In this document: in pieces, positions 1-64,000 of the stretch
How positions within the stretch are numbered: the first letter of the stretch is position 1
Layout: the number at the start of each line of letters is the position of its first letter
DNA from: Chitinophaga pinensis DSM 2588
GTDB taxonomy: Bacteria > Bacteroidota > Bacteroidia > Chitinophagales > Chitinophagaceae
Direction of reading: 5' to 3'
DNA: 64,000 nt
Assembly: GCF_000024005.1 (NCBI RefSeq)
Contig: NC_013132.1
Coordinates: 8,922,001 to 8,986,000, forward strand
Notes under the pieces: model-generated
Seen by the model: the letters and a program-made list of their open reading frames with translations, nothing else
Databases searched by the model: none
Told to the model about the DNA's origin: nothing
Made by a program: the position numbers and the translations under genes

Positions 1-167
1 TTATACAGGACAGGGTGCTGCTGGAAGCAAAACGACTGCTGAAAACGTCTTCCATGACAGTAAAAGAGATTATCTTTGACCTGGGCTTTTACGATCATGC
101 CAACTTCTCCAAATTCTTCAAGTCCCATACAGGCATGACGCCATCAGCCTTTAAAGAACTGAAATAA
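1..167 (+). CDS. AraC family transcriptional regulator, C-terminal end (partial)
   Basis: The window opens inside this gene; reading from base 3 gives about 54 codons to the TAA at 165-167. The residues include AKRLL, then IIFDLGFYDHANFSKFFKS and a final TGMTPSAFKELK. This is the second helix-turn-helix of an AraC/XylS DNA-binding domain, with the usual GF..ANFSKFFK recognition helix and the G.TPSAF end. The ligand or partner domain lies outside the window, so the target cannot be named. Identification of the family is firm; function beyond DNA binding is unknown. Confidence 0.9.
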   Translation, partial: IQDRVLLEAKRLLKTSSMTVKEIIFDLGFYDHANFSKFFKSHTGMTPSAFKELK

Positions 168-222
168 AGCTATAGGCAGATATCCGTTCTATGTTTTATT
201 TGATAAGTATCATCCTTCATTC

Positions 223-258
223 ATCCTTCGTTGCACGAACGAAAGATGAACGAAGGAT
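223..258. terminator. Inverted repeat after the AraC gene, possible terminator
   Basis: ATCCTTCGTT at 223-232 pairs perfectly with AACGAAGGAT at 249-258, with a 16-base loop that contains a second AACGAAAG able to pair with the left arm. It lies 56 bases after the AraC stop. No clean T tract follows, so termination is an inference. Confidence 0.45.
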
Positions 259-302
259 AACAAATATCTAAAGGGGATTTATAAATAATGCAAGACCTTC
301 AT

Positions 303-518
303 TTATATCCAGGCCACCAGCTGAAAGGTTTTCATGTCATAAATCAGGATCTGGTTTTTGTCCGTTTTATCATATTTACCATTATCATTGATGTCATAAT
401 GGCCTGCAACGGTGACAGTTCCCGTCTGCCCCCGGAAAGCCTTTTTCCATAACAGGAATGTTAAAAAAGCAAAAGGGCCGCATTGCTTCCCTTGAGCTGC
501 TACCCCAATGACTAACAA
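303..518 (-). pseudogene. Small unrecognised reading frame, possibly a gene remnant
   Basis: A 71-codon minus-strand frame whose C-terminal half (GHYDINDNGKYDKTDKNQ, then ILIYDMKTFQLVAW) looks like real protein, with an Asp/Asn-rich stretch like those in Bacteroidota surface proteins. The N-terminal 35 residues look like read-through of non-coding DNA. There is no convincing ribosome site or partner gene. It lies in a 790-base stretch that also has a degenerate tRNA and another gene scrap, so a decayed tail of a larger gene is the most likely reading. I do not recognise the family. Confidence 0.3.
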
Positions 519-577
519 ACAGTACCCTCAAAACTTTATGTGAAAAAATAAACTAATGCGTCACACCTTCGCCGAGA

Positions 578-650
578 TTGGGGGTAGCTCAAGTGGAAGA
601 GCATCTGCTCTGCAGGCAGCGGGTTACAGTTTCGATTCCTTGTCCCCTGA
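578..650 (+). tRNA. Degenerate tRNA cloverleaf (anticodon position UGC), probable pseudogene
   Basis: The stretch can fold as a tRNA: acceptor arm TTGGGGG (578-584) against CCCCTGA (644-650), TA, D stem GCTC/GAGC (587-590, 599-602) with GG in the loop, and anticodon stem TCTGC (604-608) against GCAGC (616-620). The seven-base loop is TCTGCAG. Faults are clear: base 33 is C rather than U, the anticodon stem has a T-C mismatch, and the T stem ACAGT around TTCGATT has lost its match. By position the anticodon is UGC (Ala), but the first acceptor pair is T-A, not the usual G-C. No CCA is encoded. I read it as a decayed tRNA copy, perhaps a scar of a mobile element, not a working tRNA. Confidence 0.45.
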
Positions 651-767
651 CCGCCGCTGATGCTGGATGACGCCGCAGCCAGGATCTATGATCCCATTTA
701 CAGGGGCATACAGGGTGAAAAGCTGGCTGGCAAACTTTTCAAGGACTATATTGAAGTAAACTGGTAA
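651..767 (+). pseudogene. Gene fragment immediately after the tRNA-like sequence
   Basis: Directly after the tRNA-like stretch a plus-strand frame runs 38 codons to TAA at 765-767. It reads (PP)LMLDDAAARIYDPIYRGI and ends KLFKDYIEVNW. The composition is protein-like and codon use resembles neighbouring genes, but it is cut off on the 5' side by a TGA at 648-650. It looks like the C-terminal end of a lost gene. The family is not recognised. Confidence 0.35.
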
Positions 768-954
768 AATACCGGTATCTGAAAAATCAACTACCTTAGC
801 AGCAATAAATCATTGCCTCTGCAATTCTTCTTCCCATACAGGCATCCCACATTGCCTGGATTTGTATACTAACGGGCGACTTATGACCCGTCTTTACATC
901 GCAGTACCTGCGATGCTGTTATCATTATGTATATAAATCAAAATAAACACAGAC

Positions 955-1479
955 ATGTTTTTCTTAGAAACGGAACGGCTACAGCTGATTCCCCTGACCC
1001 ACGATTTGCTTACGCTTTGTCAACAGGATCGCGCCGCTATGGAGGCGAAACTCGGCCTCAATAAATCTGATATGCGCATCGATCCGCTTTACATGACTGA
1101 ACTGGAAGATGCACTGACCCATTTCTGGATACCCATGACCGCAGCCCATCCTGACAGGTACCTATGGTATACCAACTGGGAAATTGTGCTAAAAGAAGAA
1201 CGGCTGGCGATCGGCGGTATTGGCTTTATTGGCTATCCTGATGAAAATGGACAAACGGAAACCGGATTTATGCTGGATAAGAACTTTCATAGCAAAGGCT
1301 ATGCAAAAGAAGCACTAACCGGCATTACTAACTGGGCTTTTAGCCATGTGGAAGTAAGCACCATTATTGCAAAGACAACAACAGACAATCTTCCCAGCAG
1401 AACACTCCTGGAACGTGTTGGCTTCCTGCCTGCCGGACAGGAAGCAGACCTGTTAATCTATAACAAACAACGCGTCTGA
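955..1479 (+). CDS. GNAT family N-acetyltransferase
   Basis: The 174-residue protein starts MFFLETERLQLIPLT, the usual opening of RimJ/RimL-type GNAT acetyltransferases that move an acetyl group from acetyl-CoA to an amine. IGGIGFIGYPDENGQTETGFML forms the central strands. The following K(N)FHSKGYAKEAL is the acetyl-CoA pyrophosphate-binding loop (Q/RxxGxG/A type), and the end has the typical NLPSRTLLERVGFLPAG. Length fits a single GNAT domain in the cytoplasm. The gene stands alone and ends at a strong bidirectional terminator. The acceptor substrate cannot be read from sequence. Confidence 0.88.
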   Translation: MFFLETERLQLIPLTHDLLTLCQQDRAAMEAKLGLNKSDMRIDPLYMTELEDALTHFWIPMTAAHPDRYLWYTNWEIVLKEERLAIGGIGFIGYPDENGQTETGFMLDKNFHSKGYAKEALTGITNWAFSHVEVSTIIAKTTTDNLPSRTLLERVGFLPAGQEADLLIYNKQRV

Positions 1480-1488
1480 TAATATCAA

Positions 1489-1514
1489 CAAAGACCCGGT
1501 AACCCGGGTCTTTG
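1489..1514. terminator. Bidirectional terminator between convergent genes
   Basis: CAAAGACCCG (1489-1498) pairs perfectly with CGGGTCTTTG (1505-1514) around a six-base loop. It lies between the GNAT gene on the plus strand and the membrane protein gene on the minus strand, whose stop is 29 bases further on. Confidence 0.8.
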
Positions 1515-1542
1515 CATTTATTAAACAAGCAGAAAAAACAAC

Positions 1543-2139
1543 TTAGCAGAATTCCATCATCAGCACTTTCATATTATCTACGCGTTTTCCAAAACGCTTT
1601 CTGATATACCACCGGTTAAGATAATAACCACCCACACCCAACAATACAGCCAGCACTACTATCCAATATGTGTTCATTCCTGTATACATCAGGGCGCCAC
1701 CTAATGCGACAAAGCTGGTGATGGCAGATATCCACAGATAAAGTCGTAAGGTCTTTTGTGTTTGCTGATATAATGCCGTGACATAGTACCTGATATCTGT
1801 ATCCTTCTGTAAAAGTGATAACCGTATCAATCTTACAAACATGAACAGGCAGGTCAGCAGGTATACTATCCCTCCCAGGTAGATCATATTGAGCGCCATT
1901 GTTACATCAGGTTTATGACTATCCTTTTGAAAAATATTGAATGCTAAAAAGAGCACATTGAAAAATAAAGCCCCCAGTACTAACAACACTTCCCTGATAA
2001 ATTCTGATGTCAGCAGCTTTTTGCTCTCTGATAAACGTTCATCGATGATCCTGCTCACGGACTGTTCACTCAGCGGATCTACATTACCTTTTCCGGCTAC
2101 TCCCTTGAGCAGGGATTCGAAATCATCCATTGGTTCCAT
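1543..2139 (-). CDS. Membrane protein paired with an ECF sigma factor, putative anti-sigma
   Basis: The 198-residue protein has a 45-residue polar N-terminus (MEPMDDFESLLKGVAG...) and four hydrophobic segments in two pairs: LLVLGALFFNVLFLAF, MIYLGGIVYLLTCLFMF, LWISAITSFVALGGALMY and WIVVLAVLLGVGGYYL. It begins only five bases after the stop of the upstream sigma factor, so the two are cotranscribed. That gene order is typical of ECF sigma factors with membrane anti-sigma factors, and the cytoplasmic N-terminus could hold the sigma factor. No known anti-sigma domain is visible, so the role is inferred from context. Confidence 0.7.
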   Translation of the reverse strand: MEPMDDFESLLKGVAGKGNVDPLSEQSVSRIIDERLSESKKLLTSEFIREVLLVLGALFFNVLFLAFNIFQKDSHKPDVTMALNMIYLGGIVYLLTCLFMFVRLIRLSLLQKDTDIRYYVTALYQQTQKTLRLYLWISAITSFVALGGALMYTGMNTYWIVVLAVLLGVGGYYLNRWYIRKRFGKRVDNMKVLMMEFC

Positions 2140-2144
2140 AATTA

Positions 2145-2633
2145 TTACGTTTTTTTACGCATGATTGCATCTTTCAGTTTCTGCCTGATACGGCTCAGCT
2201 TAACACCTACATTGTTTTCGGAATCACCCGTGATATCTGCAATTTCACGATAACTGATCCCTTCGATGTATAAAAGAATCAAGGCTTTTTCTGCTTTAGG
2301 CAAAGAGCGGATCATTTCCCATAACAGCTGTTCCTGTTCACGCGGCACATGATCTTCTCCCTGCGCAGATGGTACAATATCCGTACTAAAGACATGTTTA
2401 TTGCGTACAGCAGATTTTCTTAAATAGGTCAATGCGGTATTTAATGCCACCCGGTACATCCAGGTAGACGTCTTACTCTTAAAACTGAAGCGGGGAAAAG
2501 ATAACCATAGCTGTAACCAGATCTCCTGCAACAAATCTTCTTTATCTTCTTTATTATCAGCATAGATATTCACTACCTTATAGATAATCCCCTGATGCGG
2601 CATCGTATGTTCAAGAAATGCTGCTTTAGTCAT
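2145..2633 (-). CDS. RNA polymerase sigma factor, ECF type
   Basis: The 162-residue protein has the two-domain build of ECF sigma factors. Region 2 includes DKEDLLQEIWLQLW and FSFKSKTSTWMYRVALNTAL, which melts the -10 element. Region 4 includes LPKAEKALILLYIEGISYREIADITGDSENNVGVKLSRIRQKL, with the helix-turn-helix that reads the -35 element. An E/D-rich linker (SAQGEDHVPREQEQ) separates them. It is the first gene of a two-gene operon with the membrane protein downstream. Two M codons near the 5' end are possible starts; the first is taken. The regulon is not known. Confidence 0.93.
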   Translation of the reverse strand: MTKAAFLEHTMPHQGIIYKVVNIYADNKEDKEDLLQEIWLQLWLSFPRFSFKSKTSTWMYRVALNTALTYLRKSAVRNKHVFSTDIVPSAQGEDHVPREQEQLLWEMIRSLPKAEKALILLYIEGISYREIADITGDSENNVGVKLSRIRQKLKDAIMRKKT

Positions 2634-2965
2634 TACTTATACACCATTTTGATAACAAACGGGACATCAGCTATTCCGCAGCGTATTCTCCCGGACTGTT
2701 GCTTTGCGGATAGCAAGAGCGGGGACAGTACAATAGTTGTCAGACATTTTTTCATTTTGAATCATTTTATTCATTAGTATACCTGCCTGTCCAAACCTTA
2801 CAGGATTTGTAAAAAAACTTTCTATTGAAGATTCCTTTTTAGCCGATAACACTAATCAGATGGGTTTAACTACATACATTATAACCGATACGCCGCGCAA
2901 AGTAAATTACTAAAACAGCTTCAATCAGCAGGGAAATTAATTTGCAGCATATGCTCGCAGAGCTG

Positions 2966-3103
2966 CTATAAACACTGTGCGGTTAACTGGTCCAGGGAAT
3001 AAATACGCACGCCGGTTAAAGTAGCAGGTTCGTCAAATTGATGTATAATATTACCTTCGTCCAGTACTGGGCGGTTTTGTTCAGCGTACCATTTTTGCTT
3101 TGT
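2966..3103 (-). pseudogene. Remnant of a protein-coding gene in a 585-base gap
   Basis: The gap 2634-3218 has no intact gene. On the minus strand, a frame open from 3103 to the TAG at 2966-2968 reads KQKWYAEQNRPVLDEGN, IIHQFDEPATLTGV and RIYSLDQLTAQCL. It has no start codon and is closed upstream by TGA at 3104-3106. The residue mix is convincingly proteinaceous, so this is probably the last 45 codons of a deleted gene. I do not recognise the family. The rest of the gap is AT-rich and probably holds the promoters of the sigma factor operon and the beta-barrel gene. Confidence 0.35.
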
Positions 3104-3218
3104 TCAAGATGTCAGCTTACACCCTAAGCAGCTATCGTTAAATAAAACCTAAATAACTTATCGTGTATTTGTTGACTTTATTTTCTTCATAAATTGCTGC
3201 TATAAATCCACACCGCCA

Positions 3219-3950
3219 ATGCGCAAAATTCTACTACTGGCTTTGTTTAACCTTGGCTTCCTATACTCCCATGCCCAAACATCATTCGGGATTACTGCCG
3301 GTTTGGGGAATGCTAAAATGCGTTTTCCGGATGATGATGGCTTAAATTACAAGATCAATCCGTCCTGGCGGGCTGGTATCATGGCAGATGTGAAATTGAT
3401 AGGAAAATTCTACCTGCAACCACAATTACTGATCAGCAGGAAAGGCAATCATACTTACATTGGCAATGCAGACCAACCTGCTGCTTTTATATTCGATGTT
3501 CATGAAAAAACGCATTTAACATACCTGGAACTGCCTGTGAATCTGGTACTTAAATTTCCACTGGGAAGCGGCAAATTCATCACAGGCGCAGGTGGCTATA
3601 TTGCATACGGACTTGGGGGGAAAGATAAAATAACTGGAACAGAACGTGCTACAGGAGCAGATTATGAACGCAAAATCGATGTAAAATTCGAAAAGGAGCC
3701 ACATCTGGCGGAAGCTGATTTCGGTAAAACCACTTATTACAGACCAATAGATCTGGAACTTAATTTTCTGGCTGGGTATGAATTCAAGAATGGTCTCGGA
3801 CTAAACTTCACTTACAGCCCCGGACTTAAAAACATGGCGCCGCCACCGATTGTAATAGGTCCGTCTACCATCATATATAATAGACGGATGAACACTTACG
3901 CCGGACTATCAGTAACATACATGCTGAAAAAACACACTTCAAAAGCTTAA
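3219..3950 (+). CDS. Outer-membrane beta-barrel protein (first of a tandem pair)
   Basis: The 243-residue protein begins with a signal peptide (MRKILLLALFNLGFLYSHAQ, cleavage after HAQ). The rest alternates polar and hydrophobic residues in short strands that end in aromatic residues: FGITAGLG, WRAGIMADVKLIGKFYLQPQLLIS, TYLELPVNLVLKFPLG, LELNFLAGYEF and YAGLSVTYML. This fits the eight-stranded PorT/OmpW-like outer-membrane barrels common in Bacteroidota. The next gene encodes a paralogue with the same landmarks (RAGIMADVKL against QAGIIADIQL, LELPVNLV, SRPIDL), so the pair arose by tandem duplication. Ligand or cargo is unknown. Confidence 0.82.
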   Translation: MRKILLLALFNLGFLYSHAQTSFGITAGLGNAKMRFPDDDGLNYKINPSWRAGIMADVKLIGKFYLQPQLLISRKGNHTYIGNADQPAAFIFDVHEKTHLTYLELPVNLVLKFPLGSGKFITGAGGYIAYGLGGKDKITGTERATGADYERKIDVKFEKEPHLAEADFGKTTYYRPIDLELNFLAGYEFKNGLGLNFTYSPGLKNMAPPPIVIGPSTIIYNRRMNTYAGLSVTYMLKKHTSKA

Positions 3951-4070
3951 GCAACTATATACTTATTATAAACGGAAGCCTTGCTTTTACCACAACAACA
4001 CTGTGGCAGGATCATTATTGCCTGACACAGTTCATCCTATCATTTTTTATTAATCCAATTGTTCTTCATC

Positions 4071-4787
4071 ATGAAAAAAATCACATTGTTAGCCTTATTG
4101 GCTATGGGTATTTCTGCTGCTCATGCGCAAACGCGATATGGCATTACCGCAGGATTCTTACATTCATCAACACACGTATCTTACAAAGATGGCAGTACAG
4201 CGCCCTCAGAATCGATGAAAAAAAACTTTTACCCTGAATGGCAAGCTGGCATAATAGCGGACATACAGCTAACAAGTCGGCTATATCTGCAACCGCAACT
4301 GCAGGTCACTATAAAAGGAAAATCCAAATACATAAACACGGACATCGATCCTAGTGTAAGAAGAGTGGACACCAGGTTCCGTAACACATCCCTGGAATTA
4401 CCTGTGAACCTGGTGTACAAATACCCATTAGGAAAAGGGAAACTGATTGGTGGTGGTGGTGGATATATTGCCCGCGGACTTGGAGGGCGATCGAGAGTGA
4501 CATATTATTTTCGTGATGGACATGAAATGGTGTATAAGTATGGCTTAAAGTTCAAAAGTGACGTATCTCAGGAAGATGAAGCCCAATACAATGGTTATAG
4601 CAGGCCGATCGACCTGGGCCTGAATTTCGTTACCGGATATGAACTAAAAAATGGTCTCGCCTTCAAGCTGAATTATAGCCTTGGTTTAAAAGACAAAACG
4701 CCGACATATACCAGGGAAGTCTCCACTAAATCAAAAGATAGATATTTTGCAGCGACTGTCAGCTATCTGATTAACCGAAAAGCTTAA
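4071..4787 (+). CDS. Outer-membrane beta-barrel protein (second of a tandem pair)
   Basis: The start at 4071 gives the signal peptide MKKITLLALLAMGISAAHAQ; the upstream in-frame ATG at 4059 would add MFFI and is less likely. The mature protein has the same strands as its neighbour: TRYGITAG, WQAGIIADIQLTSRLYLQPQLQV, TSLELPVNLVYKYPLGKGKLI, GGGGGYIARGLGG and FAATVSYLI. It is probably an eight-stranded outer-membrane barrel of 238 residues. It follows the paralogue by 120 bases and is closed by a strong terminator. No function beyond membrane location is visible. Confidence 0.82.
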   Translation: MKKITLLALLAMGISAAHAQTRYGITAGFLHSSTHVSYKDGSTAPSESMKKNFYPEWQAGIIADIQLTSRLYLQPQLQVTIKGKSKYINTDIDPSVRRVDTRFRNTSLELPVNLVYKYPLGKGKLIGGGGGYIARGLGGRSRVTYYFRDGHEMVYKYGLKFKSDVSQEDEAQYNGYSRPIDLGLNFVTGYELKNGLAFKLNYSLGLKDKTPTYTREVSTKSKDRYFAATVSYLINRKA

Positions 4788-4796
4788 TGTTTTTTT

Positions 4797-4827
4797 CCAG
4801 CGATATTACCTGCTGCAATATCGCTGG
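4797..4827 (+). terminator. Terminator after the beta-barrel pair
   Basis: CCAGCGATATT (4797-4807) pairs perfectly with AATATCGCTGG (4817-4827), nine-base loop. It starts ten bases after the stop codon of the second barrel gene. A T run precedes rather than follows it. Confidence 0.6.
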
Positions 4828-4896
4828 TATCCCTATACCTGTTATTATTTTTCGTTTATCCCTATACCTATACTTGTCGCCTAAAATAACGCAACA

Positions 4897-5223
4897 ATGA
4901 CCAGACAACTGAGTACATCCTTTAGCGGGGCACTACGCACCTTTGCCTATTTCATGGCCAGCGGTACACACTATGCGCTGGAAGGCGTAGACTATCTTCC
5001 CTTATATGGCAATGAACCCAGCGCCATTGAAATGACCTTTGCCATCTACGTCAACGTAATTAAACTGGATGAAAATGGTAATGTACTGAATGCAAAATAC
5101 GCAGAACGTCGTGCAGCTGAATATCTGAAAGAATATTGCATACCCGGCTACAAAGCCTATCCGGCATTTGAAGAATGGGAGACTACCTTACATGCACCTC
5201 CTTCGTTGAAGGATCAGATATAA
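4897..5223 (+). CDS. Small conserved-looking protein of unknown function
   Basis: A 108-residue acidic protein, MTRQLSTSFSGALRTFAYFM..., with no signal peptide or membrane segment. Residues 45-60 (AIEMTFAIYVNVIKLD) suggest a beta strand pair, followed by a charged helix (AKYAERRAAEYLKEYC) and a C-terminal AFEEWETTLHAPPS. The complete frame, good codon use and ATG after an AT-rich leader support a real gene. It lies tail to tail with the hydrolase gene, eight bases apart. I do not recognise the family. Confidence 0.65.
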   Translation: MTRQLSTSFSGALRTFAYFMASGTHYALEGVDYLPLYGNEPSAIEMTFAIYVNVIKLDENGNVLNAKYAERRAAEYLKEYCIPGYKAYPAFEEWETTLHAPPSLKDQI

Positions 5224-5230
5224 AACAGTA

Positions 5231-6511
5231 TCAGGGCTTTTTCAAAAATGTTTCCACCTGTTTATTAAATTCATCGGGCACTTCAATGGGTGCATAGTGA
5301 GAAGCATTTTTTATGATCACTAATTCAGCACCAGGAATACTTGCTGCAATGAGCCGGGTATGTGCTTCCTTAATGACATCATGCTCTCCTGCCATTACCA
5401 GCACCGGACATTGAATTGTTCTTAATGTGGAAGGATCAATATGAGGTTCTTCCAGCATACAACGATTGACCCGTAATGCAAAGGCATTGGAAGGTGTATG
5501 TTCTGCCTCAATTACCTTGATCTGATGTTGAATAGTATCTACCAGCCAGCCATATAAAGCAGTGGTATCCGGATACAGATTAGCGCCCATTGCAGCAAGT
5601 TTTTTCACTTTCTCCGGATGACACATGGCGAGTATCAGTCCTGTAATACCGCCATCACTCCAACCCAATACATCTACGCTATCCAGTTTCAACTCATTCA
5701 GGAGCTTGTACATATCATCTGCATATAACTCATATGTCAACCGGGTTGTATCGGCAGTAGACTTTCCATGTCCACGTGTATCAACAGCAATTACCCTGAA
5801 TGATTGAGCTAATGCAGGTATCTGTTTTTCGTAATGACGGATAGACTCCAATGCGCCATGTAGCAATAACAGCGGCTGTCCTTCTCCATACTCCTCATAG
5901 TATATCCTGTTACCATTGATCGTGGCATATTTTCCTGTCCGTTCATTGTTACCATAATCAAGGGAAACAATTTCGCTGGCATCGATAGATAAAGCCTGTT
6001 TATCACCATGTACCAGCTGAGCCGTCACTGACACCTTTACTGATGATGGTTGATTAATAAACTTCCATGCACTCAGATCAGTATCTTCAAAACCGGCATT
6101 TTTTACCGGTACTTCCTTTTTGTTGATGAACAATTTCATGTCATCGAAAAAAAACCGGGCCTTCCCCGAATACAGAGCACCAATAAAAAGCGATTGTGTA
6201 CGCTTGTCTATTTTACCGGATACCGTCAGCCGGTTCCATTCCCCTGCCTTAAAGTCCTCCATACTCAGTTTTCCGATAGCGGTACTAACCTGCGTCTGCT
6301 GATTGTAACCAAGTGCCATCAATGCAGTACCCGAATTATTTTCTGTACGCTCCGCATACATCCAGCATTCAATGGTAAAGGAGGCGCCTTTATAGGTACT
6401 AACATCTATGCTCTGGAAAAAAACAGGGGGTTGCCCATCCTGGGCATTTGCCATCAGTGAAGTGACCAGCGCAATACAACAAACAATAAAAGCAGGGATT
6501 ATTTTCATCAT
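5231..6511 (-). CDS. Secreted alpha/beta hydrolase with an N-terminal beta-sandwich-like domain
   Basis: The 426-residue protein starts with a signal peptide ending MANAQ. Residues 25-180 look like a carbohydrate-binding or jelly-roll module (SFTIECWMYAER, ARFFFDDMKLFIN, NAGFEDTDLSAWKF). Residues 195-426 form an alpha/beta hydrolase: LLLHGALES at 215-222 for the oxyanion hole, nucleophile elbow GWSDGG with Ser285, acid in GEHDVI (Asp378) and His405 in NASHYAP. It therefore probably hydrolyses an ester or amide outside the cytoplasm. The fusion order (lectin-like, then hydrolase) is unusual for this family. Substrate unknown; the enzyme fold is firm. Confidence 0.85.
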   Translation of the reverse strand: MMKIIPAFIVCCIALVTSLMANAQDGQPPVFFQSIDVSTYKGASFTIECWMYAERTENNSGTALMALGYNQQTQVSTAIGKLSMEDFKAGEWNRLTVSGKIDKRTQSLFIGALYSGKARFFFDDMKLFINKKEVPVKNAGFEDTDLSAWKFINQPSSVKVSVTAQLVHGDKQALSIDASEIVSLDYGNNERTGKYATINGNRIYYEEYGEGQPLLLLHGALESIRHYEKQIPALAQSFRVIAVDTRGHGKSTADTTRLTYELYADDMYKLLNELKLDSVDVLGWSDGGITGLILAMCHPEKVKKLAAMGANLYPDTTALYGWLVDTIQHQIKVIEAEHTPSNAFALRVNRCMLEEPHIDPSTLRTIQCPVLVMAGEHDVIKEAHTRLIAASIPGAELVIIKNASHYAPIEVPDEFNKQVETFLKKP

Positions 6512-6676
6512 GGGTTAGCATTTACAGGGGTAAAAATTAAAATAAAAAGCGGTATTCCCAAACTGGTATAGCTGCATTTATTAACAAAATATATAGCATC
6601 TTCCCAATCCGGTCTCTTCAAAATTAAAGTATATTAGTATAGACGTTTCAGGCACTGATTTCCGCTATCACCCGCA

Positions 6677-8062
6677 ATGTATCAGTTTATGCATATTCAA
6701 TGGCATCCACAACTATTAGCCCTTATCTTACTCATCACAGGCTGTAAAAATACTAAGCCGGAGTATGTCAGAAAATATACACTTCTATTTGAGCCGGCAC
6801 TTCTTCATGCAATTGTCGCAGATGCGCCATCTCGTCCCGATCCTTATCCGCTTTTCAGAATAAGGGAAAAAATGCGCACAGGTTACATCGACAGAGAGGG
6901 TAATCCAGTCATACCTCCTGCTTTCGTTGCTGCTGGCGACTTCTCAGAAGGACTCGCAGCCGCCCGTGCAGGTGGATACTATGGATACATTGACAAGACC
7001 GGGCAATTTGTTATTCCTCCCAGATACGATTTCGCAACGGAGTTCTCTGACAATACCGGATTGGTATATAAAGATGGACTCCCCATCTTTATCGACAGGA
7101 AAGGAAACAAACTTTTTGAACATCCCTTCCTGCAGGCAGGTCCTTTTACAAAGGGACTCGCTTTAATCACCACCGCCTCCCACAAACCCGGTGTAATCAA
7201 TAAAAAAGGAGTACTAGTCATAGATACGATCTACCACAGCATTTATCCCTTTAGAAATAATCTGACCATCGCCGGTGATCAGGATGGAAACAAAATGGTA
7301 CTACTGGACACTGCCGGCAAACGTATTACCCCTCCGACAGGTATCCATAACGCCAATGCCTTAAAAGAATATTACGAAAAACTTCCTGTCACGGAAACTA
7401 CCAAAGGTCAGCGGATTGATGGTAATTATCTTGTGGATATGGGCAATGGTATCACGCTAAACGTACAACATGGTGACGTTTTCTATATGGATGAAAGAAA
7501 ATATGTGTTATGGCAGTTCGCTAAATCAGTAGACTTTCCACATGACTATGACATCGATTATAAAGCCACCGGATACTATCTCATAAAAGAAGATCCCAAG
7601 CCGGTCTATCATTGTAAACAACCATTACCACCAGGCGAATTCAGTCTGACAGTGATACCCGATATCCGCGAAACTGAGCATGGATTTTTCAATGGCAACG
7701 GCTACTGTACCATTCTTGCTAATCGTTCAGGACAAGCCATTACATTTGAGAAATATGGGTCAGCACTCCTTATGAGAATGCAGGCGAAAACAAATACTGG
7801 TGAATGGCGGGACATTGAAGAGATAAGCAGCGATTGCGCCAATGGCTTAGATAACATGACTTTACGATCCGGTCATTATCTCCACATGGTATCTCCCGCT
7901 TACAGCGGTCCGGTTAAAACAAAACTAAGATTGCAGTTTGCCTACGTCAGCTATGGTGAACCGCACACGATTTATAGCAATGAATTCAATGGCAGCATCA
8001 ATCCGGGACAGCTATGGCGATCTGAACGGAACTTTCATTCCACTGACTATCTCCTTCCATGA
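6677..8062 (+). CDS. WG-repeat lipoprotein
   Basis: The 461-residue protein has a lipoprotein signal (LLALILLITGCKN, lipid on the Cys). Residues 75-220 hold about four WG-type repeats with the pattern GYIDREGNPVIPPAF...DFSEGLAAAR, GYIDKTGQFVIPPRYD, IFIDRKGNKLFEH and GVINKKGVLVIDTIY. The second half (residues 230-461) is a different, beta-rich region with no repeat. WG repeats are thought to form surface beta structures; no enzyme motif is visible. It stands alone, convergent with the ABC-F gene 20 bases away. The function is unknown. Confidence 0.8.
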   Translation: MYQFMHIQWHPQLLALILLITGCKNTKPEYVRKYTLLFEPALLHAIVADAPSRPDPYPLFRIREKMRTGYIDREGNPVIPPAFVAAGDFSEGLAAARAGGYYGYIDKTGQFVIPPRYDFATEFSDNTGLVYKDGLPIFIDRKGNKLFEHPFLQAGPFTKGLALITTASHKPGVINKKGVLVIDTIYHSIYPFRNNLTIAGDQDGNKMVLLDTAGKRITPPTGIHNANALKEYYEKLPVTETTKGQRIDGNYLVDMGNGITLNVQHGDVFYMDERKYVLWQFAKSVDFPHDYDIDYKATGYYLIKEDPKPVYHCKQPLPPGEFSLTVIPDIRETEHGFFNGNGYCTILANRSGQAITFEKYGSALLMRMQAKTNTGEWRDIEEISSDCANGLDNMTLRSGHYLHMVSPAYSGPVKTKLRLQFAYVSYGEPHTIYSNEFNGSINPGQLWRSERNFHSTDYLLP

Positions 8063-8081
8063 TAACTTCCCTGTAATTGCT

Positions 8082-9668
8082 TTACAATAATATCTCCCGC
8101 CCTATATCAATCTCACCCAGAAAGTATTCATCATGACTGATAACGATCAGCGTACCCTGATATTCATTGACCGCCGCAGTTAGTATCTCAATATTCTGAA
8201 TATCCAGGTTATTAGTCGGTTCATCCAGCACGATTATATCAGGCGCCTGGTTACCAATGGTCAGTGAGCAAAGCATTAAGCGCATTTTCTCTCCGCCACT
8301 TAAAGCCTGACAAGGCTTATCCCAATACTCCTTCGTAAACAGGAAGCGGTTCAGTCTTGTCTTTATTTCATGCTCCTGCAAACCGGTTTTGTTGTACCGT
8401 GATGCCTGTTCATAGACAGTCAGACTATTATCTATCAGGGAATAATCCTGGTCAATATAAATGGTCTTTACCGTAGCCCTGTCAATAGTGCCCGTTTGTG
8501 GTGTCAGCTCTCCCAGCAACATCCTGATCAGGGTCGTCTTACCGGATCCGTTATGTCCACGGATCACAATCCGTTCGCCACTGGTGATCTGAAAACTAAG
8601 CGGCATGGACCAGAGTAAACGTTCCCCGTAACTGAAGTTCACCTCCTTTGCCGTTACCAGGATCTTTCCTTTGTGCAGAGATGAATTGTCGAAATCCATT
8701 TTCATTTTGTCCATATCGGGCAACTCCTTACGCAACTGATTTAGCTCGTCAGAAATGTTACCCACCTTTTCTGTATGAACACCTTTCATACGTGCACTAC
8801 TCTTCTCTGCATTATTCCGGAAAGTATTCATGGAGATTGTTGGTAGCCCTGCCTTCTCCTGTTTCTTTTTACCACGTGCATCCAGCTTTTGCTGACGCTC
8901 CATAGACTCCCGTTCCGTTTCTCTTGCTTTCCGCAATTCCTTTTCCTTGCTCTTCACATCCTGGTTCAGTGCTTCACTGGCAATCATCTTCTGTTCTGTA
9001 TAAAACTCATAATTACCACCATAAACAGTAATACCTCGTTTGGTCAATTCAAAAACAGTCTCCAGAAAATTGAGCAGTGTCCTGTCGTGGCTCACCACAA
9101 CAAGTGTATCTGTCGTAGAAGAGATGTAATCGTATAAAATACTTCTCGCCTGCACATCCAGGTGATTACTGGGTTCATCCAGCAATACCAGTGCAGGCTG
9201 ATGTATGGCAATGCCTGCGAGAAAGACTTTTGTTTTCTGTCCGCCGCTTAATGTCCGCATTGATTGCATCAGATCGACGTCTTCCAGCTGCCAGTGTGCA
9301 AAAGCCTCCTGACAACGTTCTTCAATCGTCCAGTCATCATCCAGTGAAGTCATATGCGCTTCCGTTACATTACCTGCCAGTATCTCGCGCAATGCGCTGA
9401 TCTTCATTTCTACGCGAAGCGCCTGCGCCACAGTATAATCATTATACTGGCCGAATAACTGAGGAATGTAATAGGGTATTACCTCTTTTTTGATGATCCC
9501 GGCAGAAGGGAGTAATTCCCCGGCTAAGATTTTTAAAAGAGTAGACTTACCGGCGCCGTTATTGCCGATCAAAGCGATTTTATCCTGTTTATTAACAGTC
9601 AGATGGATATCAGAAAAAAGTATATCTCTGTTGGGATGAGTATAAGTTACACCTTGAAGAATGAGCAT
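8082..9668 (-). CDS. ABC-F family ATPase (ribosome-associated type)
   Basis: The 528-residue protein has two ATP-binding cassettes and no membrane segment. The first has Walker A GNNGAGKST, signature TLSGGQKTK and Walker B LVLLDEPSNHLD; the second GHNGSGKTT, ALSGGEKMR and IIVLDEPTNNLD. Between them is a charged linker helix pair (KEKELRKARETERESMERQQKL) of the kind that reaches into the ribosome in ABC-F proteins. Such proteins are translation factors or give resistance to ribosome-targeting antibiotics by displacing the drug. Length is typical. Whether this one confers resistance cannot be told from sequence. Confidence 0.9.
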   Translation of the reverse strand: MLILQGVTYTHPNRDILFSDIHLTVNKQDKIALIGNNGAGKSTLLKILAGELLPSAGIIKKEVIPYYIPQLFGQYNDYTVAQALRVEMKISALREILAGNVTEAHMTSLDDDWTIEERCQEAFAHWQLEDVDLMQSMRTLSGGQKTKVFLAGIAIHQPALVLLDEPSNHLDVQARSILYDYISSTTDTLVVVSHDRTLLNFLETVFELTKRGITVYGGNYEFYTEQKMIASEALNQDVKSKEKELRKARETERESMERQQKLDARGKKKQEKAGLPTISMNTFRNNAEKSSARMKGVHTEKVGNISDELNQLRKELPDMDKMKMDFDNSSLHKGKILVTAKEVNFSYGERLLWSMPLSFQITSGERIVIRGHNGSGKTTLIRMLLGELTPQTGTIDRATVKTIYIDQDYSLIDNSLTVYEQASRYNKTGLQEHEIKTRLNRFLFTKEYWDKPCQALSGGEKMRLMLCSLTIGNQAPDIIVLDEPTNNLDIQNIEILTAAVNEYQGTLIVISHDEYFLGEIDIGREILL

Positions 9669-9908
9669 AATTTCCTTCTCTAAAGAATGAATAATGACAA
9701 ATACCGGGCAGAGCCGGTATGCCTATTTATCTGTTCTGAAAGAAATTAAATCTCACATTAGTGTACTATCGGGTTTGATGATGGGTGCAAAAATACAAAA
9801 AAATCGGAATTACAAATTATTTCAGCTGAAGGAGTAATGCGGTCATATAAGTCAGTATATACTGGTGCAATAGCCATTCATAGGTAACAGGTGTTTATAC
9901 AGAATAGT

Positions 9909-10403
9909 TTACTGATTCCACTTCTTCCTGATACTAAACAGGAATATCCAGTAAGGTACGAGGTATATCGCACCGGGCAGCATGACCAAAATAGAGGCAA
10001 ATCCTATAACTAATACCATTGTCAATAGCAGGAATCCCCACATAACAGCGAAAACGATATTCAGGTTGATTGCCCATTTCGCTTCCATCCACACTGGAAA
10101 AGTCATCAGGAATAAAATAGCGCCTGGTATCGTACACGCCAGCATCATACCCACAACGTAGCCGGTACCGTAACCTGGTGCACGGCTTATTACTTCCGGG
10201 ATATTAAACAGATTCAGAAACACTAGCAGTGTGATCAATCCGCTGAGGACCATACCGATCCAAATGAATACCCTTAATACAGTGTGTAACAGATCACGTC
10301 TGCGTACCGGCAGACCGGCATTAAAACTTTCGTCAAATATACTTGACATTTCTCCCGGATTATCCCCCATAAAAATATTTGAAAGTAACGCTAAGATATT
10401 CAA
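9909..10403 (-). CDS. Four-helix membrane protein of unknown function
   Basis: The 164-residue protein has an N-terminal polar stretch (NIFMGDNPGEMSSIFDESFNAGLPVRRRD) and four hydrophobic segments: VFIWIGMVLSGLITLLVFLNL, TGYVVGMMLACTIPGAILFLM, LNIVFAVMWGFLLLTMVLVIGFA and ILVMLPGAIYLVPYWIFLF. No catalytic motif is seen. It is cut off from the upstream OsmC gene by a strong terminator, so it probably has its own promoter. Confidence 0.65.
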   Translation of the reverse strand: MNILALLSNIFMGDNPGEMSSIFDESFNAGLPVRRRDLLHTVLRVFIWIGMVLSGLITLLVFLNLFNIPEVISRAPGYGTGYVVGMMLACTIPGAILFLMTFPVWMEAKWAINLNIVFAVMWGFLLLTMVLVIGFASILVMLPGAIYLVPYWIFLFSIRKKWNQ

Positions 10404-10422
10404 ATAAATAGTAATAAAAAAT

Positions 10423-10446
10423 TCCTCACTGGTCGACCAGTGAGGA
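10423..10446 (-). terminator. Rho-independent terminator of the OsmC gene
   Basis: The perfect palindrome TCCTCACTGGTC/GACCAGTGAGGA is followed, on the minus strand, by AATTTTTT. It sits 40 bases after the OsmC stop, in the right orientation for that gene. Confidence 0.88.
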
Positions 10447-10486
10447 GTCAGAAAAAGGAATATATATTGATTGTTGAACCCTTAGA

Positions 10487-10903
10487 TTACCCTACCAGTT
10501 CTGCCTGGAGGGAAATTTCAATAGCTGCGTAAGCACGACTCACAGGACAACCAGCTTTAGCGCCGGCAGCGATCTCCTGAAACTGCTCATTCGAGATACC
10601 TGGTATCTTTGCTTTCAGCGCCAGATCAGAGCGTGTAATCGTCCCGTTATCCAGTGTAACCGCCGCTGTTGTTTCCAGGGTATCTGCTTTAAAACCTGCA
10701 GCTTCCAGATCCAGGGTAAGCTTCATGTTAAAGCAACCTGCGTGTGCTGCTGCCATCAATTCTTCCGGATTAGTACCTACGCCTTCTGCGAAACGGCTGT
10801 TGAAAGAATACTGTGTTTTGTTTAAAACAGTGCTCTGGGTAGATATGTTACCACTTCCTTCTTTGATGGTGCCATTCCAGATGGCAGATGCTGTACGTTT
10901 CAT
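10487..10903 (-). CDS. OsmC/Ohr family peroxiredoxin-like protein
   Basis: From the ATG at 10903 the protein has 138 residues, MKRTASAIWNGTIKEGSG..., the standard start of OsmC; an upstream in-frame ATG would add 30 unrelated residues. The family's two reactive cysteines are present in HAGCFNMKL and GCPVSRAYA. OsmC proteins are cytoplasmic dimers that reduce organic hydroperoxides by thiol chemistry. It has its own terminator. A second, more distant OsmC homologue is at 29611-30078. The peroxidase role follows from the family. Confidence 0.92.
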   Translation of the reverse strand: MKRTASAIWNGTIKEGSGNISTQSTVLNKTQYSFNSRFAEGVGTNPEELMAAAHAGCFNMKLTLDLEAAGFKADTLETTAAVTLDNGTITRSDLALKAKIPGISNEQFQEIAAGAKAGCPVSRAYAAIEISLQAELVG

Positions 10904-11098
10904 ACTATTAAATGTTTTAAGTGTTTTGCTTGTTTGTTTATCATTGAACTGATGATACAAAAGTACGGCGGTCATACAGGGTGAGCAATGCACATTTGGC
11001 GACTCTTATTGTACTTTTTACCCCCCTCCCCTTTTTCCGGGCAAAACACCAGGGAGTGGCACACAATCCAACCATAGAATCATGTGCCACATCGTATA

Positions 11099-11509
11099 TT
11101 ATAGTCTCCTTTCTGACTCCTCAATCGGCAGATCATTGATACTGGCAAACCTGCGCTGCATCAGTCCATTTTCGTCAAACTCCCAGTTCTCATTACCATA
11201 TGCCCTGAACCACTGTCCATTCTTATCATGATACTCATACTCAAAACGTACAGCGATCCTGTTATCTGTGAATGCCCACAGTTCTTTCTTCAGTTTATAA
11301 TCCAGCTCTTTCTTCCATTTATCCGCAAGAAATGCTTTAGCCGCCTCACGTCCATTCAGAAAAGTTGACCTGTTCCTCCATTCTGTATCCACACTATAGG
11401 CCAGTGAAACCCTTTCCGGATCCTGTGAGTTCCAGGCGTCTTCAGCAAGCTGTACTTTCTCCTTCGCCGTCTCCAATGTAAACGGCGGCAATGGATATCT
11501 CTTTTCCAT
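11099..11509 (-). CDS. DUF1348 / NTF2-like protein
   Basis: The 136-residue protein starts [39 protein letters not shown] and continues [23 protein letters not shown], then [26 protein letters not shown]. These are hallmarks of the DUF1348 branch of the SnoaL/NTF2-like fold, a cone with a pocket that binds small hydrophobic molecules. Its start lies ten bases after the stop of the TetR gene, so the two form an operon. The protein may be the target of that regulator's control. The reaction, if any, is unknown. Confidence 0.85.
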
Positions 11510-11519
11510 AGTATATTGT

Positions 11520-12059
11520 TTAATTGATTAATGAGTTGACTATTTTCTTTGCACGGTTCACCGGCCACTGGTCCCTGTACAACTGGCTTTCCACAAAAGC
11601 GCCCTCATACAAAAGATAGACATGATCCGCCAGTTCCGCGTTATCCAGCAGATTCCTGAAGTTCTGACGGATATTGCTTTTATGGTCATGAATGACGTCT
11701 CTCACCTTCACATTATCAGCAGGAATCTCTGACAGTATATTAAGAAACGCACATCCCCTGAAGCTCTCTTTCTCATTCAGCAATGCAATCAGATCAAAAG
11801 ATGCCAGCACTTTCATTTTAGCGCTCCTCTTCTGGGCACTCAATGCCTGCGCCTGCTCTTCTATATATTGATGCCGTTTCTCCAATACTCCCACACACAG
11901 ATCCTCTTTTGATTTGAAATGCTGATAAAAACTGGCCTTCGCCACATCAGCTTCTTCAATGATCTGGTTGATACCGGTAGAGTTATAGCCCTGTCCTAAA
12001 AACAGGCGATAAGCAGTATCCAGTATCCGTTCCCTGGGTTGTAATGTTTCTTTGCTCAT
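11520..12059 (-). CDS. TetR family transcriptional regulator
   Basis: The 179-residue protein has the TetR N-terminal helix-turn-helix: [46 protein letters not shown]. The C-terminal ligand domain is typical of the family ([40 protein letters not shown], with a central Cys). It is the first gene of an operon with the DUF1348 protein, ten bases apart, so it probably represses its own operon. The ligand is unknown. Confidence 0.93.
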
Positions 12060-12204
12060 GATACAAAGGTAAAGGGATTTATTTTAAAAACAGACAAGTC
12101 TGTATATATTTATTTTTGATGGATATATTGATTTGTACAGATTCCTTCTTTTCAGGCGGCTATAGATTTTTATTATCTTGTGCATCAATCAGGCGAACAT
12201 CTGA

Positions 12205-13176
12205 ATGCATAAACACCAGACTATGTTTAAACACTTCCTCCTATTGCTTACCTGTGCTACAGGCTTTTTGGCTTGTCAGTCCCCCGCGCCCGAATTCACC
12301 CCGAATCCAAAAAAGCGGGCCTTTATCAGGAATGAAATAGACAATGCTTACCGCCGGAACTGGAGAACCTACAGATTACAAGGTCAGGTGAAAAGCATTG
12401 CGCAGTTCACCTACAGCACCGCTGCTGCGGATACTTCCGCGCCTGGTTATGAAACAAAAGAATATCTCTCGTTTGACAGTACCGGCAAACTGGCAGAACG
12501 CATCGTATATGATAAAGGAATATTCTCGACAAAAGCATTGCACAAATACAATGCTGCCGGCAAACTGACAGATATACTGTATTATGGTAGCGATGGTAAG
12601 TTCAGCTTCAGAACATACAACGAATATGATGCACAGGGGAATCTGATTGAAGAAGGACAACGCAATAAAGACAGTAGCACGCCAAAACAGGTGCTCAGCA
12701 TATTTGACCTGTATGGAGGTTTGGTTAGTCAGTCATCAGGCGACAATATCGTCGAATACCTGAACACGTATGATAATGATAGTATCCTGGTAGAACAGGA
12801 TGGCTTAATGAATAAAGTACCCGCCGGAAAGATCACGTGGAAGTTTGACAGCATCGGACATATGATTGAACAAACACGATATGCCGTAAATGGAGAGCTG
12901 TTGTACCAGAAGAAAACCGATTTCAATCAACAGGGCCTACCCGTTCTTTTATCCATAAAACAGCAAGGTAAAGCAGACAATATACAACAGATAGCCTACG
13001 ATTCAGCAGGTTCGCTTATCAGACAGGCAACTGTCAATCCGGCCAATGGAGCCATCTCCAATGCCACCTGGACCAGCTATGAATACGATGCCTCAGGTAA
13101 CTGGACCAAAGCAACAGTACACGGCGCAGGAGACGCGATTACAGGCGTTATCATCCGAAAGATTGCCTATTACTAA
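12205..13176 (+). CDS. Lipoprotein with RHS/YD-like strands, function unknown
   Basis: The protein has up to 323 residues; the ATG at 12223 (MFKHFLLLLTCATGFLACQ) gives a clean lipoprotein signal with the lipid site at the Cys of FLAC. The mature part has repeated beta units of the sort YNAAGKLTDILYYGSDGKF, YDAQGNLIEEGQRN, YDSAGSLIRQATVN and YEYDASGNWTKATV. These resemble the YD/RHS repeats of secreted shell-forming proteins, but there are too few for a shell. It probably sits on the cell surface or in the periplasm. No partner gene is evident. Confidence 0.75.
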   Translation: MHKHQTMFKHFLLLLTCATGFLACQSPAPEFTPNPKKRAFIRNEIDNAYRRNWRTYRLQGQVKSIAQFTYSTAAADTSAPGYETKEYLSFDSTGKLAERIVYDKGIFSTKALHKYNAAGKLTDILYYGSDGKFSFRTYNEYDAQGNLIEEGQRNKDSSTPKQVLSIFDLYGGLVSQSSGDNIVEYLNTYDNDSILVEQDGLMNKVPAGKITWKFDSIGHMIEQTRYAVNGELLYQKKTDFNQQGLPVLLSIKQQGKADNIQQIAYDSAGSLIRQATVNPANGAISNATWTSYEYDASGNWTKATVHGAGDAITGVIIRKIAYY

Positions 13177-13303
13177 TAAAGAGGCTATCCTCCAACCCCC
13201 GATTTGCCACTTTCAGCTATTTATTCGCCGCATACAACAAATTCCGCTTGTTGTTGGTCTTTAGTACAGGCATCTTTGCTCCGAACAAACAAATTGACGG
13301 AAT

Positions 13304-14620
13304 ATGCGTGTATCCAGAAAGAAATGGACAGTAATCGGACTCTTCCTTGCAGTCGTAATGATAGCCATCCAGTTTATCAGACCGGGCATCTCCAATCCGC
13401 CCGTAACCGGTGAGATCAAAGTACCGGATGATGTGGCGCAGATCCTGCGTGCCTCCTGTTATGACTGCCATTCCAATCAAACACAGCTAAAATGGTTTGA
13501 CCAGATCGCCCCTGCCTCCTGGCTGGTTGCACAGCATATCACCGATGGCCGTAAAGTCCTGAACTTCTCTAACTGGAACAGTCTCGCTCCGGGCGATCAG
13601 AAAGGGAACCTGTTTCTTTCCGTTAATCAGGCGATGTTCGGCGAAATGCCGCTGGCTTCCTATGCCACCTTCCATCCGGAAGCAAAATTGACGCCTGCGG
13701 CACTCAATACGCTCAAAACTTATGTAAATAGCCTGGCGCCGGTGAAGATATCTGATACCAGCCGACGCGCCGTAGCTGAAAAACAGTTTGCCCAGTGGAC
13801 AGCAGGCGCCTTGCCTACCGTACAGCAGGTTAGTCCGGTACTGAACGGCATCGCCTACATCCAGGGCTACCGCAACTGGCAGATCGTGAATATATCTGAC
13901 AGATATGATAACGGTACCATGCGGGTCATCCTGGGTAATGATATCGCCATGAAAGCCATCCATGCGCACAAAACGAATCCGTGGCCCAATGGTACCATCT
14001 TCGCCAAAGTAGCCTGGGAACAACTGACAGACAGCAACAGAATAGCTACCTCCGGAGAACTGAAACAGGTGGAATTCATGATACGGGACGACCAGAAATT
14101 TGCCAGCTCCGCCGGTTGGGGTTGGGCAAGATGGAAGGGCAATGACCTGAAACCTTACGGTAAAACGCTCACCTTCTCCCAGGAATGTGTGAACTGTCAT
14201 CAGCCGATGAAAAATAACGACTACGTTTTCACTGAGCCATTAACTGAGGACGACAGACCAGAAAAAATCACCGGACTACCACAAGGCCAACTGATCACAT
14301 CTACTATCGATAAAAACCAGCATACGCATAGCGTCCTGTATGGCAATGAGATCGCCGTACAACATGCCAGAAGCGGCGCACCTGGTCCTTATCCTGCCGG
14401 CGCAGTACTGACACTGGCCACCTGGGCACAGCAGGACGACGCACATTGGTTTGGCGCGAAAGTACCTCAACACCTGCAGTCAGTGGAAGTCGTGAAAGTA
14501 GATGCCAATGCAGCATATGAGCAATACCTGGCGCCCGGTTGGAAGAAAGCAGCTGCAACACTCCGTCCGGACAGAATCAGCTATATTACGCAACTGAAAG
14601 CCGCTGTGATCTTTAACTAA
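13304..14620 (+). CDS. Haem-binding domain plus cytochrome P460-like protein
   Basis: The 438-residue protein has an N-terminal anchor (WTVIGLFLAVVMIAIQFI). A haem-binding domain (residues 35-148) follows with CYDCH at 52-56, and then a P460-like domain (residues 175-438) with ECVNCHQP (CXXCH at 295-299). Both CXXCH sites would bind c-type haem in the periplasm. P460 cytochromes oxidise hydroxylamine or nitric oxide, but many Bacteroidota homologues have no known substrate. A sensor kinase starts 12 bases downstream, so the three genes 13304-16394 may be one transcript. Domain calls are sound; the reaction is not known. Confidence 0.82.
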   Translation: MRVSRKKWTVIGLFLAVVMIAIQFIRPGISNPPVTGEIKVPDDVAQILRASCYDCHSNQTQLKWFDQIAPASWLVAQHITDGRKVLNFSNWNSLAPGDQKGNLFLSVNQAMFGEMPLASYATFHPEAKLTPAALNTLKTYVNSLAPVKISDTSRRAVAEKQFAQWTAGALPTVQQVSPVLNGIAYIQGYRNWQIVNISDRYDNGTMRVILGNDIAMKAIHAHKTNPWPNGTIFAKVAWEQLTDSNRIATSGELKQVEFMIRDDQKFASSAGWGWARWKGNDLKPYGKTLTFSQECVNCHQPMKNNDYVFTEPLTEDDRPEKITGLPQGQLITSTIDKNQHTHSVLYGNEIAVQHARSGAPGPYPAGAVLTLATWAQQDDAHWFGAKVPQHLQSVEVVKVDANAAYEQYLAPGWKKAAATLRPDRISYITQLKAAVIFN

Positions 14621-14632
14621 ACAAGCAGACAG

Positions 14633-15670
14633 TTGTATATATCCAGAAACATACGCACATTCCGGGTGTCGAACGCCGTCATATGGACAAGCGCCCTGTT
14701 CATCGGCATCCTGGCCTCAATACCCAAAATATTACGCATACATATCACGAAATGGGAATTGCTGGCGGATATCTCAGTAGCCACCAGCTTTTCCATTTTG
14801 ATCTGGTACTTTAATATATACATGCTACCCACCTTCCGGGCCGGGGCAGCACCAGCCAGGTTCGCCAGCAAACGACTTGCAGGTAGCCTGGCTTTAGGCA
14901 TAGTGGTCATGGCTGCATTAGTACTGATATACCAGCTGATCCTGCCGCAATATCATTTTCAGTCCATGATGCTGATGTACGAGTTCAGAGGACTGGTCAT
15001 CAACCTGACCATTTACCTGTTCCTGCACCTCATTTATCAACATCATATCACACAACTGATCAGCGTTGAACTGGAAAAAACAAAAGCAGATAACCTGTCA
15101 GCTCAGTTTGAACTGCTGAAACAACAGGTAAATCCACATTTCCTGTTTAACAGCCTGAATACACTGAAATCAATGGTGGAAATGCAGGACCAACAAGCAT
15201 CCAGGTTTATAGTGATGTTGTCTGACTTTTACCGATCTTCCCTGGAGACACGCAAACAACACCTTGTCAGGATGGAAGAAGAGTTATCCACACTGGAGGC
15301 TTACCTCTTCCTGTTAAAGGCCCGTTTTGAAGACGGGATCTCATTGACAGTAAATATCAGCGACGCACACCGCGTATCTTTTATACCGCCTTTTACATTA
15401 CAGTTGTTAATTGAAAACTGTATCAAACATAATATCGTTTCGCTTGGACAACCACTACATATCCACATCTTTTCAGATGATGCATTCATCGTTGTATCAA
15501 ACAACCTGCAGATGAAACGTACACCTGAACCGTCTACGGGTTTAGGTCTTACAAACATCGCACAGCGTTATCAGTCCCTGCAACAGCAACAGATGGAAAT
15601 CATAAAAGACAGTACTTCCTTTAAAGTTAAACTACCAGTGCTCAATGAAGATACTCGTGATAGAAGATGA
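14633..15670 (+). CDS. Sensor histidine kinase, LytS/YehU type
   Basis: The 345-residue protein has four membrane segments in the first 140 residues and then the His_kinase core. The phosphorylated His169 is in QVNPHFLFNSLN, the N box in IENCIKHNI and the G box in GLGLTNIAQRYQ. The start is TTG at 14633, because the frame is closed by the TAA of the previous gene and no ATG lies in the first 60 codons. The gene overlaps the response regulator by 26 bases, which implies translational coupling. No sensory domain outside the membrane is visible. Confidence 0.9.
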   Translation: MYISRNIRTFRVSNAVIWTSALFIGILASIPKILRIHITKWELLADISVATSFSILIWYFNIYMLPTFRAGAAPARFASKRLAGSLALGIVVMAALVLIYQLILPQYHFQSMMLMYEFRGLVINLTIYLFLHLIYQHHITQLISVELEKTKADNLSAQFELLKQQVNPHFLFNSLNTLKSMVEMQDQQASRFIVMLSDFYRSSLETRKQHLVRMEEELSTLEAYLFLLKARFEDGISLTVNISDAHRVSFIPPFTLQLLIENCIKHNIVSLGQPLHIHIFSDDAFIVVSNNLQMKRTPEPSTGLGLTNIAQRYQSLQQQQMEIIKDSTSFKVKLPVLNEDTRDRR

Positions 15671-16394
15671 GATCAAAACAGCAAAGGCACTGATAAAACT
15701 GATCAGCACCATTGATCCGGATGCAGAGATTACAGGTCCGCTGCAAACCGTTAGTGCCGCTATTGAAAACCTGTCTGCCCCTCCTTCTCCCGACCTGATA
15801 TTCATGGATATCCAGCTGGCCGATGGTTCCTGTTTTGAGATCTTCAAAGAAGCAACAGTCACCGCGCCGGTCATCTTCTGCACAGCATATGATGAATATG
15901 CAATAGAAGCTTTTAAAGCCAATGGCATCGATTATATACTCAAACCTTTTACAGAAGAAACACTTACTGCCGCCTTTAAAAAAGTGGCTGGCTTACGCCG
16001 TTCACTGGCACAGCAGGATGTAAACCCCATCTACCCACTGCCCCTGCAACAGGGTAAGAAAAGTTTTCTGGTATTCAGAGATAACAAATATGTGGTGATC
16101 GCAGTAGAGAACATCGCTTTCTTCTATATCAAAAATGACTTCCCGGCCCTGGTGACTTTCGACGCGAAAGAATATACGCTCAATCAATCCCTGGATACGA
16201 TCAGCGCCCAACTGCCGCAGGAACAGTTTTACCGCATCAACCGGCAGTATCTTATCAACTTCAATGCAGTACACGAAGTAGAACATTACTTCGGCCGTAA
16301 ATTACTTGTACACCTGAAAACAGCCACACCCGAAAAGATCATCATCGGGAAAAACAAAGCCACAGAATTCCTGCACTGGCTTGACAACCGTTAA
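15645..16394 (+). CDS. LytTR-type response regulator
   Basis: The 249-residue protein has a receiver domain at residues 1-120 (VIEDE, phosphorylated Asp55 in LIFMDIQLADG, Lys in YILKPF). A LytTR DNA-binding domain follows at about 150-249 (FLVFRDNKYVVIAVENIAFFYI, FYRINRQYLINFNAV). It overlaps the kinase gene and is its partner. LytTR regulators bind direct repeats through beta strands. Targets in this window are not known; the cytochrome operon just upstream is a natural candidate. Confidence 0.93.
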   Translation: MKILVIEDEIKTAKALIKLISTIDPDAEITGPLQTVSAAIENLSAPPSPDLIFMDIQLADGSCFEIFKEATVTAPVIFCTAYDEYAIEAFKANGIDYILKPFTEETLTAAFKKVAGLRRSLAQQDVNPIYPLPLQQGKKSFLVFRDNKYVVIAVENIAFFYIKNDFPALVTFDAKEYTLNQSLDTISAQLPQEQFYRINRQYLINFNAVHEVEHYFGRKLLVHLKTATPEKIIIGKNKATEFLHWLDNR

Positions 16395-16481
16395 TACTGG
16401 CCGTTTTTCCGACAGGCCCTTCCGTTCATGGAAAACGTAGATATATTTCCTAGCTTTATGTAGACCATCAAACATAGCCTT

Positions 16482-17357
16482 ATGAATCATTTGAAAATAG
16501 GTTGGGCAGGTTTAGGCCATATGGGTGTTCCTATGGTAACAAACCTCGTCAAAGCCGGCTTTGACGTAACAGTATACAATCGTACAACAGACAAGGCGAT
16601 CGCATTGCAGGAGACACTGGGCGTTAAAGTGGCGCATTCTCCCAGGGAACTGGCAGAAAGCAAAGACATGATCATCACCATGGTAACCGATGATGCAGCA
16701 TTAAAAGAAATTTATGAAGGTACGGACGGCGTGCTTTCCGCCACATTACAGCGGGATATGCTGGCAATCGATATGAGTACCGTATCTCCGGATACAACCC
16801 GGCAACTGGCTACTTTATGCGAAGCAGCAGGTATCTGGTACCTGGATGCACCTGTGTCTGGTAGCGTAAAACCTGCACAGGAAGCCCAGCTGGTGATTAT
16901 GGCAGGTGGAAGATCTGAAGATTTTGAACGTGCTAAACCCATCTTCAATGCACTCGGTAAGGCAGCACACCTGCTGGGTGATGCCGGCGCCGGCAACTAT
17001 GCAAAACTGGCCATTAACACCTTCCTGGGCATCACATTACAGGGATTATCGGAAGCAGTGATATTTGCACAGAATAATGGCATACCGCCCGCACAATTCC
17101 TCCCCCTGATCAACAATGGTCCTATAGGCAGCGCCATTACCAATCTGAAAGCAACTAACATCGTTAACCATGATTTCACACCTGCGTTTCAGTTAGGTCT
17201 GCTGGCAAAAGATATCAGACTGGCCAAAGGCCAGGGACTCGATACGCCTATCGGCAATGCCCTCTTCGACACCTTACAGGATGCACTGACACAGGGACTG
17301 GCTACCTCGGATATGAGCGCCATCTATCAGTATCTTGAGAATAAATATGCAGAATAA
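16482..17357 (+). CDS. NAD(P)-dependent beta-hydroxyacid dehydrogenase family protein
   Basis: The 291-residue protein starts with a Rossmann motif (IGWAGLGHMGVPMVTNLVKAG, GxGxMG). It has the substrate-binding signature in LDAPVSGSVKPAQEAQL and the catalytic Lys in AGNYAKLAINTF. The C-terminal helical domain is typical of the 6-phosphogluconate/3-hydroxyisobutyrate dehydrogenase superfamily (glyoxylate/succinic semialdehyde reductase branch). It oxidises or reduces a small hydroxyacid; the substrate cannot be told. A very strong palindromic terminator lies ten bases downstream. Confidence 0.9.
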   Translation: MNHLKIGWAGLGHMGVPMVTNLVKAGFDVTVYNRTTDKAIALQETLGVKVAHSPRELAESKDMIITMVTDDAALKEIYEGTDGVLSATLQRDMLAIDMSTVSPDTTRQLATLCEAAGIWYLDAPVSGSVKPAQEAQLVIMAGGRSEDFERAKPIFNALGKAAHLLGDAGAGNYAKLAINTFLGITLQGLSEAVIFAQNNGIPPAQFLPLINNGPIGSAITNLKATNIVNHDFTPAFQLGLLAKDIRLAKGQGLDTPIGNALFDTLQDALTQGLATSDMSAIYQYLENKYAE

Positions 17358-17366
17358 TTATAATTA

Positions 17367-17392
17367 AGAAGGCCGGTAATTACCGGCCTTCT
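17367..17392 (+). terminator. Palindromic terminator after the dehydrogenase
   Basis: AGAAGGCCGGTAA (17367-17379) and TTACCGGCCTTCT (17380-17392) form a perfect 26-base palindrome, ten bases after the stop codon. The 286 bases from here to 17678 hold no gene; the AT-rich part probably carries the promoter of the GH128-like gene. Confidence 0.8.
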
Positions 17393-17678
17393 GCATAATG
17401 TGCCTGTGTGTCTTTGGTCAGCACCTGGTTCTTCAATGAGGATAGCGATGGTTATATCTTTCAAAAAATAGTATGTAACTTATACCCGTAAAGTTACCAC
17501 GGACTTTGCGCGACATCTACTACCTAATGTGGTAGTTATATACCACCAATGAAAGTGAGTTACTACAACATTCAGTATAAATTTCACGGCTTAACATGAA
17601 ATAATATTAAAATGTAATATCATTGTGCTGTATTACCAAGTACAACCATATTCTGAATGCCAACTTAAAAATCCTGGA

Positions 17679-18581
17679 ATGACCAAATTGAAACTCGCGC
17701 TCTTAATGAGCATCTCCCTGTTCCTTGCATCCTGCGGAAAAGACAAAGACAACGACCCAACAAACGGAGGCGGAAGCGGTAACGGAAACGGAAACGAAGT
17801 CGTATACGTAAAGCCTGCCAGCAAAAAAGGAGCAGACTTCAGTACCAACACTGATTACGGTACCTGGTACGGCAACGTAGTGAACCTGAAAAGTCACTGG
17901 TTCTATACCTGGGGTACATTGATGCCAGCTAAAACAGTACCACAGAACTGTGATTTCGTACCGATGTTCTGGGGTAAAGGGAATGTCACCACTGCCCTGA
18001 TCGACTCCGTTAAAAAACTGAAAGCAGCCGGTACTGTCAAATATGTATTAGGATTCAATGAACCTGATGCGAAAGATCAGTCCAACATGTCCGAAGATGA
18101 AGCCCTGGCCCTCTGGCCTCAGCTGGAAAGCATTGGCTTACCACTGGGTAGCCCTGCTACCCAGTGGCCTGATGTAAAATGGCTCTATACTTTCATGGAT
18201 AAAGCTATACAGCAAAAACGCCGTGTAGATTTCATTTGTGTACACATGTATGTAGGAACGGATGACGCACACTTCGTGAAAACGCTGCGGGACCTGTATA
18301 ACAAATACCAACTGCCTATCTGGATCACGGAATTTGCTACGGCAGACCATAATGCACAAACAATGGAAGCCAATATGTACAAACCGGAACAGGTACTGGC
18401 CTTCATGCAGCGTCTGCTGCCACAACTGGAAGACTTGCCTTATGTACACCGCTATTCCTGGTTCTCAAGTTCACCAATCCAACCAGCATTATGGCCTTCT
18501 TCGCTGATTGCTGCGGATGGTAAACTGACGACACTGGGACAGTGGTATGCGAATTATAAGCCTAACGCAAATATTAAGTGA
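17679..18581 (+). CDS. GH128-like glycoside hydrolase, lipoprotein
   Basis: The ATG at 17679 gives MTKLKLALLMSISLFLASCG, a lipoprotein signal; the longer frame from 17625 adds 18 unlikely residues. A Gly/Asn/Asp-rich linker (DPTNGGGSGNGNGN) follows. The catalytic barrel then has the proton donor Glu in GFNEPDAKDQSN and the nucleophile Glu in WITEFATAD, with LGSPATQWP and FICVHMYVG between. These are the signatures of the GH128 beta-1,3-glucanase family (Glyco_hydro_cc). The enzyme likely sits on the cell surface and cuts a beta-glucan; substrate is inferred from the family. Confidence 0.85.
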   Translation: MTKLKLALLMSISLFLASCGKDKDNDPTNGGGSGNGNGNEVVYVKPASKKGADFSTNTDYGTWYGNVVNLKSHWFYTWGTLMPAKTVPQNCDFVPMFWGKGNVTTALIDSVKKLKAAGTVKYVLGFNEPDAKDQSNMSEDEALALWPQLESIGLPLGSPATQWPDVKWLYTFMDKAIQQKRRVDFICVHMYVGTDDAHFVKTLRDLYNKYQLPIWITEFATADHNAQTMEANMYKPEQVLAFMQRLLPQLEDLPYVHRYSWFSSSPIQPALWPSSLIAADGKLTTLGQWYANYKPNANIK

Positions 18582-18600
18582 TTTGGCTTAGAACTAAGAA

Positions 18601-18734
18601 TTAGGAATTAAGAATTAAGAATTAAGAATTAAGAATTAAGAATTAAGAATTAAGAATTAAGAATTAAGAATTAACGCGAAGATCTCCGCTGCATTCCAAT
18701 TCTTAATTCTTAATTCCTAATTCCTAATTTCTAA
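18601..18734. repeat. Inverted heptad repeat array at a convergent junction
   Basis: From 18608 to 18670 the heptamer TTAAGAA occurs nine times without a change, preceded by one TTAGGAA. At 18698-18734 the complementary run (AATTCTTAATTCTTAATT, then AATTCCTAATTCC) follows after a 23-base spacer. The two arms can form a long AT-only hairpin between the convergent GH128-like and aldo/keto reductase genes. The stop codon TAG of the reductase (18731-18733 on the plus strand) is inside the right arm. A related repeat with TTAGGAA/TTAAGAA units lies at 59941-60078, also at a convergent junction. Confidence 0.9.
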
Positions 18735-19774
18735 TAAAACTTCGGCAGCGGGTTTAATTTCAGATTACCACGCTGATGCCAGTACGGATAAATCGTCGGC
18801 GCCTCACTGGCCGCATCCAGTTTCTTTACCTGGTCTACCGTCAGATTCCATCCTACCGCAGCAAGATTCTGTTTCAGCTGCTCTTCATTCCTGGCGCCGA
18901 TAATGATACTGGACACTGTCGGTCTTTGTAATAACCAGTTGAGCGCTACCTGCGCCACTGATTTGCCTGTTTCTGCGGCTACTTCGTCCAATGCATCCAC
19001 TACATTATATAACAGTTCATCCGGCACGGCGAATGAAGGTACCGGACTACCACCCTGGGCTACACGACTGTCAGCCGGATAAGGCTGATTACGACGGTAT
19101 TTACCACCGAGCATACCGGCAGCCAGCGGACTCCATACCAGCGCACCCACTTTCTGATCAACACCCAATGGCATCAGCTCCCACTCATACTCCCTGTTTA
19201 CCAGTGAATAATACACCTGGTGCGCCACATATTTATTCCAGCCATACCGTTCAGACACAGACAGTGATTTCATCAGGTGCCAGCCGGAAAAATTAGAAGC
19301 CGCGATATATCTGATCTTTCCACTTTGTATAAGATCGTCCAGTCCGCGTAATACCTCTTCCACAGGCGTATTACCATCAAAACCATGCATGTGATAAATA
19401 TCTATATAGTCTGTATTCAGTCGCTTCAGACTCGCTTCCACATTTTTGATCAGCTGCGAACGGCCGGAACCCTGATAATTTGCGCCGGATGCGTTACTCA
19501 TAGGAAAGGTTGACTTCGTGGATATTAACACCTTATCCCGCTTCCCCTCAATGGCTTTACCAAGGATCTCCTCAGACAAACCATCAGAATAAGTATTTGC
19601 TGTATCAAATAAGTTAACGCCGGCATCCAGACAAAGATTGACCATCCTTGTCGCCTCATCTGCCTGCGTACTACCCCATGCCTTGAAAAATTCATTACTT
19701 CCGCCGAAAGTGGCCGTACCGAATGTCAATACCGGCACCTGCAATCCTGATCCTCCTAAAAATCTGTATTCCAT
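18731..19774 (-). CDS. Aldo/keto reductase
   Basis: From ATG at 19774 (MEYRFLGGSGLQVPVLTFGTATFGG) the protein has 347 residues; a longer frame adds 13 poor residues. It has the AKR catalytic Asp/Tyr motif in LFDTANTYSDG, the Lys in KVLISTKSTF and the His in YIDIYHMHGFD. The NADPH-binding end reads PTVSSIIIGARNEEQLKQNL. These enzymes are cytoplasmic TIM barrels that reduce carbonyls with NADPH. The sequence is of the YghZ/potassium-channel-beta-like branch. The stop codon lies within the heptad repeat. The substrate is unknown. Confidence 0.93.
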   Translation of the reverse strand: MEYRFLGGSGLQVPVLTFGTATFGGSNEFFKAWGSTQADEATRMVNLCLDAGVNLFDTANTYSDGLSEEILGKAIEGKRDKVLISTKSTFPMSNASGANYQGSGRSQLIKNVEASLKRLNTDYIDIYHMHGFDGNTPVEEVLRGLDDLIQSGKIRYIAASNFSGWHLMKSLSVSERYGWNKYVAHQVYYSLVNREYEWELMPLGVDQKVGALVWSPLAAGMLGGKYRRNQPYPADSRVAQGGSPVPSFAVPDELLYNVVDALDEVAAETGKSVAQVALNWLLQRPTVSSIIIGARNEEQLKQNLAAVGWNLTVDQVKKLDAASEAPTIYPYWHQRGNLKLNPLPKFY

Positions 19775-19993
19775 TTTATTCACGTTAAATATTAAAGAAT
19801 TAGATAGTTGCACAAAGGTGATAATTCCGTGATTTTCAACCCTTGTACTTTTTACAGATATATCTGTAAATTTAAAGGAAATCGCCTTTCCCGTCCGGCT
19901 ATCTCAAAAAATAGCAGGGACTGCCACAACTACAGGAACCGGTACTTTTGCATATTTTTTGTGATACCGTATACATACTAATAGTTACAAATC

Positions 19994-20290
19994 ATGGCAA
20001 CATTTTCAGAGATTATAAATAGTGACAAACCCGTGTTAGTTGATTTCTTTGCTACCTGGTGTGGCCCCTGTAAAATGCAGGCGCCTATACTGGACCAGCT
20101 GAAGCAGAAAGTAGGTGATGCTGCCACTATTTTAAAAGTAGACGTAGATAAAAATCCGGCCGCTGCCAATGCATACAATGTACAGGGTGTACCTACCCTG
20201 ATCCTTTTCAAACAGGGAAAGATTGTATGGCGTCAATCTGGCGTGGTACCGGCCAGCAACCTTGAACAGATTGTCAGGCAGAATGCCTGA
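19994..20290 (+). CDS. Thioredoxin
   Basis: The 98-residue protein is a single thioredoxin domain with the WCGPC active site ([16 protein letters not shown], residues 19-34) and the cis-proline loop [12 protein letters not shown]. It reduces disulfides in the cytoplasm with electrons from thioredoxin reductase. It has no signal peptide. It is about ten residues shorter than the classical protein but complete. An 18-base inverted repeat follows. Confidence 0.95.
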
Positions 20291-20308
20291 GCCGTTCAGC
20301 AATAAATG

Positions 20309-20367
20309 ATGCTACAATATGAAGTATGATGAGAATTTATATATCTTAGTACTTCACATTGTAGCAT
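20309..20367. repeat. Long inverted repeat between the thioredoxin and membrane protein genes
   Basis: ATGCTACAATATGAAGTA (20309-20326) pairs with TACTTCACATTGTAGCAT (20350-20367) at 17 of 18 positions, around a 23-base AT-rich loop. It starts 18 bases after the thioredoxin stop and ends six bases before the next ATG. It could act as a terminator or as a leader structure that controls the next gene; no T tract follows. Confidence 0.75.
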
Positions 20368-20373
20368 TGTAAT

Positions 20374-21180
20374 ATGAAAGAAATGTTTAAAACCCTATCC
20401 CAACTGGGCGATTTTGTTGATCCCGCCACTATCATTACAGGCGCTGTTTTATATGGAATCGGCGCATTACTACTAACACTGATCCTGCTGATCGTCTTCC
20501 GTAAGAGAGTACTGGTTCCCCGCAAATATACCGCCCTTCGCATCCTGGCTTATAGTTATTTCGTGATATTGCCGCTCCTGGCTGGCTTTTTCGGTATGAA
20601 ATGGGGCTTCTTCAACGGGCTGCGAAAAGATATCAAAGCACACACGTCGGTTTATATAGAACATATTCCCTCGTCTATTGATGCAAAGACATCCGCTGCT
20701 GTAAGCAACTATCTGCGTGATAATAATGCCTCCCTGTCTAATCTCACTACGGACCAGCTGATAGATGCCGTAGCTGAAGTCATTTATACACAATACGATT
20801 CATTGCTTGCACAACAGCAGACTTTACAGCAAGGAAGCAATGTCATTTTACCTTGGTTGCTGAAACTGACCAAAGGCAAAGGCATGGCGCAGTTTGCCAA
20901 ACATACCATTCACAAACTGCTGAAGGAAAAATTGGGACTGGATGAAGACGTCAGTAAAGAGCTGATGGCTTCCCGCATCGATGAAGTACTTCGGACGGGC
21001 TTATTTGCCAAAATCGCGATGATCCAGGTAGATCATTTCCTGAAAAGCATACAAAAAGGGATCCTGATTACCCTTTGTCTGCTGATGGCGATTCCCCTGG
21101 TGGAGATTACTATCGCCCATTATCTGTTGAAAAAGAAGAAAGCAACCCCACAACCACAACCCGCTATGTCGCAGGTTTAA
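20374..21180 (+). CDS. Membrane protein with helical periplasmic or cytoplasmic domain, unknown function
   Basis: The 268-residue protein has two N-terminal membrane helices (TGAVLYGIGALLLTLILLIVF and YFVILPLLAGFFGMKWGFF) and one near the C-terminus (GILITLCLLMAIPLVEITIAHYLL). Between them lies a 160-residue soluble helical part rich in Gln and Lys (DSLLAQQQTLQQGSNVILPW). No known motif is visible. The start is only six bases after a long inverted repeat. The family is not recognised. Confidence 0.7.
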   Translation: MKEMFKTLSQLGDFVDPATIITGAVLYGIGALLLTLILLIVFRKRVLVPRKYTALRILAYSYFVILPLLAGFFGMKWGFFNGLRKDIKAHTSVYIEHIPSSIDAKTSAAVSNYLRDNNASLSNLTTDQLIDAVAEVIYTQYDSLLAQQQTLQQGSNVILPWLLKLTKGKGMAQFAKHTIHKLLKEKLGLDEDVSKELMASRIDEVLRTGLFAKIAMIQVDHFLKSIQKGILITLCLLMAIPLVEITIAHYLLKKKKATPQPQPAMSQV

Positions 21181-21280
21181 CCACTTATACCTCTAAAAGC
21201 GCATTTTATGCCATTTGGCCCCCTGGTCAGTGAATATGCTGGTAAATTCACGGCATATTCACTGATTAACAAGCGGGTTT

Positions 21281-22156
21281 ATGGTAAAGTCAACACAGGC
21301 CATAGCACTGAAATATGCGCATTTTATAGACGCTGCGTACCAGGTAAAGGAACAGAGTCCGTCACAGGAACAATACCCCTTCTTCCCACCGGGTTATACG
21401 CTGGTCTATAATCTTCACAGGAAAGATACCGGTAAAGGCAAGGCAGGACTCGCATATAGTGGTTTTCTGGCCAGAAGTAACTTTTCACCGGATGCACCTA
21501 CTACTTATGTGCTGGCGCTCAGAGGATCTGCTGAGTTTCTTGACTGGGCAGAGCGGCTCGATATACTCCCTTCTCCAAGCCCTTTTGGCAATAACAGTGG
21601 AAATGTCGTATCCGGATTTCTGGATATGTACAACGGAATGACCTTTTCAGAGCCCGGGCAAACAAAACCCAAAGGGCTGTTAAAATATATCAGATATAGC
21701 ATCCATTATACCAATATGCAGTCGGAAGATGACACACAGCCTATGGTATGTACCGGTCATGGTCTGGGTGCGGCGATGGCTACGCTGTTTGCCGTGGGAG
21801 ATGCTTACACCCTGCATCCCTGCCGCTTATACACATTTGGATCGCCTTGTGTGGGTGACGCTGCTTTTGTTTCTTTTCACAATTCGCTGATCACAACCAG
21901 CGAGAGGTATTACAATCTGCCTGACCTTATACCTACACTGCTGGATGCATTTGGTTACGACCATGTGCACAATGGCATACCCCTGGATTCACTGGGGGAT
22001 GCCTCCCTCGGATGGTTACCTGATTGTACACATTCCCTCAGAACATACATGTACATGCTCGGCGCTGCTAACACAGTGCTGAGCGAGAATTGCCTTATCT
22101 CCGATATAGACGATGACGTCATGATTAAAAAATTGAGTTTTCGAAGAAGATATTAG
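21281..22156 (+). CDS. Class 3 lipase-like alpha/beta hydrolase
   Basis: The 291-residue protein has the class 3 lipase layout. A strand YVLALRGSAEFLDWAERLD carries the oxyanion-hole region, and the nucleophile elbow reads CTGHGLGAAMATL, where the usual Ser of GHSLGG is replaced by Gly (GHGLG). After that comes RLYTFGSPCVGDAAFVSFHN, with the Asp region of DLIPTLLDAFGYDHVHNGIPL. Loss of the nucleophile, if the alignment is right, would make it catalytically dead by the standard mechanism. It has no signal peptide. It ends at a T-rich terminator. Confidence 0.75.
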   Translation: MVKSTQAIALKYAHFIDAAYQVKEQSPSQEQYPFFPPGYTLVYNLHRKDTGKGKAGLAYSGFLARSNFSPDAPTTYVLALRGSAEFLDWAERLDILPSPSPFGNNSGNVVSGFLDMYNGMTFSEPGQTKPKGLLKYIRYSIHYTNMQSEDDTQPMVCTGHGLGAAMATLFAVGDAYTLHPCRLYTFGSPCVGDAAFVSFHNSLITTSERYYNLPDLIPTLLDAFGYDHVHNGIPLDSLGDASLGWLPDCTHSLRTYMYMLGAANTVLSENCLISDIDDDVMIKKLSFRRRY

Positions 22157-22184
22157 TTCACTATGGTTATGTTAATCAGGAAGT

Positions 22185-22222
22185 AAAGCCGCTTCGTTTA
22201 TACGAGGGGGCCTTTTTCTTTT
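22185..22222 (+). terminator. Rho-independent terminator of the lipase-like gene
   Basis: An imperfect stem (AAAGCC with GGCCTTT, CTTCGT with ACGAGG, loop TTAT) is followed by CTTTTTCTTTTT. It begins 28 bases after the stop codon. Confidence 0.75.
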
Positions 22223-22244
22223 TAGAAAGGCTATAAACGGGAAA

Positions 22245-22276
22245 ACCGCGCACCCCTTTATAAAAGGATCCGCGGT
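22245..22276 (-). terminator. Hairpin terminating the AhpD-like gene
   Basis: ACCGCG (22245-22250) pairs with CGCGGT (22271-22276); CCTTT/AAAGG pairs inside. On the minus strand the stem is followed by TTTTCCCG. It is 27 bases past the stop of the minus-strand gene. Confidence 0.65.
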
Positions 22277-22302
22277 CGTCCATATATGATTAAGCAGAAT
22301 TG

Positions 22303-22839
22303 TTAAGATAATGCTGGTGCAGCAGGGAAATCAAGCGGCACTTTCGTTGCAGCATACAGATAGTTGGTCACTACCTTATCACCAATCACGATGATCACAT
22401 CTACCAGGTTTTCGTTTGTAAAACCTGCAGCAAAGAATGCATCTACCAGCGCAGGATCCACTTTACCCTTGTTTTCCACCTGGTTTTTAACCAGTGCAGC
22501 CAGTGCGTTCAGCTTAGGATCGAAAGAGGCGCTACCTTTGCGGATCTCTATGATCTGTTCATCAGAAAAGCCGTTCAGTTTACCAATATAAGTGTGTGCC
22601 GCCAGACAGTAGTCACAATCATTCACCTGGCTTACAACCAGATTCACTACTTCCTTCTCTTTTGCTTTCAATGAGGTTTTACCGGTTGATAATGCCAGGT
22701 AGGTAGCCAATGCATTTTCAGAATAAGCCATTGTTGCATACAGGTTAGGCACTTTACCCAGACCTTTTTTCAGATTGTCAAACAGTGTCTGATTGTTGGC
22801 ACTTACTTCTTCTCTTGATGGAACATTGAACGTTTTCAT
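22303..22839 (-). CDS. Carboxymuconolactone decarboxylase / AhpD-like protein
   Basis: From ATG at 22839 the protein has 178 residues, MKTFNVPSREEVSANNQTLF. It contains the AhpD-like motif in VNDCDYCLAAHTYIGKLNGFS (CxxC..H), which in this family forms a redox-active disulfide. A longer frame would add 19 poor residues. Members are alkylhydroperoxidase-like enzymes that protect against organic peroxides; the electron donor here is unknown. It is divergent from the Ro60 gene with a 256-base shared upstream region. Confidence 0.9.
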   Translation of the reverse strand: MKTFNVPSREEVSANNQTLFDNLKKGLGKVPNLYATMAYSENALATYLALSTGKTSLKAKEKEVVNLVVSQVNDCDYCLAAHTYIGKLNGFSDEQIIEIRKGSASFDPKLNALAALVKNQVENKGKVDPALVDAFFAAGFTNENLVDVIIVIGDKVVTNYLYAATKVPLDFPAAPALS

Positions 22840-23095
22840 TTTTTTATGTTTGATGTGTGTGTGTTTGTCGTTATTGACGATGTAAAATTGCAACAAAGTC
22901 TATCGCCGGAAAATGGATACTCTTCCCTATGTCTTGTACATTTTTCCCCGGCAGGCCGTTTCTGTATCTATATTATATACCCGCACAAAGGCCATCACCC
23001 ACTTTTTTTTAAAAATCCCGGAAAAAATTTCTCCTGCGCAAAAAAAGTGCGCACATGCCTTCCAACTTTGTATCATCAAACAAAAACAAACGGTC

Positions 23096-24622
23096 ATGAG
23101 ATTCAACAAGCTCAAAACTATCAAACAAGTAGTCAACCATGCAGGAGCAGCGGCATACACCCTGACACCTGAAATGGAACTGTACAGTGCTGTAGTTACT
23201 GCTTCTCTGCAAGACCAGTTTTATGAGAAAAGCACAGAGAAGCTGGAACGTCTGCGTACACTGATCGCTAAAAATGATCCTGGATTCGTAGCAAGACTTG
23301 CAGTCTACACCAGGGAAAGGATGTATCTGCGTTCAGTACCAACGGTATTGACAGTGGAACTGGCTAAAGTGCACAAAGGAGACAACCTGGTAGGTAAACT
23401 GACAGGACGCGTTATCCAGCGGGCCGACGAGATTACAGAAATACTGGCCTACTATGCAGTGGCAAACGAAAGGAAAGAGACTAAAAAGCTCAATCACCTG
23501 AGTAAGCAGCTGCAAAAAGGACTCGCTGTTGCTTTCAACAAATTCGACGAATACCAGTTCGCTAAATATAACCGTAAGACGGATATCACCTTGAAAGATG
23601 CGCTGTTCATTGTACATCCGAAAGCAAAGGATGACGCACAGCAGGCACTGTTCAATAAGATAGTAGAAGATAACCTGGATACGCCTTATACATGGGAAAC
23701 TGCATTATCCGCAGCTGGTCAGGCGAAATACGATTCTGAATACGCTAAAAAAGAAGCTTTCAAATGGGTATGGACGGAACTGATAGAAAGCGGAAAACTG
23801 GGATATATGGCGGCATTGAGAAACGTGCGTAACATGCTTGATTACAATGTCGATACACAATACCTGAAGAAGGTATTTCAAATGCTGGCCGATAAAAAGG
23901 CTGTCATGAATGCAAAACAGTTGCCATTCCGTTACCTGTCTGCCTACAGAGAGATTAAGAATATCCGGCACGGTTATATCACCGAACTGAAAAGAGCACT
24001 GGAAAAAGCATTACAGACCAGCGTAGCACACCTGAAAGGATTTGACGAGTATACAAAGGTTGTCATCGCGTGCGACGTTTCCGGTTCCATGCAGCAACCA
24101 ATATCTGCAAAGAGCACCGTTTTACTGTATGACATCGGTCTCTTACTGGCCATGTTGTTACAACATAAATGTAAGCACGTCGTGACAGGTATGTTCGGTG
24201 ATTCCTGGAAAACAGTGAGTATGTCTCCGGATAATATTCTCGGCAACATCGATGAATTCTACAGACGAGAAGGTGAAGTGGGTTATTCCACGAATGGTTA
24301 CCTGGTGCTGGATGATCTGATCAATAAAAGATATGTAGCTGATAAGATTATGTTGTTTACCGACGGACAGTTGTGGGATAGCAATACGGGTAATACCAGT
24401 GCATCCAACAGCATGTCAGCTAAATGGACAAAATACAAGCAGATAGCGCCAAACGCAAAGCTTTACCTGTTCAATCTGGCGGGTTACAATACCGTACCGC
24501 TGGATGTGCGTCAGGATGATGTTTTCCTCATTGCGGGATGGAGTGACAAGATCTTCGGAGTCCTGGATGCGATTGACAAAGGAGGAGACGCCATCACTGA
24601 AATTGCCGGCCTTGCTTTATAG
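23096..24622 (+). CDS. rsr: Ro60 orthologue (TROVE domain plus von Willebrand A domain)
   Basis: From ATG at 23096 the protein has 508 residues; the extra frame upstream is rich in poor residues. The N-terminal 300 residues are all-helical TROVE repeats with the family signatures KLERLRTLIAKNDPGFVARLAVYTRERMYLRSVP, GYMAALRNVRNML and LPFRYLSAYREIKN. Residues 320-508 are a vWA domain with a complete MIDAS: DVSGSM (Asp327, Ser329, Ser331), the Thr in GYSTNGYL and Asp423 in FTDG. Ro60 forms a ring that binds misfolded RNA in its channel and a Y RNA on its rim. Four structured RNAs with Y-RNA and tRNA-mimic features follow within 60-650 bases on the same strand. No RtcB, RtcA or PNPase gene is nearby. 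A near-consensus promoter box (CAACTTTG, 23063-23070) precedes the start. Confidence 0.94.
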   Translation: MRFNKLKTIKQVVNHAGAAAYTLTPEMELYSAVVTASLQDQFYEKSTEKLERLRTLIAKNDPGFVARLAVYTRERMYLRSVPTVLTVELAKVHKGDNLVGKLTGRVIQRADEITEILAYYAVANERKETKKLNHLSKQLQKGLAVAFNKFDEYQFAKYNRKTDITLKDALFIVHPKAKDDAQQALFNKIVEDNLDTPYTWETALSAAGQAKYDSEYAKKEAFKWVWTELIESGKLGYMAALRNVRNMLDYNVDTQYLKKVFQMLADKKAVMNAKQLPFRYLSAYREIKNIRHGYITELKRALEKALQTSVAHLKGFDEYTKVVIACDVSGSMQQPISAKSTVLLYDIGLLLAMLLQHKCKHVVTGMFGDSWKTVSMSPDNILGNIDEFYRREGEVGYSTNGYLVLDDLINKRYVADKIMLFTDGQLWDSNTGNTSASNSMSAKWTKYKQIAPNAKLYLFNLAGYNTVPLDVRQDDVFLIAGWSDKIFGVLDAIDKGGDAITEIAGLAL

Positions 24623-24647
24623 CAGTTCATTATTGTTAACCTTATTC

Positions 24648-24676
24648 ATACATCCCTCCAAAAGGGAGGGATGTAT
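24648..24676 (+). terminator. Strong hairpin after the Ro60 gene
   Basis: ATACATCCCTCC (24648-24659) pairs perfectly with GGAGGGATGTAT (24665-24676), loop AAAAG. It lies 25 bases past the Ro60 stop and eight bases before the first tRNA-like RNA. No T tract follows, so it may be a processing site or stabilising structure rather than a terminator. Confidence 0.7.
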
Positions 24677-24683
24677 AATACCC

Positions 24684-24875
24684 GGCCCTGTAGCTTAAGC
24701 GGAAAAAGCCCGTGGAAAAATATTACCATGGAGTGTACGGATCATACCGTTGCCGGTACGCCTGGCAATGGTCAGAATTTACAGTGCACCGAAATCTGAA
24801 GTATCGAAAGTAGGGATGCGTATTTACAGTCGTACTGCCTGAAGGGGAATGCAGGTTCGAGTCCTGCCAGGGCTA
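24684..24875 (+). ncRNA. tRNA-like RNA with a 140-base insertion in place of the anticodon arm
   Basis: The ends form a tRNA: GGCCCTG (24684-24690) pairs with CAGGGCT (24868-24874, one G-U), then discriminator A. Next to it are TA, a D stem GCTT/AAGC (24693-24696, 24706-24709) with GG in its loop, and a perfect T arm GCAGG-TTCGAGT-CCTGC (24851-24867). Between D and T arms, where a tRNA has about 25 bases, lie 141. They include a hairpin CCGTGG/CCATGG (24710-24731) and an eight-pair hairpin CCGTTGCC/GGCAATGG. No anticodon loop is recognisable and no CCA is encoded. It is not a group I intron by size. I read it as a Ro60-linked tRNA mimic; the GTGTCGT motif of the next three RNAs is absent here. 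Confidence 0.65.
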
Positions 24876-24876
24876 C

Positions 24877-24972
24877 AAAACATAACGACGAGTGTCGTGG
24901 GTAAGTGTTACTTCGCTCTTTTAGGTAGAACACAAAGACACTTCCAGTAGTTACCTCTGTTGTTTATGTTTT
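24877..24972 (+). ncRNA. Y RNA-like RNA A (no tRNA module)
   Basis: The ends form a stem: AAAACATAA (24877-24885) with TTATGTTTT (24964-24972), then CGAC with GTTG after one bulged T. The 5' strand then has the shared motif GTGTCGT (24892-24898), mostly unpaired, followed by GGTAA paired with TTACC (24951-24955) and GTGT with ACAC. The apical part is a simple hairpin. The shape (long terminal stem, one-sided bulge near the ends, variable apical part) is that of a Y RNA, whose bulged stem binds Ro60. It is 96 bases long and has no T or D arm. Confidence 0.7.
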
Positions 24973-24980
24973 AAAATCTT

Positions 24981-25126
24981 AGAACGGGTGTCGTAGAGCA
25001 GTAATACATCGACTCCAATTCGACTAAATCTCTCACGGGGGTTGAAATCCCCCTCCGTCGAAAGGCGGGTGGCCGAGTGCATAGGCAGAGATCCAACAAC
25101 TTATTGTTCGAATATTACCCCGTTCT
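24981..25126 (+). ncRNA. Y RNA-like RNA B with permuted tRNA-like module
   Basis: Terminal stem AGAACGGG (24981-24988) pairs perfectly with CCCGTTCT (25119-25126). A 12-base bulge on the 5' strand holds TGTCGT. The inner stem GTAATA..TCGA (25001-25012) pairs with TCGA.TATTAC (25108-25118). Inside is a tRNA in permuted order: ATCTCT (25028-25033, anticodon-stem place), T arm GGGGG-TTGAAAT-CCCCC (25037-25053), acceptor stem TCCGTC/GGCGGG capped by a GAAA tetraloop (25054-25069), D arm GCC-GAGTGCATA-GGC (25072-25086) and AGAGAT (25087-25092) closing on ATCTCT. The D arm with TGGCCGAGTG resembles tRNA-Leu/Ser. The module fits the tRNA mimicry known for YrlA-type bacterial Y RNAs. Confidence 0.82.
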
Positions 25127-25129
25127 TAT

Positions 25130-25267
25130 AAAACAGGTGTCGTAGGAAAGCGTTACTTCGTTAATCTATGAGTCGGAGGTTCGAGCCCTCCTCTGTCTGA
25201 CATCGTCGACAGGTAGCTCAGTCGGTAGAGCATTAGAATGGTCGCTTCCAATTTTTTATCCTGTTTT
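25130..25267 (+). ncRNA. Y RNA-like RNA C with permuted tRNA-like module
   Basis: Terminal stem AAAACAGG (25130-25137) pairs perfectly with CCTGTTTT (25260-25267). The bulged motif GTGTCGT is at 25137-25143, and GGAA(A)GCG (25145-25152) pairs with CGCTTCC (25243-25249). Inside is a permuted tRNA: TCTA (25165-25168, anticodon-stem place, pairs with TAGA 25234-25237), T arm GGAGG-TTCGAGC-CCTCC (25175-25191), and acceptor stem TCTGTC/GACAGG (25192-25197, 25208-25213) capped by GAC-ATC-GTC. Then come TA and D arm GCTC-AGTCGGTA-GAGC (25216-25231). The T loop and D arm match ordinary tRNAs exactly. The U-rich 3' end (TTTTTATCTTTTT) may end transcription. Confidence 0.85.
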
Positions 25268-25327
25268 TATCTTTTTATATGCATGTGAATGCTTCGTAAA
25301 AGCTGTAGTTTTCATTCTCTGTTGACA

Positions 25328-25356
25328 GGAGAGAAATATCCATTTCTCTCCTTTTT
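25328..25356 (+). terminator. Rho-independent terminator after the RNA cluster
   Basis: GGAGAGAAAT (25328-25337) pairs perfectly with ATTTCTCTCC (25342-25351), four-base loop, then TTTTT. It is the only classical plus-strand terminator after the Ro60 gene, 60 bases past RNA C. It would end a transcript carrying all four RNAs. Confidence 0.85.
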
Positions 25357-25527
25357 CGTATTTCTCCACATAGTACACGAAGCACATTAACACTTATTCA
25401 ACCATACACGCATTACCTTTAAATAATCTGCAATACCACCCGAAATACCATTAGAAAATCCGCAGTGGGTTCGTTCTCCGATAGCAGCAGGTAATCCTAT
25501 ATTTACTGCCAAACAGTATACATTGCT

Positions 25528-26292
25528 ATGGCAAAACAAACATCCATTATTCAGTTCACCGGCCGCCTGGGGAATATGATCGGCTACTATCGAAAGGGAG
25601 ACTATTTCCTGCGTAGTACCCCGGACACAGTACGCCAGACTGCCGCTACGCAACGCGCAGCACAACGCTTTGGTATGGCCAGTAAAAAAGGTGCCTTCAT
25701 CCGTCATGCTATTTATGCAGCATTGGATGTGCATTGCGACAGCTCCCATGTCAACAGACTCACAAAGCTGCTCATTCCCGCTGCAGGTAATCATATCAAC
25801 GTAATTAAAGGCTTTCGTTTTAATCAACATGCCGGTATAGATCATTTCTTCCCTGTCGCACCCTTCTTTTCCGCGGACAATGTATTACATATACCTGCGC
25901 AAACATTACGGCACTACAAAGGCATTACAATGCTGGAAGTAAAAATGATCGCTACTCGTATTGATTGTAAAACACATCGCATAATGGGCACACAAACAAC
26001 TGCTTTCAGTATTGATGCAACGGCTACTTTTGGTGGATTAATGCATCCTGTGGCTATTCCCGGCACAGGCACACTGATTGTTACCTTACAGATAAGAGCC
26101 TTCAACGGAACCAGTATCATAGCGAACAAACAGCATCTCGTGGCCGATATTATTGCTATACAAAAACCGCAGATACAGGAAACTGTTTGTACATCTCCTG
26201 CTACAAAAACAATCATTATGCATCATGAAGAACAGGTGCAATTACACACACCACATTATCGGTTATTACTCACTTTTATTCAACGGGAATAG
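25528..26292 (+). CDS. Bacteroidota protein of unknown function, MAKQ..G.LGN..GY type
   Basis: The 254-residue protein starts MAKQTSIIQFTGRLGNMIGYYRKGDYFLRS and continues with a helical TQRAAQRFGMASKKGAFIRHAI. This is the beginning of a Bacteroidota-specific family of unknown function (I think the DUF6266 type). The remainder is beta-rich with a run of short strands (GTLIVTLQIRAFNGTSI). No signal peptide or catalytic motif is visible. It follows the Ro60/RNA cluster after a terminator and a 170-base gap. A functional link to Ro60 is only a possibility from position. Confidence 0.65.
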   Translation: MAKQTSIIQFTGRLGNMIGYYRKGDYFLRSTPDTVRQTAATQRAAQRFGMASKKGAFIRHAIYAALDVHCDSSHVNRLTKLLIPAAGNHINVIKGFRFNQHAGIDHFFPVAPFFSADNVLHIPAQTLRHYKGITMLEVKMIATRIDCKTHRIMGTQTTAFSIDATATFGGLMHPVAIPGTGTLIVTLQIRAFNGTSIIANKQHLVADIIAIQKPQIQETVCTSPATKTIIMHHEEQVQLHTPHYRLLLTFIQRE

Positions 26293-26953
26293 TACCTGCT
26301 GCCATCGTATTGCATACTGTTCATAACCACATCATACCTATTGATTCTTACTGAAATATACCATGTCGCTGCCGGCCCATCCGGCGGCTATCCTCATATC
26401 AACAAAACACCTGTCAACCCGCACCACATATAGCTCTCGCAGCAAATAACCCCGCTAAATACAGACACAATATCAAGTCCACGTTTGCTACATACATACG
26501 ACCTGTTTAAAGAATATTTTCCACCTATTTTCACTACGCATGATGGCTGCGTAATGCACCTGTATCTTTGTAGGGTAATCATGAAGATCAAACAAATAAA
26601 ACACCATTCCTATTGAATATAAATCCCTGTTCAGCAGTAATAAAATAACTGCTGTGCAATTTAAAATCAATCTTGTAACGTACAAATCTTTGGTTATGTA
26701 AGTACTTTTTTCACCTCAGCGTATGAAACAATCTTGTTAAGCAATACATTTTGACTATGTAAACTCCTGATTAACGGTGCCTGCACGTTCGCATGCTTAG
26801 TGCAGGCGCCACCTTCAAGAACACATTCATTTTACTGCCTACCCGGCAGCAATTAACTGAGTTGCATCCAATGGCGATAAGCCACCCCCATGGCTGCGCA
26901 TGACATACAGATGCAGCTATTCACAGATACGACTTAAATATCTTTTATATACT
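26293..26953. other. 660-base AT-rich gap with one promoter-like box
   Basis: No convincing gene is seen. The sequence holds a GC-rich hairpin (GCCG/CGGC near 26370-26388) and a perfect Bacteroidota -7 box TATCTTTG at 26563-26570, followed by an ATG whose frame ends after eleven codons. A small RNA or leader could start there, but nothing proves it. The rest may be regulatory DNA of the next gene. Confidence 0.4.
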
Positions 26954-27466
26954 ATGCTGAAATCAAGAATGAACCAATTTGTAGCAACCTATTTTAATAA
27001 TGGCAATCCTGGTTACTTATCCAGGCCAGCCCAGCTCTCCTCCGGTGGCTCCGTGACAACTGTAGCAACCATCGACAACAGAGAACTGAAAAATTCAGAT
27101 GGGGTATTGCAGATCACCTCTTTTGGTTCGGTAGATAACATTGACACTTTATCCACATCACCCGATGATCTGGTAATGGTATTCGGCGATGAAAGAGATC
27201 AGCACCAGGAGCTCGTGCTGTTTGATCAGGCTTTCACACAAAGTAATGTAACGTTCAGAATTGATATGCAGCTGCAACCTGCTGCTATTTCATACGAAGG
27301 CGTATGTACCATCTTTTTTTCCACTGGAGAAGTGAAAACATTGTATGTGTATCTCCCGGATGTAAATGAGAATAATTTCACAGCCATCCGTTTCAAAAAC
27401 ACAAAGCGCTCTAACAGTGATGTGCAAACAATTGTAAGAGCCTTTAACGTGGTGCTTATCAAATAG
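26954..27466 (+). CDS. Unrecognised protein of 170 residues
   Basis: The frame is open from 26900, but the ATG at 26954 (MLKSRMNQFVATYFNNGNPG) follows a weak AG-rich stretch and gives a better start. The protein is beta-rich, with regularly spaced strands (GSVTTVATIDNREL, DLVMVFGDER, VTFRIDMQLQ, FTAIRFKNTK) and a final VQTIVRAFNVVLIK. No signal peptide or motif is seen. It follows the 254-residue unknown gene after a large gap, and both could belong to an accessory stretch. Function unknown. Confidence 0.6.
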   Translation: MLKSRMNQFVATYFNNGNPGYLSRPAQLSSGGSVTTVATIDNRELKNSDGVLQITSFGSVDNIDTLSTSPDDLVMVFGDERDQHQELVLFDQAFTQSNVTFRIDMQLQPAAISYEGVCTIFFSTGEVKTLYVYLPDVNENNFTAIRFKNTKRSNSDVQTIVRAFNVVLIK

Positions 27467-27685
27467 TACCCAAGCACTCATCCATTATGTTGTTAGGAGC
27501 CGCGGTCTCCGTCAGTGCATAGTGGCAAGGCGCCTGCTGCTTGCACTGATATCCCCAACCCTGTTGTTTGTCTAACCGGCCTTTTACATAATCTATGCCT
27601 GGCCTTGCTTCCATTGTTGTTTTCCTATATGCGCTTCAGTCTGGCCTTTGCGGCGCCAGGCTGAACGCTTTTTTATAGTTATTCG

Positions 27686-28930
27686 TTATCTCAGGTAACG
27701 CAGTCTGATTACGTGCAGCACCCTTATCCAATGACTGATACCCCGCTGATGCAACATAAACACCAATACGATCAGTATACCCATAATCCCTTCTGCAAAT
27801 ACTACCACACCTACTCCAAAATAATGTGCAAGATATCCGATCACCAGACTACCAATTGGTAACATTCCCTGATAAGACATGATATAATAACTCAGCGTCC
27901 GTGCGCGCATTTCAGAAGAAGCGTGCGTCTGCAGATAAGTATTGATAGCAGAGTTCTGGATCATCAGTCCGCCACCTGTAGCAGCAGTCGCCGCCAGCGC
28001 CAGGACAATTGAAGAGGATACTGCCAGTCCCAGTAAAGCCACAGCAAATACAGTACTGGAAAGAATAGTCAGCCGTATCAGATCACGGCCGGGTTTGAGT
28101 GTTGCCATAAACACCGCTCCAAACAATGCACCTAAACCGGCAGCACTCTCAAACCAGCTGAAGGTAGTCGCATCACCATGGAAAACGTCTTTGGCAAAAA
28201 CAGGTAGTAAAGTCGTATAAGGTATCACCAGCAGACTGGAAGCCGCCAGTAGCAATATCAGGGAAGAAAGATCCGGTGATTCCCGGAGGTAATCATACCC
28301 CTTCCTCAGGTCAGCCCAGATATTCACATCCGAACGGGAAGCCGGTATCAGCGCCAGTTTCATCATCACCAGACAACAAATTACCGCAATAAAACTCAGG
28401 AAGTTAATCAGAAAACAGATATCCTCCCCAAAGGAACTAAGGATGATACCCGCCAGCGCAGGTCCTACCAGTCGTGCCGCATTGAATGCAGAAGAGTTCA
28501 ACGCAATCGCATTGGGAAGATCTTCCTTATCATCTACCAGGTCCACCATCAGCGCCTGCCGGGCCGTGGTGTCAAAAGCATTGATCAGCCCCTGCGCCAG
28601 ACTCAATACCGAGATCCAGATCATACTGTAATAATTCAGCCAGACCATAGCCGCCAACACACCCGCCTGCACCATCAGTGCAATCTGGGTGACCATGACT
28701 ACCTTGAACTTATTATGTCTGTCGATGAAACTGCCGGCAAAAGGCGCCAGCACCAGGGAAGGTATCAGACTGAGGAAAGTCACCAGTCCAAGTAGCAAAG
28801 CAGACCCTGTGATGCGGTATACCAGCCAGCTGATAGCTACCCTTTGCATCCATGTCCCGATAAGTGATATGGCTTGTCCTATAAAGTGAAGTCTGAAGTT
28901 ATGGTGTTTTAATGAACGAAATACTGACAT
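27686..28930 (-). CDS. MFS transporter (exporter type)
   Basis: The 414-residue protein has twelve predicted membrane helices. It starts MSVFRSLKHHNFRLHFIGQAISLIGTWMQRVAISWLVYRITGSALLLG, the opening of the MFS_3/enterobactin exporter branch. The DRxxK-type loop appears as SFIDRHNKFKVVMV. These proteins use the proton gradient to export siderophores or drugs. A MarR-type gene lies divergent 222 bases away and a 14-base element occurs in both promoters, so MarR probably controls it. The cargo is unknown. Confidence 0.9.
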   Translation of the reverse strand: MSVFRSLKHHNFRLHFIGQAISLIGTWMQRVAISWLVYRITGSALLLGLVTFLSLIPSLVLAPFAGSFIDRHNKFKVVMVTQIALMVQAGVLAAMVWLNYYSMIWISVLSLAQGLINAFDTTARQALMVDLVDDKEDLPNAIALNSSAFNAARLVGPALAGIILSSFGEDICFLINFLSFIAVICCLVMMKLALIPASRSDVNIWADLRKGYDYLRESPDLSSLILLLAASSLLVIPYTTLLPVFAKDVFHGDATTFSWFESAAGLGALFGAVFMATLKPGRDLIRLTILSSTVFAVALLGLAVSSSIVLALAATAATGGGLMIQNSAINTYLQTHASSEMRARTLSYYIMSYQGMLPIGSLVIGYLAHYFGVGVVVFAEGIMGILIVLVFMLHQRGISHWIRVLHVIRLRYLR

Positions 28931-28948
28931 TTGATTAAGTAAATTAAT

Positions 28949-28962
28949 AAAGTTACTTTACA
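28949..28962 (-). promoter_or_regulatory. Operator-like element upstream of the MFS gene
   Basis: AAAGTTACTTTACA (28949-28962) is the reverse complement of TGTAAAGTAACTTT at 29121-29134. It lies 19 bases before the MFS start and contains a near-palindrome AAAGTTACTTT. MarR dimers bind such palindromes. Confidence 0.6.
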
Positions 28963-29120
28963 AAAGTACAGCTTTTTTATGAAACACAGCCGTTCTATTC
29001 TCCTACTACAGTCTCAAAAACGTGTTAAAACCAGCTATTATAGACATAAAACACCCGTCAGTAGCTGGAAACAGCATTTCGGCAGACAATCTACCCGCCA
29101 ACATGCAATAGTTCAAAAAA

Positions 29121-29135
29121 TGTAAAGTAACTTTG
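29121..29135 (+). promoter_or_regulatory. MarR promoter box with overlapping operator-like palindrome
   Basis: TAACTTTG (29128-29135) matches the TAnnTTTG box of Bacteroidota promoters, 18 bases before the MarR ATG. It overlaps the 14-base element TGTAAAGTAACTTT (29121-29134) that recurs inverted before the MFS gene. Binding here would block transcription of both genes. Confidence 0.65.
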
Positions 29136-29152
29136 TAAACTGATTCTGTATT

Positions 29153-29587
29153 ATGTCCACAAACACTTATGAAGTAGCCGCTTCCCTGCGCAGTACGGTC
29201 ACCCGTCTTGTCAGGCAGCTACGCAAACAAAACATCAGCTCCGATTTCTCCAACGCAGAGTTACTCACAATGGGCCTGCTCGATCAGCACGGCAAATTGC
29301 TGCCCTCCGCCCTGGCAGAAATGGAGCGCATATCGGCACAGGCTATCTCCCAGATCCTCAACCGGCTGGAAGAGGTGGGCTGCGTCAACCGCGTAATGGA
29401 CGAAACCGATAAAAGGAAATCTGTTGTATCGCTGACAGAAAAAGGGACCCGGCACCTGTATGAAAACAGACGTATTAAAGAAGAATGGCTGGTAAAAGCA
29501 ATGGATAAACTCTTCTCTGCCGAAGAACTGGCACTGATAGAAGCTTTCCTCCCCCTCCTGCAACGGCTCGCGGAATACAATGGCTAA
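29153..29587 (+). CDS. MarR family transcriptional regulator
   Basis: The 144-residue protein has the winged helix of MarR: TMGLLDQHGKLLPSALAEMERISAQAISQILNRLEEVGCVNRVMDETDKRKSVVSLTEKG, with the wing DETDKRKSVVSL. Dimerisation helices flank it on both sides. MarR proteins bind palindromes and release them when a small aromatic ligand or oxidant binds. It is divergent from the MFS exporter and 23 bases upstream of an OsmC-like gene, both plausible targets. The ligand is unknown. Confidence 0.93.
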   Translation: MSTNTYEVAASLRSTVTRLVRQLRKQNISSDFSNAELLTMGLLDQHGKLLPSALAEMERISAQAISQILNRLEEVGCVNRVMDETDKRKSVVSLTEKGTRHLYENRRIKEEWLVKAMDKLFSAEELALIEAFLPLLQRLAEYNG

Positions 29588-29610
29588 ACAGGCACTTATC
29601 TGATATTATT

Positions 29611-30078
29611 ATGAAAGGAATGCACCATTATAAGATGACAACCCGCTGGACCGGCAATACCGGTTCCGGTACTTCCGCCTACCAGGCTTACGAGCGCAAT
29701 CACATCCTGCAGGTCGATGGCAAACCCGAAATTCCAGGTTCCTCTGATCCCAGCTTCAGGGGAGACAAGACCCGTTATAACCCGGAAGAAATGCTGGTAG
29801 CGTCACTATCCTCCTGTCATATGCTCTGGTACCTGCACCTCTGCTCAGAAGCAGGCGTCATAGTCGTTGATTATGTGGATAATGCCACCGGTACGATGAT
29901 AGAAACAGCAGATGGCGGTGGCCACTTCTCAGAGGTAACCCTGCATCCCGAAGTAACAGTAACGGATCCTGCCATGATCGATAAAGCGAATGCACTTCAT
30001 GCAAAAGCAAACCAGCTTTGCTTTATCGCCAACTCGGTGAAATTCCCGGTTCATCATGACGCAAAATGTAAAATATAG
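29611..30078 (+). CDS. OsmC family protein
   Basis: The 155-residue protein has the OsmC fold with reactive Cys in LVASLSSCHMLWYLHLCSEAG and the later Cys in KANQLCFIANSVKFPVHHDAKC. Its N-terminus (YKMTTRWTGNTGSGTSAYQAYERNHIL) fits the larger OsmC/YhfA-like branch, with a PEEMLVASLSSCH signature. It likely detoxifies organic hydroperoxides in the cytoplasm. It follows MarR by 23 bases in an operon, which suggests a redox-sensing MarR (OhrR type), although the Cys pattern of the regulator is not obvious. Confidence 0.9.
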   Translation: MKGMHHYKMTTRWTGNTGSGTSAYQAYERNHILQVDGKPEIPGSSDPSFRGDKTRYNPEEMLVASLSSCHMLWYLHLCSEAGVIVVDYVDNATGTMIETADGGGHFSEVTLHPEVTVTDPAMIDKANALHAKANQLCFIANSVKFPVHHDAKCKI

Positions 30079-30303
30079 CCGCAAAATAGCTGATTCGATA
30101 CTTAAAACAGTAAGTAGTGGCACTCAGCGATAGGCTACCACTCATCAATTTTCCTCACCAAAAGGGGTAAAAAAGCACAAAAAGGAGTTAAAATACAATA
30201 GGAACACCTATGTTTCCAGTATTTTAACATTTGCGTAGCGATAAAATTAACTAAATTTATATGTGTATAACGTAAGCGCTTATATCCAGTTTCCCGATTA
30301 CGT

Positions 30304-30936
30304 ATGAAGAAGATACTCGCAATAGGATTGGTTATTACCTCATTAAGTACCCTTACTTTACTGTATGGTTTTAGAGAGGAAGCGCCGCTGCGCTCAGGGG
30401 ACCTTATTTTTCAAACATCTATGTCTCCGCAATGCCACGCGGTAAGACTCGCCACACATTCGCAGTTCAGTCACTGCGGCATGATCTGGAAAGTAGGCAA
30501 TGAAGACTATGTACTGGAAGCGGTACAACCTGTCCGAATGACACCACTGGACGAATGGATCTCACATGGGGAAGGAAAAAAATATGTAGTACGCCGGCTG
30601 AAAAATGCAGATAAACAGTTGACACCGCAGGTATTGCAAAAGATGGAAGCCGAAGGCAAAAAAATGCTGGGCAAATCCTATGACGCATACTTCGAATGGT
30701 CCGACGATAAAATATACTGCTCAGAGCTGATATGGAAGATCTATAAGAGAGCCGCTGGCGTAGAAGTGGGCAAATTGCAGCAGATGAAAGAATTTGATCT
30801 CAGCAGTGAACCAGTGAAAGAGATTATCCATGAACGTTATGGGGACAATCTCCCTGTAAATGAAACGGTTATCTCACCGCAAAGCATCTATGAAAGCAAC
30901 TTATTTATGACCGTTAGGTCGAAATCTGGCAAATAA
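30304..30936 (+). CDS. YiiX-type permuted NlpC/P60 cysteine hydrolase, exported
   Basis: The 210-residue protein has a signal peptide (MKKILAIGLVITSLSTLTLLYGF). The YiiX/YebB-like domain carries the His in HSQFSHCGMIW and the catalytic Cys in KIYCSELIWKIY, in the permuted order (His before Cys) typical of this group. RSGDLIFQ at the start of the domain is another signature. These enzymes are papain-like hydrolases thought to act on lipids or peptidoglycan stem peptides at the envelope. It stands alone. The substrate is unknown. Confidence 0.88.
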   Translation: MKKILAIGLVITSLSTLTLLYGFREEAPLRSGDLIFQTSMSPQCHAVRLATHSQFSHCGMIWKVGNEDYVLEAVQPVRMTPLDEWISHGEGKKYVVRRLKNADKQLTPQVLQKMEAEGKKMLGKSYDAYFEWSDDKIYCSELIWKIYKRAAGVEVGKLQQMKEFDLSSEPVKEIIHERYGDNLPVNETVISPQSIYESNLFMTVRSKSGK

Positions 30937-30950
30937 TAGTATTATCTCAG

Positions 30951-30958
30951 TAACTTTG
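30951..30958 (+). promoter_or_regulatory. Bacteroidota -7 promoter box before the TPR gene
   Basis: TAACTTTG matches TAnnTTTG exactly, 81 bases before the ATG of the TPR gene and 15 bases after the previous stop. It separates the transcription of the two genes. Confidence 0.6.
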
Positions 30959-31038
30959 TACTCCAAGGTCTGGTCTAACCAGTAAGAACAAGGTTCGATT
31001 TTTTATATCAACGGCGTAGTACCGTTTATTCCAATCCT

Positions 31039-32127
31039 ATGAATATGAAAAGATTTTCTACATTCCTATTGCTGTCCACAGCATTCTCTGTCCCTACTAT
31101 TGCCCAAAACTATAAGCAGGATTTCGAAAAGTTAAGCACTAGCGGCGACACAACCAAACAACGTGTACTGCTGGCGAAATGGGAAAAAGCGAAACCCAAT
31201 GACGCTGAACTCTATATCGCATACTTCAACTATTACGTTTCCAAAAGTAAAACAGAGGTAGTGACCATTAACCATACTGCCAACGGCTCCAATGCCCTCA
31301 AAGCTGGCAAAAATGGTGATCCTGCCGGTTATACCAGTGAGGTAGGTTACAAAAAAGAGCCACTGAACAAAGGTTTTAAATATATTAATACCGGTATCTC
31401 CAAATTCCCCAACCGTCTGGATATGCGCTTCGGCAAAATCTATATGCTGGGTGAAAACTATAATTATACCAATCTGACCAAAGAACTGGTGTCCGCTATC
31501 AACTACGGCAGCACCATCGATAACAAATGGAAATGGTCCGATAACAAAGCATTGGAAAAACCAGAACAGTTCATGCTGAATGCCGTGCAGGAATACGTTG
31601 CCCAGATCTACAACGTAGGTAAAAGCCAGGCTGACAACATCAAGCTGATCTCCGAAACCGTGCTGAAATATTATCCTAAACACGTAGAAAGTCTCTCCGA
31701 CCTCGGTCTGGCATACACGCTGAAAGAAGATACGGAAAATGCATTGAAGACTTTCCTGAAAGCCAATGCTATTGCGCCGAAAGATTATATCGTATTAAAC
31801 AACATCGCTAATATCTACGCCAAAAAGGGAGATGATGAACATGCCGTGATGTATTACGAACAGACTTTAAAATATGGTGACCAGGAAGCTAAAGACCTGG
31901 CCAGCGCTGAAATAAAAAGGATTAACAGCAAGAAACCGGTTCCAAAGGCAACCATGCCTAAACCCGCTACTGCTAAAACATCCGCAGAAAAAGCAACAAA
32001 CAGTAAACCAACTACCGCTAAGACAGTTTCCAAAACCAAAACGGATACTGACAAATCAAACTCCTCTAAATCTACAGCGGCAAAAAATACTAAAAAGCCA
32101 ACAAGCAAAATGCCTTCTAAGAATTAA
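31039..32127 (+). CDS. Secreted TPR-repeat protein with Lys/Thr/Ser-rich tail
   Basis: The protein has up to 362 residues with a signal peptide MKRFSTFLLLSTAFSVPTIAQ from the ATG at 31045. A helical region follows, with two clear TPR units near residues 225-290 (VESLSDLGLAYTLKEDTENALKTFLKANAIAPKD and YIVLNNIANIYAKKGDDEHAVMYYEQTLKYG). The last 60 residues are low-complexity Lys, Thr, Ser and Ala. TPR units are protein-binding scaffolds. The stop codon lies in the loop of a strong hairpin. The function is unknown. Confidence 0.8.
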   Translation: MNMKRFSTFLLLSTAFSVPTIAQNYKQDFEKLSTSGDTTKQRVLLAKWEKAKPNDAELYIAYFNYYVSKSKTEVVTINHTANGSNALKAGKNGDPAGYTSEVGYKKEPLNKGFKYINTGISKFPNRLDMRFGKIYMLGENYNYTNLTKELVSAINYGSTIDNKWKWSDNKALEKPEQFMLNAVQEYVAQIYNVGKSQADNIKLISETVLKYYPKHVESLSDLGLAYTLKEDTENALKTFLKANAIAPKDYIVLNNIANIYAKKGDDEHAVMYYEQTLKYGDQEAKDLASAEIKRINSKKPVPKATMPKPATAKTSAEKATNSKPTTAKTVSKTKTDTDKSNSSKSTAAKNTKKPTSKMPSKN

Positions 32128-32138
32128 CTTAGAAGGCA
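32111..32138 (+). terminator. Hairpin overlapping the TPR gene stop codon
   Basis: TGCCTTCTAAG (32111-32121) pairs perfectly with CTTAGAAGGCA (32128-32138). The loop AATTAA contains the stop codon of the TPR gene. It separates convergent genes. Confidence 0.7.
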
Positions 32139-32163
32139 GTTGCCGGCAAAAAGTAGCTTTCAT

Positions 32164-32532
32164 TTATTTGATAGACTGCAACAGACTACAGAACTCCAGC
32201 TTCTCATCTGAAGTCAGAAATGAATTGGCAATCGTTTCATTAATTAAGTCGCTCGTCAGAGAAAATTCATCGTAAAGGTCATTTTGTTCCACTCCATACT
32301 TCTTGGCGGTTGAGTAACGAACTGCTCCAAGGATTTCCTTCGAAGGCACCTTCTTTTCAACAAGTAGAGGCCTGATGGAATACAGCATTTCGTTGTTGGC
32401 AATCTCTATCTTCTTCTGATAGTCTGTCTTGCCATGTTTGGAAAAATTATGCCTGGTCAGCAGAAAAACAATGAGGGCCAGCATTAGTCCAAATACTACA
32501 GTAATGATCATGTTTTCAGGTAAGTGCATCAT
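32164..32532 (-). CDS. Small single-helix membrane protein, unknown
   Basis: The 122-residue protein has one N-terminal membrane helix (MIITVVFGLMLALIVFLLT). A cytoplasmic helical tail follows (KTDYQKKIEIANNEMLYSIRPLLVEKKVPSKEILGAVRYSTAKKYG). A short motif NSFLTSDEKLEFCSLLQS ends it. No family is recognised. It is convergent with the TPR gene. Confidence 0.65.
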   Translation of the reverse strand: MMHLPENMIITVVFGLMLALIVFLLTRHNFSKHGKTDYQKKIEIANNEMLYSIRPLLVEKKVPSKEILGAVRYSTAKKYGVEQNDLYDEFSLTSDLINETIANSFLTSDEKLEFCSLLQSIK

Positions 32533-32849
32533 AAAAAATTACGAAAGCTTAAGCGTGTATAATATATGAGAAACATACGCAATATATACCCTGGTAGTTT
32601 CAGTAGGATGCCCGTTAATTGCGTGTTCCAACAGATTCCATTTTCGCTTTTTCTCCAACTAGTTGCTAATCAGCAGCCCCTAAAATATGTACTCATTGAA
32701 ACACAAGTGAGTACTACTACTCGTTATAGAAAGAAAAAATAACATTTTTAAACAGTTCTTAGTCAAACAGCATATGGGGATTATCAGTACCAGCATGCAG
32801 GCTCTCCTAACTATAGCATCTTAAAAAAAAATATTTTCAGAAAAAATTC
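32533..32849. other. AT-rich gap without a gene
   Basis: About 317 bases upstream of the minus-strand membrane protein. No open frame of interest, no tRNA and no repeat is seen. It probably holds that gene's promoter. The right edge runs into the terminator of the phosphatase-fold gene. Confidence 0.5.
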
Positions 32850-32887
32850 AAAAAGCTCCTGCCGGATGGTACCGACAGGAGCTTTTT
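32850..32887 (-). terminator. Terminator of the endonuclease/phosphatase-fold gene
   Basis: AAAAAGCTCCTG (32850-32861) pairs with CAGGAGCTTTTT (32876-32887). The flanking A and T runs make it work on both strands; it is 22 bases past the stop codon of the minus-strand gene. Confidence 0.9.
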
Positions 32888-32908
32888 ACATAATTATTTA
32901 CAGATCGC

Positions 32909-33841
32909 TTACTTCCAGGTAATAATCGCCATCACCGGGAAGTGATCTGATGGCACACGCGCCACATACTTCTTCAGTGATACCTCTTTGGGAAAATCAG
33001 CCGAACTCACTTTGTCGTCTCCATTTTCTGTTACCACCGGACCACGATAAGTATCCGTCAGTATACCATACTTTTCCACACGGAATTGTCTGGTCAGGAA
33101 AATGTGATCGATACGACTGTCAGTTTTGCTGTTTGGATTGAATGCATTGAAAGTACCATTCTCCGCATAACGGATCGCAGTCGTTTCATACGCATCTTTC
33201 AGCAAACCGGAAGTATTGATCAGTGTATAAGATTCGCTTTGCTGATCCACGTTAAAGTCACCTGTCAGAATGGTCGGAATATTCCCTGCCATCTTTCTTA
33301 CTTTATCCATTACCAGCTTCGCACTCTCCGCGCGCGCTTTCACACCTACGTGGTCCATATGCAGGTTGAAAAAGTAAAAAGTAAATCCTGTTTTGATCTC
33401 TTTGAATTTACCCCAGGTACAGATCCTTGGCAATACCGCATCCCAGCCTTTCTTTGGCTTGTCTGTTTCTTCCGCCATCCAGAAATCTCCATGTTCCAGC
33501 AACTTAAACTTTACACCATTGTAAAAGATAGCAGAATATTCACCGGCTTCCTTTCCGTCATCACGGCCTATCCCGATATACGCATAACCGGGCAGACTGT
33601 CTTTCAGGTTCTCTAACTGGTGGTGCATACATTCCTGTGTTCCGAAAATATCAAAACCATGAAAGCGGATCATGGAAGCGATCACCGGATACCGCTGTTT
33701 CCAACCGTTGCCATGAGCAGCGTCTTCCTTGTTATTGTCATTACGCATGTTGTAAGTGGCCACCGTCATTTTCTGCGCCATTACAGCGTAACTCAGCACG
33801 GTAAAAACAGCCATCAGGAGCATCTTTCTTTTCATCTGCAT
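32909..33841 (-). CDS. Secreted endonuclease/exonuclease/phosphatase family protein
   Basis: The 310-residue protein has a signal peptide (MKRKMLLMAVFTVLSYAVMAQ). The fold's metal and catalytic motifs follow in order: TVATYNMRND, GTQECMHHQ (Glu for the metal), FYFFNLHMDHVG, TILTGDFNVDQ and DHIFLTRQF, ending with PSDHFPVMAII. The family covers nucleases, phosphatases and sphingomyelinases; the substrate here is unknown. The gene lies 33 bases downstream of a decayed susD on the same strand, so it probably belonged to a glycan or phosphoester utilisation locus that has since lost its transporter. Confidence 0.9.
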   Translation of the reverse strand: MQMKRKMLLMAVFTVLSYAVMAQKMTVATYNMRNDNNKEDAAHGNGWKQRYPVIASMIRFHGFDIFGTQECMHHQLENLKDSLPGYAYIGIGRDDGKEAGEYSAIFYNGVKFKLLEHGDFWMAEETDKPKKGWDAVLPRICTWGKFKEIKTGFTFYFFNLHMDHVGVKARAESAKLVMDKVRKMAGNIPTILTGDFNVDQQSESYTLINTSGLLKDAYETTAIRYAENGTFNAFNPNSKTDSRIDHIFLTRQFRVEKYGILTDTYRGPVVTENGDDKVSSADFPKEVSLKKYVARVPSDHFPVMAIITWK

Positions 33842-33874
33842 CTCGTGTTTATAATGATCATTTAATTTAATTCC

Positions 33875-34660
33875 TTACAGCTCCCAACCCGGGTTCTGTC
33901 CCAGTTTAGGGTTCAGCTGCAGATCGGTATAAGGCACCGGATAAAGATACTTGTAATCAGCTCACTCACGGGATACATTATCCAGCCAGTACAACTCACC
34001 ATGTATATCATCCGACAGTACCTGCAGATCGTACCACTGCTCAGCACAGGGCTTACATTGATATACGTAACTCCCTTTACCTGCTCAGCTGGTGCGGTCT
34101 TGTAAAAACATACATCCGGCACGCCATCGCTATTCAGGTCCATAATACCTGGAAAATATTTTGTTTTCAGGTAATTGTCAGCCACCGTCGGCTTAGCCGT
34201 AATACCACCGGTAATACCAGCACGGGCACACAGTGCGCCAACCGTTTTCGCCCAGTCATTATCCGACAACTTACCCAGTTCCGCCATCGCCTCGCATAGT
34301 TCAGCAGGATCTCTGCATAACGCATCAGGGTGATAGAATTCGTCCTGGTTGTACCGCCATCATAATAAGTATCATCCAGCGTAAACTTGATCGGCATATA
34401 GCCAGTGTAAGTATAAGAAAATACAGGCGGAGCTGCAACCGTTTTTCCATTATCGGTACGGGTATAAGATCCCATACGGATCGTCTGTCGCAAACGCATG
34501 TCGCGGCCCTGTGTCTCCTGCGCGAATGTCTGCGTCGCATATCCCGCCTCATTGGTGAACGGTGTACCGTCAATATTCAGGCAGGTGTTGATAAATGTCC
34601 TGGTAAAGCTCAGACCGTTACCATACGTAGCAGAGGTAAAATACCAGTTAGCATCATTGA
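33875..34660 (-). pseudogene. Decayed SusD/RagB gene (C-terminal half only)
   Basis: Reading the minus strand gives NDANWYFTSATYGNGLSFTR, RDMRLRQTIRMGSY, TNSITLMRYAEILLNYA, then a one-base deletion near 34290. After it comes MAELGKLSDNDWAKTVGAL in a second frame, a probable internal deletion after KTKYFPGI, then MDLNSDGVPDVCFYK, and a stop before ADYKYLYPVPYTDLQLNPK and GQNPGWEL-TAA at 33875. These are the characteristic C-terminal SusD motifs (RYAEILLNYAEA, P.PYTDLQLNP..GQNPGW). The N-terminal half is missing, and the sequence stops abruptly at about 34660 against an unrelated fragment. Confidence 0.85.
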
Positions 34661-34879
34661 ATACAGCTATACACCCCGGAACAGGTGATTGCCATCGCCA
34701 ACAGCATCCTCAACTTTGACCCGCTCAGCGAAGACACCATTATGTTTAAATGCAGGGCATTGGTCCCCCTGAAACAACATGCCGCTGCCAGAGCGGTTTA
34801 TAACAGCTTTGCAAAGGAATACGATCACATTTACGAGGAGTCTTTTGAGAAAGAATACCAGGCATTACTGGTAGATTAG
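34661..34879 (+). pseudogene. C-terminal fragment of a TPR/BTAD-like regulator
   Basis: A plus-strand frame opens right where the susD remnant ends: LYTPEQVIAIANSILNFDPLS, then MFKCRALVPLKQHAAARAVYNSF and EYDHIYEESFEKEYQALL, ending at TAG. This is the helical repeat of a SARP/BTAD-like or TPR-tailed transcription factor, cut off on its 5' side by TGA at 34658-34660. The head-on join of two truncated, oppositely oriented genes shows a deletion or rearrangement here. Confidence 0.6.
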
Positions 34880-34968
34880 AAAAAATTTTTCAGGTACTGA
34901 CGGACTACTGACATAGGGTTGTCACAAGGCGCTTGTTACTTTGTTTCAGAATCACAAAACAACGCAAT

Positions 34969-35481
34969 ATGGACATCATTCAATCTCTCCTTAAAGAAAT
35001 GGAACAGGAAGCACAAACCACCCGTAAGATGCTTTCTATCATTCCGGAAGACAAGTTCAACTGGCAACCCCATCCAAAAAGCATGTCTGTGATCAGACTC
35101 GCCACGCACATCGCCGAGCTTCCAGGCTGGGTAAGCATGGTGCTGGATACAGCAGAACTGGACTTCGCCACTGCCCCTTACGATCCTAAAGTGATCACCA
35201 ATGTAAAAGAATTATTGGCCTATTTCGAAGAAACCCTGGCCGCCGGAAAAGCAAGACTGGAGAAAGCACAGCTGCCTGAACTGAATGAACAATGGATCCT
35301 GAGAAATGGGGAAGATATCTATAGCAAATCCACCAAAGCTGAATTCATCCGCATCAGCTATTCCCAGATCGTACACCACAGGGCGCAATTAGGTGTAGAC
35401 CTCCGCCTCCTGGATGTTAAAATCCCGGGTAGTTATGGTCCAAGTGCAGATGAACAATTCGAAGTACTGGAGAAAGCATAA
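34969..35481 (+). CDS. DinB family protein (metal-dependent thiol-type hydrolase fold)
   Basis: From ATG at 34969 the protein has 170 residues, MDIIQSLLKEMEQEAQTTRKMLSIIPEDKFNWQPHPKSMS. It is a four-helix bundle with the DinB/YfiT metal ligands: His in LATHIAELPGW and HHRAQLG near the end. Members bind Ni or Zn; some act with bacillithiol or other thiols. This is not DNA polymerase IV, despite the shared name. A second member is at 45167-45664. A strong bidirectional terminator follows. Confidence 0.88.
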   Translation: MDIIQSLLKEMEQEAQTTRKMLSIIPEDKFNWQPHPKSMSVIRLATHIAELPGWVSMVLDTAELDFATAPYDPKVITNVKELLAYFEETLAAGKARLEKAQLPELNEQWILRNGEDIYSKSTKAEFIRISYSQIVHHRAQLGVDLRLLDVKIPGSYGPSADEQFEVLEKA

Positions 35482-35542
35482 GTATGTATTATCATGTAGG
35501 TGCTCGTTATGGTAGACTAAGCACTACAGTAAATAAGACAGC

Positions 35543-35569
35543 AACGCCTGATCATAATGATCAGGCGTT
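35543..35569. terminator. Bidirectional terminator
   Basis: AACGCCTGATCA (35543-35554) pairs perfectly with TGATCAGGCGTT (35558-35569), three-base loop. It serves the DinB-family gene and the convergent vWA gene. Confidence 0.88.
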
Positions 35570-35588
35570 CTCTTATTGATGGTTGCCG

Positions 35589-36977
35589 TTATTGTTTAAC
35601 ACTCTTCATCTTTTTCACATTGTAGTTGGAAGACTTATTCATCTTCTGATACATACTCTTCTCAGATTCCCGCATCACACTCACAGAATCCATCTGCTGT
35701 ACATAGGAGGACATTTTATTGACCTGCTCCTGCAGCTTAGGAGAATTATACCGGAGCTGTTTATCCTTCAGCACCTGCACAGCCGCCTGTCCTTTCTTAC
35801 GGGCTGCATCGTATTGACCTTTATCCACATCGGCCATGATATCATCAAAGCGCTGGGTGGATTCAAACAATGCCAGCATTTCCTGCACTTCTTTATCCTC
35901 TCCGCTTGCCACCAGTTCTTTATCGCTGGTCATCTTTATCTGCACTGGTTTACTTTCTTTTACCTGTTCAAAGGAAGAAACATTGGTATACCCCACAGTA
36001 CAGTCAAAACGCAGATTCGTCGTATAGGTGCCCTTACTCTTCAATTTGATCAGGATGGCCTTTTCATCATTCGCATAGAGATCGTTAAAACGGACCAGGA
36101 CCTTACCTCCCTTTACTTCGTAAGGATAGCCATACACATATGTACATTCCATATCCTGCGGAATACTGATTTCCGCCCAGGCGTTCTGTGCCACGACGCT
36201 CAGCAACCCTTTTAATTCCCCGGCGAATATTTGTGGGATCTTATCCGGACTGTCAATAAAGTAATAATTCGCCCGGCCATTTTCCGCCAGCATGGTCAGC
36301 AGGTCTTCGTTATAGTCTGCTCCCACACCAAAGGTGGATAACGCGATACCATCTTCCTTATACTTGTTCTCAGCCAGTCTTTTCAATTCCAGCGGATCTG
36401 TAATCCCCTGATTGGCAAGCCCGTCTGTCAGTAACAGCACCCTGTTCACATATCCTTCTTTACGGGTACTTTTCACCTGTGTATAGCCTTCCAGCATACC
36501 ACCGCTCAGGTTAGTAGAGCCACGGTCGTGGATCTTATCGATAGCGGCCTTCAGCGCTTCTTTGTTTTTAACAGACTGAGAAGGACTGGTCACCTCTACC
36601 CGGTCATCATAGTTGACGATCGACAGATGATCCGTGCTATTCAGCTGATCTATCAGGAATTTTGCGGCCTGTCTGGCGTATTTGATCTTGTCCCCACTCA
36701 TGGAACCACTTCTGTCCAGCACCAGTGATATATTCAGCGGCACCCTTGGCTTACTCGCCTCTCCCTCCCCGCCTTTGATATTGACATACAGATAGCAATC
36801 GCCGTTGCTGTTCTGATATACCCAATTGTTACCCGGCTTCACATACCATTCGATGACCTTTTTATCGTCTGTCAGCGCGGAAGCTATTTTCTCCGTACGA
36901 CGGCTGGAAATGCCCGGACCGGAACTCAGCCACACAGGTACTGATAAACTTGCAAGGAAAAGTAAGGCATACTGCAT
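35589..36977 (-). CDS. Exported von Willebrand factor A domain protein
   Basis: From ATG at 36977 the protein has 462 residues with a signal peptide MQYALLFLASLSVPVWLSSG. A vWA domain occupies residues 95-260: MIDAS LDRSGSMSG, Thr in GSTNLSGGM and Asp in LLLTDGLANQ. A beta-rich part then follows, and a Lys-rich helical C-terminus (QYDAARKKGQAAVQVLKDKQLR). vWA domains bind partners through a metal ion; the function here is not clear. The protein resembles the YfbK-like vWA group of Bacteroidota. Confidence 0.9.
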   Translation of the reverse strand: MQYALLFLASLSVPVWLSSGPGISSRRTEKIASALTDDKKVIEWYVKPGNNWVYQNSNGDCYLYVNIKGGEGEASKPRVPLNISLVLDRSGSMSGDKIKYARQAAKFLIDQLNSTDHLSIVNYDDRVEVTSPSQSVKNKEALKAAIDKIHDRGSTNLSGGMLEGYTQVKSTRKEGYVNRVLLLTDGLANQGITDPLELKRLAENKYKEDGIALSTFGVGADYNEDLLTMLAENGRANYYFIDSPDKIPQIFAGELKGLLSVVAQNAWAEISIPQDMECTYVYGYPYEVKGGKVLVRFNDLYANDEKAILIKLKSKGTYTTNLRFDCTVGYTNVSSFEQVKESKPVQIKMTSDKELVASGEDKEVQEMLALFESTQRFDDIMADVDKGQYDAARKKGQAAVQVLKDKQLRYNSPKLQEQVNKMSSYVQQMDSVSVMRESEKSMYQKMNKSSNYNVKKMKSVKQ

Positions 36978-37133
36978 AGCATAATAGAATTTAGGGTAAA
37001 TGAATGTTTTCGGTATGATGCTACAAAATCGGTCTTTCCATAAATGAAGAGACCACTTTAACATTTTTTTGGCGAATCCTCCCCTATCTGGAAAGGGTAT
37101 GTTCTTTGCTGCTCTTATTTAAAATAGCCCCAT

Positions 37134-38612
37134 ATGACACTGGAAGCGGTCACGCTGATATTTCCACATCAGTTATACGAACAACATCCGGCACTGGATA
37201 AAAGCAGACAGGTATACCTGGTGGAAGAAGCGCTCTATTTCACGCAATACCCCTTTCACCAGCATAAACTCACCTTACACCGCGCCAGTATGCAGTATTA
37301 CGCTCATTTCCTGGAACAGAAAGGCTATCAGGTCAGCTATATAGATAGCACGGAACAACACGCAACGATACAGGCATTGATCAAATGGTTACACAGTAAA
37401 AAAGTATATGAACTGCACTACGCAGAAACAGACGATTATTTACTGGAACGACGTATCAACCGTTACTGCCGGCAATACGACATCGCTCCTGTAACTTACA
37501 TCAACCCTGGGTTCATTAACCGTCTTGATGAAGTGACGACTTTCTTTGACGGACGGAAGCGCTATTTCATGCAGGACTTCTACATTCATCAGCGTAAAAC
37601 TCGTCAGATCCTTATCGACGTCAAGGGACCTGTGGGCGGCCACTGGAGCTTCGATGCTGATAACCGGGAAAAGATCCCCAAAGGTGAAAGCATTCCTGAT
37701 CCCCGCTTCCCTCCTGCCGGTAAATACTTAAAAGAAGCCATCAGCTACGTACAACAACACTATAAAAACAATCCCGGAGACGCAACTACATGTCGCTATC
37801 CCGTTACACACCAGCAGGCCGAGCATTGGCTGGAACAATTCCTGGAAGAACGTTTCCGCAAATTTGGTATCTACGAAGATGCCATCGTGCAGACAGAAAG
37901 CATTCTCTATCACAGTATGCTCACACCTGCATTAAACATAGGACTGCTACTACCCATGCAGATCCTTGAAAAAGCAATCGCCATGGCCCCTGTACATAAA
38001 GTGCCGCTGAACTCACTGGAAGGATTTATCCGCCAGATACTCGGCTGGCGGGAATTTATCAGAATACTCTACAGACGCGAAGGCAGCAAACAACGTACGA
38101 CCAATTTCTGGGATCATGAACGGCCAATGCCGGATAGTTTTTATACCGGTAATACAGGCATTCCGCCTATCGACCAGACCATCCACAAATTACTCAGACA
38201 TGGATACACGCACCACATAGAGCGGCTGATGATACTGGGCAATTTCATGTTGCTTTGCGAGCTCCACCCGGATGCCGTCTATCAATGGTTCATGGAATTA
38301 TATATCGACGCGTATGACTGGGTCATGGTGCCCAATGTGTACGGCATGAGTCAGTTTGCCGACGGTGGACTGATGAGCACAAAACCCTACATCAGCAGCA
38401 GTAACTACATCCTGAAAATGAGCAACTACCCTAAAGGCGACTGGTGCCAGGTATGGGATGGTCTTTTCTGGCGTTTTATGCATAAACACAGGGATTTTCT
38501 GGGAGATAATCAAAGGCTGGGTATGCTGGTAAAGATGCTCGATAAGATGGATAAACAGGTGCTAAAATCACACCTGCATCATGCAGAAGAATTCCTCGGC
38601 AAACTGACGTAG
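37134..38612 (+). CDS. Photolyase/cryptochrome-related protein (PhrB-like family) without the Fe-S cysteines
   Basis: The 492-residue protein starts MTLEAVTLIFPHQLYEQHPALDKSRQVYLVEEALYFTQY, the opening of the prokaryotic photolyase-related family (PhrB, FeS-BCP), which repairs (6-4) photoproducts with FAD and light. FAD-binding features appear in LEGFIRQILGWREFIRILY, HIERLMILGNFMLLCELHPDAVYQWFMELYIDAYDWVMVPNV and TKPYISSSNYILKMS. The C-terminal cysteine cluster that holds the 4Fe-4S in classical members is replaced by YPKGDWCQVWDGLFWRF with a single Cys. DNA polymerase IV follows 21 bases downstream, which fits a DNA damage role. Confidence 0.88.
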   Translation: MTLEAVTLIFPHQLYEQHPALDKSRQVYLVEEALYFTQYPFHQHKLTLHRASMQYYAHFLEQKGYQVSYIDSTEQHATIQALIKWLHSKKVYELHYAETDDYLLERRINRYCRQYDIAPVTYINPGFINRLDEVTTFFDGRKRYFMQDFYIHQRKTRQILIDVKGPVGGHWSFDADNREKIPKGESIPDPRFPPAGKYLKEAISYVQQHYKNNPGDATTCRYPVTHQQAEHWLEQFLEERFRKFGIYEDAIVQTESILYHSMLTPALNIGLLLPMQILEKAIAMAPVHKVPLNSLEGFIRQILGWREFIRILYRREGSKQRTTNFWDHERPMPDSFYTGNTGIPPIDQTIHKLLRHGYTHHIERLMILGNFMLLCELHPDAVYQWFMELYIDAYDWVMVPNVYGMSQFADGGLMSTKPYISSSNYILKMSNYPKGDWCQVWDGLFWRFMHKHRDFLGDNQRLGMLVKMLDKMDKQVLKSHLHHAEEFLGKLT

Positions 38613-38617
38613 CTTTG
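38610..38617 (+). promoter_or_regulatory. Promoter box overlapping the photolyase stop codon
   Basis: TAGCTTTG fits TAnnTTTG, and its TAG is the stop codon of the photolyase-related gene. It is 16 bases before the polymerase IV ATG and could give that gene its own promoter in addition to read-through. Confidence 0.45.
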
Positions 38618-38633
38618 TACTTCTACGGCTAAC

Positions 38634-39749
38634 ATGGAGAGTGAAACAAATAAGAAACTACGGAAGATCATTCATATTGACATGGATGCATTTTATGCAT
38701 CTGTAGAGCAACGCGACAACCCTGAATATCGCGGTAAAGCAATAGCAGTTGGAGGATCTCCCGAAGGTAGAGGCGGCGTAGTGGCAACAGCCAGCTATGA
38801 AGCACGTAAGTTTGGTGTACGCTCTGCTATGCCTTCCAAAAGAGCATTACAGCTTTGCCCTGAACTGATCTTTATCCGCCCGAGATTTGATGTGTATAAA
38901 GAAGCCTCCCGCAAAATACGGGAGATATTCTCCCGCCATACCGATATCATAGAACCCCTCTCGCTCGATGAAGCCTTCCTGGATGTGACCGAAGACAAAC
39001 AACAGATCGGCTCTGCCATCGAAATTGCAAAACTGATCAAACAAGCCATAAAAGATGAACTGCAACTCACCGCATCCGCAGGCGTATCTGTGAATAAGTT
39101 TGTCGCAAAAATTGCATCCGATCTGAATAAACCCGACGGACTCACATTCATCGGTCCTTCCTCTATTGAATCCTTCATGGAAAAACTACCGGTCGAAAAA
39201 TTCTTTGGTGTAGGAAAAGTCACGGCAGATAAGATGAAGCGAATGGGCCTGCACACCGGTGCTGACCTGAAACGCTTATCAGAAAATGACCTGAAAACAC
39301 ACTTCGGGAAAGTGGGCGCATTCTATTACAGGATTGTCAGAGGCATCGACGAAAGAGAAGTACAGCCACATCGTGAAACAAAATCCCTGGGGGCAGAAGA
39401 TACCTTTCCCTATGATCTGACGCGCACAGAAGAAATGAATGCCGAACTGGAAAAGATCGCAGTAACGGTATACGAACGACTAAAAAGATATGGCCTGAAA
39501 GGCAGAACGGTTACATTAAAAATCAAGTACAGCGACTTCAGACAGATCACACGTAATCAGTCATTCCCTGTTCCTGTCGGTGACCTGGAAAAAATACTGG
39601 AAACGGCGAAACAACTGTTACTGTCAACAGAACCGGAAGACAAACCGGTACGCTTACTGGGGATCTCGTTGTCTAATTTTGGAGAGATCGTACCGGTCAA
39701 TAACCGGCCGGATAATACCATACAACTATCCCTCTTTGATGATGTATAA
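38634..39749 (+). CDS. dinB: DNA polymerase IV (translesion)
   Basis: The 371-residue protein is a Y-family DNA polymerase. Motifs in order: IIHIDMDAFYASVEQRDNPEYRGKAIAVGG, VVATASYEARKFGVRSAMP, SLDEAFLDVT (the catalytic Asp-Glu pair) and ASAGVSVNKFVAKIASDLNKPDG. A helix-hairpin-helix region and little-finger domain follow. The C-terminus QLSLFDDV is a beta-clamp binding motif. It copies past damaged bases with low fidelity. It follows the photolyase-related gene, and both deal with DNA damage. A strong terminator follows. Confidence 0.96.
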   Translation: MESETNKKLRKIIHIDMDAFYASVEQRDNPEYRGKAIAVGGSPEGRGGVVATASYEARKFGVRSAMPSKRALQLCPELIFIRPRFDVYKEASRKIREIFSRHTDIIEPLSLDEAFLDVTEDKQQIGSAIEIAKLIKQAIKDELQLTASAGVSVNKFVAKIASDLNKPDGLTFIGPSSIESFMEKLPVEKFFGVGKVTADKMKRMGLHTGADLKRLSENDLKTHFGKVGAFYYRIVRGIDEREVQPHRETKSLGAEDTFPYDLTRTEEMNAELEKIAVTVYERLKRYGLKGRTVTLKIKYSDFRQITRNQSFPVPVGDLEKILETAKQLLLSTEPEDKPVRLLGISLSNFGEIVPVNNRPDNTIQLSLFDDV

Positions 39750-39803
39750 TCAATAACCCTATTGTAGTATTTTCATTCCTGCATACAATCCAGGATCGCT
39801 TTA

Positions 39804-39845
39804 AACACAAATGCCGTCACGCGCTAAGCGGACGGCATTTGTGTT
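39804..39845. terminator. Bidirectional terminator after polymerase IV
   Basis: AACACAAATGCCGTC (39804-39818) pairs perfectly with GACGGCATTTGTGTT (39831-39845), 12-base loop. It separates dinB from the convergent SusD gene. Confidence 0.9.
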
Positions 39846-39880
39846 ATGTAAACCGCACGGCAAACAATGCGGATATACGA

Positions 39881-41512
39881 CTATTTAGGATAACCAGGAT
39901 TCTGTTCCAGGTTAACATTCAGTGCACGTTGTACCTGAGGAATTGCAAAAAGTTCTCTGAATGACTCAGAAGCCCTGTGATCCCACCAGGTAGCAGTGGT
40001 AAACTTATTCCAACGGATCAGCTCCTGACGACGGTAACCTTCAAAGATAAACTCACGACCCAGTTCGGCCAGCAGTTCATCCATAGTCAGCGTAGAAGTA
40101 GTATACTTATTCGCCTCCCATACTGCAGGCGCAAAAGCACGTTGTTTACAGGCATTCACCAGGTCAACCGCTTCCTGAGTAGCTGTTCCGCCATTCTTAC
40201 GCATCAGTGCCTCAGCCTTTGCAAAATATACCCATGACAGACGATATACAGCCCAGTCAGTGCTTCTGTAATGAGGATCGTTGATCGGTCCCAGTTTGTA
40301 TTTATTGAAACGAACACCGCTGTTTTCTTCACCCTGTGTCATATCTGATGTAGTGCTGCCAAGCTTGTTCTTACGGATATTGTCAACGAATACCAGCTGT
40401 TCGCCGTTATACTCGTTACCACCACTTGCAATTACAGGTATTGTATCGGCTGAACCATATTTCCATTGCGGACCTGCTGATATCCATTCTTTCTTACGCT
40501 TATCTGCATCGCTGAAAGTGGTATACACACCAGGAATAACAACAACACCATCATTACCATTACGGTCATTACCATTGATAAGACCTTGGTTAAAGTGATA
40601 GAAGTCACCGGTCCACTGTGGTGTAAAATCTGCCACCTGGTAATCATATGCTATAGAAAAAATGATTTCCTTAGACAGATCGTTGGTCGGCTTATAAGTA
40701 TCTGTGATATTAGTATCCAGCGCAAGTGTACCATTCATACCACCCGCTTCACCATTGATGAGTTTATTGGCAGCAGCGATACAGTCATCCCATCTTGGTG
40801 TACCACTCCATTTCTCCGCATTCAGATACAGCTCTACCAGCATGGAATAAGCACCCGCTTTGGACATACGTCCGATCAACGCTTTACTCAACAACGGCGC
40901 ATCTTCAATATGATCAAGGATCTCTTTTTCAACAAAGTCAAATACTTCTTTACGCGTTGCTGTAGGTGGACTAACAGGAATACCTACTTGTGTCACGATA
41001 GGCACATTACCCCAGATATCCATGATACGGAGATAGTGGAATGCACGCAATAACCTTAACTCAGACACGTATGCATCTTTTTCCGCCTGAGTAATACCCA
41101 TCTCACCGGCCTCACGACGTTCCAGATTCTCAATAGCTGTTGTACAAAAGCCCAAACCTGTCCATGTTAAATACCAACAGTCCAGGATCGGACCATCATC
41201 CACCAACCAGGTATGATAGTGCAGACGTATCCAGTTACCACCATCATAACCATGACGACCTTTCTGTGGCCATGCCAGCTGATCTGCCGATAACTCACTC
41301 AAACGCCACCATCCATTCTGACCAGGCGTTACCCAGGCATTCGCATGGGTGTATGGTCTTAATACTGCCGATACTACTTCTTCTTTATTGTTATAGAAAT
41401 TACGTGTATCGATCTGGTCATACACATTTTCAGTCAAGTCGGTACAGCTGCTCCCAAATACAGGAAGTAATGCGAGCGCTGCATATGTTGCTATTTTCGA
41501 AATTCGTTTCAT
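39881..41512 (-). CDS. SusD/RagB family outer-membrane lipoprotein
   Basis: The 543-residue protein has a lipoprotein signal (MKRISKIATYAALALLPVFGSSC, lipid on the Cys). The SusD landmarks are ENVYDQIDTRNFYNNKEEVVSAVLRPYTHANAW, LRLLRAFHYLRIMDIWGNVPIVTQ, LVELYLNAEKW and the C-terminal LAELGREFIFEGYRRQELIRWNKF..QRALNVNLEQNPGY. It is the surface lid and binding protein for a glycan, paired with the SusC channel whose stop lies 21 bases upstream. There is no enzyme gene in this pair. The glycan is not known. Confidence 0.95.
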   Translation of the reverse strand: MKRISKIATYAALALLPVFGSSCTDLTENVYDQIDTRNFYNNKEEVVSAVLRPYTHANAWVTPGQNGWWRLSELSADQLAWPQKGRHGYDGGNWIRLHYHTWLVDDGPILDCWYLTWTGLGFCTTAIENLERREAGEMGITQAEKDAYVSELRLLRAFHYLRIMDIWGNVPIVTQVGIPVSPPTATRKEVFDFVEKEILDHIEDAPLLSKALIGRMSKAGAYSMLVELYLNAEKWSGTPRWDDCIAAANKLINGEAGGMNGTLALDTNITDTYKPTNDLSKEIIFSIAYDYQVADFTPQWTGDFYHFNQGLINGNDRNGNDGVVVIPGVYTTFSDADKRKKEWISAGPQWKYGSADTIPVIASGGNEYNGEQLVFVDNIRKNKLGSTTSDMTQGEENSGVRFNKYKLGPINDPHYRSTDWAVYRLSWVYFAKAEALMRKNGGTATQEAVDLVNACKQRAFAPAVWEANKYTTSTLTMDELLAELGREFIFEGYRRQELIRWNKFTTATWWDHRASESFRELFAIPQVQRALNVNLEQNPGYPK

Positions 41513-41533
41513 CTTAATTTTTTAATTAGGTTA

Positions 41534-44500
41534 TCAGAAGCCCACATTTAATCCCAGCATGAAGGATCTTGTGCTCAGATAAGATCTGCGGTCATCACTG
41601 TTGTTCAATGCATCAATACCCGGATTCAGACCTGTATCTTTTACAAAGTCAGGATCGTTGCCTGAGTAACCGGTAATAGTTGCCAGATTACCTCCTGTGA
41701 AGTATACCCGCATGTTACGGATATATTTATTTTTGAATGGAACATTGTAACCAAGGGTTACCTCATCCAGTTTTAAATAGCTACCGTTTTCAAGATAGTA
41801 ATCGGAATATTGGAAACTATCATTCAGTTTAGCGTGTTTGGTGAATGCAGTTTGCAGCACATTACTTGGCAAAGCTGCCTTGTTCCCATACAGCAATTCA
41901 TTAGTATTCAGAATATCGAAGCCGAACTTACCACGCATGAAGATGCGCAGGTCCCAGTTTTTATATTTAAAGCTATTCGTCATGGATGCATAGTATTTGG
42001 GAATAGCGTTTCCGATCACCGTCTGATCATTGTCACGGCTGATCTCGTCCGCAGGACCTGTAGAACCGTCTCTCTTATAAAAACGCCATTTACCATCATC
42101 AGTGAATCCGGCAAAACGTTTACCATAGAAGTTACCCAGTTTACCACCTTCATATGTTCTCAGCGCGTTTCCAAGTGCACCATAGCCACCGATATCACCA
42201 CGGTCAAGGAATGTCATCTTGTAAGTCTGGTTAGAGAAAGAAGACACTATGTTACTTGCCGTACTGAAAGTAACATCTGTATTCCAGCGAAAATCTTTCT
42301 TATCCATTGTTACAGCATTCACCATCAACTCTATACCCTTTGACTTGAAAGTACCCACGTTAGTCCAGATGTCCTGTTGTACCTGTGATGGTACCTGAGA
42401 TTTAAATGTGGATATCAGGTCTGTTGTTTTACGACTAAACAGGTCAATGGAACCACCTAAACGACCTTTAAAGAAGGTGTAATCAATACCGAAGTTCCAC
42501 TCAGCTTTCTTTTCCCATCTTAGGTCCGGGTTCGGATTCGTGTTAGGGCCATACGTCTCACGCCATACACCATCAGGATAAATGTATGCGCCGCCAGTCC
42601 CTAACAGTACAAGGGAAGCATAGTTATCAAAATCAGAGTTACCGGTTACACCATAACCAAGTCGTACTTTCAACTGATCAATGAAACTAACATTACTCAG
42701 GAAATCTTCTTTGTGCAGATTCCATCCCGCAGAGATAGCCGGGAAATTTCCCCATTTATTATTAACACCAAATTTAGAGGAGCCTTCACGACGTATAATA
42801 GCTGATGCCATGTATTTATCGTTGAATACATAGTTCACTCTTCCGAAGAATGCGATCAGCGTATTGTCGTTTTTGTAACTGCCAAGTGTCGCTTTACCTA
42901 ACTTGATCTGGTTACCAGCGCCCAGATTGTCTTCATGAAATCTGTCATTCAGAAAACCATAGTTGCTACCATCAAAACCTTGATCCACATCATAACGATA
43001 GCTGTAACCAGCTACTGCTGAAATCGTATGTTGATTCGCAGTCAGATTATACTCAAGCGTAGGCTCTACTGCATACTTTAATTTAAGTTCACTGTTCTGT
43101 GCTGCCCAACCAGTTCCCTGATAGGTCTCTATAGAAAGCTCAGACGCACGATCAGCGTACTGACCATCTGTCCAGCTATCGCGGGTTACCGCACCAAAGA
43201 TGGATGCCTTCAATCCTTTCACGAGATCCAGTGACACTTTTGCATCTGCAGAAGTTGTCTGCTGCTGACGTTTGTAAGTCTGCTGGTGTAAACGGGCCAG
43301 TTCATTGGTGCTCGTCTGTTCGAAGTACCAGGAACCATCGTCATTATAAGGAGAATAAGTAGGTTGGAAAGTAAAATATCCCACCAGGTTGCCACCATCC
43401 GTCAGCAGATTCGCATTGTTAACATTAGTGGCAAGGTTAAACTGGCCGGTCAGACGATTGTCCAGACCTTTTGAGGTAATACTCAGACGACCACCATACT
43501 GCTGGCGCTCATTCTCTTTTAATACACCTTCCAGATTGGAATAATATACACTCGCACGGTAACTGGTATTTTCACTACCCCCTGAAAAAGCCAGGTTATG
43601 ATACTGTGTAAGATTATCATGATTGATCAGCAGATCAGGAAAATTAGTTCTGTGGCCTTTGTCTTCTGATTTGATTTCACCACTGGCAATCTTTGCAGCA
43701 TATTCATCAGCTGTCAGGAACTTGGGCATACGCTGTGTATACTCTTTGCGGAAATACGTATTATAGTCTACACGTGGAGCGCCCGCCTTCCCTCTTTTCG
43801 TAGTGATCAGCACAACGCCCGCGTTTGCGCGTGTACCATAAATCGCAGCAGCAGAACCATCTTTCAGCACAGAGATAGACTCGATATCATCCTGTTGCAG
43901 CAGGTCGAGATTACCACCAGGAATACCATCTACTACAATTAATGGCCCCTGATTTTTATTCAATGTGGTCACACTACGCAGCTGTATAGCCGGACCATTA
44001 TTGGGGTTGGAACCGCTGGTACGTGTGATCTGTAAACCAGCCACTTTACCCTGTACCAGGTCCATTGCGTTACGCGCACCACTCTGTCTGAAGTCCTCAG
44101 CTGTAACAGAAGTGATTGCGGAAGTAACCTCTGTTTTCTTCTGTGTACCATAACCGACTACCACCACATCTTTCAATGCAGTAACGTCAGCCGCCATCGT
44201 CACATTCGTAGTGCCTGAAGCACTGATAGGCTGTTCCAGTTTCTTATATCCGACAAACGTGAAAACCAGTGTAGTAGCACCCTGTGGCGCTTCCAGTTTG
44301 TAAGTACCATCCGGTGCAGTCTGTGTACCCTTACTCGTACCCTGTATCTGTACCGTCACTCCTGGTAAGGGAGTATTCCCCTGTGCATCGGTTACTTTAC
44401 CGGTGATGACCTTGTTCTGGGAAAACGCTACCAGCGACAGGAGTAGCATCCATAAGCTGTGTAGGCATACCCGGGAAAAAAATGAGAAGCCTCTCTTCAT
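41534..44500 (-). CDS. SusC/RagA family TonB-dependent outer-membrane receptor
   Basis: From ATG at 44500 (MKRGFSFFSRVCLHSLWMLLLSLVAFSQN, signal peptide) the protein has 988 residues. A carboxypeptidase-regulatory-like domain follows (ITGKVTDAQGNTPLPGVTVQIQGTSKGT). Then comes a TonB box region (KDVVVVGYGTQKK), the plug (VAGLQITRTSGSNPNNGPAIQLRS, SISVLKDGSAAAIYGTRANAGVVLITTKRGK) and a 22-strand barrel ending in FMLGLNVGF. It imports a glycan with energy from TonB. It lacks the STN domain found in the second SusC of this window. A longer 5' frame exists but its residues are poor. Confidence 0.95.
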   Translation of the reverse strand: MKRGFSFFSRVCLHSLWMLLLSLVAFSQNKVITGKVTDAQGNTPLPGVTVQIQGTSKGTQTAPDGTYKLEAPQGATTLVFTFVGYKKLEQPISASGTTNVTMAADVTALKDVVVVGYGTQKKTEVTSAITSVTAEDFRQSGARNAMDLVQGKVAGLQITRTSGSNPNNGPAIQLRSVTTLNKNQGPLIVVDGIPGGNLDLLQQDDIESISVLKDGSAAAIYGTRANAGVVLITTKRGKAGAPRVDYNTYFRKEYTQRMPKFLTADEYAAKIASGEIKSEDKGHRTNFPDLLINHDNLTQYHNLAFSGGSENTSYRASVYYSNLEGVLKENERQQYGGRLSITSKGLDNRLTGQFNLATNVNNANLLTDGGNLVGYFTFQPTYSPYNDDGSWYFEQTSTNELARLHQQTYKRQQQTTSADAKVSLDLVKGLKASIFGAVTRDSWTDGQYADRASELSIETYQGTGWAAQNSELKLKYAVEPTLEYNLTANQHTISAVAGYSYRYDVDQGFDGSNYGFLNDRFHEDNLGAGNQIKLGKATLGSYKNDNTLIAFFGRVNYVFNDKYMASAIIRREGSSKFGVNNKWGNFPAISAGWNLHKEDFLSNVSFIDQLKVRLGYGVTGNSDFDNYASLVLLGTGGAYIYPDGVWRETYGPNTNPNPDLRWEKKAEWNFGIDYTFFKGRLGGSIDLFSRKTTDLISTFKSQVPSQVQQDIWTNVGTFKSKGIELMVNAVTMDKKDFRWNTDVTFSTASNIVSSFSNQTYKMTFLDRGDIGGYGALGNALRTYEGGKLGNFYGKRFAGFTDDGKWRFYKRDGSTGPADEISRDNDQTVIGNAIPKYYASMTNSFKYKNWDLRIFMRGKFGFDILNTNELLYGNKAALPSNVLQTAFTKHAKLNDSFQYSDYYLENGSYLKLDEVTLGYNVPFKNKYIRNMRVYFTGGNLATITGYSGNDPDFVKDTGLNPGIDALNNSDDRRSYLSTRSFMLGLNVGF

Positions 44501-45166
44501 ATATTTCAATTTTGGTAATAAAGCAGCGTATCTGGCAATACGGCCCCATCCCCATGCTGCACGTGGCACAGCAGGGATCAAGCATGCGTTTCCCTATCTC
44601 ATTAACCTTGCAGGTAATGAAAGCTGAGTTAATAAAATCCCCTTATGTACTGCATATCACAGTTACACGGGATCAAACATTTCCTTAAGCTAAAGCTGGA
44701 AATAAGTTCATAATAGTTACTCGCAAAATGATACTGGTTCCGATTAACAAATGGTTTTTAACAAGTGAAATTATTTTTGTTCAATAACGTTTATTTTTTT
44801 GAATAGACACATGACATACACCGTTCGCTGACATAGCATGTTCCCCTTTTTTCCATTACGTTGTTACGGTTTTTCAGACAGCTTATTCTGCATAATCGTT
44901 TTAGCAATCTGCGGTAAAAATAGAGACTTTTTTCACAATGCAAAATATTAACTGTTAATTTTAATTTGCATTAACAATTTTAAAAATTCATTAACAATTA
45001 ATAAGTTGCAAAAACTAGTAGTATAAGTAGGAAAATATTTGTCAACATCTATTTTTTGGGGCATTTATTACTTTTTTTAGTAAAAATCTCACAAATACTA
45101 TTTGTTAAAAATTTTATAAACATTCTTAGAAAAATAAAAAAGGTTAACAATTGCTCCTACTAACGG
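44501..45166. other. Regulatory gap upstream of the first SusC gene
   Basis: No gene or strong repeat is seen. Bases 44760-45150 are very AT-rich with A/T tracts. This is most likely the promoter region of the susC/susD operon, and it separates it from a DinB-family gene transcribed on the same strand. No operator can be named. Confidence 0.5.
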
Positions 45167-45664
45167 TTACGACTGTACCACTTTTACTGTAACAAGTAAT
45201 TGCCCGGTATGTCGCATCGTATGCTCTGCTGCATGAAATAATAAACCCATTACGGTAGACGGCAACTGCTTCCTGCCGACGCCACGGAATGCTGTCAGTG
45301 TAGTCTCATCTGTCTCCTTTAACTTTGCAATCGTCTTTGCAATCTGTTCATCTAATGCTGCCAGCAACATCTCTGTTGTTACCGCTCCCGGTATCTTCTC
45401 TCCTGCCAGATAAGCAAGCTGCGCTTCTGACAATGTCCCTGCAGCTGCATACACAGATAATCTGTCCAATACACCGGCAATATGCCGCAAATGGAATCCG
45501 ACAGAAGCAACGCCTGCCGGCTGCTCCCATAAAAGTTCATCAGGAAAGTCCTGTAACAGGGCATGTATTTCCTCCTGCGCCTGCAATAACGCATGTGCCA
45601 CTGGTTGCAATAAAGCGGGTACACCAGGAAGCGGCCCCCGCATCCATACTTCAGGTTGAGCCAT
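45167..45664 (-). CDS. DinB family protein
   Basis: The 165-residue protein is a helical bundle with DinB metal-binding histidines in FHLRHIAGVLDRL and FHAAEHTMRHTGQLLVTV. The loop EQPAGVASVGFHLRHI is typical. It probably binds a divalent metal in the cytoplasm; the substrate is unknown. A terminator of the upstream gene lies just before it. It is distant from the other member at 34969-35481. Confidence 0.88.
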   Translation of the reverse strand: MAQPEVWMRGPLPGVPALLQPVAHALLQAQEEIHALLQDFPDELLWEQPAGVASVGFHLRHIAGVLDRLSVYAAAGTLSEAQLAYLAGEKIPGAVTTEMLLAALDEQIAKTIAKLKETDETTLTAFRGVGRKQLPSTVMGLLFHAAEHTMRHTGQLLVTVKVVQS

Positions 45665-45712
45665 AAGAAAGCATTTTTATACTACGAATTACGGAAGATC
45701 TTTTCAAAAAAA

Positions 45713-45746
45713 AGAGGCAGTCCGCCCTTTCGGGTGAACTACCTCT
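45713..45746 (-). terminator. Rho-independent terminator of the sialidase-like gene
   Basis: An imperfect stem AGAGG.AGT..../ACTACCTCT with inner CGCCC/GGGTG and loop TTTC. On the minus strand it is followed by eight Ts, 24 bases after the stop of the sialidase-like gene. Confidence 0.85.
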
Positions 45747-45769
45747 TGCTTCTTATATAAATAATAACC

Positions 45770-46804
45770 TTATAATTTTAGTGCCACATACCTGATATTC
45801 TTTCTGTCATAAGTATAGGTAATGTGTAGTATCCCATCTTTTGTCTGTATGATCGCCGGATAACTGAACTCGCCTTTCGCTTCCTTCACCAGTACATATA
45901 CATCTTTCCAGTGTTCTCCATCTATAGATACCGCCACTCTCAGTTCATTCCTCCCATTCCACCAATCCTTTCCGGACACAGCCGGGTTATACACAAGTAC
46001 CTGCTGGCCATTCCGGGTAGTGACTGCGTCTATGCCGGAATTAGGATTCAGCATTGATTGTTTCGTGAGCGGAGACCAGGTCTGCCCATTATCGGTGGAC
46101 CAGGTCTGTACAATCGCATTCTGTCTGCTACGGCAAAGCATTTGTAAGCGCTTTCCAGCATGAAACAGTGCAGAAGGTTGTATTACCCCAAAAGTATCAC
46201 AGTCAATAGGCACACGCTTCCACTGATGCCCGGTACTGTCTGACAATTCCACATGAATATGCCAGTCCTTCTCATCCAGGCTCTCAGTACTGGAAGGATG
46301 TAAGATGCTGCCATCTGCCAGTTGCACCGGCTTATTCTTGATAGGTCCGAGTATATTACCAGGCAAACGCTCCGGAGCGGACCAGCTAAGTCCATTATCT
46401 GTACTGGAGATCAGCATCCCCCACCATTCCCGGGGATTAGGTCCTACTTTATAAAACAGTATCACCCGTCCAGCCTTTGTGGTGATCAATACCGGGTTCC
46501 AGGCGGCATAGCGGGTACTGTCATTGATTACCCCACTGGCGACTACTTCAGGAGCAGACCATTTTCCTTTATGAAAGCGGGCTGTATAGATGCAAACATC
46601 CGGTGCACTTTCCCGGCTTCCGCCAAACCAGGAGGCAAGCAGATCACCATCCGGCAGCGCGGTAATAGTAGACGCATGTGCTGCCGGTACCGGCGGCTTT
46701 TCCATAATAAATTCCTCCCTGACGAGGGTGGCTTTGCGTTGAGCGTTGGCGGCGAACAATGACACGACCAGCAACGCCGCTATCAACATGTACTTCTTCA
46801 TCAT
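45770..46804 (-). CDS. Sialidase-like BNR-repeat protein, exported
   Basis: From ATG at 46804 the protein has 344 residues with a signal peptide MMKKYMLIAALLVVSLFAANAQ. The beta-propeller has Asp boxes SSTDNGLSWS, WSTDNGQTWSP and VSIDGEHWKD, and the family motif LPDGDLLASWFGGSRESAPD near the start. It fits the BNR_2 sialidase/neuraminidase-like family, whose members remove sialic acid or act on related sugars. It is the last gene of the second SusC/SusD locus, with a very strong hairpin between it and susD. The true substrate is uncertain. Confidence 0.85.
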   Translation of the reverse strand: MMKKYMLIAALLVVSLFAANAQRKATLVREEFIMEKPPVPAAHASTITALPDGDLLASWFGGSRESAPDVCIYTARFHKGKWSAPEVVASGVINDSTRYAAWNPVLITTKAGRVILFYKVGPNPREWWGMLISSTDNGLSWSAPERLPGNILGPIKNKPVQLADGSILHPSSTESLDEKDWHIHVELSDSTGHQWKRVPIDCDTFGVIQPSALFHAGKRLQMLCRSRQNAIVQTWSTDNGQTWSPLTKQSMLNPNSGIDAVTTRNGQQVLVYNPAVSGKDWWNGRNELRVAVSIDGEHWKDVYVLVKEAKGEFSYPAIIQTKDGILHITYTYDRKNIRYVALKL

Positions 46805-46823
46805 ATGAGACCTATGTAAAACT

Positions 46824-46876
46824 GGCAAGGCCACAAAGATAACAATGTCTGCCATTGTTAGCTTTGTGGCCTTGCC
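46824..46876 (-). promoter_or_regulatory. Very strong intergenic hairpin between SusD and the sialidase-like gene
   Basis: GGCAAGGCCACAAAG-A-TAACAATG (46824-46847) pairs with CATTGTTA-G-CTTTGTGGCCTTGCC (46853-46876): 23 base pairs, one A-G mismatch, five-base loop. No T tract follows on the minus strand. It may be an attenuator, a partial terminator or an RNase processing site that sets the enzyme level below that of SusC/SusD. Confidence 0.8.
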
Positions 46877-46910
46877 CCCCATCTAAATTATAATTCTTAA
46901 ATCCTGTCTG

Positions 46911-48536
46911 TTATTCTCCCATCCAGAAAATTTTTGCATTACGCGTATTTTTCTCCCTCACAGCTTCGTAGCTGGAGTTATAACCTGTCTCACTCGCAGG
47001 ATACAGGAACCTGGTAGGAGGCAACTCATAATCTACACGCGTTGAAGGAATTACAGTAATGCGTGGATAGCCGGTACGACGGTACTCAGCCCATGCCTGA
47101 CGGCCCTGCAATATGTTAAAATGCAGCCATTTCTGTATATATATCTTTTCCAGTTTTTCTGTTGAAGTACCAGTATAGGCAATGTTCGGATTACTGATGA
47201 AGGCAGATACAGTTGCAGTAGAAGGCTGTGGCAGCGCTTCTCTTGCACTTGGGTTCTGCTTGTTCAGGAAGTTGATGAATGCAATTGCCTGTCGGATACC
47301 CAGTTCATAGCTACCCTGTGCAGTACCACCGGTCAGTCCCCAGCGTTCAAAGGCTTCCGCTTTCAGGAAGTTTACTTCTGCTGCAGACATATAGATACCT
47401 GGCAGTTTTCCGTTTGTCAGGTAAGTAGTAGAATCCCAGATAGAATAGTTATTCATACTGTCCGTCTGACGTACTTCCGTCTGGCTCATTGCCTGATACC
47501 AGCGGTTTGGTGTTTTATCCGTACGGGTATTCTTATCAAACATGAAAGGAATACGTGGATCGTTGGATGGTAACATTACCTTATTCAGCATGTAGTCCGG
47601 CGCCATCTGTGCCCTGATCTCTGTAAAGGAGTTCATCGGCGTGTTGGTGTAGTTCGTCAGCTGATATAACAGGATGTCAGTGCTTGCAGGACTGTAGTTA
47701 TCACCAATACCATCTCCGTCTACCAGTGGATAAAGGATCGGATTGGCGAGGATTTCCTGTATTTCTGATTTTGCTCTTGCTTCTTCAACATCTGATCTGG
47801 AAATACGCATCAGGTAACGCAGACGAACAGAGTTGATATAACGGCGCCATTTGTCAATACTTCCTTTCATCAGGTAATCCTGTGCATTGAAAGAAGCAGT
47901 AGCGATCGCATTAGGCGTTGTTGCAGTGAACCAGTCAGCCAGGTCTTTCAGACCTACCAGTACGGTATCATACAGCATACGCTGGTCATCAAATTTCGCA
48001 TTGGAAATGGTGTTGTCGATATCCAGTGAACCTGCCTCTGTAAAAGGAATATCACCAAACATATCCACCATCTGTGCAGTCTGGTCCAGTAACAATGCCT
48101 GGCCGGCTTTCATGAAGATGGTAAAGTTCGGACGTTCATCCAGCGGAAGCTCACGATACAGACGCTCCATCGTACGATACTGCGCTACGATACCATTACC
48201 GGTATTATAGTTAAGATCAGTACCCTGGTTACTTGGCGTATAGTAATCATTCCACAGCGATTGAACCGGGTTGGCCGGCTGCAGGTATCTTTCTTCCTTG
48301 TTATCGGAAGCAGCAGTCTGACAGAAAGCTGCACACATCGGAAGAACGATCTCGCGCATTTCACTATAGTTAGGTCTTACGCGGTTATTATCGAGTATAG
48401 AAGAAAATAATTTTTCAATAGTAGGGTTGCTGGTTTTATCAGGATCGATATAATAATCATCCAGTTCGCCCTTACATCCCGCCAGGCCAACGCTCAGCGC
48501 GATAAAACAACCTATTTTTATTAATGTTTTTTTCAT
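46911..48536 (-). CDS. SusD/RagB-like outer-membrane lipoprotein
   Basis: From ATG at 48536 (MKKTLIKIGCFIALSVGLAGC, lipid on the second Cys) the protein has 541 residues. Typical features of the SusD-like_2 group: DKTSNPTIEKLFSSILDNNRVR, LYRELPLDERPNFTIFMKAGQALLLDQTAQMVDMFGDIPFTEA, GIYMSAAEVNFLKAEAFERWG and ILQGRQAWAEYRRTGYP. It binds the glycan at the cell surface and closes the SusC channel, whose gene ends 35 bases upstream. Confidence 0.93.
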   Translation of the reverse strand: MKKTLIKIGCFIALSVGLAGCKGELDDYYIDPDKTSNPTIEKLFSSILDNNRVRPNYSEMREIVLPMCAAFCQTAASDNKEERYLQPANPVQSLWNDYYTPSNQGTDLNYNTGNGIVAQYRTMERLYRELPLDERPNFTIFMKAGQALLLDQTAQMVDMFGDIPFTEAGSLDIDNTISNAKFDDQRMLYDTVLVGLKDLADWFTATTPNAIATASFNAQDYLMKGSIDKWRRYINSVRLRYLMRISRSDVEEARAKSEIQEILANPILYPLVDGDGIGDNYSPASTDILLYQLTNYTNTPMNSFTEIRAQMAPDYMLNKVMLPSNDPRIPFMFDKNTRTDKTPNRWYQAMSQTEVRQTDSMNNYSIWDSTTYLTNGKLPGIYMSAAEVNFLKAEAFERWGLTGGTAQGSYELGIRQAIAFINFLNKQNPSAREALPQPSTATVSAFISNPNIAYTGTSTEKLEKIYIQKWLHFNILQGRQAWAEYRRTGYPRITVIPSTRVDYELPPTRFLYPASETGYNSSYEAVREKNTRNAKIFWMGE

Positions 48537-48571
48537 AATCATAACTGTTTGTAACAAGTCACATTTATTAA

Positions 48572-51500
48572 TTAGAAGCTGGCGTTAAGACTGAAACCAT
48601 AGCTACGGGTTGCACCGGAAGAACCTTCATCAATACCCTGTTTCAACCAGCTGCTACCCATTGGAGCTTCCGGATCCAGGTTCTTCATAGTTCTATATGC
48701 ATACAACAGGTTTCTTCCGATCAGAGACAGACGCAGACTCTGCAGGTGCAGTTTTGCAGCTGTTGCTTTGGAAATGTTGTAGCCCAGTACTACCTCACGG
48801 AGTTTTACGTAATCGTTCTTTGAAAGAGTCACTTCGTTCCAGGCGGTTGGAGAGTCATTGAACTGGTTCAGGTAGTAATAACCAGCCTGTACCATCTTGG
48901 TATTTTTCGCACCAGTCTTAGTCACACCATCCAGGATCACACCATCATGATAAACCGGACCATTTGGCGAAATTGAATTGTGACTTGGCAACTGAATCAT
49001 TGTTTTACCATCAGTATCCAGGTAGTAAGGAAGACCACCATGCGCTTCATCACGGTACTGCAGTGTGTTCTCGTACATACCGGCAGCTGTCATGAATTTA
49101 AACGGCGTAGCAACGATCATACCACCGAAACGGTAGTCAAACATGAAGTCCAGTGATAAGTTGTGGTAAGTGATAGTATTCGCGAAACCACCAACGATTT
49201 TAGGCAACAGGTTACCTTTCTTCTCATACTTGGTGATATCAACATCATACAGTCCATTATCAGTGATAACGAGGTTTCCTTTATCGTCTCTCTTACGTGG
49301 GTACATGTAGATATTACCGATAGGCTGGCCTTTTTCAGCTACTACTTTCACCGCATCTCTGGATGCAAAGAGCATTACGATCTGAGATACACCTGGCGTC
49401 AGTTCCTCTATGCTGGAAGTACTGTTCGCAAAGTTCAGACGGGTATTCCAGGTAATTTTACCTTTTACCGGAGTACCAGTCAACGCTACCTCGATACCTT
49501 TACTGTGCAGTTTACCTACGTTGGTGATCCTTGTTTTAGCACCATTACTTACCGCAACGTTCAAACGCATTAACAGGTCAGTTACTTTACTGTCATAGTA
49601 AGAGATGTCAAAACCAAAACGGTTATCCAGCATTTTTACCTCTGTACCGATCTCTATCTCTGTTTTCTTCTCTGATTTCAGCTGCTCATTACCATAATCA
49701 CTCTGTGCGATCAGCAAAGGAATAGAACCGGTAGTTGTAGAAATTGGTTTCTGCGTATAGGTAACGTTAGACTCAAATGGAGGAGGAGCGTTACCTACGA
49801 GACCGTAGGAAGCACGTACCTTACCATAAGAGAAGATAGTAGGCAGATGGAACGCTTCGGTGAACACAAAGCTGGAGTTCACAGAAGGATAGAAATAACT
49901 GTTGTTCTTGTGAGGCAGTGTAGAAGAGTACTCCTGACGGGCAGTACCTTCCAGGAACAGGTAGTTCATGTAACTCAGGTTCAGGATACCCAGGTATGCG
50001 TATTTAAACGCACCACTACGACGCTCAGATGTATTCTGAATATTATAGGAGTTATTGATACTGAACCAGTTTGCGGTTACGAGACCACCATTGGTAGTGG
50101 ACACCTGATCACTATAGGTTTCTTTACGTGTCTGGAGACCTGCACTCACAGAGTAACCAAATACTCTTTTCTCTTCATCTCTTGCAAAAGTCAGTAACTG
50201 GTCACTGTACACAATGCTGTAACGGCCTTTTGCCACGCCATAAGATCCGGTACTGCTTCCACTATTGAACGCGATCGGCTTTTCGTTGTATTCTTTAGTT
50301 TCAGTGTTCACACTGGTAAAGTCATTACCTAACCTGGTACGGAATCTCAGTCCTTTTGCCAGGTCAATATTCAATGTAACACTGGATATTAAACGATCCT
50401 GTTTTTCTATCTCCTGGTTACGCAGCTGTTTCCACAGGAAATCCAGCAGGTTGTAAGCACGGATAGGATATTTGATAGCTTCATCAGGGTTCTGTGCCGC
50501 ATTTTCAGGCGTAACATATTTGTAACCTTTGCTGGTTTTGTATTTATCAAACACAACCGCTAAGTCTTCCTGACGACCGAAGTAACCGGCGAAGTCATTG
50601 AAGATACGCGCCATCTGTAATGGTCTGTTGGTGATCTTCGTGTTTACATAACCACTTACCACGTCTAAACTCACCTTGTTGTGCAGCTTGATAGTACTGT
50701 TCAGGTTGAAAGTATTACGCTGCTGATCACCACCGATCTGTACACCTTTGTAATCGTTACGGGTGTAAGAGAAGCGGTAATTCGCTTTTTCTGTCATATT
50801 CGAAAGGGATACATTCAAATTTGAATTGTATCCCTTCTGAAAGAGTTGATTATAGTTGTCGGGCTGGGGGGAATATGAGTGCATACTACCATCCCACCAG
50901 GGTACCAGCTGGCCGTCCAATTTTGGTCCAAACTGCGCATAGGCCCTGAAGTAAGGCCTTACTGTTCCGTCAGTTCCAATGGGGACCCAACCTGCTGCGT
51001 TCGCATTCGCACCCGCAGTTGTTCTGTCATAACCGGAACCGTACTCATTCTGATATCTTGGTGCAAAGGCAACCCTTTCTGCGGTGTGTGAATAGTTCAG
51101 ATCAACACCCAGACCTCTTCCTTTCATACCTTTTTTAGTAGTAATTACCACCACACCACTCGCTGCATCAGATCCATACAGTGCAGTCGCACTTGCACCT
51201 TTCAGTACTGTCAGACTTTCGATATCTGCAGGGTTGATATCCAGGATACCGTTACCACGGATACGGTTATCAGACCAGTAATCAGTATTGTTTGTACCAC
51301 CAGCACCTTTTTCGTTGTTGTTCCTGATCTGCACACCATCCACTACATACAGCGGCTGGGTGTTATAGTTCAGGGAGTTCACACCACGAATCTGGATATT
51401 CACCGCACTGGTAGCACCACCTGGAGCGGTGGTGATTTTCACACCAGCAGCTTTACCATACAATGCAGAAGCAAAGTTGGTAGCGCCGGCAGCTGTAATT

Positions 51501-52198
51501 TGTTCAGATGTGATAGTACTTACCGCGTATCCGAGCGCTTTTTGCTCTCTTTTGATACCCAGCGCCGTTACTACCACCTCATTCATTATACTTTGATTTG
51601 GTTGCAGTGTAACTGTAATAGCCGTTTTACCACTAACAGGGATCTCCTGTGTTTTAAAACCTACATAAGATACAACCAGCACAGCGTCATCCGGAACACT
51701 AATGGTGAAGGCACCATTTTCATCCGTAGCTACCCCATCGGAAGTCCCTTTTATTTTAATAGATGCACCGATCAGCGCTTCACCTGTCTGGTCCAGTACT
51801 TTACCTGTTACTTTGATCGCCTTCAGCATAGCGCCTTTTGGCATGATCACGATCAGGTTGTTAGATAATTCCTGGTAAGTAAAACCAGAATTATTCAGGA
51901 TCAGATCCATCACTGTGGTGATCTGAGCATCTTTCACGTTAATGTCTACCTTGTTATCATTTGGTATGTTCCTGTTACTGAACATGAAACGATAGTCGCT
52001 CTGGCTTTCAATTACAGTGAGCACTTTCTTAAATTCCACATCACGCAGATTAAGAGTGATCTTCGTTGCAAAAGAAGCTTTTGCCAGTACATTAAGACTG
52101 GTGGTAAGCACCAATCCCAGTACTACATTCATAAGTAGCATTGGCTTTAAAAGCCCGTAAGGGATCTTTACGCCCCTGGGACGTAGGATAGAAATCAT
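48572..52198 (-). CDS. SusC/RagA TonB-dependent receptor with STN signalling domain
   Basis: The 1208-residue protein has a signal-anchor start, then an STN domain at residues 45-125 (TLNLRDVEFKKVLTVIESQSDYRFMFSNRNI..VKDAQITTVMDLILNNSGFTYQ). A carboxypeptidase-regulatory-like domain (KVTGKVLDQTGEALIGASIKIKGTSDGVATDENG), TonB-box region (EVVVTALGIKREQKALGYAV), plug and 22-strand barrel follow. The STN domain transmits substrate binding to FecR, encoded next upstream. It thus both imports a glycan and signals its presence. Confidence 0.95.
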   Translation of the reverse strand: MISILRPRGVKIPYGLLKPMLLMNVVLGLVLTTSLNVLAKASFATKITLNLRDVEFKKVLTVIESQSDYRFMFSNRNIPNDNKVDINVKDAQITTVMDLILNNSGFTYQELSNNLIVIMPKGAMLKAIKVTGKVLDQTGEALIGASIKIKGTSDGVATDENGAFTISVPDDAVLVVSYVGFKTQEIPVSGKTAITVTLQPNQSIMNEVVVTALGIKREQKALGYAVSTITSEQITAAGATNFASALYGKAAGVKITTAPGGATSAVNIQIRGVNSLNYNTQPLYVVDGVQIRNNNEKGAGGTNNTDYWSDNRIRGNGILDINPADIESLTVLKGASATALYGSDAASGVVVITTKKGMKGRGLGVDLNYSHTAERVAFAPRYQNEYGSGYDRTTAGANANAAGWVPIGTDGTVRPYFRAYAQFGPKLDGQLVPWWDGSMHSYSPQPDNYNQLFQKGYNSNLNVSLSNMTEKANYRFSYTRNDYKGVQIGGDQQRNTFNLNSTIKLHNKVSLDVVSGYVNTKITNRPLQMARIFNDFAGYFGRQEDLAVVFDKYKTSKGYKYVTPENAAQNPDEAIKYPIRAYNLLDFLWKQLRNQEIEKQDRLISSVTLNIDLAKGLRFRTRLGNDFTSVNTETKEYNEKPIAFNSGSSTGSYGVAKGRYSIVYSDQLLTFARDEEKRVFGYSVSAGLQTRKETYSDQVSTTNGGLVTANWFSINNSYNIQNTSERRSGAFKYAYLGILNLSYMNYLFLEGTARQEYSSTLPHKNNSYFYPSVNSSFVFTEAFHLPTIFSYGKVRASYGLVGNAPPPFESNVTYTQKPISTTTGSIPLLIAQSDYGNEQLKSEKKTEIEIGTEVKMLDNRFGFDISYYDSKVTDLLMRLNVAVSNGAKTRITNVGKLHSKGIEVALTGTPVKGKITWNTRLNFANSTSSIEELTPGVSQIVMLFASRDAVKVVAEKGQPIGNIYMYPRKRDDKGNLVITDNGLYDVDITKYEKKGNLLPKIVGGFANTITYHNLSLDFMFDYRFGGMIVATPFKFMTAAGMYENTLQYRDEAHGGLPYYLDTDGKTMIQLPSHNSISPNGPVYHDGVILDGVTKTGAKNTKMVQAGYYYLNQFNDSPTAWNEVTLSKNDYVKLREVVLGYNISKATAAKLHLQSLRLSLIGRNLLYAYRTMKNLDPEAPMGSSWLKQGIDEGSSGATRSYGFSLNASF

Positions 52199-52510
52199 AA
52201 CTTAGATGTTAAGGGTGATTAAAGTCTTTCAAATTTTCAGGATTGTTCAAAACCTTCTGTAAGGATATTGATTCTTGGTTCGCGGGTACCGCTTAAAAAC
52301 AGTGCCCGCATTATTTAGTAGTAGTCAAATTCATTTCCCATAGACAAATTTTAGGCGTTAATACTTTGTTTCTGGTGAAATGAAAGAGCGCATACATAGG
52401 TATAATCATAGTGTTTTAACATAGGTATTGGCTTCATATAGGGTTTTCATCTCACCTTCCAATGTTTGAAAGGAATTTTTAGGCTTCTTATTCTCGTCCC
52501 ATCGTTCGGA
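52199..52510. other. Gap between FecR and SusC
   Basis: A 312-base stretch with no gene, tRNA or clear repeat. It is AT-rich and likely carries the SusC promoter that the sigma factor reads. No box can be assigned by eye. Confidence 0.4.
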
Positions 52511-53560
52511 TCAATATATCACTATCGTCGAATCTTCAATCTTATATGCGAAATCTTCTGTCAGGTTCAGTGCATGGAATGCTTCCGCTACTGTCTCTCC
52601 TTCCAGGATACCGGTAAATCTGAGTTGCTTTTTACGATCCGCGTTAAAGCTGATCTTCACATTGTACCAACGTTCCATTCTCCTTGCCAGCGTCGCGAAA
52701 TCTTCATCATGGAAAGTCAGTTTATTCTGTAACCAGGAAGTTTCCATGATCATGGTATCCTTTTGGCTGAAATAGGTCATCGTTGTTAAGGATGGCACTA
52801 CATCTTTCAAGGCGACCGCTTTCTTACGGGTAGAATCGTAGTCGCTTACAACTACTTTCTGTGATGGTTTCAGTACGATCTTTTCATCCGGATTATCAGC
52901 TACCGTCACCTCAATCGCACCTCTCAGCAATGTAGCCTCCGTAGAGGTTTCGTTTGGATAGGACTTCACGTTGAATGCCGTACCTAACACCTTGATATCC
53001 ATTTTGTCCGTATGAATAATAAACGGTTTCTGCGCATCGCCATGTACATCGAAGAAAGCCTCACCTGTCAGATACACTTCTCTGCTCTTCGTTGGAAAAT
53101 CAGCTGCATACTCCAGTTTACTGTCTGCATTCAGCGTAACCCTTGTGCCATCGTCCAGCATGAAAGTGGACTTTTCACCCCTGGAGGTGAATTTAGCCGT
53201 CAGAGGATCATGCTGTGAGCGGTAATAAAACACGCTGGCAGTGATCAGCAACGCTACAGAAGCAGCGATTCCCGATAACCATACCAGGCGACCTTTTCCG
53301 CGTACCGGCGTCATCAGCGGTGCTATATCATCAGTACCTGCTTCTTTCTCTAGTTCACTGATACGCATCTGCACATTTGAAAACAGTCTTCTGTTATCGA
53401 TATGATCGTGATGATTCTGGGCCCAGTACATGCGGAACAGTTCATACTGTCTTGCAGCGACAGCATCCTCACTCATGATATGTTTCAGTTCCTGGCCTTC
53501 TTCAGGTGTTGAATCACCAGCCAGGTCCTTTATAACAATTTCAAAAAAACGTTCACTCAT
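52511..53560 (-). CDS. FecR-type anti-sigma factor
   Basis: From ATG at 53560 the protein has 349 residues. A cytoplasmic N-terminus (MSERFFEIVIKDLAGDSTPEEGQELKHIM..ARQYELFRMYW) binds the sigma factor, then a single membrane helix (LVWLSGIAASVALLITASVFYY). The periplasmic part has the FecR motif (TSRGEKSTFMLDDGTRVTLNADSKLEYAADFPTKSREVYLTGEAFFDVHGDAQKPF), and the STN-like C-terminal domain reads LTFHDEDFATLARRMERWYNVKISF. It holds the ECF sigma factor until the SusC STN domain signals. A longer 5' frame gives poor residues. Confidence 0.95.
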   Translation of the reverse strand: MSERFFEIVIKDLAGDSTPEEGQELKHIMSEDAVAARQYELFRMYWAQNHHDHIDNRRLFSNVQMRISELEKEAGTDDIAPLMTPVRGKGRLVWLSGIAASVALLITASVFYYRSQHDPLTAKFTSRGEKSTFMLDDGTRVTLNADSKLEYAADFPTKSREVYLTGEAFFDVHGDAQKPFIIHTDKMDIKVLGTAFNVKSYPNETSTEATLLRGAIEVTVADNPDEKIVLKPSQKVVVSDYDSTRKKAVALKDVVPSLTTMTYFSQKDTMIMETSWLQNKLTFHDEDFATLARRMERWYNVKISFNADRKKQLRFTGILEGETVAEAFHALNLTEDFAYKIEDSTIVIY

Positions 53561-53654
53561 TGTCCGTTGGAATAACCCTTTGCATATAAGACAACATTTA
53601 ATACCTGTTATGCGTACAAGGTTTAAAATTTTTTTTAACATATAATATTAAGGG

Positions 53655-54293
53655 CTAATTACCCATAAATATCCATATCAGCAGTAAAGCCGTCACAATA
53701 CTATCAATATTGTCCGGCGTCTGTTTGTTTGCCTTTTTCAGATAAGGCTCCATCGCTACAGTCATCTTCTTCATGGCACGTAGCATCTGCGTATGCACCG
53801 TGCGGGGGGATATATTCAGGATTTCGGCTACTTCCTTGTATTTCATACCATTCTCCTTAATCAGCCGGAAAATGATACTACACTGACGGGGTAAAGAAGA
53901 AATGGCCTGATCCATATGGAAAAGCAGCTCCTTTTTCTCCAGCTCCATCTCCGGAGACGCACTGTTAACCAGTTGCGCACCTCCCTCATGGTCGTCCAGG
54001 TTCACCAATTGGACACTGGAGAACCGCTTATTGTAGTTGAGAGCATGATTTTTTACAGCAATGAAAAGATAGGTTTCAGGCTTCTGAACGTCCCGCATCT
54101 TAGCCCTGTCCATCCAGCATTTTACAAAAACATCCGACACTATTTCCTCCGCAACCTGCTGGTACTGAACATACATTGTGCAAAATTTCACGAGTCTTGG
54201 GTTTAATTCATGGAAAAAAACCTCAAATGATTTAGAGTCGCTATCAACTGTGATGCGCTCCCATAGATCATTTATATTAACCTCCTTTTGCAT
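53655..54293 (-). CDS. ECF RNA polymerase sigma factor of the Sus-type locus
   Basis: The 212-residue protein has region 2 (FEVFFHELNPRLVKFCTMYVQYQQVAEEIVSDVFVKCWMDRAKM, KPETYLFIAVKNHALNY) and region 4 (MDQAISSLPRQCSIIFRLIKENGMKYKEVAEILNISPRTVHTQMLRAMKKM). Its C-terminal 25 residues are hydrophobic (IVTALLLIWIFMGN). It is encoded directly upstream of FecR and the STN-SusC, so it is expected to activate the whole locus when glycan binds. Confidence 0.95.
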   Translation of the reverse strand: MQKEVNINDLWERITVDSDSKSFEVFFHELNPRLVKFCTMYVQYQQVAEEIVSDVFVKCWMDRAKMRDVQKPETYLFIAVKNHALNYNKRFSSVQLVNLDDHEGGAQLVNSASPEMELEKKELLFHMDQAISSLPRQCSIIFRLIKENGMKYKEVAEILNISPRTVHTQMLRAMKKMTVAMEPYLKKANKQTPDNIDSIVTALLLIWIFMGN

Positions 54294-54439
54294 TCTAACT
54301 TTTCCTTATATTTCAGACGGCAATGTAGTAAAAGTATATGGCAAATAAAAATAATAAAACTTTCTGAATTAATTATTTATAATATATATTTCCTACCATA
54401 CATTAGGAAAATCCACCCCTCAGATGGGGTAATAAAAAA

Positions 54440-54463
54440 CCCGTTCCACTTGCGCAGAACGGG
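54440..54463 (-). terminator. Terminator of the ferritin gene
   Basis: CCCGTTC (54440-54446) pairs with GAACGGG (54457-54463), ten-base loop; on the minus strand six Ts follow directly. It is 23 bases after the ferritin stop. Confidence 0.88.
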
Positions 54464-54486
54464 CCTTCAATTAGTTGTATATCAAA

Positions 54487-54984
54487 CTATTCCTGGTCCA
54501 TAGTCATGATATCGCGGTCAAACAGGTATAAGCCACTCTTGTCATCACCGATCAATTCCAGCTTGTCATTACACTCACGTGCCAGACGCTCTTCCTCAAT
54601 CTGCTCATTTACATACCATTGCAGAAAATTGTGGGTCGCATAGTCCTTTTCCTGTAATGCGATATCCACCAGCTCATTGATCCCTTCACTTACCTTCACC
54701 TCGTGAGCAAACAACTCTTCAAATGCCTTCTTTAAAGACACAAATGTGAGTACCGGTTGCGCAAGTGCGGGTACGATGGCAAAACCACCCCTTTCATTGA
54801 TATAATGGATCAATTTCAACATGTGCATACGTTCCTCATCACTATGCTTGAAGAAAAATTTGGTGACGCCTTTCAGACCAGGCTGAATATCTGCCCAGCT
54901 GCCCATTGCCAGATAAGCCTGAGAAGATTGTGCTTCCATCGCTACCTGGGCGTTCAGGGCTTCCTGCATTCTTTGTGACAACAT
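54487..54984 (-). CDS. Ferritin (non-haem)
   Basis: The 165-residue protein is a four-helix ferritin: MLSQRMQEALNAQVAMEAQSSQAYLAMGSWADIQ, KFFFKHSDEERMHMLKLIHYINERGG and VNEQIEEERLARECNDKLELIGDDKSGLYLFDRDI. Iron-binding residues are visible (Glu in AMEAQS, EERMH, and the later EQIEEE). It oxidises Fe2+ and stores Fe3+ in a 24-subunit cage. It stands alone with its own terminator. Confidence 0.94.
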   Translation of the reverse strand: MLSQRMQEALNAQVAMEAQSSQAYLAMGSWADIQPGLKGVTKFFFKHSDEERMHMLKLIHYINERGGFAIVPALAQPVLTFVSLKKAFEELFAHEVKVSEGINELVDIALQEKDYATHNFLQWYVNEQIEEERLARECNDKLELIGDDKSGLYLFDRDIMTMDQE

Positions 54985-55211
54985 ATAATTCGCTTTTTAA
55001 GTGAAGAATTGAACAGGTTAAAAATACTGAATTTCCTGAGCCCGTATCACGCTCCGGAAAATTTAAATGCTTCTTTTTCATGATGTTCTCTGTTCACAAT
55101 TCCTCAAAAAAGCATCCATTACCGTTATTGTCCCCCTCCCATCAGGCAGGCGCCAACGAAAGAATGCAAAAACAGTACTCCCGTCACCTCCTGTACCTGC
55201 TATGGGCTTTT

Positions 55212-55541
55212 TTACTTTATAAAATCCTCCCTGTACGGATTAAATACATCAATCAGCACACCCGGCTCAAGACATACTGCGCCATGTACCACATTGGACG
55301 GTATATAATATGCATCTCCCGCTTTCAGTATCCTCTTCTCGCCATCAATGGTAATCTCAAACACCCCACTTTCCACATGCGCCATCTGGGTATGATAATG
55401 CGAATGTAATGCCCCTACAGCCCCTTGCTGGAACTCTACCTTTACCATCATTAATTGCTCATTATAAGCCATTACCTTCCGGCGTATGCCCGGATCAGGG
55501 TTTTCCCAGGGAATATCTTTGTCTTCAATAAAAACGTTCAT
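55212..55541 (-). CDS. Cupin domain protein
   Basis: From ATG at 55541 the protein has 109 residues: MNVFIEDKDIPWENPDPGIRRKVMAYNEQLMMVKVEFQQGAVGALHSHYHTQMAHVESGVFEITI, with both cupin motifs (GALHSHYHTQMAHVESG and GDAYYIPSNVVHGAVC). Three His and one Glu form a metal site. It resembles cupins that bind or isomerise sugar acids (KdgF-like). A longer 5' frame is poor. The substrate is not known. Confidence 0.9.
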   Translation of the reverse strand: MNVFIEDKDIPWENPDPGIRRKVMAYNEQLMMVKVEFQQGAVGALHSHYHTQMAHVESGVFEITIDGEKRILKAGDAYYIPSNVVHGAVCLEPGVLIDVFNPYREDFIK

Positions 55542-55757
55542 CTGTGACTTTTTTCCGGTTATTAAACAGGAGACGGATGGCTGGAAAATACAATAGTCCA
55601 TAGCGGTACCGTCGTCCCTGTACAGTTATCTGCTTACCAAATTAACAATTGATCAGCGAATAACTCTACAATAATTACGGTCTGCTATGGACTATTTATT
55701 ATACTGCGAATGCTGTCAGCCGTTCATTATTCATAAAACGGCCCTGTAGCGTCGCGC

Positions 55758-56885
55758 TTATTTCAGTAACTCATTCAGGCGCTTATCCAGCTCCTCACCT
55801 CTCAGGTTCTTAGCAACGATCTTACCTTGTGGATCCAGCAGGAAGTTCTGCGGAACAGATTTTACGCCATACAGTTTAGCGACGTCATTGTCCCAGAATT
55901 TCAGATCGGATACGTGTGTCCAGGCCAGACCGTCTTTGTGGATTGCATTGATCCATGCATCATGACCGGTTGGCTGATCCAGGGATACGCTCAGGATGGT
56001 GAAAGCTTTGTCCTTGTGGTTGTTAAAAGCTGCTACAACATATGGGTTTTCCATACGGCACGGACGGCACCAGGAAGCCCAGAAGTCAACCAATACATAT
56101 TTACCACGGAAGTCTTTCAGATTCACTGGTTTACCCAGGGTATCGTTCTGAGTGAAGAGTGGCGCTTCAGCACCGATCACAGTTGCTTTCCAGCTACCGA
56201 TCAGTTTTGCCAGTTCCTGACCATTCTTGGTCTTTTTCAGAGAACCATCCAGGCTGTTCAGCATAGAATCCAGCTGACCTACCTTATCGGATGCCTCATA
56301 AGCATACTGCTGGATCACATCCAGGCTCACCATTGACTTTGAATGCTTGGCAATGAATGTTTTATAAACATCACCCTGCTGACCACGGATTACCGCCAGC
56401 TTTTCATCCAGGTACTGCTGGAATTCAGGGCTGTTACGCTTCTGTTCATCAGCAGCCATATATTCGCCATTCAGTGCCTGATAAGCAGTGGTTACGCTTT
56501 TCAGAGATTCCTGCAGCTGCTGATTATCAGTATTTAACGGAGAACCGCTGAAGGTAACCTTTTTCAGGGAGTCAGCGCTGTTCAGGGTGATTGTACCTTT
56601 TTCTACGTAGAAAACGATCATATCTCTCATCCGTGGATCTGCCGGCGGATTAACATGTTTTAATACCATCATCGCCTGACCTGGCTCTTCTATTGATCCT
56701 TTGAACTGGAATACGCCATCTTTCAGTTCAGCAGAATCCTTTACTTCAACGCCACCAGTACGGTACACCAGGTGCAGTTTGGCAGGTGCATTCAGGTTGC
56801 CGATCTTGCCTTTGATTGTGAAATCCCCTTTCTGGGCTAACAACACACCTGGGGACAGCAGTAAGGCTGCTAATAATTGCTTCAT
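55758..56885 (-). CDS. Thioredoxin-fold (TlpA/AhpC-TSA) protein with DUF4369
   Basis: The 375-residue protein has a signal peptide (MKQLLAALLLSPGVLLAQ). A DUF4369 domain at residues 20-120 (DFTIKGKIGNLNAPAKLHLVYRTGG, VEKGTITLNSADSLKKVTFSGSPLN) and a helical region follow. The C-terminal TlpA-type thioredoxin domain carries the CxxC site in DFWASWCRPCRMENPYVVAA. It is a periplasmic disulfide oxidoreductase, common in Bacteroidota; its partners are unknown. A 125-base nested palindrome separates it from the sugar transporter gene upstream. Confidence 0.93.
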   Translation of the reverse strand: MKQLLAALLLSPGVLLAQKGDFTIKGKIGNLNAPAKLHLVYRTGGVEVKDSAELKDGVFQFKGSIEEPGQAMMVLKHVNPPADPRMRDMIVFYVEKGTITLNSADSLKKVTFSGSPLNTDNQQLQESLKSVTTAYQALNGEYMAADEQKRNSPEFQQYLDEKLAVIRGQQGDVYKTFIAKHSKSMVSLDVIQQYAYEASDKVGQLDSMLNSLDGSLKKTKNGQELAKLIGSWKATVIGAEAPLFTQNDTLGKPVNLKDFRGKYVLVDFWASWCRPCRMENPYVVAAFNNHKDKAFTILSVSLDQPTGHDAWINAIHKDGLAWTHVSDLKFWDNDVAKLYGVKSVPQNFLLDPQGKIVAKNLRGEELDKRLNELLK

Positions 56886-57011
56886 GCTAAAATTTTGTTT
56901 GGTTTGATTTTGATTTTCACTAAAAGTAGGAAATAAAAGTGAAGTGAACCTGCCGGAAAGACCGATTCGGGATGACCGGTCAAAAGGCTGTATGAACTAA
57001 AAACCCTGTCA

Positions 57012-57136
57012 CCTTCGATATCAGCCTTTGTTCTTCGTTGTATAGCGCCATTACGCCGTTATTACCCCCTTATCTGTCCGTTCCGGAACGAAGAAATAGC
57101 GGCGTAATAACGGCGTAGTAAGGTTTTAATCGAAGG
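57012..57136. repeat. 125-base nested palindromic element
   Basis: Arms nest: CCTTCGAT (57012-57019) with ATCGAAGG (57129-57136), TACGCCGTTATTAC (57052-57065) with GTAATAACGGCGTA (57104-57117), and CGTTCCGGAACG (57079-57090) self-pairs. TTCTTCGTT (57031-57039) could also pair with AACGAAGAA (57087-57095), so alternative folds exist. It lies between the sugar porter stop and the thioredoxin-fold gene start. It may be a REP-like element or a terminator with alternative structures. Confidence 0.8.
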
Positions 57137-57150
57137 AATAATACCGGTTC

Positions 57151-58467
57151 TTATTCTATACCCAGCTCTTTCTGGATTTCCTCCAAAGACCGGCCTTTGG
57201 TCTCCGGCATCATCTTCCAGACAAACAGCAGGTGTAAAAGCATCATAACACTATAGAATACAAAGGAATAGAAACCTCCCATCACACTTCCTGACACAAT
57301 AATCGGAAAGGTCCAGGAAATAATGGCAGCCATGATCCAGTGGGTAAAGCTACCCAATGCACCTCCCTGCGACCGTACAGAATTCGGGAAAATCTCAGAT
57401 ATAAATACCCATATCACCGCCCCCTGGGAGAAGCCGAAAAACGCAATATAACCTATCAGATAGATCAGTACATTACCACCCAGAGTGGCCGGATCGCGGA
57501 AAGCGTAGGCCGTCAGTCCCAGGAAAACGATCATTCCCACAGAACCAATCAGTAACAGCGTCTTACGACCAAATCTGTCAATCACCGTCATCGCCAGCAA
57601 AGTACATATAAGATTAGCCGCTCCTATATATACCGGTTGCAGATAAGCCTGCTCTTTACTAAAGCCCGCCAGTTCGAAAATACGGGGCGCATAATACAGG
57701 ATCGCGTTAATACCTGACAACTGGTTGAACATCGCCAGCAATACCGCATAAATAATCGGTTTTGCATAGCGCTTCTGGAACAGGTTCTCCTGGTGGGTCT
57801 TTACAGACTCCCTGATCGCACGGATAGCCGCATCGACATTCGTTTCCTGTAAACGTTGTAAAATAGGTACAGCTTCCGATTCCCGGTTATTCAGGATCAG
57901 CCAGCGCGGACTTTCAGGAATCGTACGCAGCAGAATACCAAACAAGACCGCCGGTACCACCATGATACCCAGCATCCAGCGCCAGGACTCATCTCCCATA
58001 CCGACAAACAGGAAGTTGGTCAGATAGGCAATAAAGATCCCCGCTACAATATTCAGCTGGAAAGAACCGGCCAGACGGCCGCGTAAATGTGCCGGCGATA
58101 TCTCGGAAATATACATCGGTCCGACTACCGAAGAAGCACCTACGGCCACACCGGCAGAAAAACGGAATAATACAAACAACAGCCAGGCTGAAATAGAAGC
58201 ACAGCCAATAGCTGAAACAATATACAAACCGGCGATGACCAACAGTACCTTCTTACGGCCATAGATACGGGCAGGTACGCCCACTACCAGCGAACCTAAC
58301 ACAGTACCGATCAGGCTCGAAGCCACTGTAAAGCCCAGCCAGAAGGGACTGAGCGACCATAATTCCATAATCGTTTTCTCTGCGCCGGATATAACCGCCG
58401 TTTCAAAGCCAAACAGGAACCCGCCAAGGGCAGCGATTAACGCTATTCTAACAGGATAAGAGAACAT
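57151..58467 (-). CDS. Sugar porter family MFS transporter
   Basis: The 438-residue protein has twelve membrane helices and sugar-porter signatures: ALGGFLFGFETAVISGAEKTI, PARIYGRKKVLLVIAGLY, TIPESPRWLILNNRE, NQLSGINAILYYAPRIFELAG (QQLSGIN-like) and PETKGRSLEEIQKEL at the end. It imports a monosaccharide with protons. The gene starts before a long AT-rich region and ends at a nested palindrome. The sugar is unknown. Confidence 0.95.
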   Translation of the reverse strand: MFSYPVRIALIAALGGFLFGFETAVISGAEKTIMELWSLSPFWLGFTVASSLIGTVLGSLVVGVPARIYGRKKVLLVIAGLYIVSAIGCASISAWLLFVLFRFSAGVAVGASSVVGPMYISEISPAHLRGRLAGSFQLNIVAGIFIAYLTNFLFVGMGDESWRWMLGIMVVPAVLFGILLRTIPESPRWLILNNRESEAVPILQRLQETNVDAAIRAIRESVKTHQENLFQKRYAKPIIYAVLLAMFNQLSGINAILYYAPRIFELAGFSKEQAYLQPVYIGAANLICTLLAMTVIDRFGRKTLLLIGSVGMIVFLGLTAYAFRDPATLGGNVLIYLIGYIAFFGFSQGAVIWVFISEIFPNSVRSQGGALGSFTHWIMAAIISWTFPIIVSGSVMGGFYSFVFYSVMMLLHLLFVWKMMPETKGRSLEEIQKELGIE

Positions 58468-58664
58468 GTGTGTAGTTTATTGTGATTTTTTGTGGAGCCG
58501 TGGATTTCATCATAACGTTTTGTCTAAACAGGGAAAAAAAGTAAACATAAAAAATGGTAAAAACAACCTTTCGGAGGTTTAATCAGAATATTCTACATTT
58601 ACCACATATCTATCACCTCATGAAAAAAGAATTTGACGCATTGTCGTGACCAAGACAATGTAAT

Positions 58665-58994
58665 ATGATTCCTAAAACGTCAGAAAGAAGCTTCAGAAGC
58701 GTTCTGAACACAACTACCCACCGTGGTTCTTACAATCGCGCTAACAAAAACTTACATGCCTATTGCGCCCGTTGCAGATGGCATGGGTCTTTCTGGAAAT
58801 GCTGCTATGACCAGCCAATGGACGAAATGACCTACACCGATGATCTGGATGGTACGCCGTACAAATTAAGGTTCAGGTTCCATTACAACTGGAAACTGGT
58901 TTCCAAAAACAAAAAGCAGTGGATGCGAAAGCACATGAAGACAAAATACAGTCGCGATCCCCATGGTAGAGTTAAAATCACTTTCGGCTTTTAA
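58665..58994 (+). CDS. Small basic protein of unknown function, Cys-rich
   Basis: The 109-residue protein is basic and has a Cys/His cluster in HAYCARCRWHGSFWKCCYD (two CxxC/CC pairs) that might bind zinc. It ends with a Lys-rich NKKQWMRKHMKTKYSR and VKITFGF. No signal peptide. It has its own strong terminator, which supports a real gene. The family is not recognised; a nucleic acid-binding role is only a guess from charge and Cys pattern. Confidence 0.65.
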   Translation: MIPKTSERSFRSVLNTTTHRGSYNRANKNLHAYCARCRWHGSFWKCCYDQPMDEMTYTDDLDGTPYKLRFRFHYNWKLVSKNKKQWMRKHMKTKYSRDPHGRVKITFGF

Positions 58995-59001
58995 TGGCTT
59001 T

Positions 59002-59030
59002 AACCGTGAGGAGACTTCCTCACGGTTTTT
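59002..59030 (+). terminator. Rho-independent terminator
   Basis: AACCGTGAGGA (59002-59012) pairs perfectly with TCCTCACGGTT (59017-59027), loop GACT, followed by TTT. It is eight bases past the stop of the small basic protein. Confidence 0.92.
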
Positions 59031-59155
59031 ATTTCCCCCGATATTTGAAATTCATATACGCCTGATTTGATATTGCTATAAGCCACGCGTCTCTCCTGCC
59101 GCACCTTTGTAGGGTAGATAAAAACACACATCTCCATAATAAAAAAACACTCATC

Positions 59156-59935
59156 ATGAACAATTTCAACTCCAGCGTGGGCAAGTGGATCAGAGCACTA
59201 TTCTTTTCAGCTGTCATTATTAGTGCCCCATTAGTAATGCAGGCACAAAAAACACCTAAAGTAAAAAACATCATTCTCGTACACGGCGCTTTCGCAGATG
59301 GCTCCGGATGGGAAGGCGTATACAAAATCCTGGCGGCAAAAGGTTACAACGTGACCGCATTACAATACCCGATGACATCTCTCGATGATGATATCACCGC
59401 CCTGAACCGTGCAATAGATAAACAGGATGGTCCAACCGTACTGGTAGGACACTCCTATGGAGGTACAATCATTACCGGTGCAGGTGCAGATCCCAAAGTA
59501 TCCAGCCTGGTTTATGTAGCTGCATTCGAGCCGGATTCTCTTGAATCTACCTTTCAGCTGGTACAGACAAGACCAGTTCTGCCGGAAAATGGTATTCTGC
59601 CTCCGGATGACAAAGGCTTCATCTATTATGACAAAGCTAAATTCCACCCTGGATTCTGTGCAGACGTACCTAAAGAAAAAGCAGAATTCATGTACGCCTC
59701 TCATGGCGCAATTGCGCTGTCCTGCTTCGTTACGCCAGTGAAACATGCACCATGGAAATACAAACCAGCTTACGCCATCCTCACCACTGATGACAAAAGC
59801 ATCAACCCTGAGTTACAGCAGGATATGGTAAAACGTTCCGGTGCAAAAGTGACTACGATAAAAGCAAGCCATGTGGTGTTTATTTCACATCCGAAAGAAG
59901 TAGCAGCAGTAATTGAAGAAGCAGCGAATAGATAA
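59156..59935 (+). CDS. Exported alpha/beta hydrolase (EstC-like)
   Basis: The 259-residue protein has a signal peptide (FFSAVIISAPLVMQAQ) and an alpha/beta hydrolase core: IILVHGAFADGSGWEGVYKILAAKGYNVTALQYP, nucleophile Ser in GHSYGGTII, and the His in SHVVFISHPKEVAAVI. The Asp lies in the loop around YAILTTDDKSINP. This is the family of HGAFADGSGW hydrolases, cofactor-free esterases close to plant methylesterases. It is convergent with an AraC regulator, with heptad repeats and a strong terminator between. The substrate is unknown. Confidence 0.92.
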   Translation: MNNFNSSVGKWIRALFFSAVIISAPLVMQAQKTPKVKNIILVHGAFADGSGWEGVYKILAAKGYNVTALQYPMTSLDDDITALNRAIDKQDGPTVLVGHSYGGTIITGAGADPKVSSLVYVAAFEPDSLESTFQLVQTRPVLPENGILPPDDKGFIYYDKAKFHPGFCADVPKEKAEFMYASHGAIALSCFVTPVKHAPWKYKPAYAILTTDDKSINPELQQDMVKRSGAKVTTIKASHVVFISHPKEVAAVIEEAANR

Positions 59936-59940
59936 TTCTC

Positions 59941-60078
59941 AATTAGGAATTAAGAATTAGGAATTACTTACTCAAGGCTTAAACACAAATAAAGTCGATT
60001 CACTTGAATCGACTTTATTTGTTAATATGAAGACTATTAAAAAAAGAATTCCTAATTCTTAATTCCTAATTCCTAATT
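59941..60078. repeat. Inverted heptad repeat at a convergent junction (second copy)
   Basis: Left arm 59941-59966 reads AATTAGGAATTAAGAATTA and GGAATTA; right arm 60047-60078 is its complement (AATTCCTAATTCTTAATT, CCTAATTCCTAATT). The AraC stop TAG is supplied by the right arm (60066-60068), as in the other copy at 18601-18734, where the reductase stop lies in the arm. Here a strong terminator hairpin is nested between the arms. The units TTAGGAA and TTAAGAA match the first copy. Confidence 0.88.
59985..60022. terminator. Bidirectional terminator nested in the repeat
   Basis: ACAAATAAAGTCGATTC (59985-60001) pairs perfectly with GAATCGACTTTATTTGT (60006-60022), four-base loop. It serves both the hydrolase and AraC genes. 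Confidence 0.9.
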
Positions 60079-60983
60079 TTCTTTCTGTATTCCGCTGGTG
60101 TAATCCCCGCATTCTTCTTAAAAAACAAACTAAAATTAGGTTGCTCTGCAAATCCAATACAGTAGCCAATATCCTGCAGGGTCCAGTCCGTCTGTAATAA
60201 CAAACTCTTCGCTTCTTCCAGCAAGCGGGTACGTATATGCGTACTTACATTCTGACCTGTATGTTTTTTTAATAAGGTGTTGAGGTAATTAGGATGCACA
60301 TTGAGATTAGCGGCGAATTCCTTTGCTGTTTTCATGGAAATAGGATGAGTGTAATGCACATTCATTACTTCCCTCTCCAGCAGACTGAAAAAAGTATGTA
60401 CATGTCTGTAGTCATCTGATATATGATCCGGCTCTTTAAAATCTGTAATACGTGCACATTGTATCAGTAACAGTTGAAGATAAGTCTGCATCGCATCTTC
60501 ATTCAGTCGCTTACCTGACATTTCTTCCTGTTGCATACTACTGAATATAGTACACAATGCTGCAACATCTGAATACCGCAAACGGATGATATTTTTCTGT
60601 CCATCAAAAAGATGATACTTTTCGATCGTCATTTTAAGCAATGGATGTTTGTCCAGCAGACTTTTACTAAACAGACAATTGTAACCTTCCTGCCCGGAAG
60701 AAAGTCCTTTCCAGGAAATAATATCTGAGGGATGCAGGAAGATGATCATGGGCTCCTCAATGTAGTAAGTACTGGCGCCTACGGTTAACATACCCTGGCC
60801 TTCAGTGACCATCAATATCTTATAAAAATCCCTCCGATGGGGTAAAAGGGAATGTTTGCTGTCTTTGTCAGAACGGCTATACACCCGGATGGACAAGGCG
60901 TCGAAGTGTTCCTTTGTAAGGGGAATCTTATCCGGAGAATCGCAGTGCAGGCTATTCGTTTTTAATTCCGGTGTCTTCATCAT
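60066..60983 (-). CDS. AraC family transcriptional regulator
   Basis: The 305-residue protein has a cupin-like N-terminus (HRRDFYKILMVTEGQGMLTVGASTYYIEEPMIIFLHPSDIISW) that would bind a small effector. The C-terminal double helix-turn-helix reads MKTAKEFAANLNVHPNYLNTLLKKHTGQNVSTHIRTRLLEEAKSLLLQTDWTLQDIGYCIGFAEQPNFSLFFKKNAGITPAEYRKK. The stop codon lies in the heptad repeat. The gene is on the same strand as, and downstream of, an aldo/keto reductase, separated by its terminator. Targets unknown. Confidence 0.94.
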   Translation of the reverse strand: MMKTPELKTNSLHCDSPDKIPLTKEHFDALSIRVYSRSDKDSKHSLLPHRRDFYKILMVTEGQGMLTVGASTYYIEEPMIIFLHPSDIISWKGLSSGQEGYNCLFSKSLLDKHPLLKMTIEKYHLFDGQKNIIRLRYSDVAALCTIFSSMQQEEMSGKRLNEDAMQTYLQLLLIQCARITDFKEPDHISDDYRHVHTFFSLLEREVMNVHYTHPISMKTAKEFAANLNVHPNYLNTLLKKHTGQNVSTHIRTRLLEEAKSLLLQTDWTLQDIGYCIGFAEQPNFSLFFKKNAGITPAEYRKKIRN

Positions 60984-61088
60984 ATCTGTCTGAGTTTTTA
61001 CACCTACAAATATGTCTGAGATCAGCCGATTTACGGTTGTACCTATTCTCGGAATTTGGGTATTTTTCCCTGCTTTTTAGAAAATAAA

Positions 61089-61122
61089 AAGCTGCCCGCC
61101 CGTTTTAACAGGTGGACAGCTT
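61089..61122 (-). terminator. Terminator of the aldo/keto reductase
   Basis: AAGCTG.CC.CC (61089-61100) pairs with GGTGGACAGCTT (61111-61122); on the minus strand TTTTTATTTT follows. It is 17 bases past the stop. Confidence 0.85.
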
Positions 61123-61139
61123 ACTGTAATCGTGTTGTC

Positions 61140-61985
61140 TTATTTAGACAGCTGGTCAAACTCTTCGTCCGTCAGTTCTATATCAGCCGCCTTCAGATTC
61201 TCTTCCAGGTGCGTGATAGACTTGGTACCAGGTATCAGCAGGATGTTATCCGCACGTCTCAGCAACCATGCTAATGCGATCTGAGCCGTAGTAGCATCGT
61301 GAGCAGCAGCGATCTTACTGATTTTGTCGGCCAGTGTATCAGGACCGGAAGCCAGCGGGAACCACGGAATAAATGCCAGTCCACGTTCAGTGGTGTAATC
61401 CAGTACTTCTTCCCACTGACGATTGCCCAGGTTGTAGAGATTCTGTACAGAGACGATCGGCAATACCTTTTCAGCACGCTCGATCTGCGCTACATTTACT
61501 TCAGATAAACCTACATACCTGATCTTACCTGCCTTAACGGCTTCTGCAACAGGCGCCAGTGTTTCTTCTACCGGAACATTGGAGTCAAAACGATGCAATT
61601 GCCAGAGGTCGATGGTGTCTACCTTTAGCCGTTTGAGACTACCTTCAATATTTTCGCGGATGTAATCCGGGTTACCATTCGGTACCCATTGATCAGGTCC
61701 CGGACGGTTGAACCCGCCTTTGGTAGCGATAACCAGCCCCTCCTTGTAAGGATGTAAAGCATCTGCGATCAGTGATTCATTCAACTTAGGCCCATATGCT
61801 TCCGCAGTATCGATGAAGTTCACACCAGCTGCAACCGCAGCCTGTAGCACTTTCTTCGCATTCTCACGGTCAGCCACCTCTCCAAATACTCCTTTTCCTG
61901 TCAATTGCATTGCACCGTAACCAAGACGGTTGATTTCCAGCTGACCTCCTAAGGAGAAAGTCAGGCTTTTTGTGCTTGTTGCCAT
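61140..61985 (-). CDS. Aldo/keto reductase
   Basis: The 281-residue protein has AKR motifs: NRLGYGAMQLTGKGVFGE, FIDTAEAYGPKLNESLIADAL (Asp/Tyr), GLVIATKGGFNRPGP (Lys), IDLWQLHRFDSN (His) and ILLIPGTKSITHLEENL (NADPH). It resembles YdbC/YajO-like AKR proteins that reduce aldehydes with NADPH. It has its own terminator. The other AKR at 18731-19774 is of a different branch. Confidence 0.94.
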   Translation of the reverse strand: MATSTKSLTFSLGGQLEINRLGYGAMQLTGKGVFGEVADRENAKKVLQAAVAAGVNFIDTAEAYGPKLNESLIADALHPYKEGLVIATKGGFNRPGPDQWVPNGNPDYIRENIEGSLKRLKVDTIDLWQLHRFDSNVPVEETLAPVAEAVKAGKIRYVGLSEVNVAQIERAEKVLPIVSVQNLYNLGNRQWEEVLDYTTERGLAFIPWFPLASGPDTLADKISKIAAAHDATTAQIALAWLLRRADNILLIPGTKSITHLEENLKAADIELTDEEFDQLSK

Positions 61986-62301
61986 TTTCTTTGTTTTAAA
62001 TCAATCCTGAAATAAGTGAGATATTACTGTTGTGTCAGTTTGTACAAACTTCTCTTAATGCATCAATAAGTATACCCGTGTCGCGCTGGCAGGATGCTAT
62101 CTTTATGTATAGTGGTGTATATGTTATGCTTTCAGCAACCAACCTTCAAAAAACAAACTTACGGGTGACGATTTTATGCATCATACTGTACATATTTTCT
62201 GACGCCGTTATTCATGTGTACAAAGGTGAGGATAATCTGACTGCCGGCAATTAGTAAAAACAAAGGATTTAGTATGAATATCAAAGAATTTTTAGCCGGA
62301 T
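61986..62301. other. 316-base gap without a gene
   Basis: No credible gene, tRNA or repeat is seen upstream of the aldo/keto reductase. A 74-codon plus-strand frame at 62030-62254 starts from a non-ATG codon and has unlikely composition, so it is not called. The stretch likely carries the reductase promoter. Confidence 0.4.
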
Positions 62302-62348
62302 ATCAAGCGGAAAGGCGTCCGCCAATGGTGAACGCCTTTCCGCTTGAT
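62302..62348 (-). terminator. Terminator of the GH95 gene
   Basis: ATCAAGCGGAAAGGCGT (62302-62318) pairs perfectly with ACGCCTTTCCGCTTGAT (62332-62348), 13-base loop. It is 14 bases past the GH95 stop on the minus strand. Confidence 0.88.
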
Positions 62349-62362
62349 TAAAAGTGATACGA

Positions 62363-64000
62363 CTATAACGCTGTAAAGTGATAGCTCTTTCCCTTTTCAG
62401 TCGCTACATCATAAGTATTCGGTACTGCGCTTTCCAATGGCGCAAGTGTTTTCGTGTGTACCAATGGCGCTGCCACCGGCGTCACCTGATAAAAAGGGTT
62501 ACTGTTTTCTCCGGATGCCTGCTTCAGCTGGCTCTTCCCTTTTAAAGGCGCCGCACTACGGATCCGGCAATTCCCCCCTAAGGTAGAGGTGATCACCAGT
62601 TTGGTGATCTTACCGTCCTGCCATACCAGATCATCAATCACGAAACCACCTCTTGCACGTAAGCCTTTGATATTGCCGTTCTTCCATTGTGGAGGTAAAG
62701 CCGGCAATACATAGATAACCCCATCATGACTTTGCATGAGCATTTCTGTGATACCGGAAGTACAACCGAAGTTACCGTCAATCTGGAAAGGGGCATGGGC
62801 ATCAAAAAGATTAGTATAAGTACCACCACCATGCTGGCCTACAGGACTCAGCTGATTAGTGATCAGTTTCAGGGCGTGTTCTCCGTTTTGCAGTCTGGCC
62901 CACCAGTTTACCTTCCAGCCCATACTCCAGCCCGTCGATACATCACCGCGTTGCAGCAGGGTAGTATTCGCAGCACTGGCTAATAAGGGTGTACGGTCAG
63001 GTGAGATCTGTGCAGAAGGATACAGACCATACAGGTGAGAAATGTGGCGGTGATTATCCTTCGGATTATCCAGGTCGTCTATCCACTCCTGTAACTGTCC
63101 GTACTGACCTACCTGCATAGGCGGGAGCCGGCGGCGGACAGTCTTGAATGTATCCACCAGGGCAGCATCTTTCCCTAGTATCTCAGCCGCATTGATAGCC
63201 GCGCTCAGTGCGTCAAAAACGATCTGGTTATCCATAGTACATCCTGCATCAAAAGAAACGTTCGGACGGGTGGAAGGTGCATTTTCAGGAGAAGTCCCCG
63301 GATTCACCACCAGGTATTTACGCTTCGGATCTTCTACCAGGTCATCTACAAAAAACAAAGCGGCGCCTTTTATAGCCGGATAGACGTCAGCCAGGTAACG
63401 CCTGTCGCCATTGTACAGATAACGGTCCCAGAGGTGCTGTGCCAGCCAGGCGCCTCCCATACTCCAGATACCGTAGAAGATCCGGTCTACCGGACCTGTG
63501 ATACGCCAGAGATCCGTATTGTGATGGGCCACCCATCCTCTTGCACCGTAGAGTATACGGGCAGTACCCTGTCCGGTAACTGACAACTCCTTTACCATTT
63601 GTACCAGGGGCTCATGCATTTCCGGCAGATTATCCTTTTCTGCCGGCCAGTAGTTCATTTCAGTATTGATGTTAATTGTGTATTTGCTATCCCATGGAGG
63701 CGACATTTCTGAGTTCCAGAGGCCCTGTAAAGTAGCTGGTTGCCCGCCAGGCTGCGAACAGGAAATCAGCAGGTAGCGGCCAAACTGAAAATACAGGGAT
63801 ATAAATTGCGGATCATATGTTTTGGAAAAGTTGACCAGTCGTACATCAGTGGGGTCTTTTGCCACATCAGAAGTGCCCAGGTCTATTTTCACACGATTAA
63901 AATAACGTTGATAAGCAGCAATGTGTTCTTTCAGTAAAGTAGCATAAGGTTGTTTAACCGCTGCATTCAGGTAGGCGCTTGCTTTCTTTACTTCATCTGC
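62363..64000 (-). CDS. Glycoside hydrolase family 95-like alpha-L-fucosidase (partial, C-terminal 545 residues)
   Basis: The frame is open to the window edge, so the N-terminus is missing. The first residues read (A)DEVKKASAYLNAAVKQPYATLLKEHIAAYQRYFNRVKIDLG. GH95 motifs follow: QFGRYLLISCSQPGGQPATLQGLWNSEMSPPWDSKYTININTEMNYWPAE (the NxN pair in this motif holds catalytic Asn in this family), NPGTSPENAPS and QIDGNFGCTSGITEML (Asp of the catalytic set). A beta-sandwich tail ends it. GH95 enzymes release alpha-1,2-L-fucose or galactose from glycans. The missing N-terminus probably carries the signal peptide. Confidence 0.9.
   Translation of the reverse strand, partial: ADEVKKASAYLNAAVKQPYATLLKEHIAAYQRYFNRVKIDLGTSDVAKDPTDVRLVNFSKTYDPQFISLYFQFGRYLLISCSQPGGQPATLQGLWNSEMSPPWDSKYTININTEMNYWPAEKDNLPEMHEPLVQMVKELSVTGQGTARILYGARGWVAHHNTDLWRITGPVDRIFYGIWSMGGAWLAQHLWDRYLYNGDRRYLADVYPAIKGAALFFVDDLVEDPKRKYLVVNPGTSPENAPSTRPNVSFDAGCTMDNQIVFDALSAAINAAEILGKDAALVDTFKTVRRRLPPMQVGQYGQLQEWIDDLDNPKDNHRHISHLYGLYPSAQISPDRTPLLASAANTTLLQRGDVSTGWSMGWKVNWWARLQNGEHALKLITNQLSPVGQHGGGTYTNLFDAHAPFQIDGNFGCTSGITEMLMQSHDGVIYVLPALPPQWKNGNIKGLRARGGFVIDDLVWQDGKITKLVITSTLGGNCRIRSAAPLKGKSQLKQASGENSNPFYQVTPVAAPLVHTKTLAPLESAVPNTYDVATEKGKSYHFTAL

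Follow-up and report, generated by a model that had tools for sequence, protein, structure and literature searches.

The Ro60 locus of Chitinophaga pinensis DSM 2588 is best read as a stress-type operon in which one Ro60 gene is accompanied by several Y RNAs and by a new tRNA-like RNA belonging to a predicted RNA-repair regulon, a reading to which we assign a probability of about 0.6. Ro60 is a conserved human autoantigen. In bacteria, what is known of its role comes, to our knowledge, from a handful of species that have one Y RNA or two. Where a single Ro60 is associated with many distinct Y RNAs, as at loci of this kind, selection by the RNA head becomes directly testable.

Organisation of the locus

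The Ro60 translation matches the Pfam TROVE family (PF05731) at 2.7e-27, over the cut-off, and its nearest solved chains, 9l5y and 9kop (E about 4e-26), are TROVE-domain proteins. The C-terminal part matches vWA_Ro60 (PF25045) at 5.6e-5 with 23.6 bits, under the cut-off of 27.7, and the translation contains DVSGSM, which we take to be a motif of the vWA type. Four RNAs lie on the same strand, 62 to 646 nt past the Ro60 stop codon (Table 1), with no protein gene among them; coordinates and open reading frames thus bear out the original prediction of four structured RNAs within some 650 bases of Ro60. The sole open reading frame of at least 60 aa that touches them (64 aa, 24504–24698) overlaps the end of Ro60 and reaches 15 nt into RNA1. 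Several relatives have hairpins, found by eye, at the position equivalent to the one between Ro60 and the RNAs, and these differ in sequence. A scan for sigma-70 promoters and terminators was not above chance (two terminator-like sites found in the region versus 2.6 expected), and neither ARAGORN nor Rfam at gathering scores gave a match in the window, i.e. the whole stretch of 64,000 nucleotides analysed.

Table 1. Features of the Ro60 locus, in positions of the window
Feature	Position	Strand	Basis or remark
Operator-like inverted repeat TGCGCA-N7-TGCGCA	23035–23053	+	starts 61 nt before the Ro60 start codon
Ro60 protein (TROVE + vWA), 508 aa	23096–24622	+	Pfam and nearest solved chains
Hairpin between Ro60 and the RNAs, without T run	24648–24676	+	by eye
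RNA1, tRNA-like, canonical order (acceptor, D arm, extra domain, T arm)	24684–24875	+	
RNA1 inner part, modelled as R2	24709–24849	+	anticodon-like hairpin, three-way-junction domain, variable-arm-like hairpin
RNA2, short RNA of Y type lacking a tRNA module	24877–24972	+	R1 match
RNA3, Y-type RNA with permuted tRNA module	24980–25127	+	R1 match; D arm nearest tRNA-Cys
RNA4, Y-type RNA with permuted tRNA module	25129–25268	+	R1 match, Rfam YrlA; D arm nearest tRNA-Phe
Terminator-like hairpin and T run, 3' of the array	25327–25352	+	terminator scan

The Y-type RNAs share a closing helix and differ in their heads

Comparison shows RNA2, RNA3 and RNA4 to be, in their predicted structure, Y-type RNAs that have the closing helix in common but not the head. 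Single-sequence folding yields modest z-scores (-2.35, -1.01, -3.02 and -1.84 for RNA1 to RNA4) and was dropped as proof of structure, being too weak; the case is made by comparison across relatives. The alignment, and the model R1 behind which it stands, comprise 35 hand-picked module-bearing units, among them RNA3 and RNA4, with RNA2, of the short kind, outside the set; automatically placed unit ends were partly wrong (chance matches, and the units of the window). Compensatory changes occur in 21 of the 24 pairs tested, with a covariation score of 0.565 versus 0.127–0.180 when partners are slid. The closing helix covaries and has a bulged U, its innermost pair covarying without exception in all 35 aligned units, and the T and D stems of the permuted module covary as well. 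The acceptor stem of RNA3 and RNA4 is visible in single-sequence folds, which are its basis instead of alignment counts, and the inner helix of the Y units, with only 65% of cells paired, counts against our best reading.

Against R1, RNA2 matches over 24884–24964 with 37.5 bits (E 2.8e-6), while RNA3 (73.6 bits, E 1.5e-14) and RNA4 (106.5 bits) are themselves part of the 35 sequences of the model. RNA4 also matches Rfam YrlA (RF02553) with 33.8 bits (E 2.1e-5), below the gathering score of 69; RNA3 is not among the YrlA matches even below threshold. Both carry YrlA-like T–acceptor–D modules in which the T arm precedes the D arm. Their D arms clearly differ in a comparison with 58 distinct ARAGORN tRNAs (from stretches spanning 69 of the 74 RF00005 matches), but we claim no whole-tRNA identity for either module, because the best matches of the T arms are often tied or point to other tRNAs. 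The Y-like terminal stems expected for three of the RNAs are those of RNA2–RNA4, and the T and D arms expected in three of four are those of RNA1, RNA3 and RNA4; the label of four tRNA mimics, by contrast, was one too many, RNA2 having no tRNA module. Different modules beside one Ro60, here a short hairpin versus a permuted tRNA, were correctly foreseen.

Arrays of Y RNAs across Bacteroidota

The 24 Ro60 loci of the same genus have one to nine Y units each, and 19 of the 24 Ro60 loci in other Bacteroidota have at least two, so that the layout, originally put forward as one not known to have been described, is not peculiar to this locus. Within the genus, full-length R1 matches are present in 21 of 21 genomes with Ro60 and in none of 27 without (partial matches in G015 and G021 being excluded from the count). 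With related genomes treated as independent, Fisher's test gives 4.5e-14 for the association of Y RNAs with Ro60 and 0.04 for that of RNA1 with Ro60. Long Y units far from Ro60 in G014, G031 and G069 are counted against our best reading. One of the 79 matches in the R1 search of the loci was set aside (L078, E 0.018), as were 12 of 33 rows in a further search of the arrays, all in L185–L187 and weak or partial.

An ordinary YrlA-type locus, in which the extra Y RNAs are redundant, perform the same gate-and-tether role and differ in their heads by drift, would fit the closing helix common to all units, the single adjacent unit at two loci of the genus (L024 and L028) and the matches of several units to Rfam YrlA, though none of the units tested reaches the gathering score. 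We consider this explanation rather unlikely, since distinct units have been kept across species and not replaced by copies: in multi-unit arrays, 95 of 97 units are closer to a unit of another genome than to any array neighbour, a figure made easier by close relatives in the set. The units moreover fall into two separate length classes, and a search of the window array for tandem repeats found none. The suggestion that one Ro60 is loaded with alternative RNAs fits these distinct paralogues.

RNA1, a tRNA-like RNA

RNA1 is shown by comparison to be a separate, conserved RNA of putative tRNA-like form, new and distinct from the Y RNAs. Its T and D arms (the latter identified by eye) stand in canonical order, unlike those of RNA3 and RNA4. 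In an alignment of 11 sequences 99.0% of cells pair, and compensatory changes occur in 17 of 45 pairs versus 1–5 with slid partners; six acceptor pairs and five T pairs are paired in 100% of cells, and the first acceptor pair is formed in 6 of the 11 sequences. The inner domain is conserved among relatives. Both the Y units and RNA1 are conserved in structure among relatives, as the original prediction required. The D half is nearest to tRNA-Arg in four of five sequences tested and to tRNA-Ile in RNA1 of the window, and the nearest tRNAs of the T half are mixed.

Several known classes were tried and rejected. RNA1 cannot be counted as a Y RNA because it is without the Ro60-type closing motif (GUGYCGU...UURCC was not seen in the sequence, nor was there an R1 match in the window) and occurs in genomes without Ro60. 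ARAGORN and Rfam searches for tRNA were negative, and the hairpin at the anticodon position has a loop of more than 7 nt; a tRNA with an intron is contradicted by the missing normal anticodon loop and by an insert that is conserved and structured. For tmRNA, a reading frame followed by eye in the alignment ends at differing places from one species to another, the ARAGORN search was negative and the Rfam match to beta_tmRNA has merely 11.2 bits (E 0.43). With no better match in Rfam, RNA1 would add another family of non-coding RNA.

RNA1 is present in 16 of 79 genomes of the genus and in another family, and it follows Ro60 in 12 of the 16; a match in G037 was set aside as 29 bases of the T arm only. 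Five genomes (G002, G013, G035, G160 and G164) have RNA1 but no Ro60, a point counted against our best reading. Ten gene neighbours of RNA1 (L078, L079, L142, L185, L186 and L187) have no common Pfam family. An SPFH protein lies near RNA1 in G164, and an SPFH protein also adjoins the tRNA-mimic RNA of a WYL-RNA-SPFH locus (see below).

The frequent position behind Ro60, the end of RNA1 directly abutting RNA2 and a truncated RNA1 in G400 could speak for a mere processing element that, being shaped like a tRNA, would expose the Ro60 transcript to cleavage by RNase P and RNase Z and so release the Y RNAs. This is improbable given the stand-alone copies in genomes without Ro60, most of which have an upstream repeat of their own, the conservation of an inner domain that cutting does not need, and the many array-bearing Ro60 loci, the majority, that have no RNA1. 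Decayed tRNA genes or tRNA-array debris, to which the likeness of the modules to D arms of different tRNAs, the tRNA genes predicted inside two arrays (L159 and L162) and the two Rfam tRNA matches spanning neighbouring units in L022 and L027 might point, are hardly credible and already contradicted by compensatory changes throughout the Y units and RNA1, by the confinement of full-length Y units in the genus to genomes with Ro60, and by a permuted order inside a common closing helix.

An upstream inverted repeat and a candidate regulon

The inverted repeat has no mismatches before Ro60 in the window and, allowing up to two, is found at -61 to -99 before Ro60 at 37 of 48 loci; its absence at 11 of the 48 is counted against our best reading. 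It also precedes five of the seven RNA1 genes that are not directly behind Ro60, with none found before RNA1 in G399 and G134. Elsewhere in this genome it precedes RtcB, Hen1 and the WYL-regulator/SPFH locus (WYL-RNA-SPFH), candidate sites selected by eye out of 28 repeat matches; three proteins behind candidate sites are without a Pfam family. The shared repeat supports a predicted common control of Ro60, the array, stand-alone RNA1 genes, RtcB and Hen1, and joins Ro60 and its RNAs to the RtcB ligase and the Hen1 methyltransferase in a single predicted response for RNA repair. The candidate regulator is the WYL/WCX protein, which, judging from position only, may read the repeat.

Proposed function and comparison with known systems

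In the multi-Y-RNA operon that we favour, Ro60 would bind each Y RNA via the shared closing helix, and the head, be it a short hairpin or a permuted tRNA mimic, would set the fate of the complex: depending on it, the Ro60 ring would merely be gated or be delivered to a nuclease or an enzyme that handles tRNA. RNA1 would be trimmed by tRNA enzymes and could serve the same response to RNA damage by mimicking tRNA, whether as a sensor, a bait or a regulator, and not as a Ro60 tether. A more far-reaching combination is possible, and we offer it tentatively: RNA1 may represent a new class of regulatory RNA shaped like a tRNA, with a conserved three-way junction replacing the anticodon and variable region, that acts as a sensor of, or bait for, repair enzymes or agents that damage tRNA; a WYL-type regulator may switch it on together with Ro60, RtcB and Hen1; and the Ro60 rings of Bacteroidota may have as many as nine Y RNAs at their disposal, differing in their tRNA disguise.

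YrlA is a tRNA-mimic bacterial Y RNA that adjoins rsr in Salmonella and others. RNA3 and RNA4 resemble it in adjoining Ro60 and in having a closing stem, a permuted T arm, a loop-closed acceptor-like stem and a D arm; unlike YrlA, the units described here stay under the Rfam gathering score wherever tested, have a closing motif of their own and occur as several different units per locus, including short ones without a tRNA module. Chen et al. 2014 (RNA) reportedly mention species in which there is more than one Y RNA. The animal and Deinococcus Y RNAs likewise have a variable head and a closing helix in which a nucleotide is bulged, whereas here most long units bear tRNA modules and several units adjoin the protein gene. 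RNA1 has the acceptor stem, D arm and T arm of tRNA and tmRNA in canonical order, but a conserved inner domain replaces the anticodon arm and variable region, and neither a normal anticodon loop nor a conserved reading frame was seen. The rsr-yrlBA-rtcBA operon of Salmonella is an RNA-repair operon under the control of RtcR. As in that operon, Ro60, Y RNAs and RtcB would be under common control, here a predicted one; in contrast to it, RtcB and Hen1 are located elsewhere in the genome and tied to the locus solely by the upstream repeat, and the candidate regulator, unlike RtcR, is a WYL/WCX protein.

The Ro60 locus

The genome of Chitinophaga pinensis (9.1 Mb, one contig) encodes a Ro60 protein for which both matched solved chains are TROVE-domain proteins. 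Four RNAs lie behind it, the tRNA-like RNA1 and the Y-type RNA2-RNA4, with no protein gene between Ro60 and the end of the array. The window returned no match to Rfam at gathering scores and none with ARAGORN.

Features of the Ro60 locus and related loci. Unprefixed coordinates refer to the window; G### are genomes (G000, C. pinensis) and L### fetched locus stretches.
Feature	Position	Strand	Remarks
Ro60 gene	23096-24622	+	TROVE 2.7e-27; vWA_Ro60 match under cut-off
Hairpin 3' of Ro60 stop	24648-24676	+	read by eye
RNA1	24684-24875	+	
RNA2	24877-24972	+	
RNA3	24980-25127	+	
RNA4	25129-25268	+	
Terminator-like hairpin	25327-25352	+	such sites not above chance
tRNA-mimic RNA, second locus	L222:1525-1900 (G000:C1:696524 onward)		also L229, L233
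Protein without Pfam match	L224:865-2265	-	G000; 466 aa
Protein without Pfam match	L225:1728-2249	-	G000; 173 aa
Protein without Pfam match	L227:1222-2823	-	G000; 533 aa
Distant long Y unit(s)	G014:C1:6894130-6897888		
Distant long Y unit(s)	G031:C1:734355-734688		
Distant long Y unit(s)	G069:C1:5972335-5972476		

YrlA-like Y RNAs

A Ro60 protein search of 59 relatives yielded 16 loci in 15 genomes of the genus, around which wider stretches were fetched, and a short fragment in another family. All 16 loci carry at least one unit with the motif 5' GUG-YCGU ... CUUC / 3' UURCC. An alignment of 35 hand-picked units bearing a tRNA-like module has a closing helix with a single bulged U; its innermost pair, which lies outside the nine outer pairs scored in choosing unit ends, is U-A in 16 units, C-G in 19 and broken in none. 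The structure pairs 88.4% of cells, with compensatory change at 21 of 24 pairs and a covariation of 0.565 as against 0.127-0.180 with slid partners; the inner helix is weak (65% paired). In the long units a T arm is followed by a loop-closed acceptor-like stem and then by a D arm, the same circular permutation of tRNA as that of YrlA.

At gathering scores YrlA is absent from nine of the Chitinophaga Ro60 loci, where the three Rfam tRNA matches comprise one real tRNA-Glu and two that bridge adjacent units. Loose thresholds gave YrlA matches at 4/4 loci (31.6-46.4 bits, the gathering score being 69) and at RNA4 of the window (33.8 bits, E 2.1e-5). Since the Y RNAs fall under the Rfam threshold where tested, we name them YrlA-like; the kind of RNA is known and the layout appears new. 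The tRNA modules of the window differ in their D arms, that of RNA3 being nearest to tRNA-Cys and that of RNA4 to tRNA-Phe. Among the T arms, that of RNA4 again comes closest to Phe, whereas Thr and Ser are equally close for RNA3.

Two array units at L162:6521-6844 (-) seem to enclose a canonical-order tRNA core with anticodon arm in the Y stem, unlike the permuted kind (ARAGORN: Ser, Thr). At L159:3726-4338 (+) the short Y units behind Ro60 are interspersed with three predicted tRNAs (Met, Arg, Lys) whose acceptor ends resemble one another.

Arrays of distinct units

A covariance model of the 35 units, R1, gave 79 matches over 23 loci, 78 of them at E<1e-4; 16 are units in L080-L083, outside the training set. 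Another seven loci added 33 matches; the 21 in L188-L191 were kept. Over the resulting 24 Chitinophaga Ro60 loci, arrays of Y units are general.

R1 units per Chitinophaga Ro60 locus.
Units	Loci
9	L027
7	L022
6	L020, L021, L029, L190
5	L188, L189, L191
4	L023, L025, L080, L081, L082, L083
3	window, L030, L031, L033
2	L026, L032 (contig edge), L034
1	L024, L028

The members of an array are distinct RNAs rather than copies. Multi-unit arrays hold 97 of the 99 units, and 95 of these are closer to a unit of another genome than to any array neighbour (two are not), a count made easier by close relatives among the genomes. L023, whose Ro60 is 75% identical to that of the window, shows the same pattern, with best scores elsewhere of 0.33-0.60 compared with -0.06 to 0.14 within the array. 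Close counterparts of RNA2 (0.82) and RNA3 (0.85) are present in L191, and RNA4 has a looser one (0.58). Units fall into a short class (69-93 nt, n=32), in which the T loop pattern is found in none, and a long class (112-172 nt, n=67), in which it is found in 63.

TROVE is present in 24 of 296 genomes of the phylum, C. pinensis included, and the other 23 contribute 24 Ro60 loci. Of these Bacteroidota loci, 21/24 have at least one R1 match and 19/24 at least two (E<1e-3), a few of them partial (e.g. L161, L165). L149, L160 and L164 have no R1 match at this threshold, and their Ro60 proteins are 23-30% identical to that of the window; L161, L162, L163 and L165 have matches despite identities of 22-31%.

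Among 48 Chitinophaga genomes searched for both, all 21 with Ro60 have a full-length R1 match (E<=0.001) and the 27 without have none, in a genome-wide search whose stricter filters and 41 scored candidates per genome may have lost weak matches. Two genomes without Ro60 (G015, G021) match R1 weakly and in part, over the tRNA-like region, and a weak full-length match in G007 sits at a WYL-SPFH locus, not at Ro60. Long units lie distant from Ro60 in G014, G031 and G069, where the only unit beside Ro60 is a short one; adjacency is therefore usual, not necessary.

At L027 (G016; L018, L019) a second, shorter TROVE-like frame (427 aa) accompanies the main Ro60, with nine Y units around. G026 has a second, diverged Ro60 locus, which adjoins the tmRNA gene (L034:8629-9003, -).

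RNA1, a tRNA-like RNA

RNA1 combines an acceptor stem of six pairs, to which 6 of 11 sequences add a seventh, with a D arm read by eye. At the position of the anticodon arm stands a hairpin with a longer loop; then come an inner domain of some 100 nt, a short hairpin resembling a class II variable arm and, last, a T arm. Its best Rfam match has E 0.43. Over the 11 sequences 99.0% of cells pair, a figure favoured by deriving the structure from the alignment that scored it, and 17 of 45 pairs show compensatory change compared with 1-5 for slid partners. RNAalifold, with three distant members added, found compensatory change at 26 of 42 pairs, including 4 of the 6 in the long-range helix closing the inner domain. 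On the first alignment this domain is a three-way junction; its third arm is invariant there and drawn otherwise by RNAalifold, and is thus putative.

R2, which models just the inner part, found RNA1 in 16 of 79 Chitinophaga genomes (15 full-length) and in 4 of 395 genomes of the phylum, namely C. pinensis and three of another family. Twelve of the 16 Chitinophaga copies lie behind Ro60, and in G399 the two are on different contigs. Ro60 is absent from three Chitinophaga genomes with RNA1 (G002, G013, G035) and from G160 and G164 of the other family; in G164 RNA1 adjoins 14 tRNA genes, and in G134, also of that family, it lies in the Ro60 neighbourhood past the array, with protein genes between. 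RNA1 hence often lies near the Ro60 system but does not depend on it. The sixteenth copy belongs to G400 (L181, L191), whose Ro60 is the closest to that of the window (93% identity); this copy has lost its 5' half including the D arm, whereas the Y RNAs of G400 are retained.

A shared upstream repeat and a putative regulon

The inverted repeat TGCGCA-N7-TGCGCA starts 61 nt upstream of the window's Ro60. With at most two mismatches it recurs between -61 and -99 at 37/48 Ro60 loci (24/24 in the genus, 13/24 in others), compared with 60 of 1440 random windows from the same loci, some of which presumably overlap the real site. It also lies 45-50 nt upstream of RNA1 in G002, G013, G035 and G160 and 160 nt upstream in G164; it was not found upstream of RNA1 in G399 and G134. 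The RNAs are conserved, they co-occur with Ro60, and an upstream repeat is shared.

In this protein family the ring binds Y RNAs on its outer side; Y RNAs gate it and can also tether PNPase, and tRNA enzymes recognise tRNA-mimic heads. We infer that RNA damage would increase expression of both Ro60 and the array and that each Ro60 ring would be loaded with one of the three Y RNAs, the short RNA2 serving as a gate and RNA3 and RNA4 as tRNA-shaped handles of differing kinds; RNA1 may act alongside Ro60 within the same response.

With at most one mismatch the C. pinensis genome holds 28 repeat matches and 5 to the reversed pattern, counted on both strands with palindromes counted twice. Besides the Ro60 site, the six whose spacer is A-rich were chosen by eye. 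Three of these precede RtcB (PF01139 5.3e-79), Hen1 (PF12623 6.8e-111) and a tandem tRNA-mimic RNA that has an SPFH protein after it and a WYL/WCX regulator in divergent orientation. In this RNA locus a further conserved stretch precedes two tandem T-acceptor-D modules recognised by eye. The other three sites directly precede proteins without Pfam match, candidate unknown members of an RNA-repair regulon. G007 and G013, the latter without Ro60, have the same RtcB-like gene and a similar WYL-RNA-SPFH order. In G007 the WYL protein was assigned by Pfam, in G013 the SPFH protein, and everything else was read by eye. At L029, too, a WYL/WCX regulator lies divergent to Ro60. The WYL protein may be what binds the repeat.
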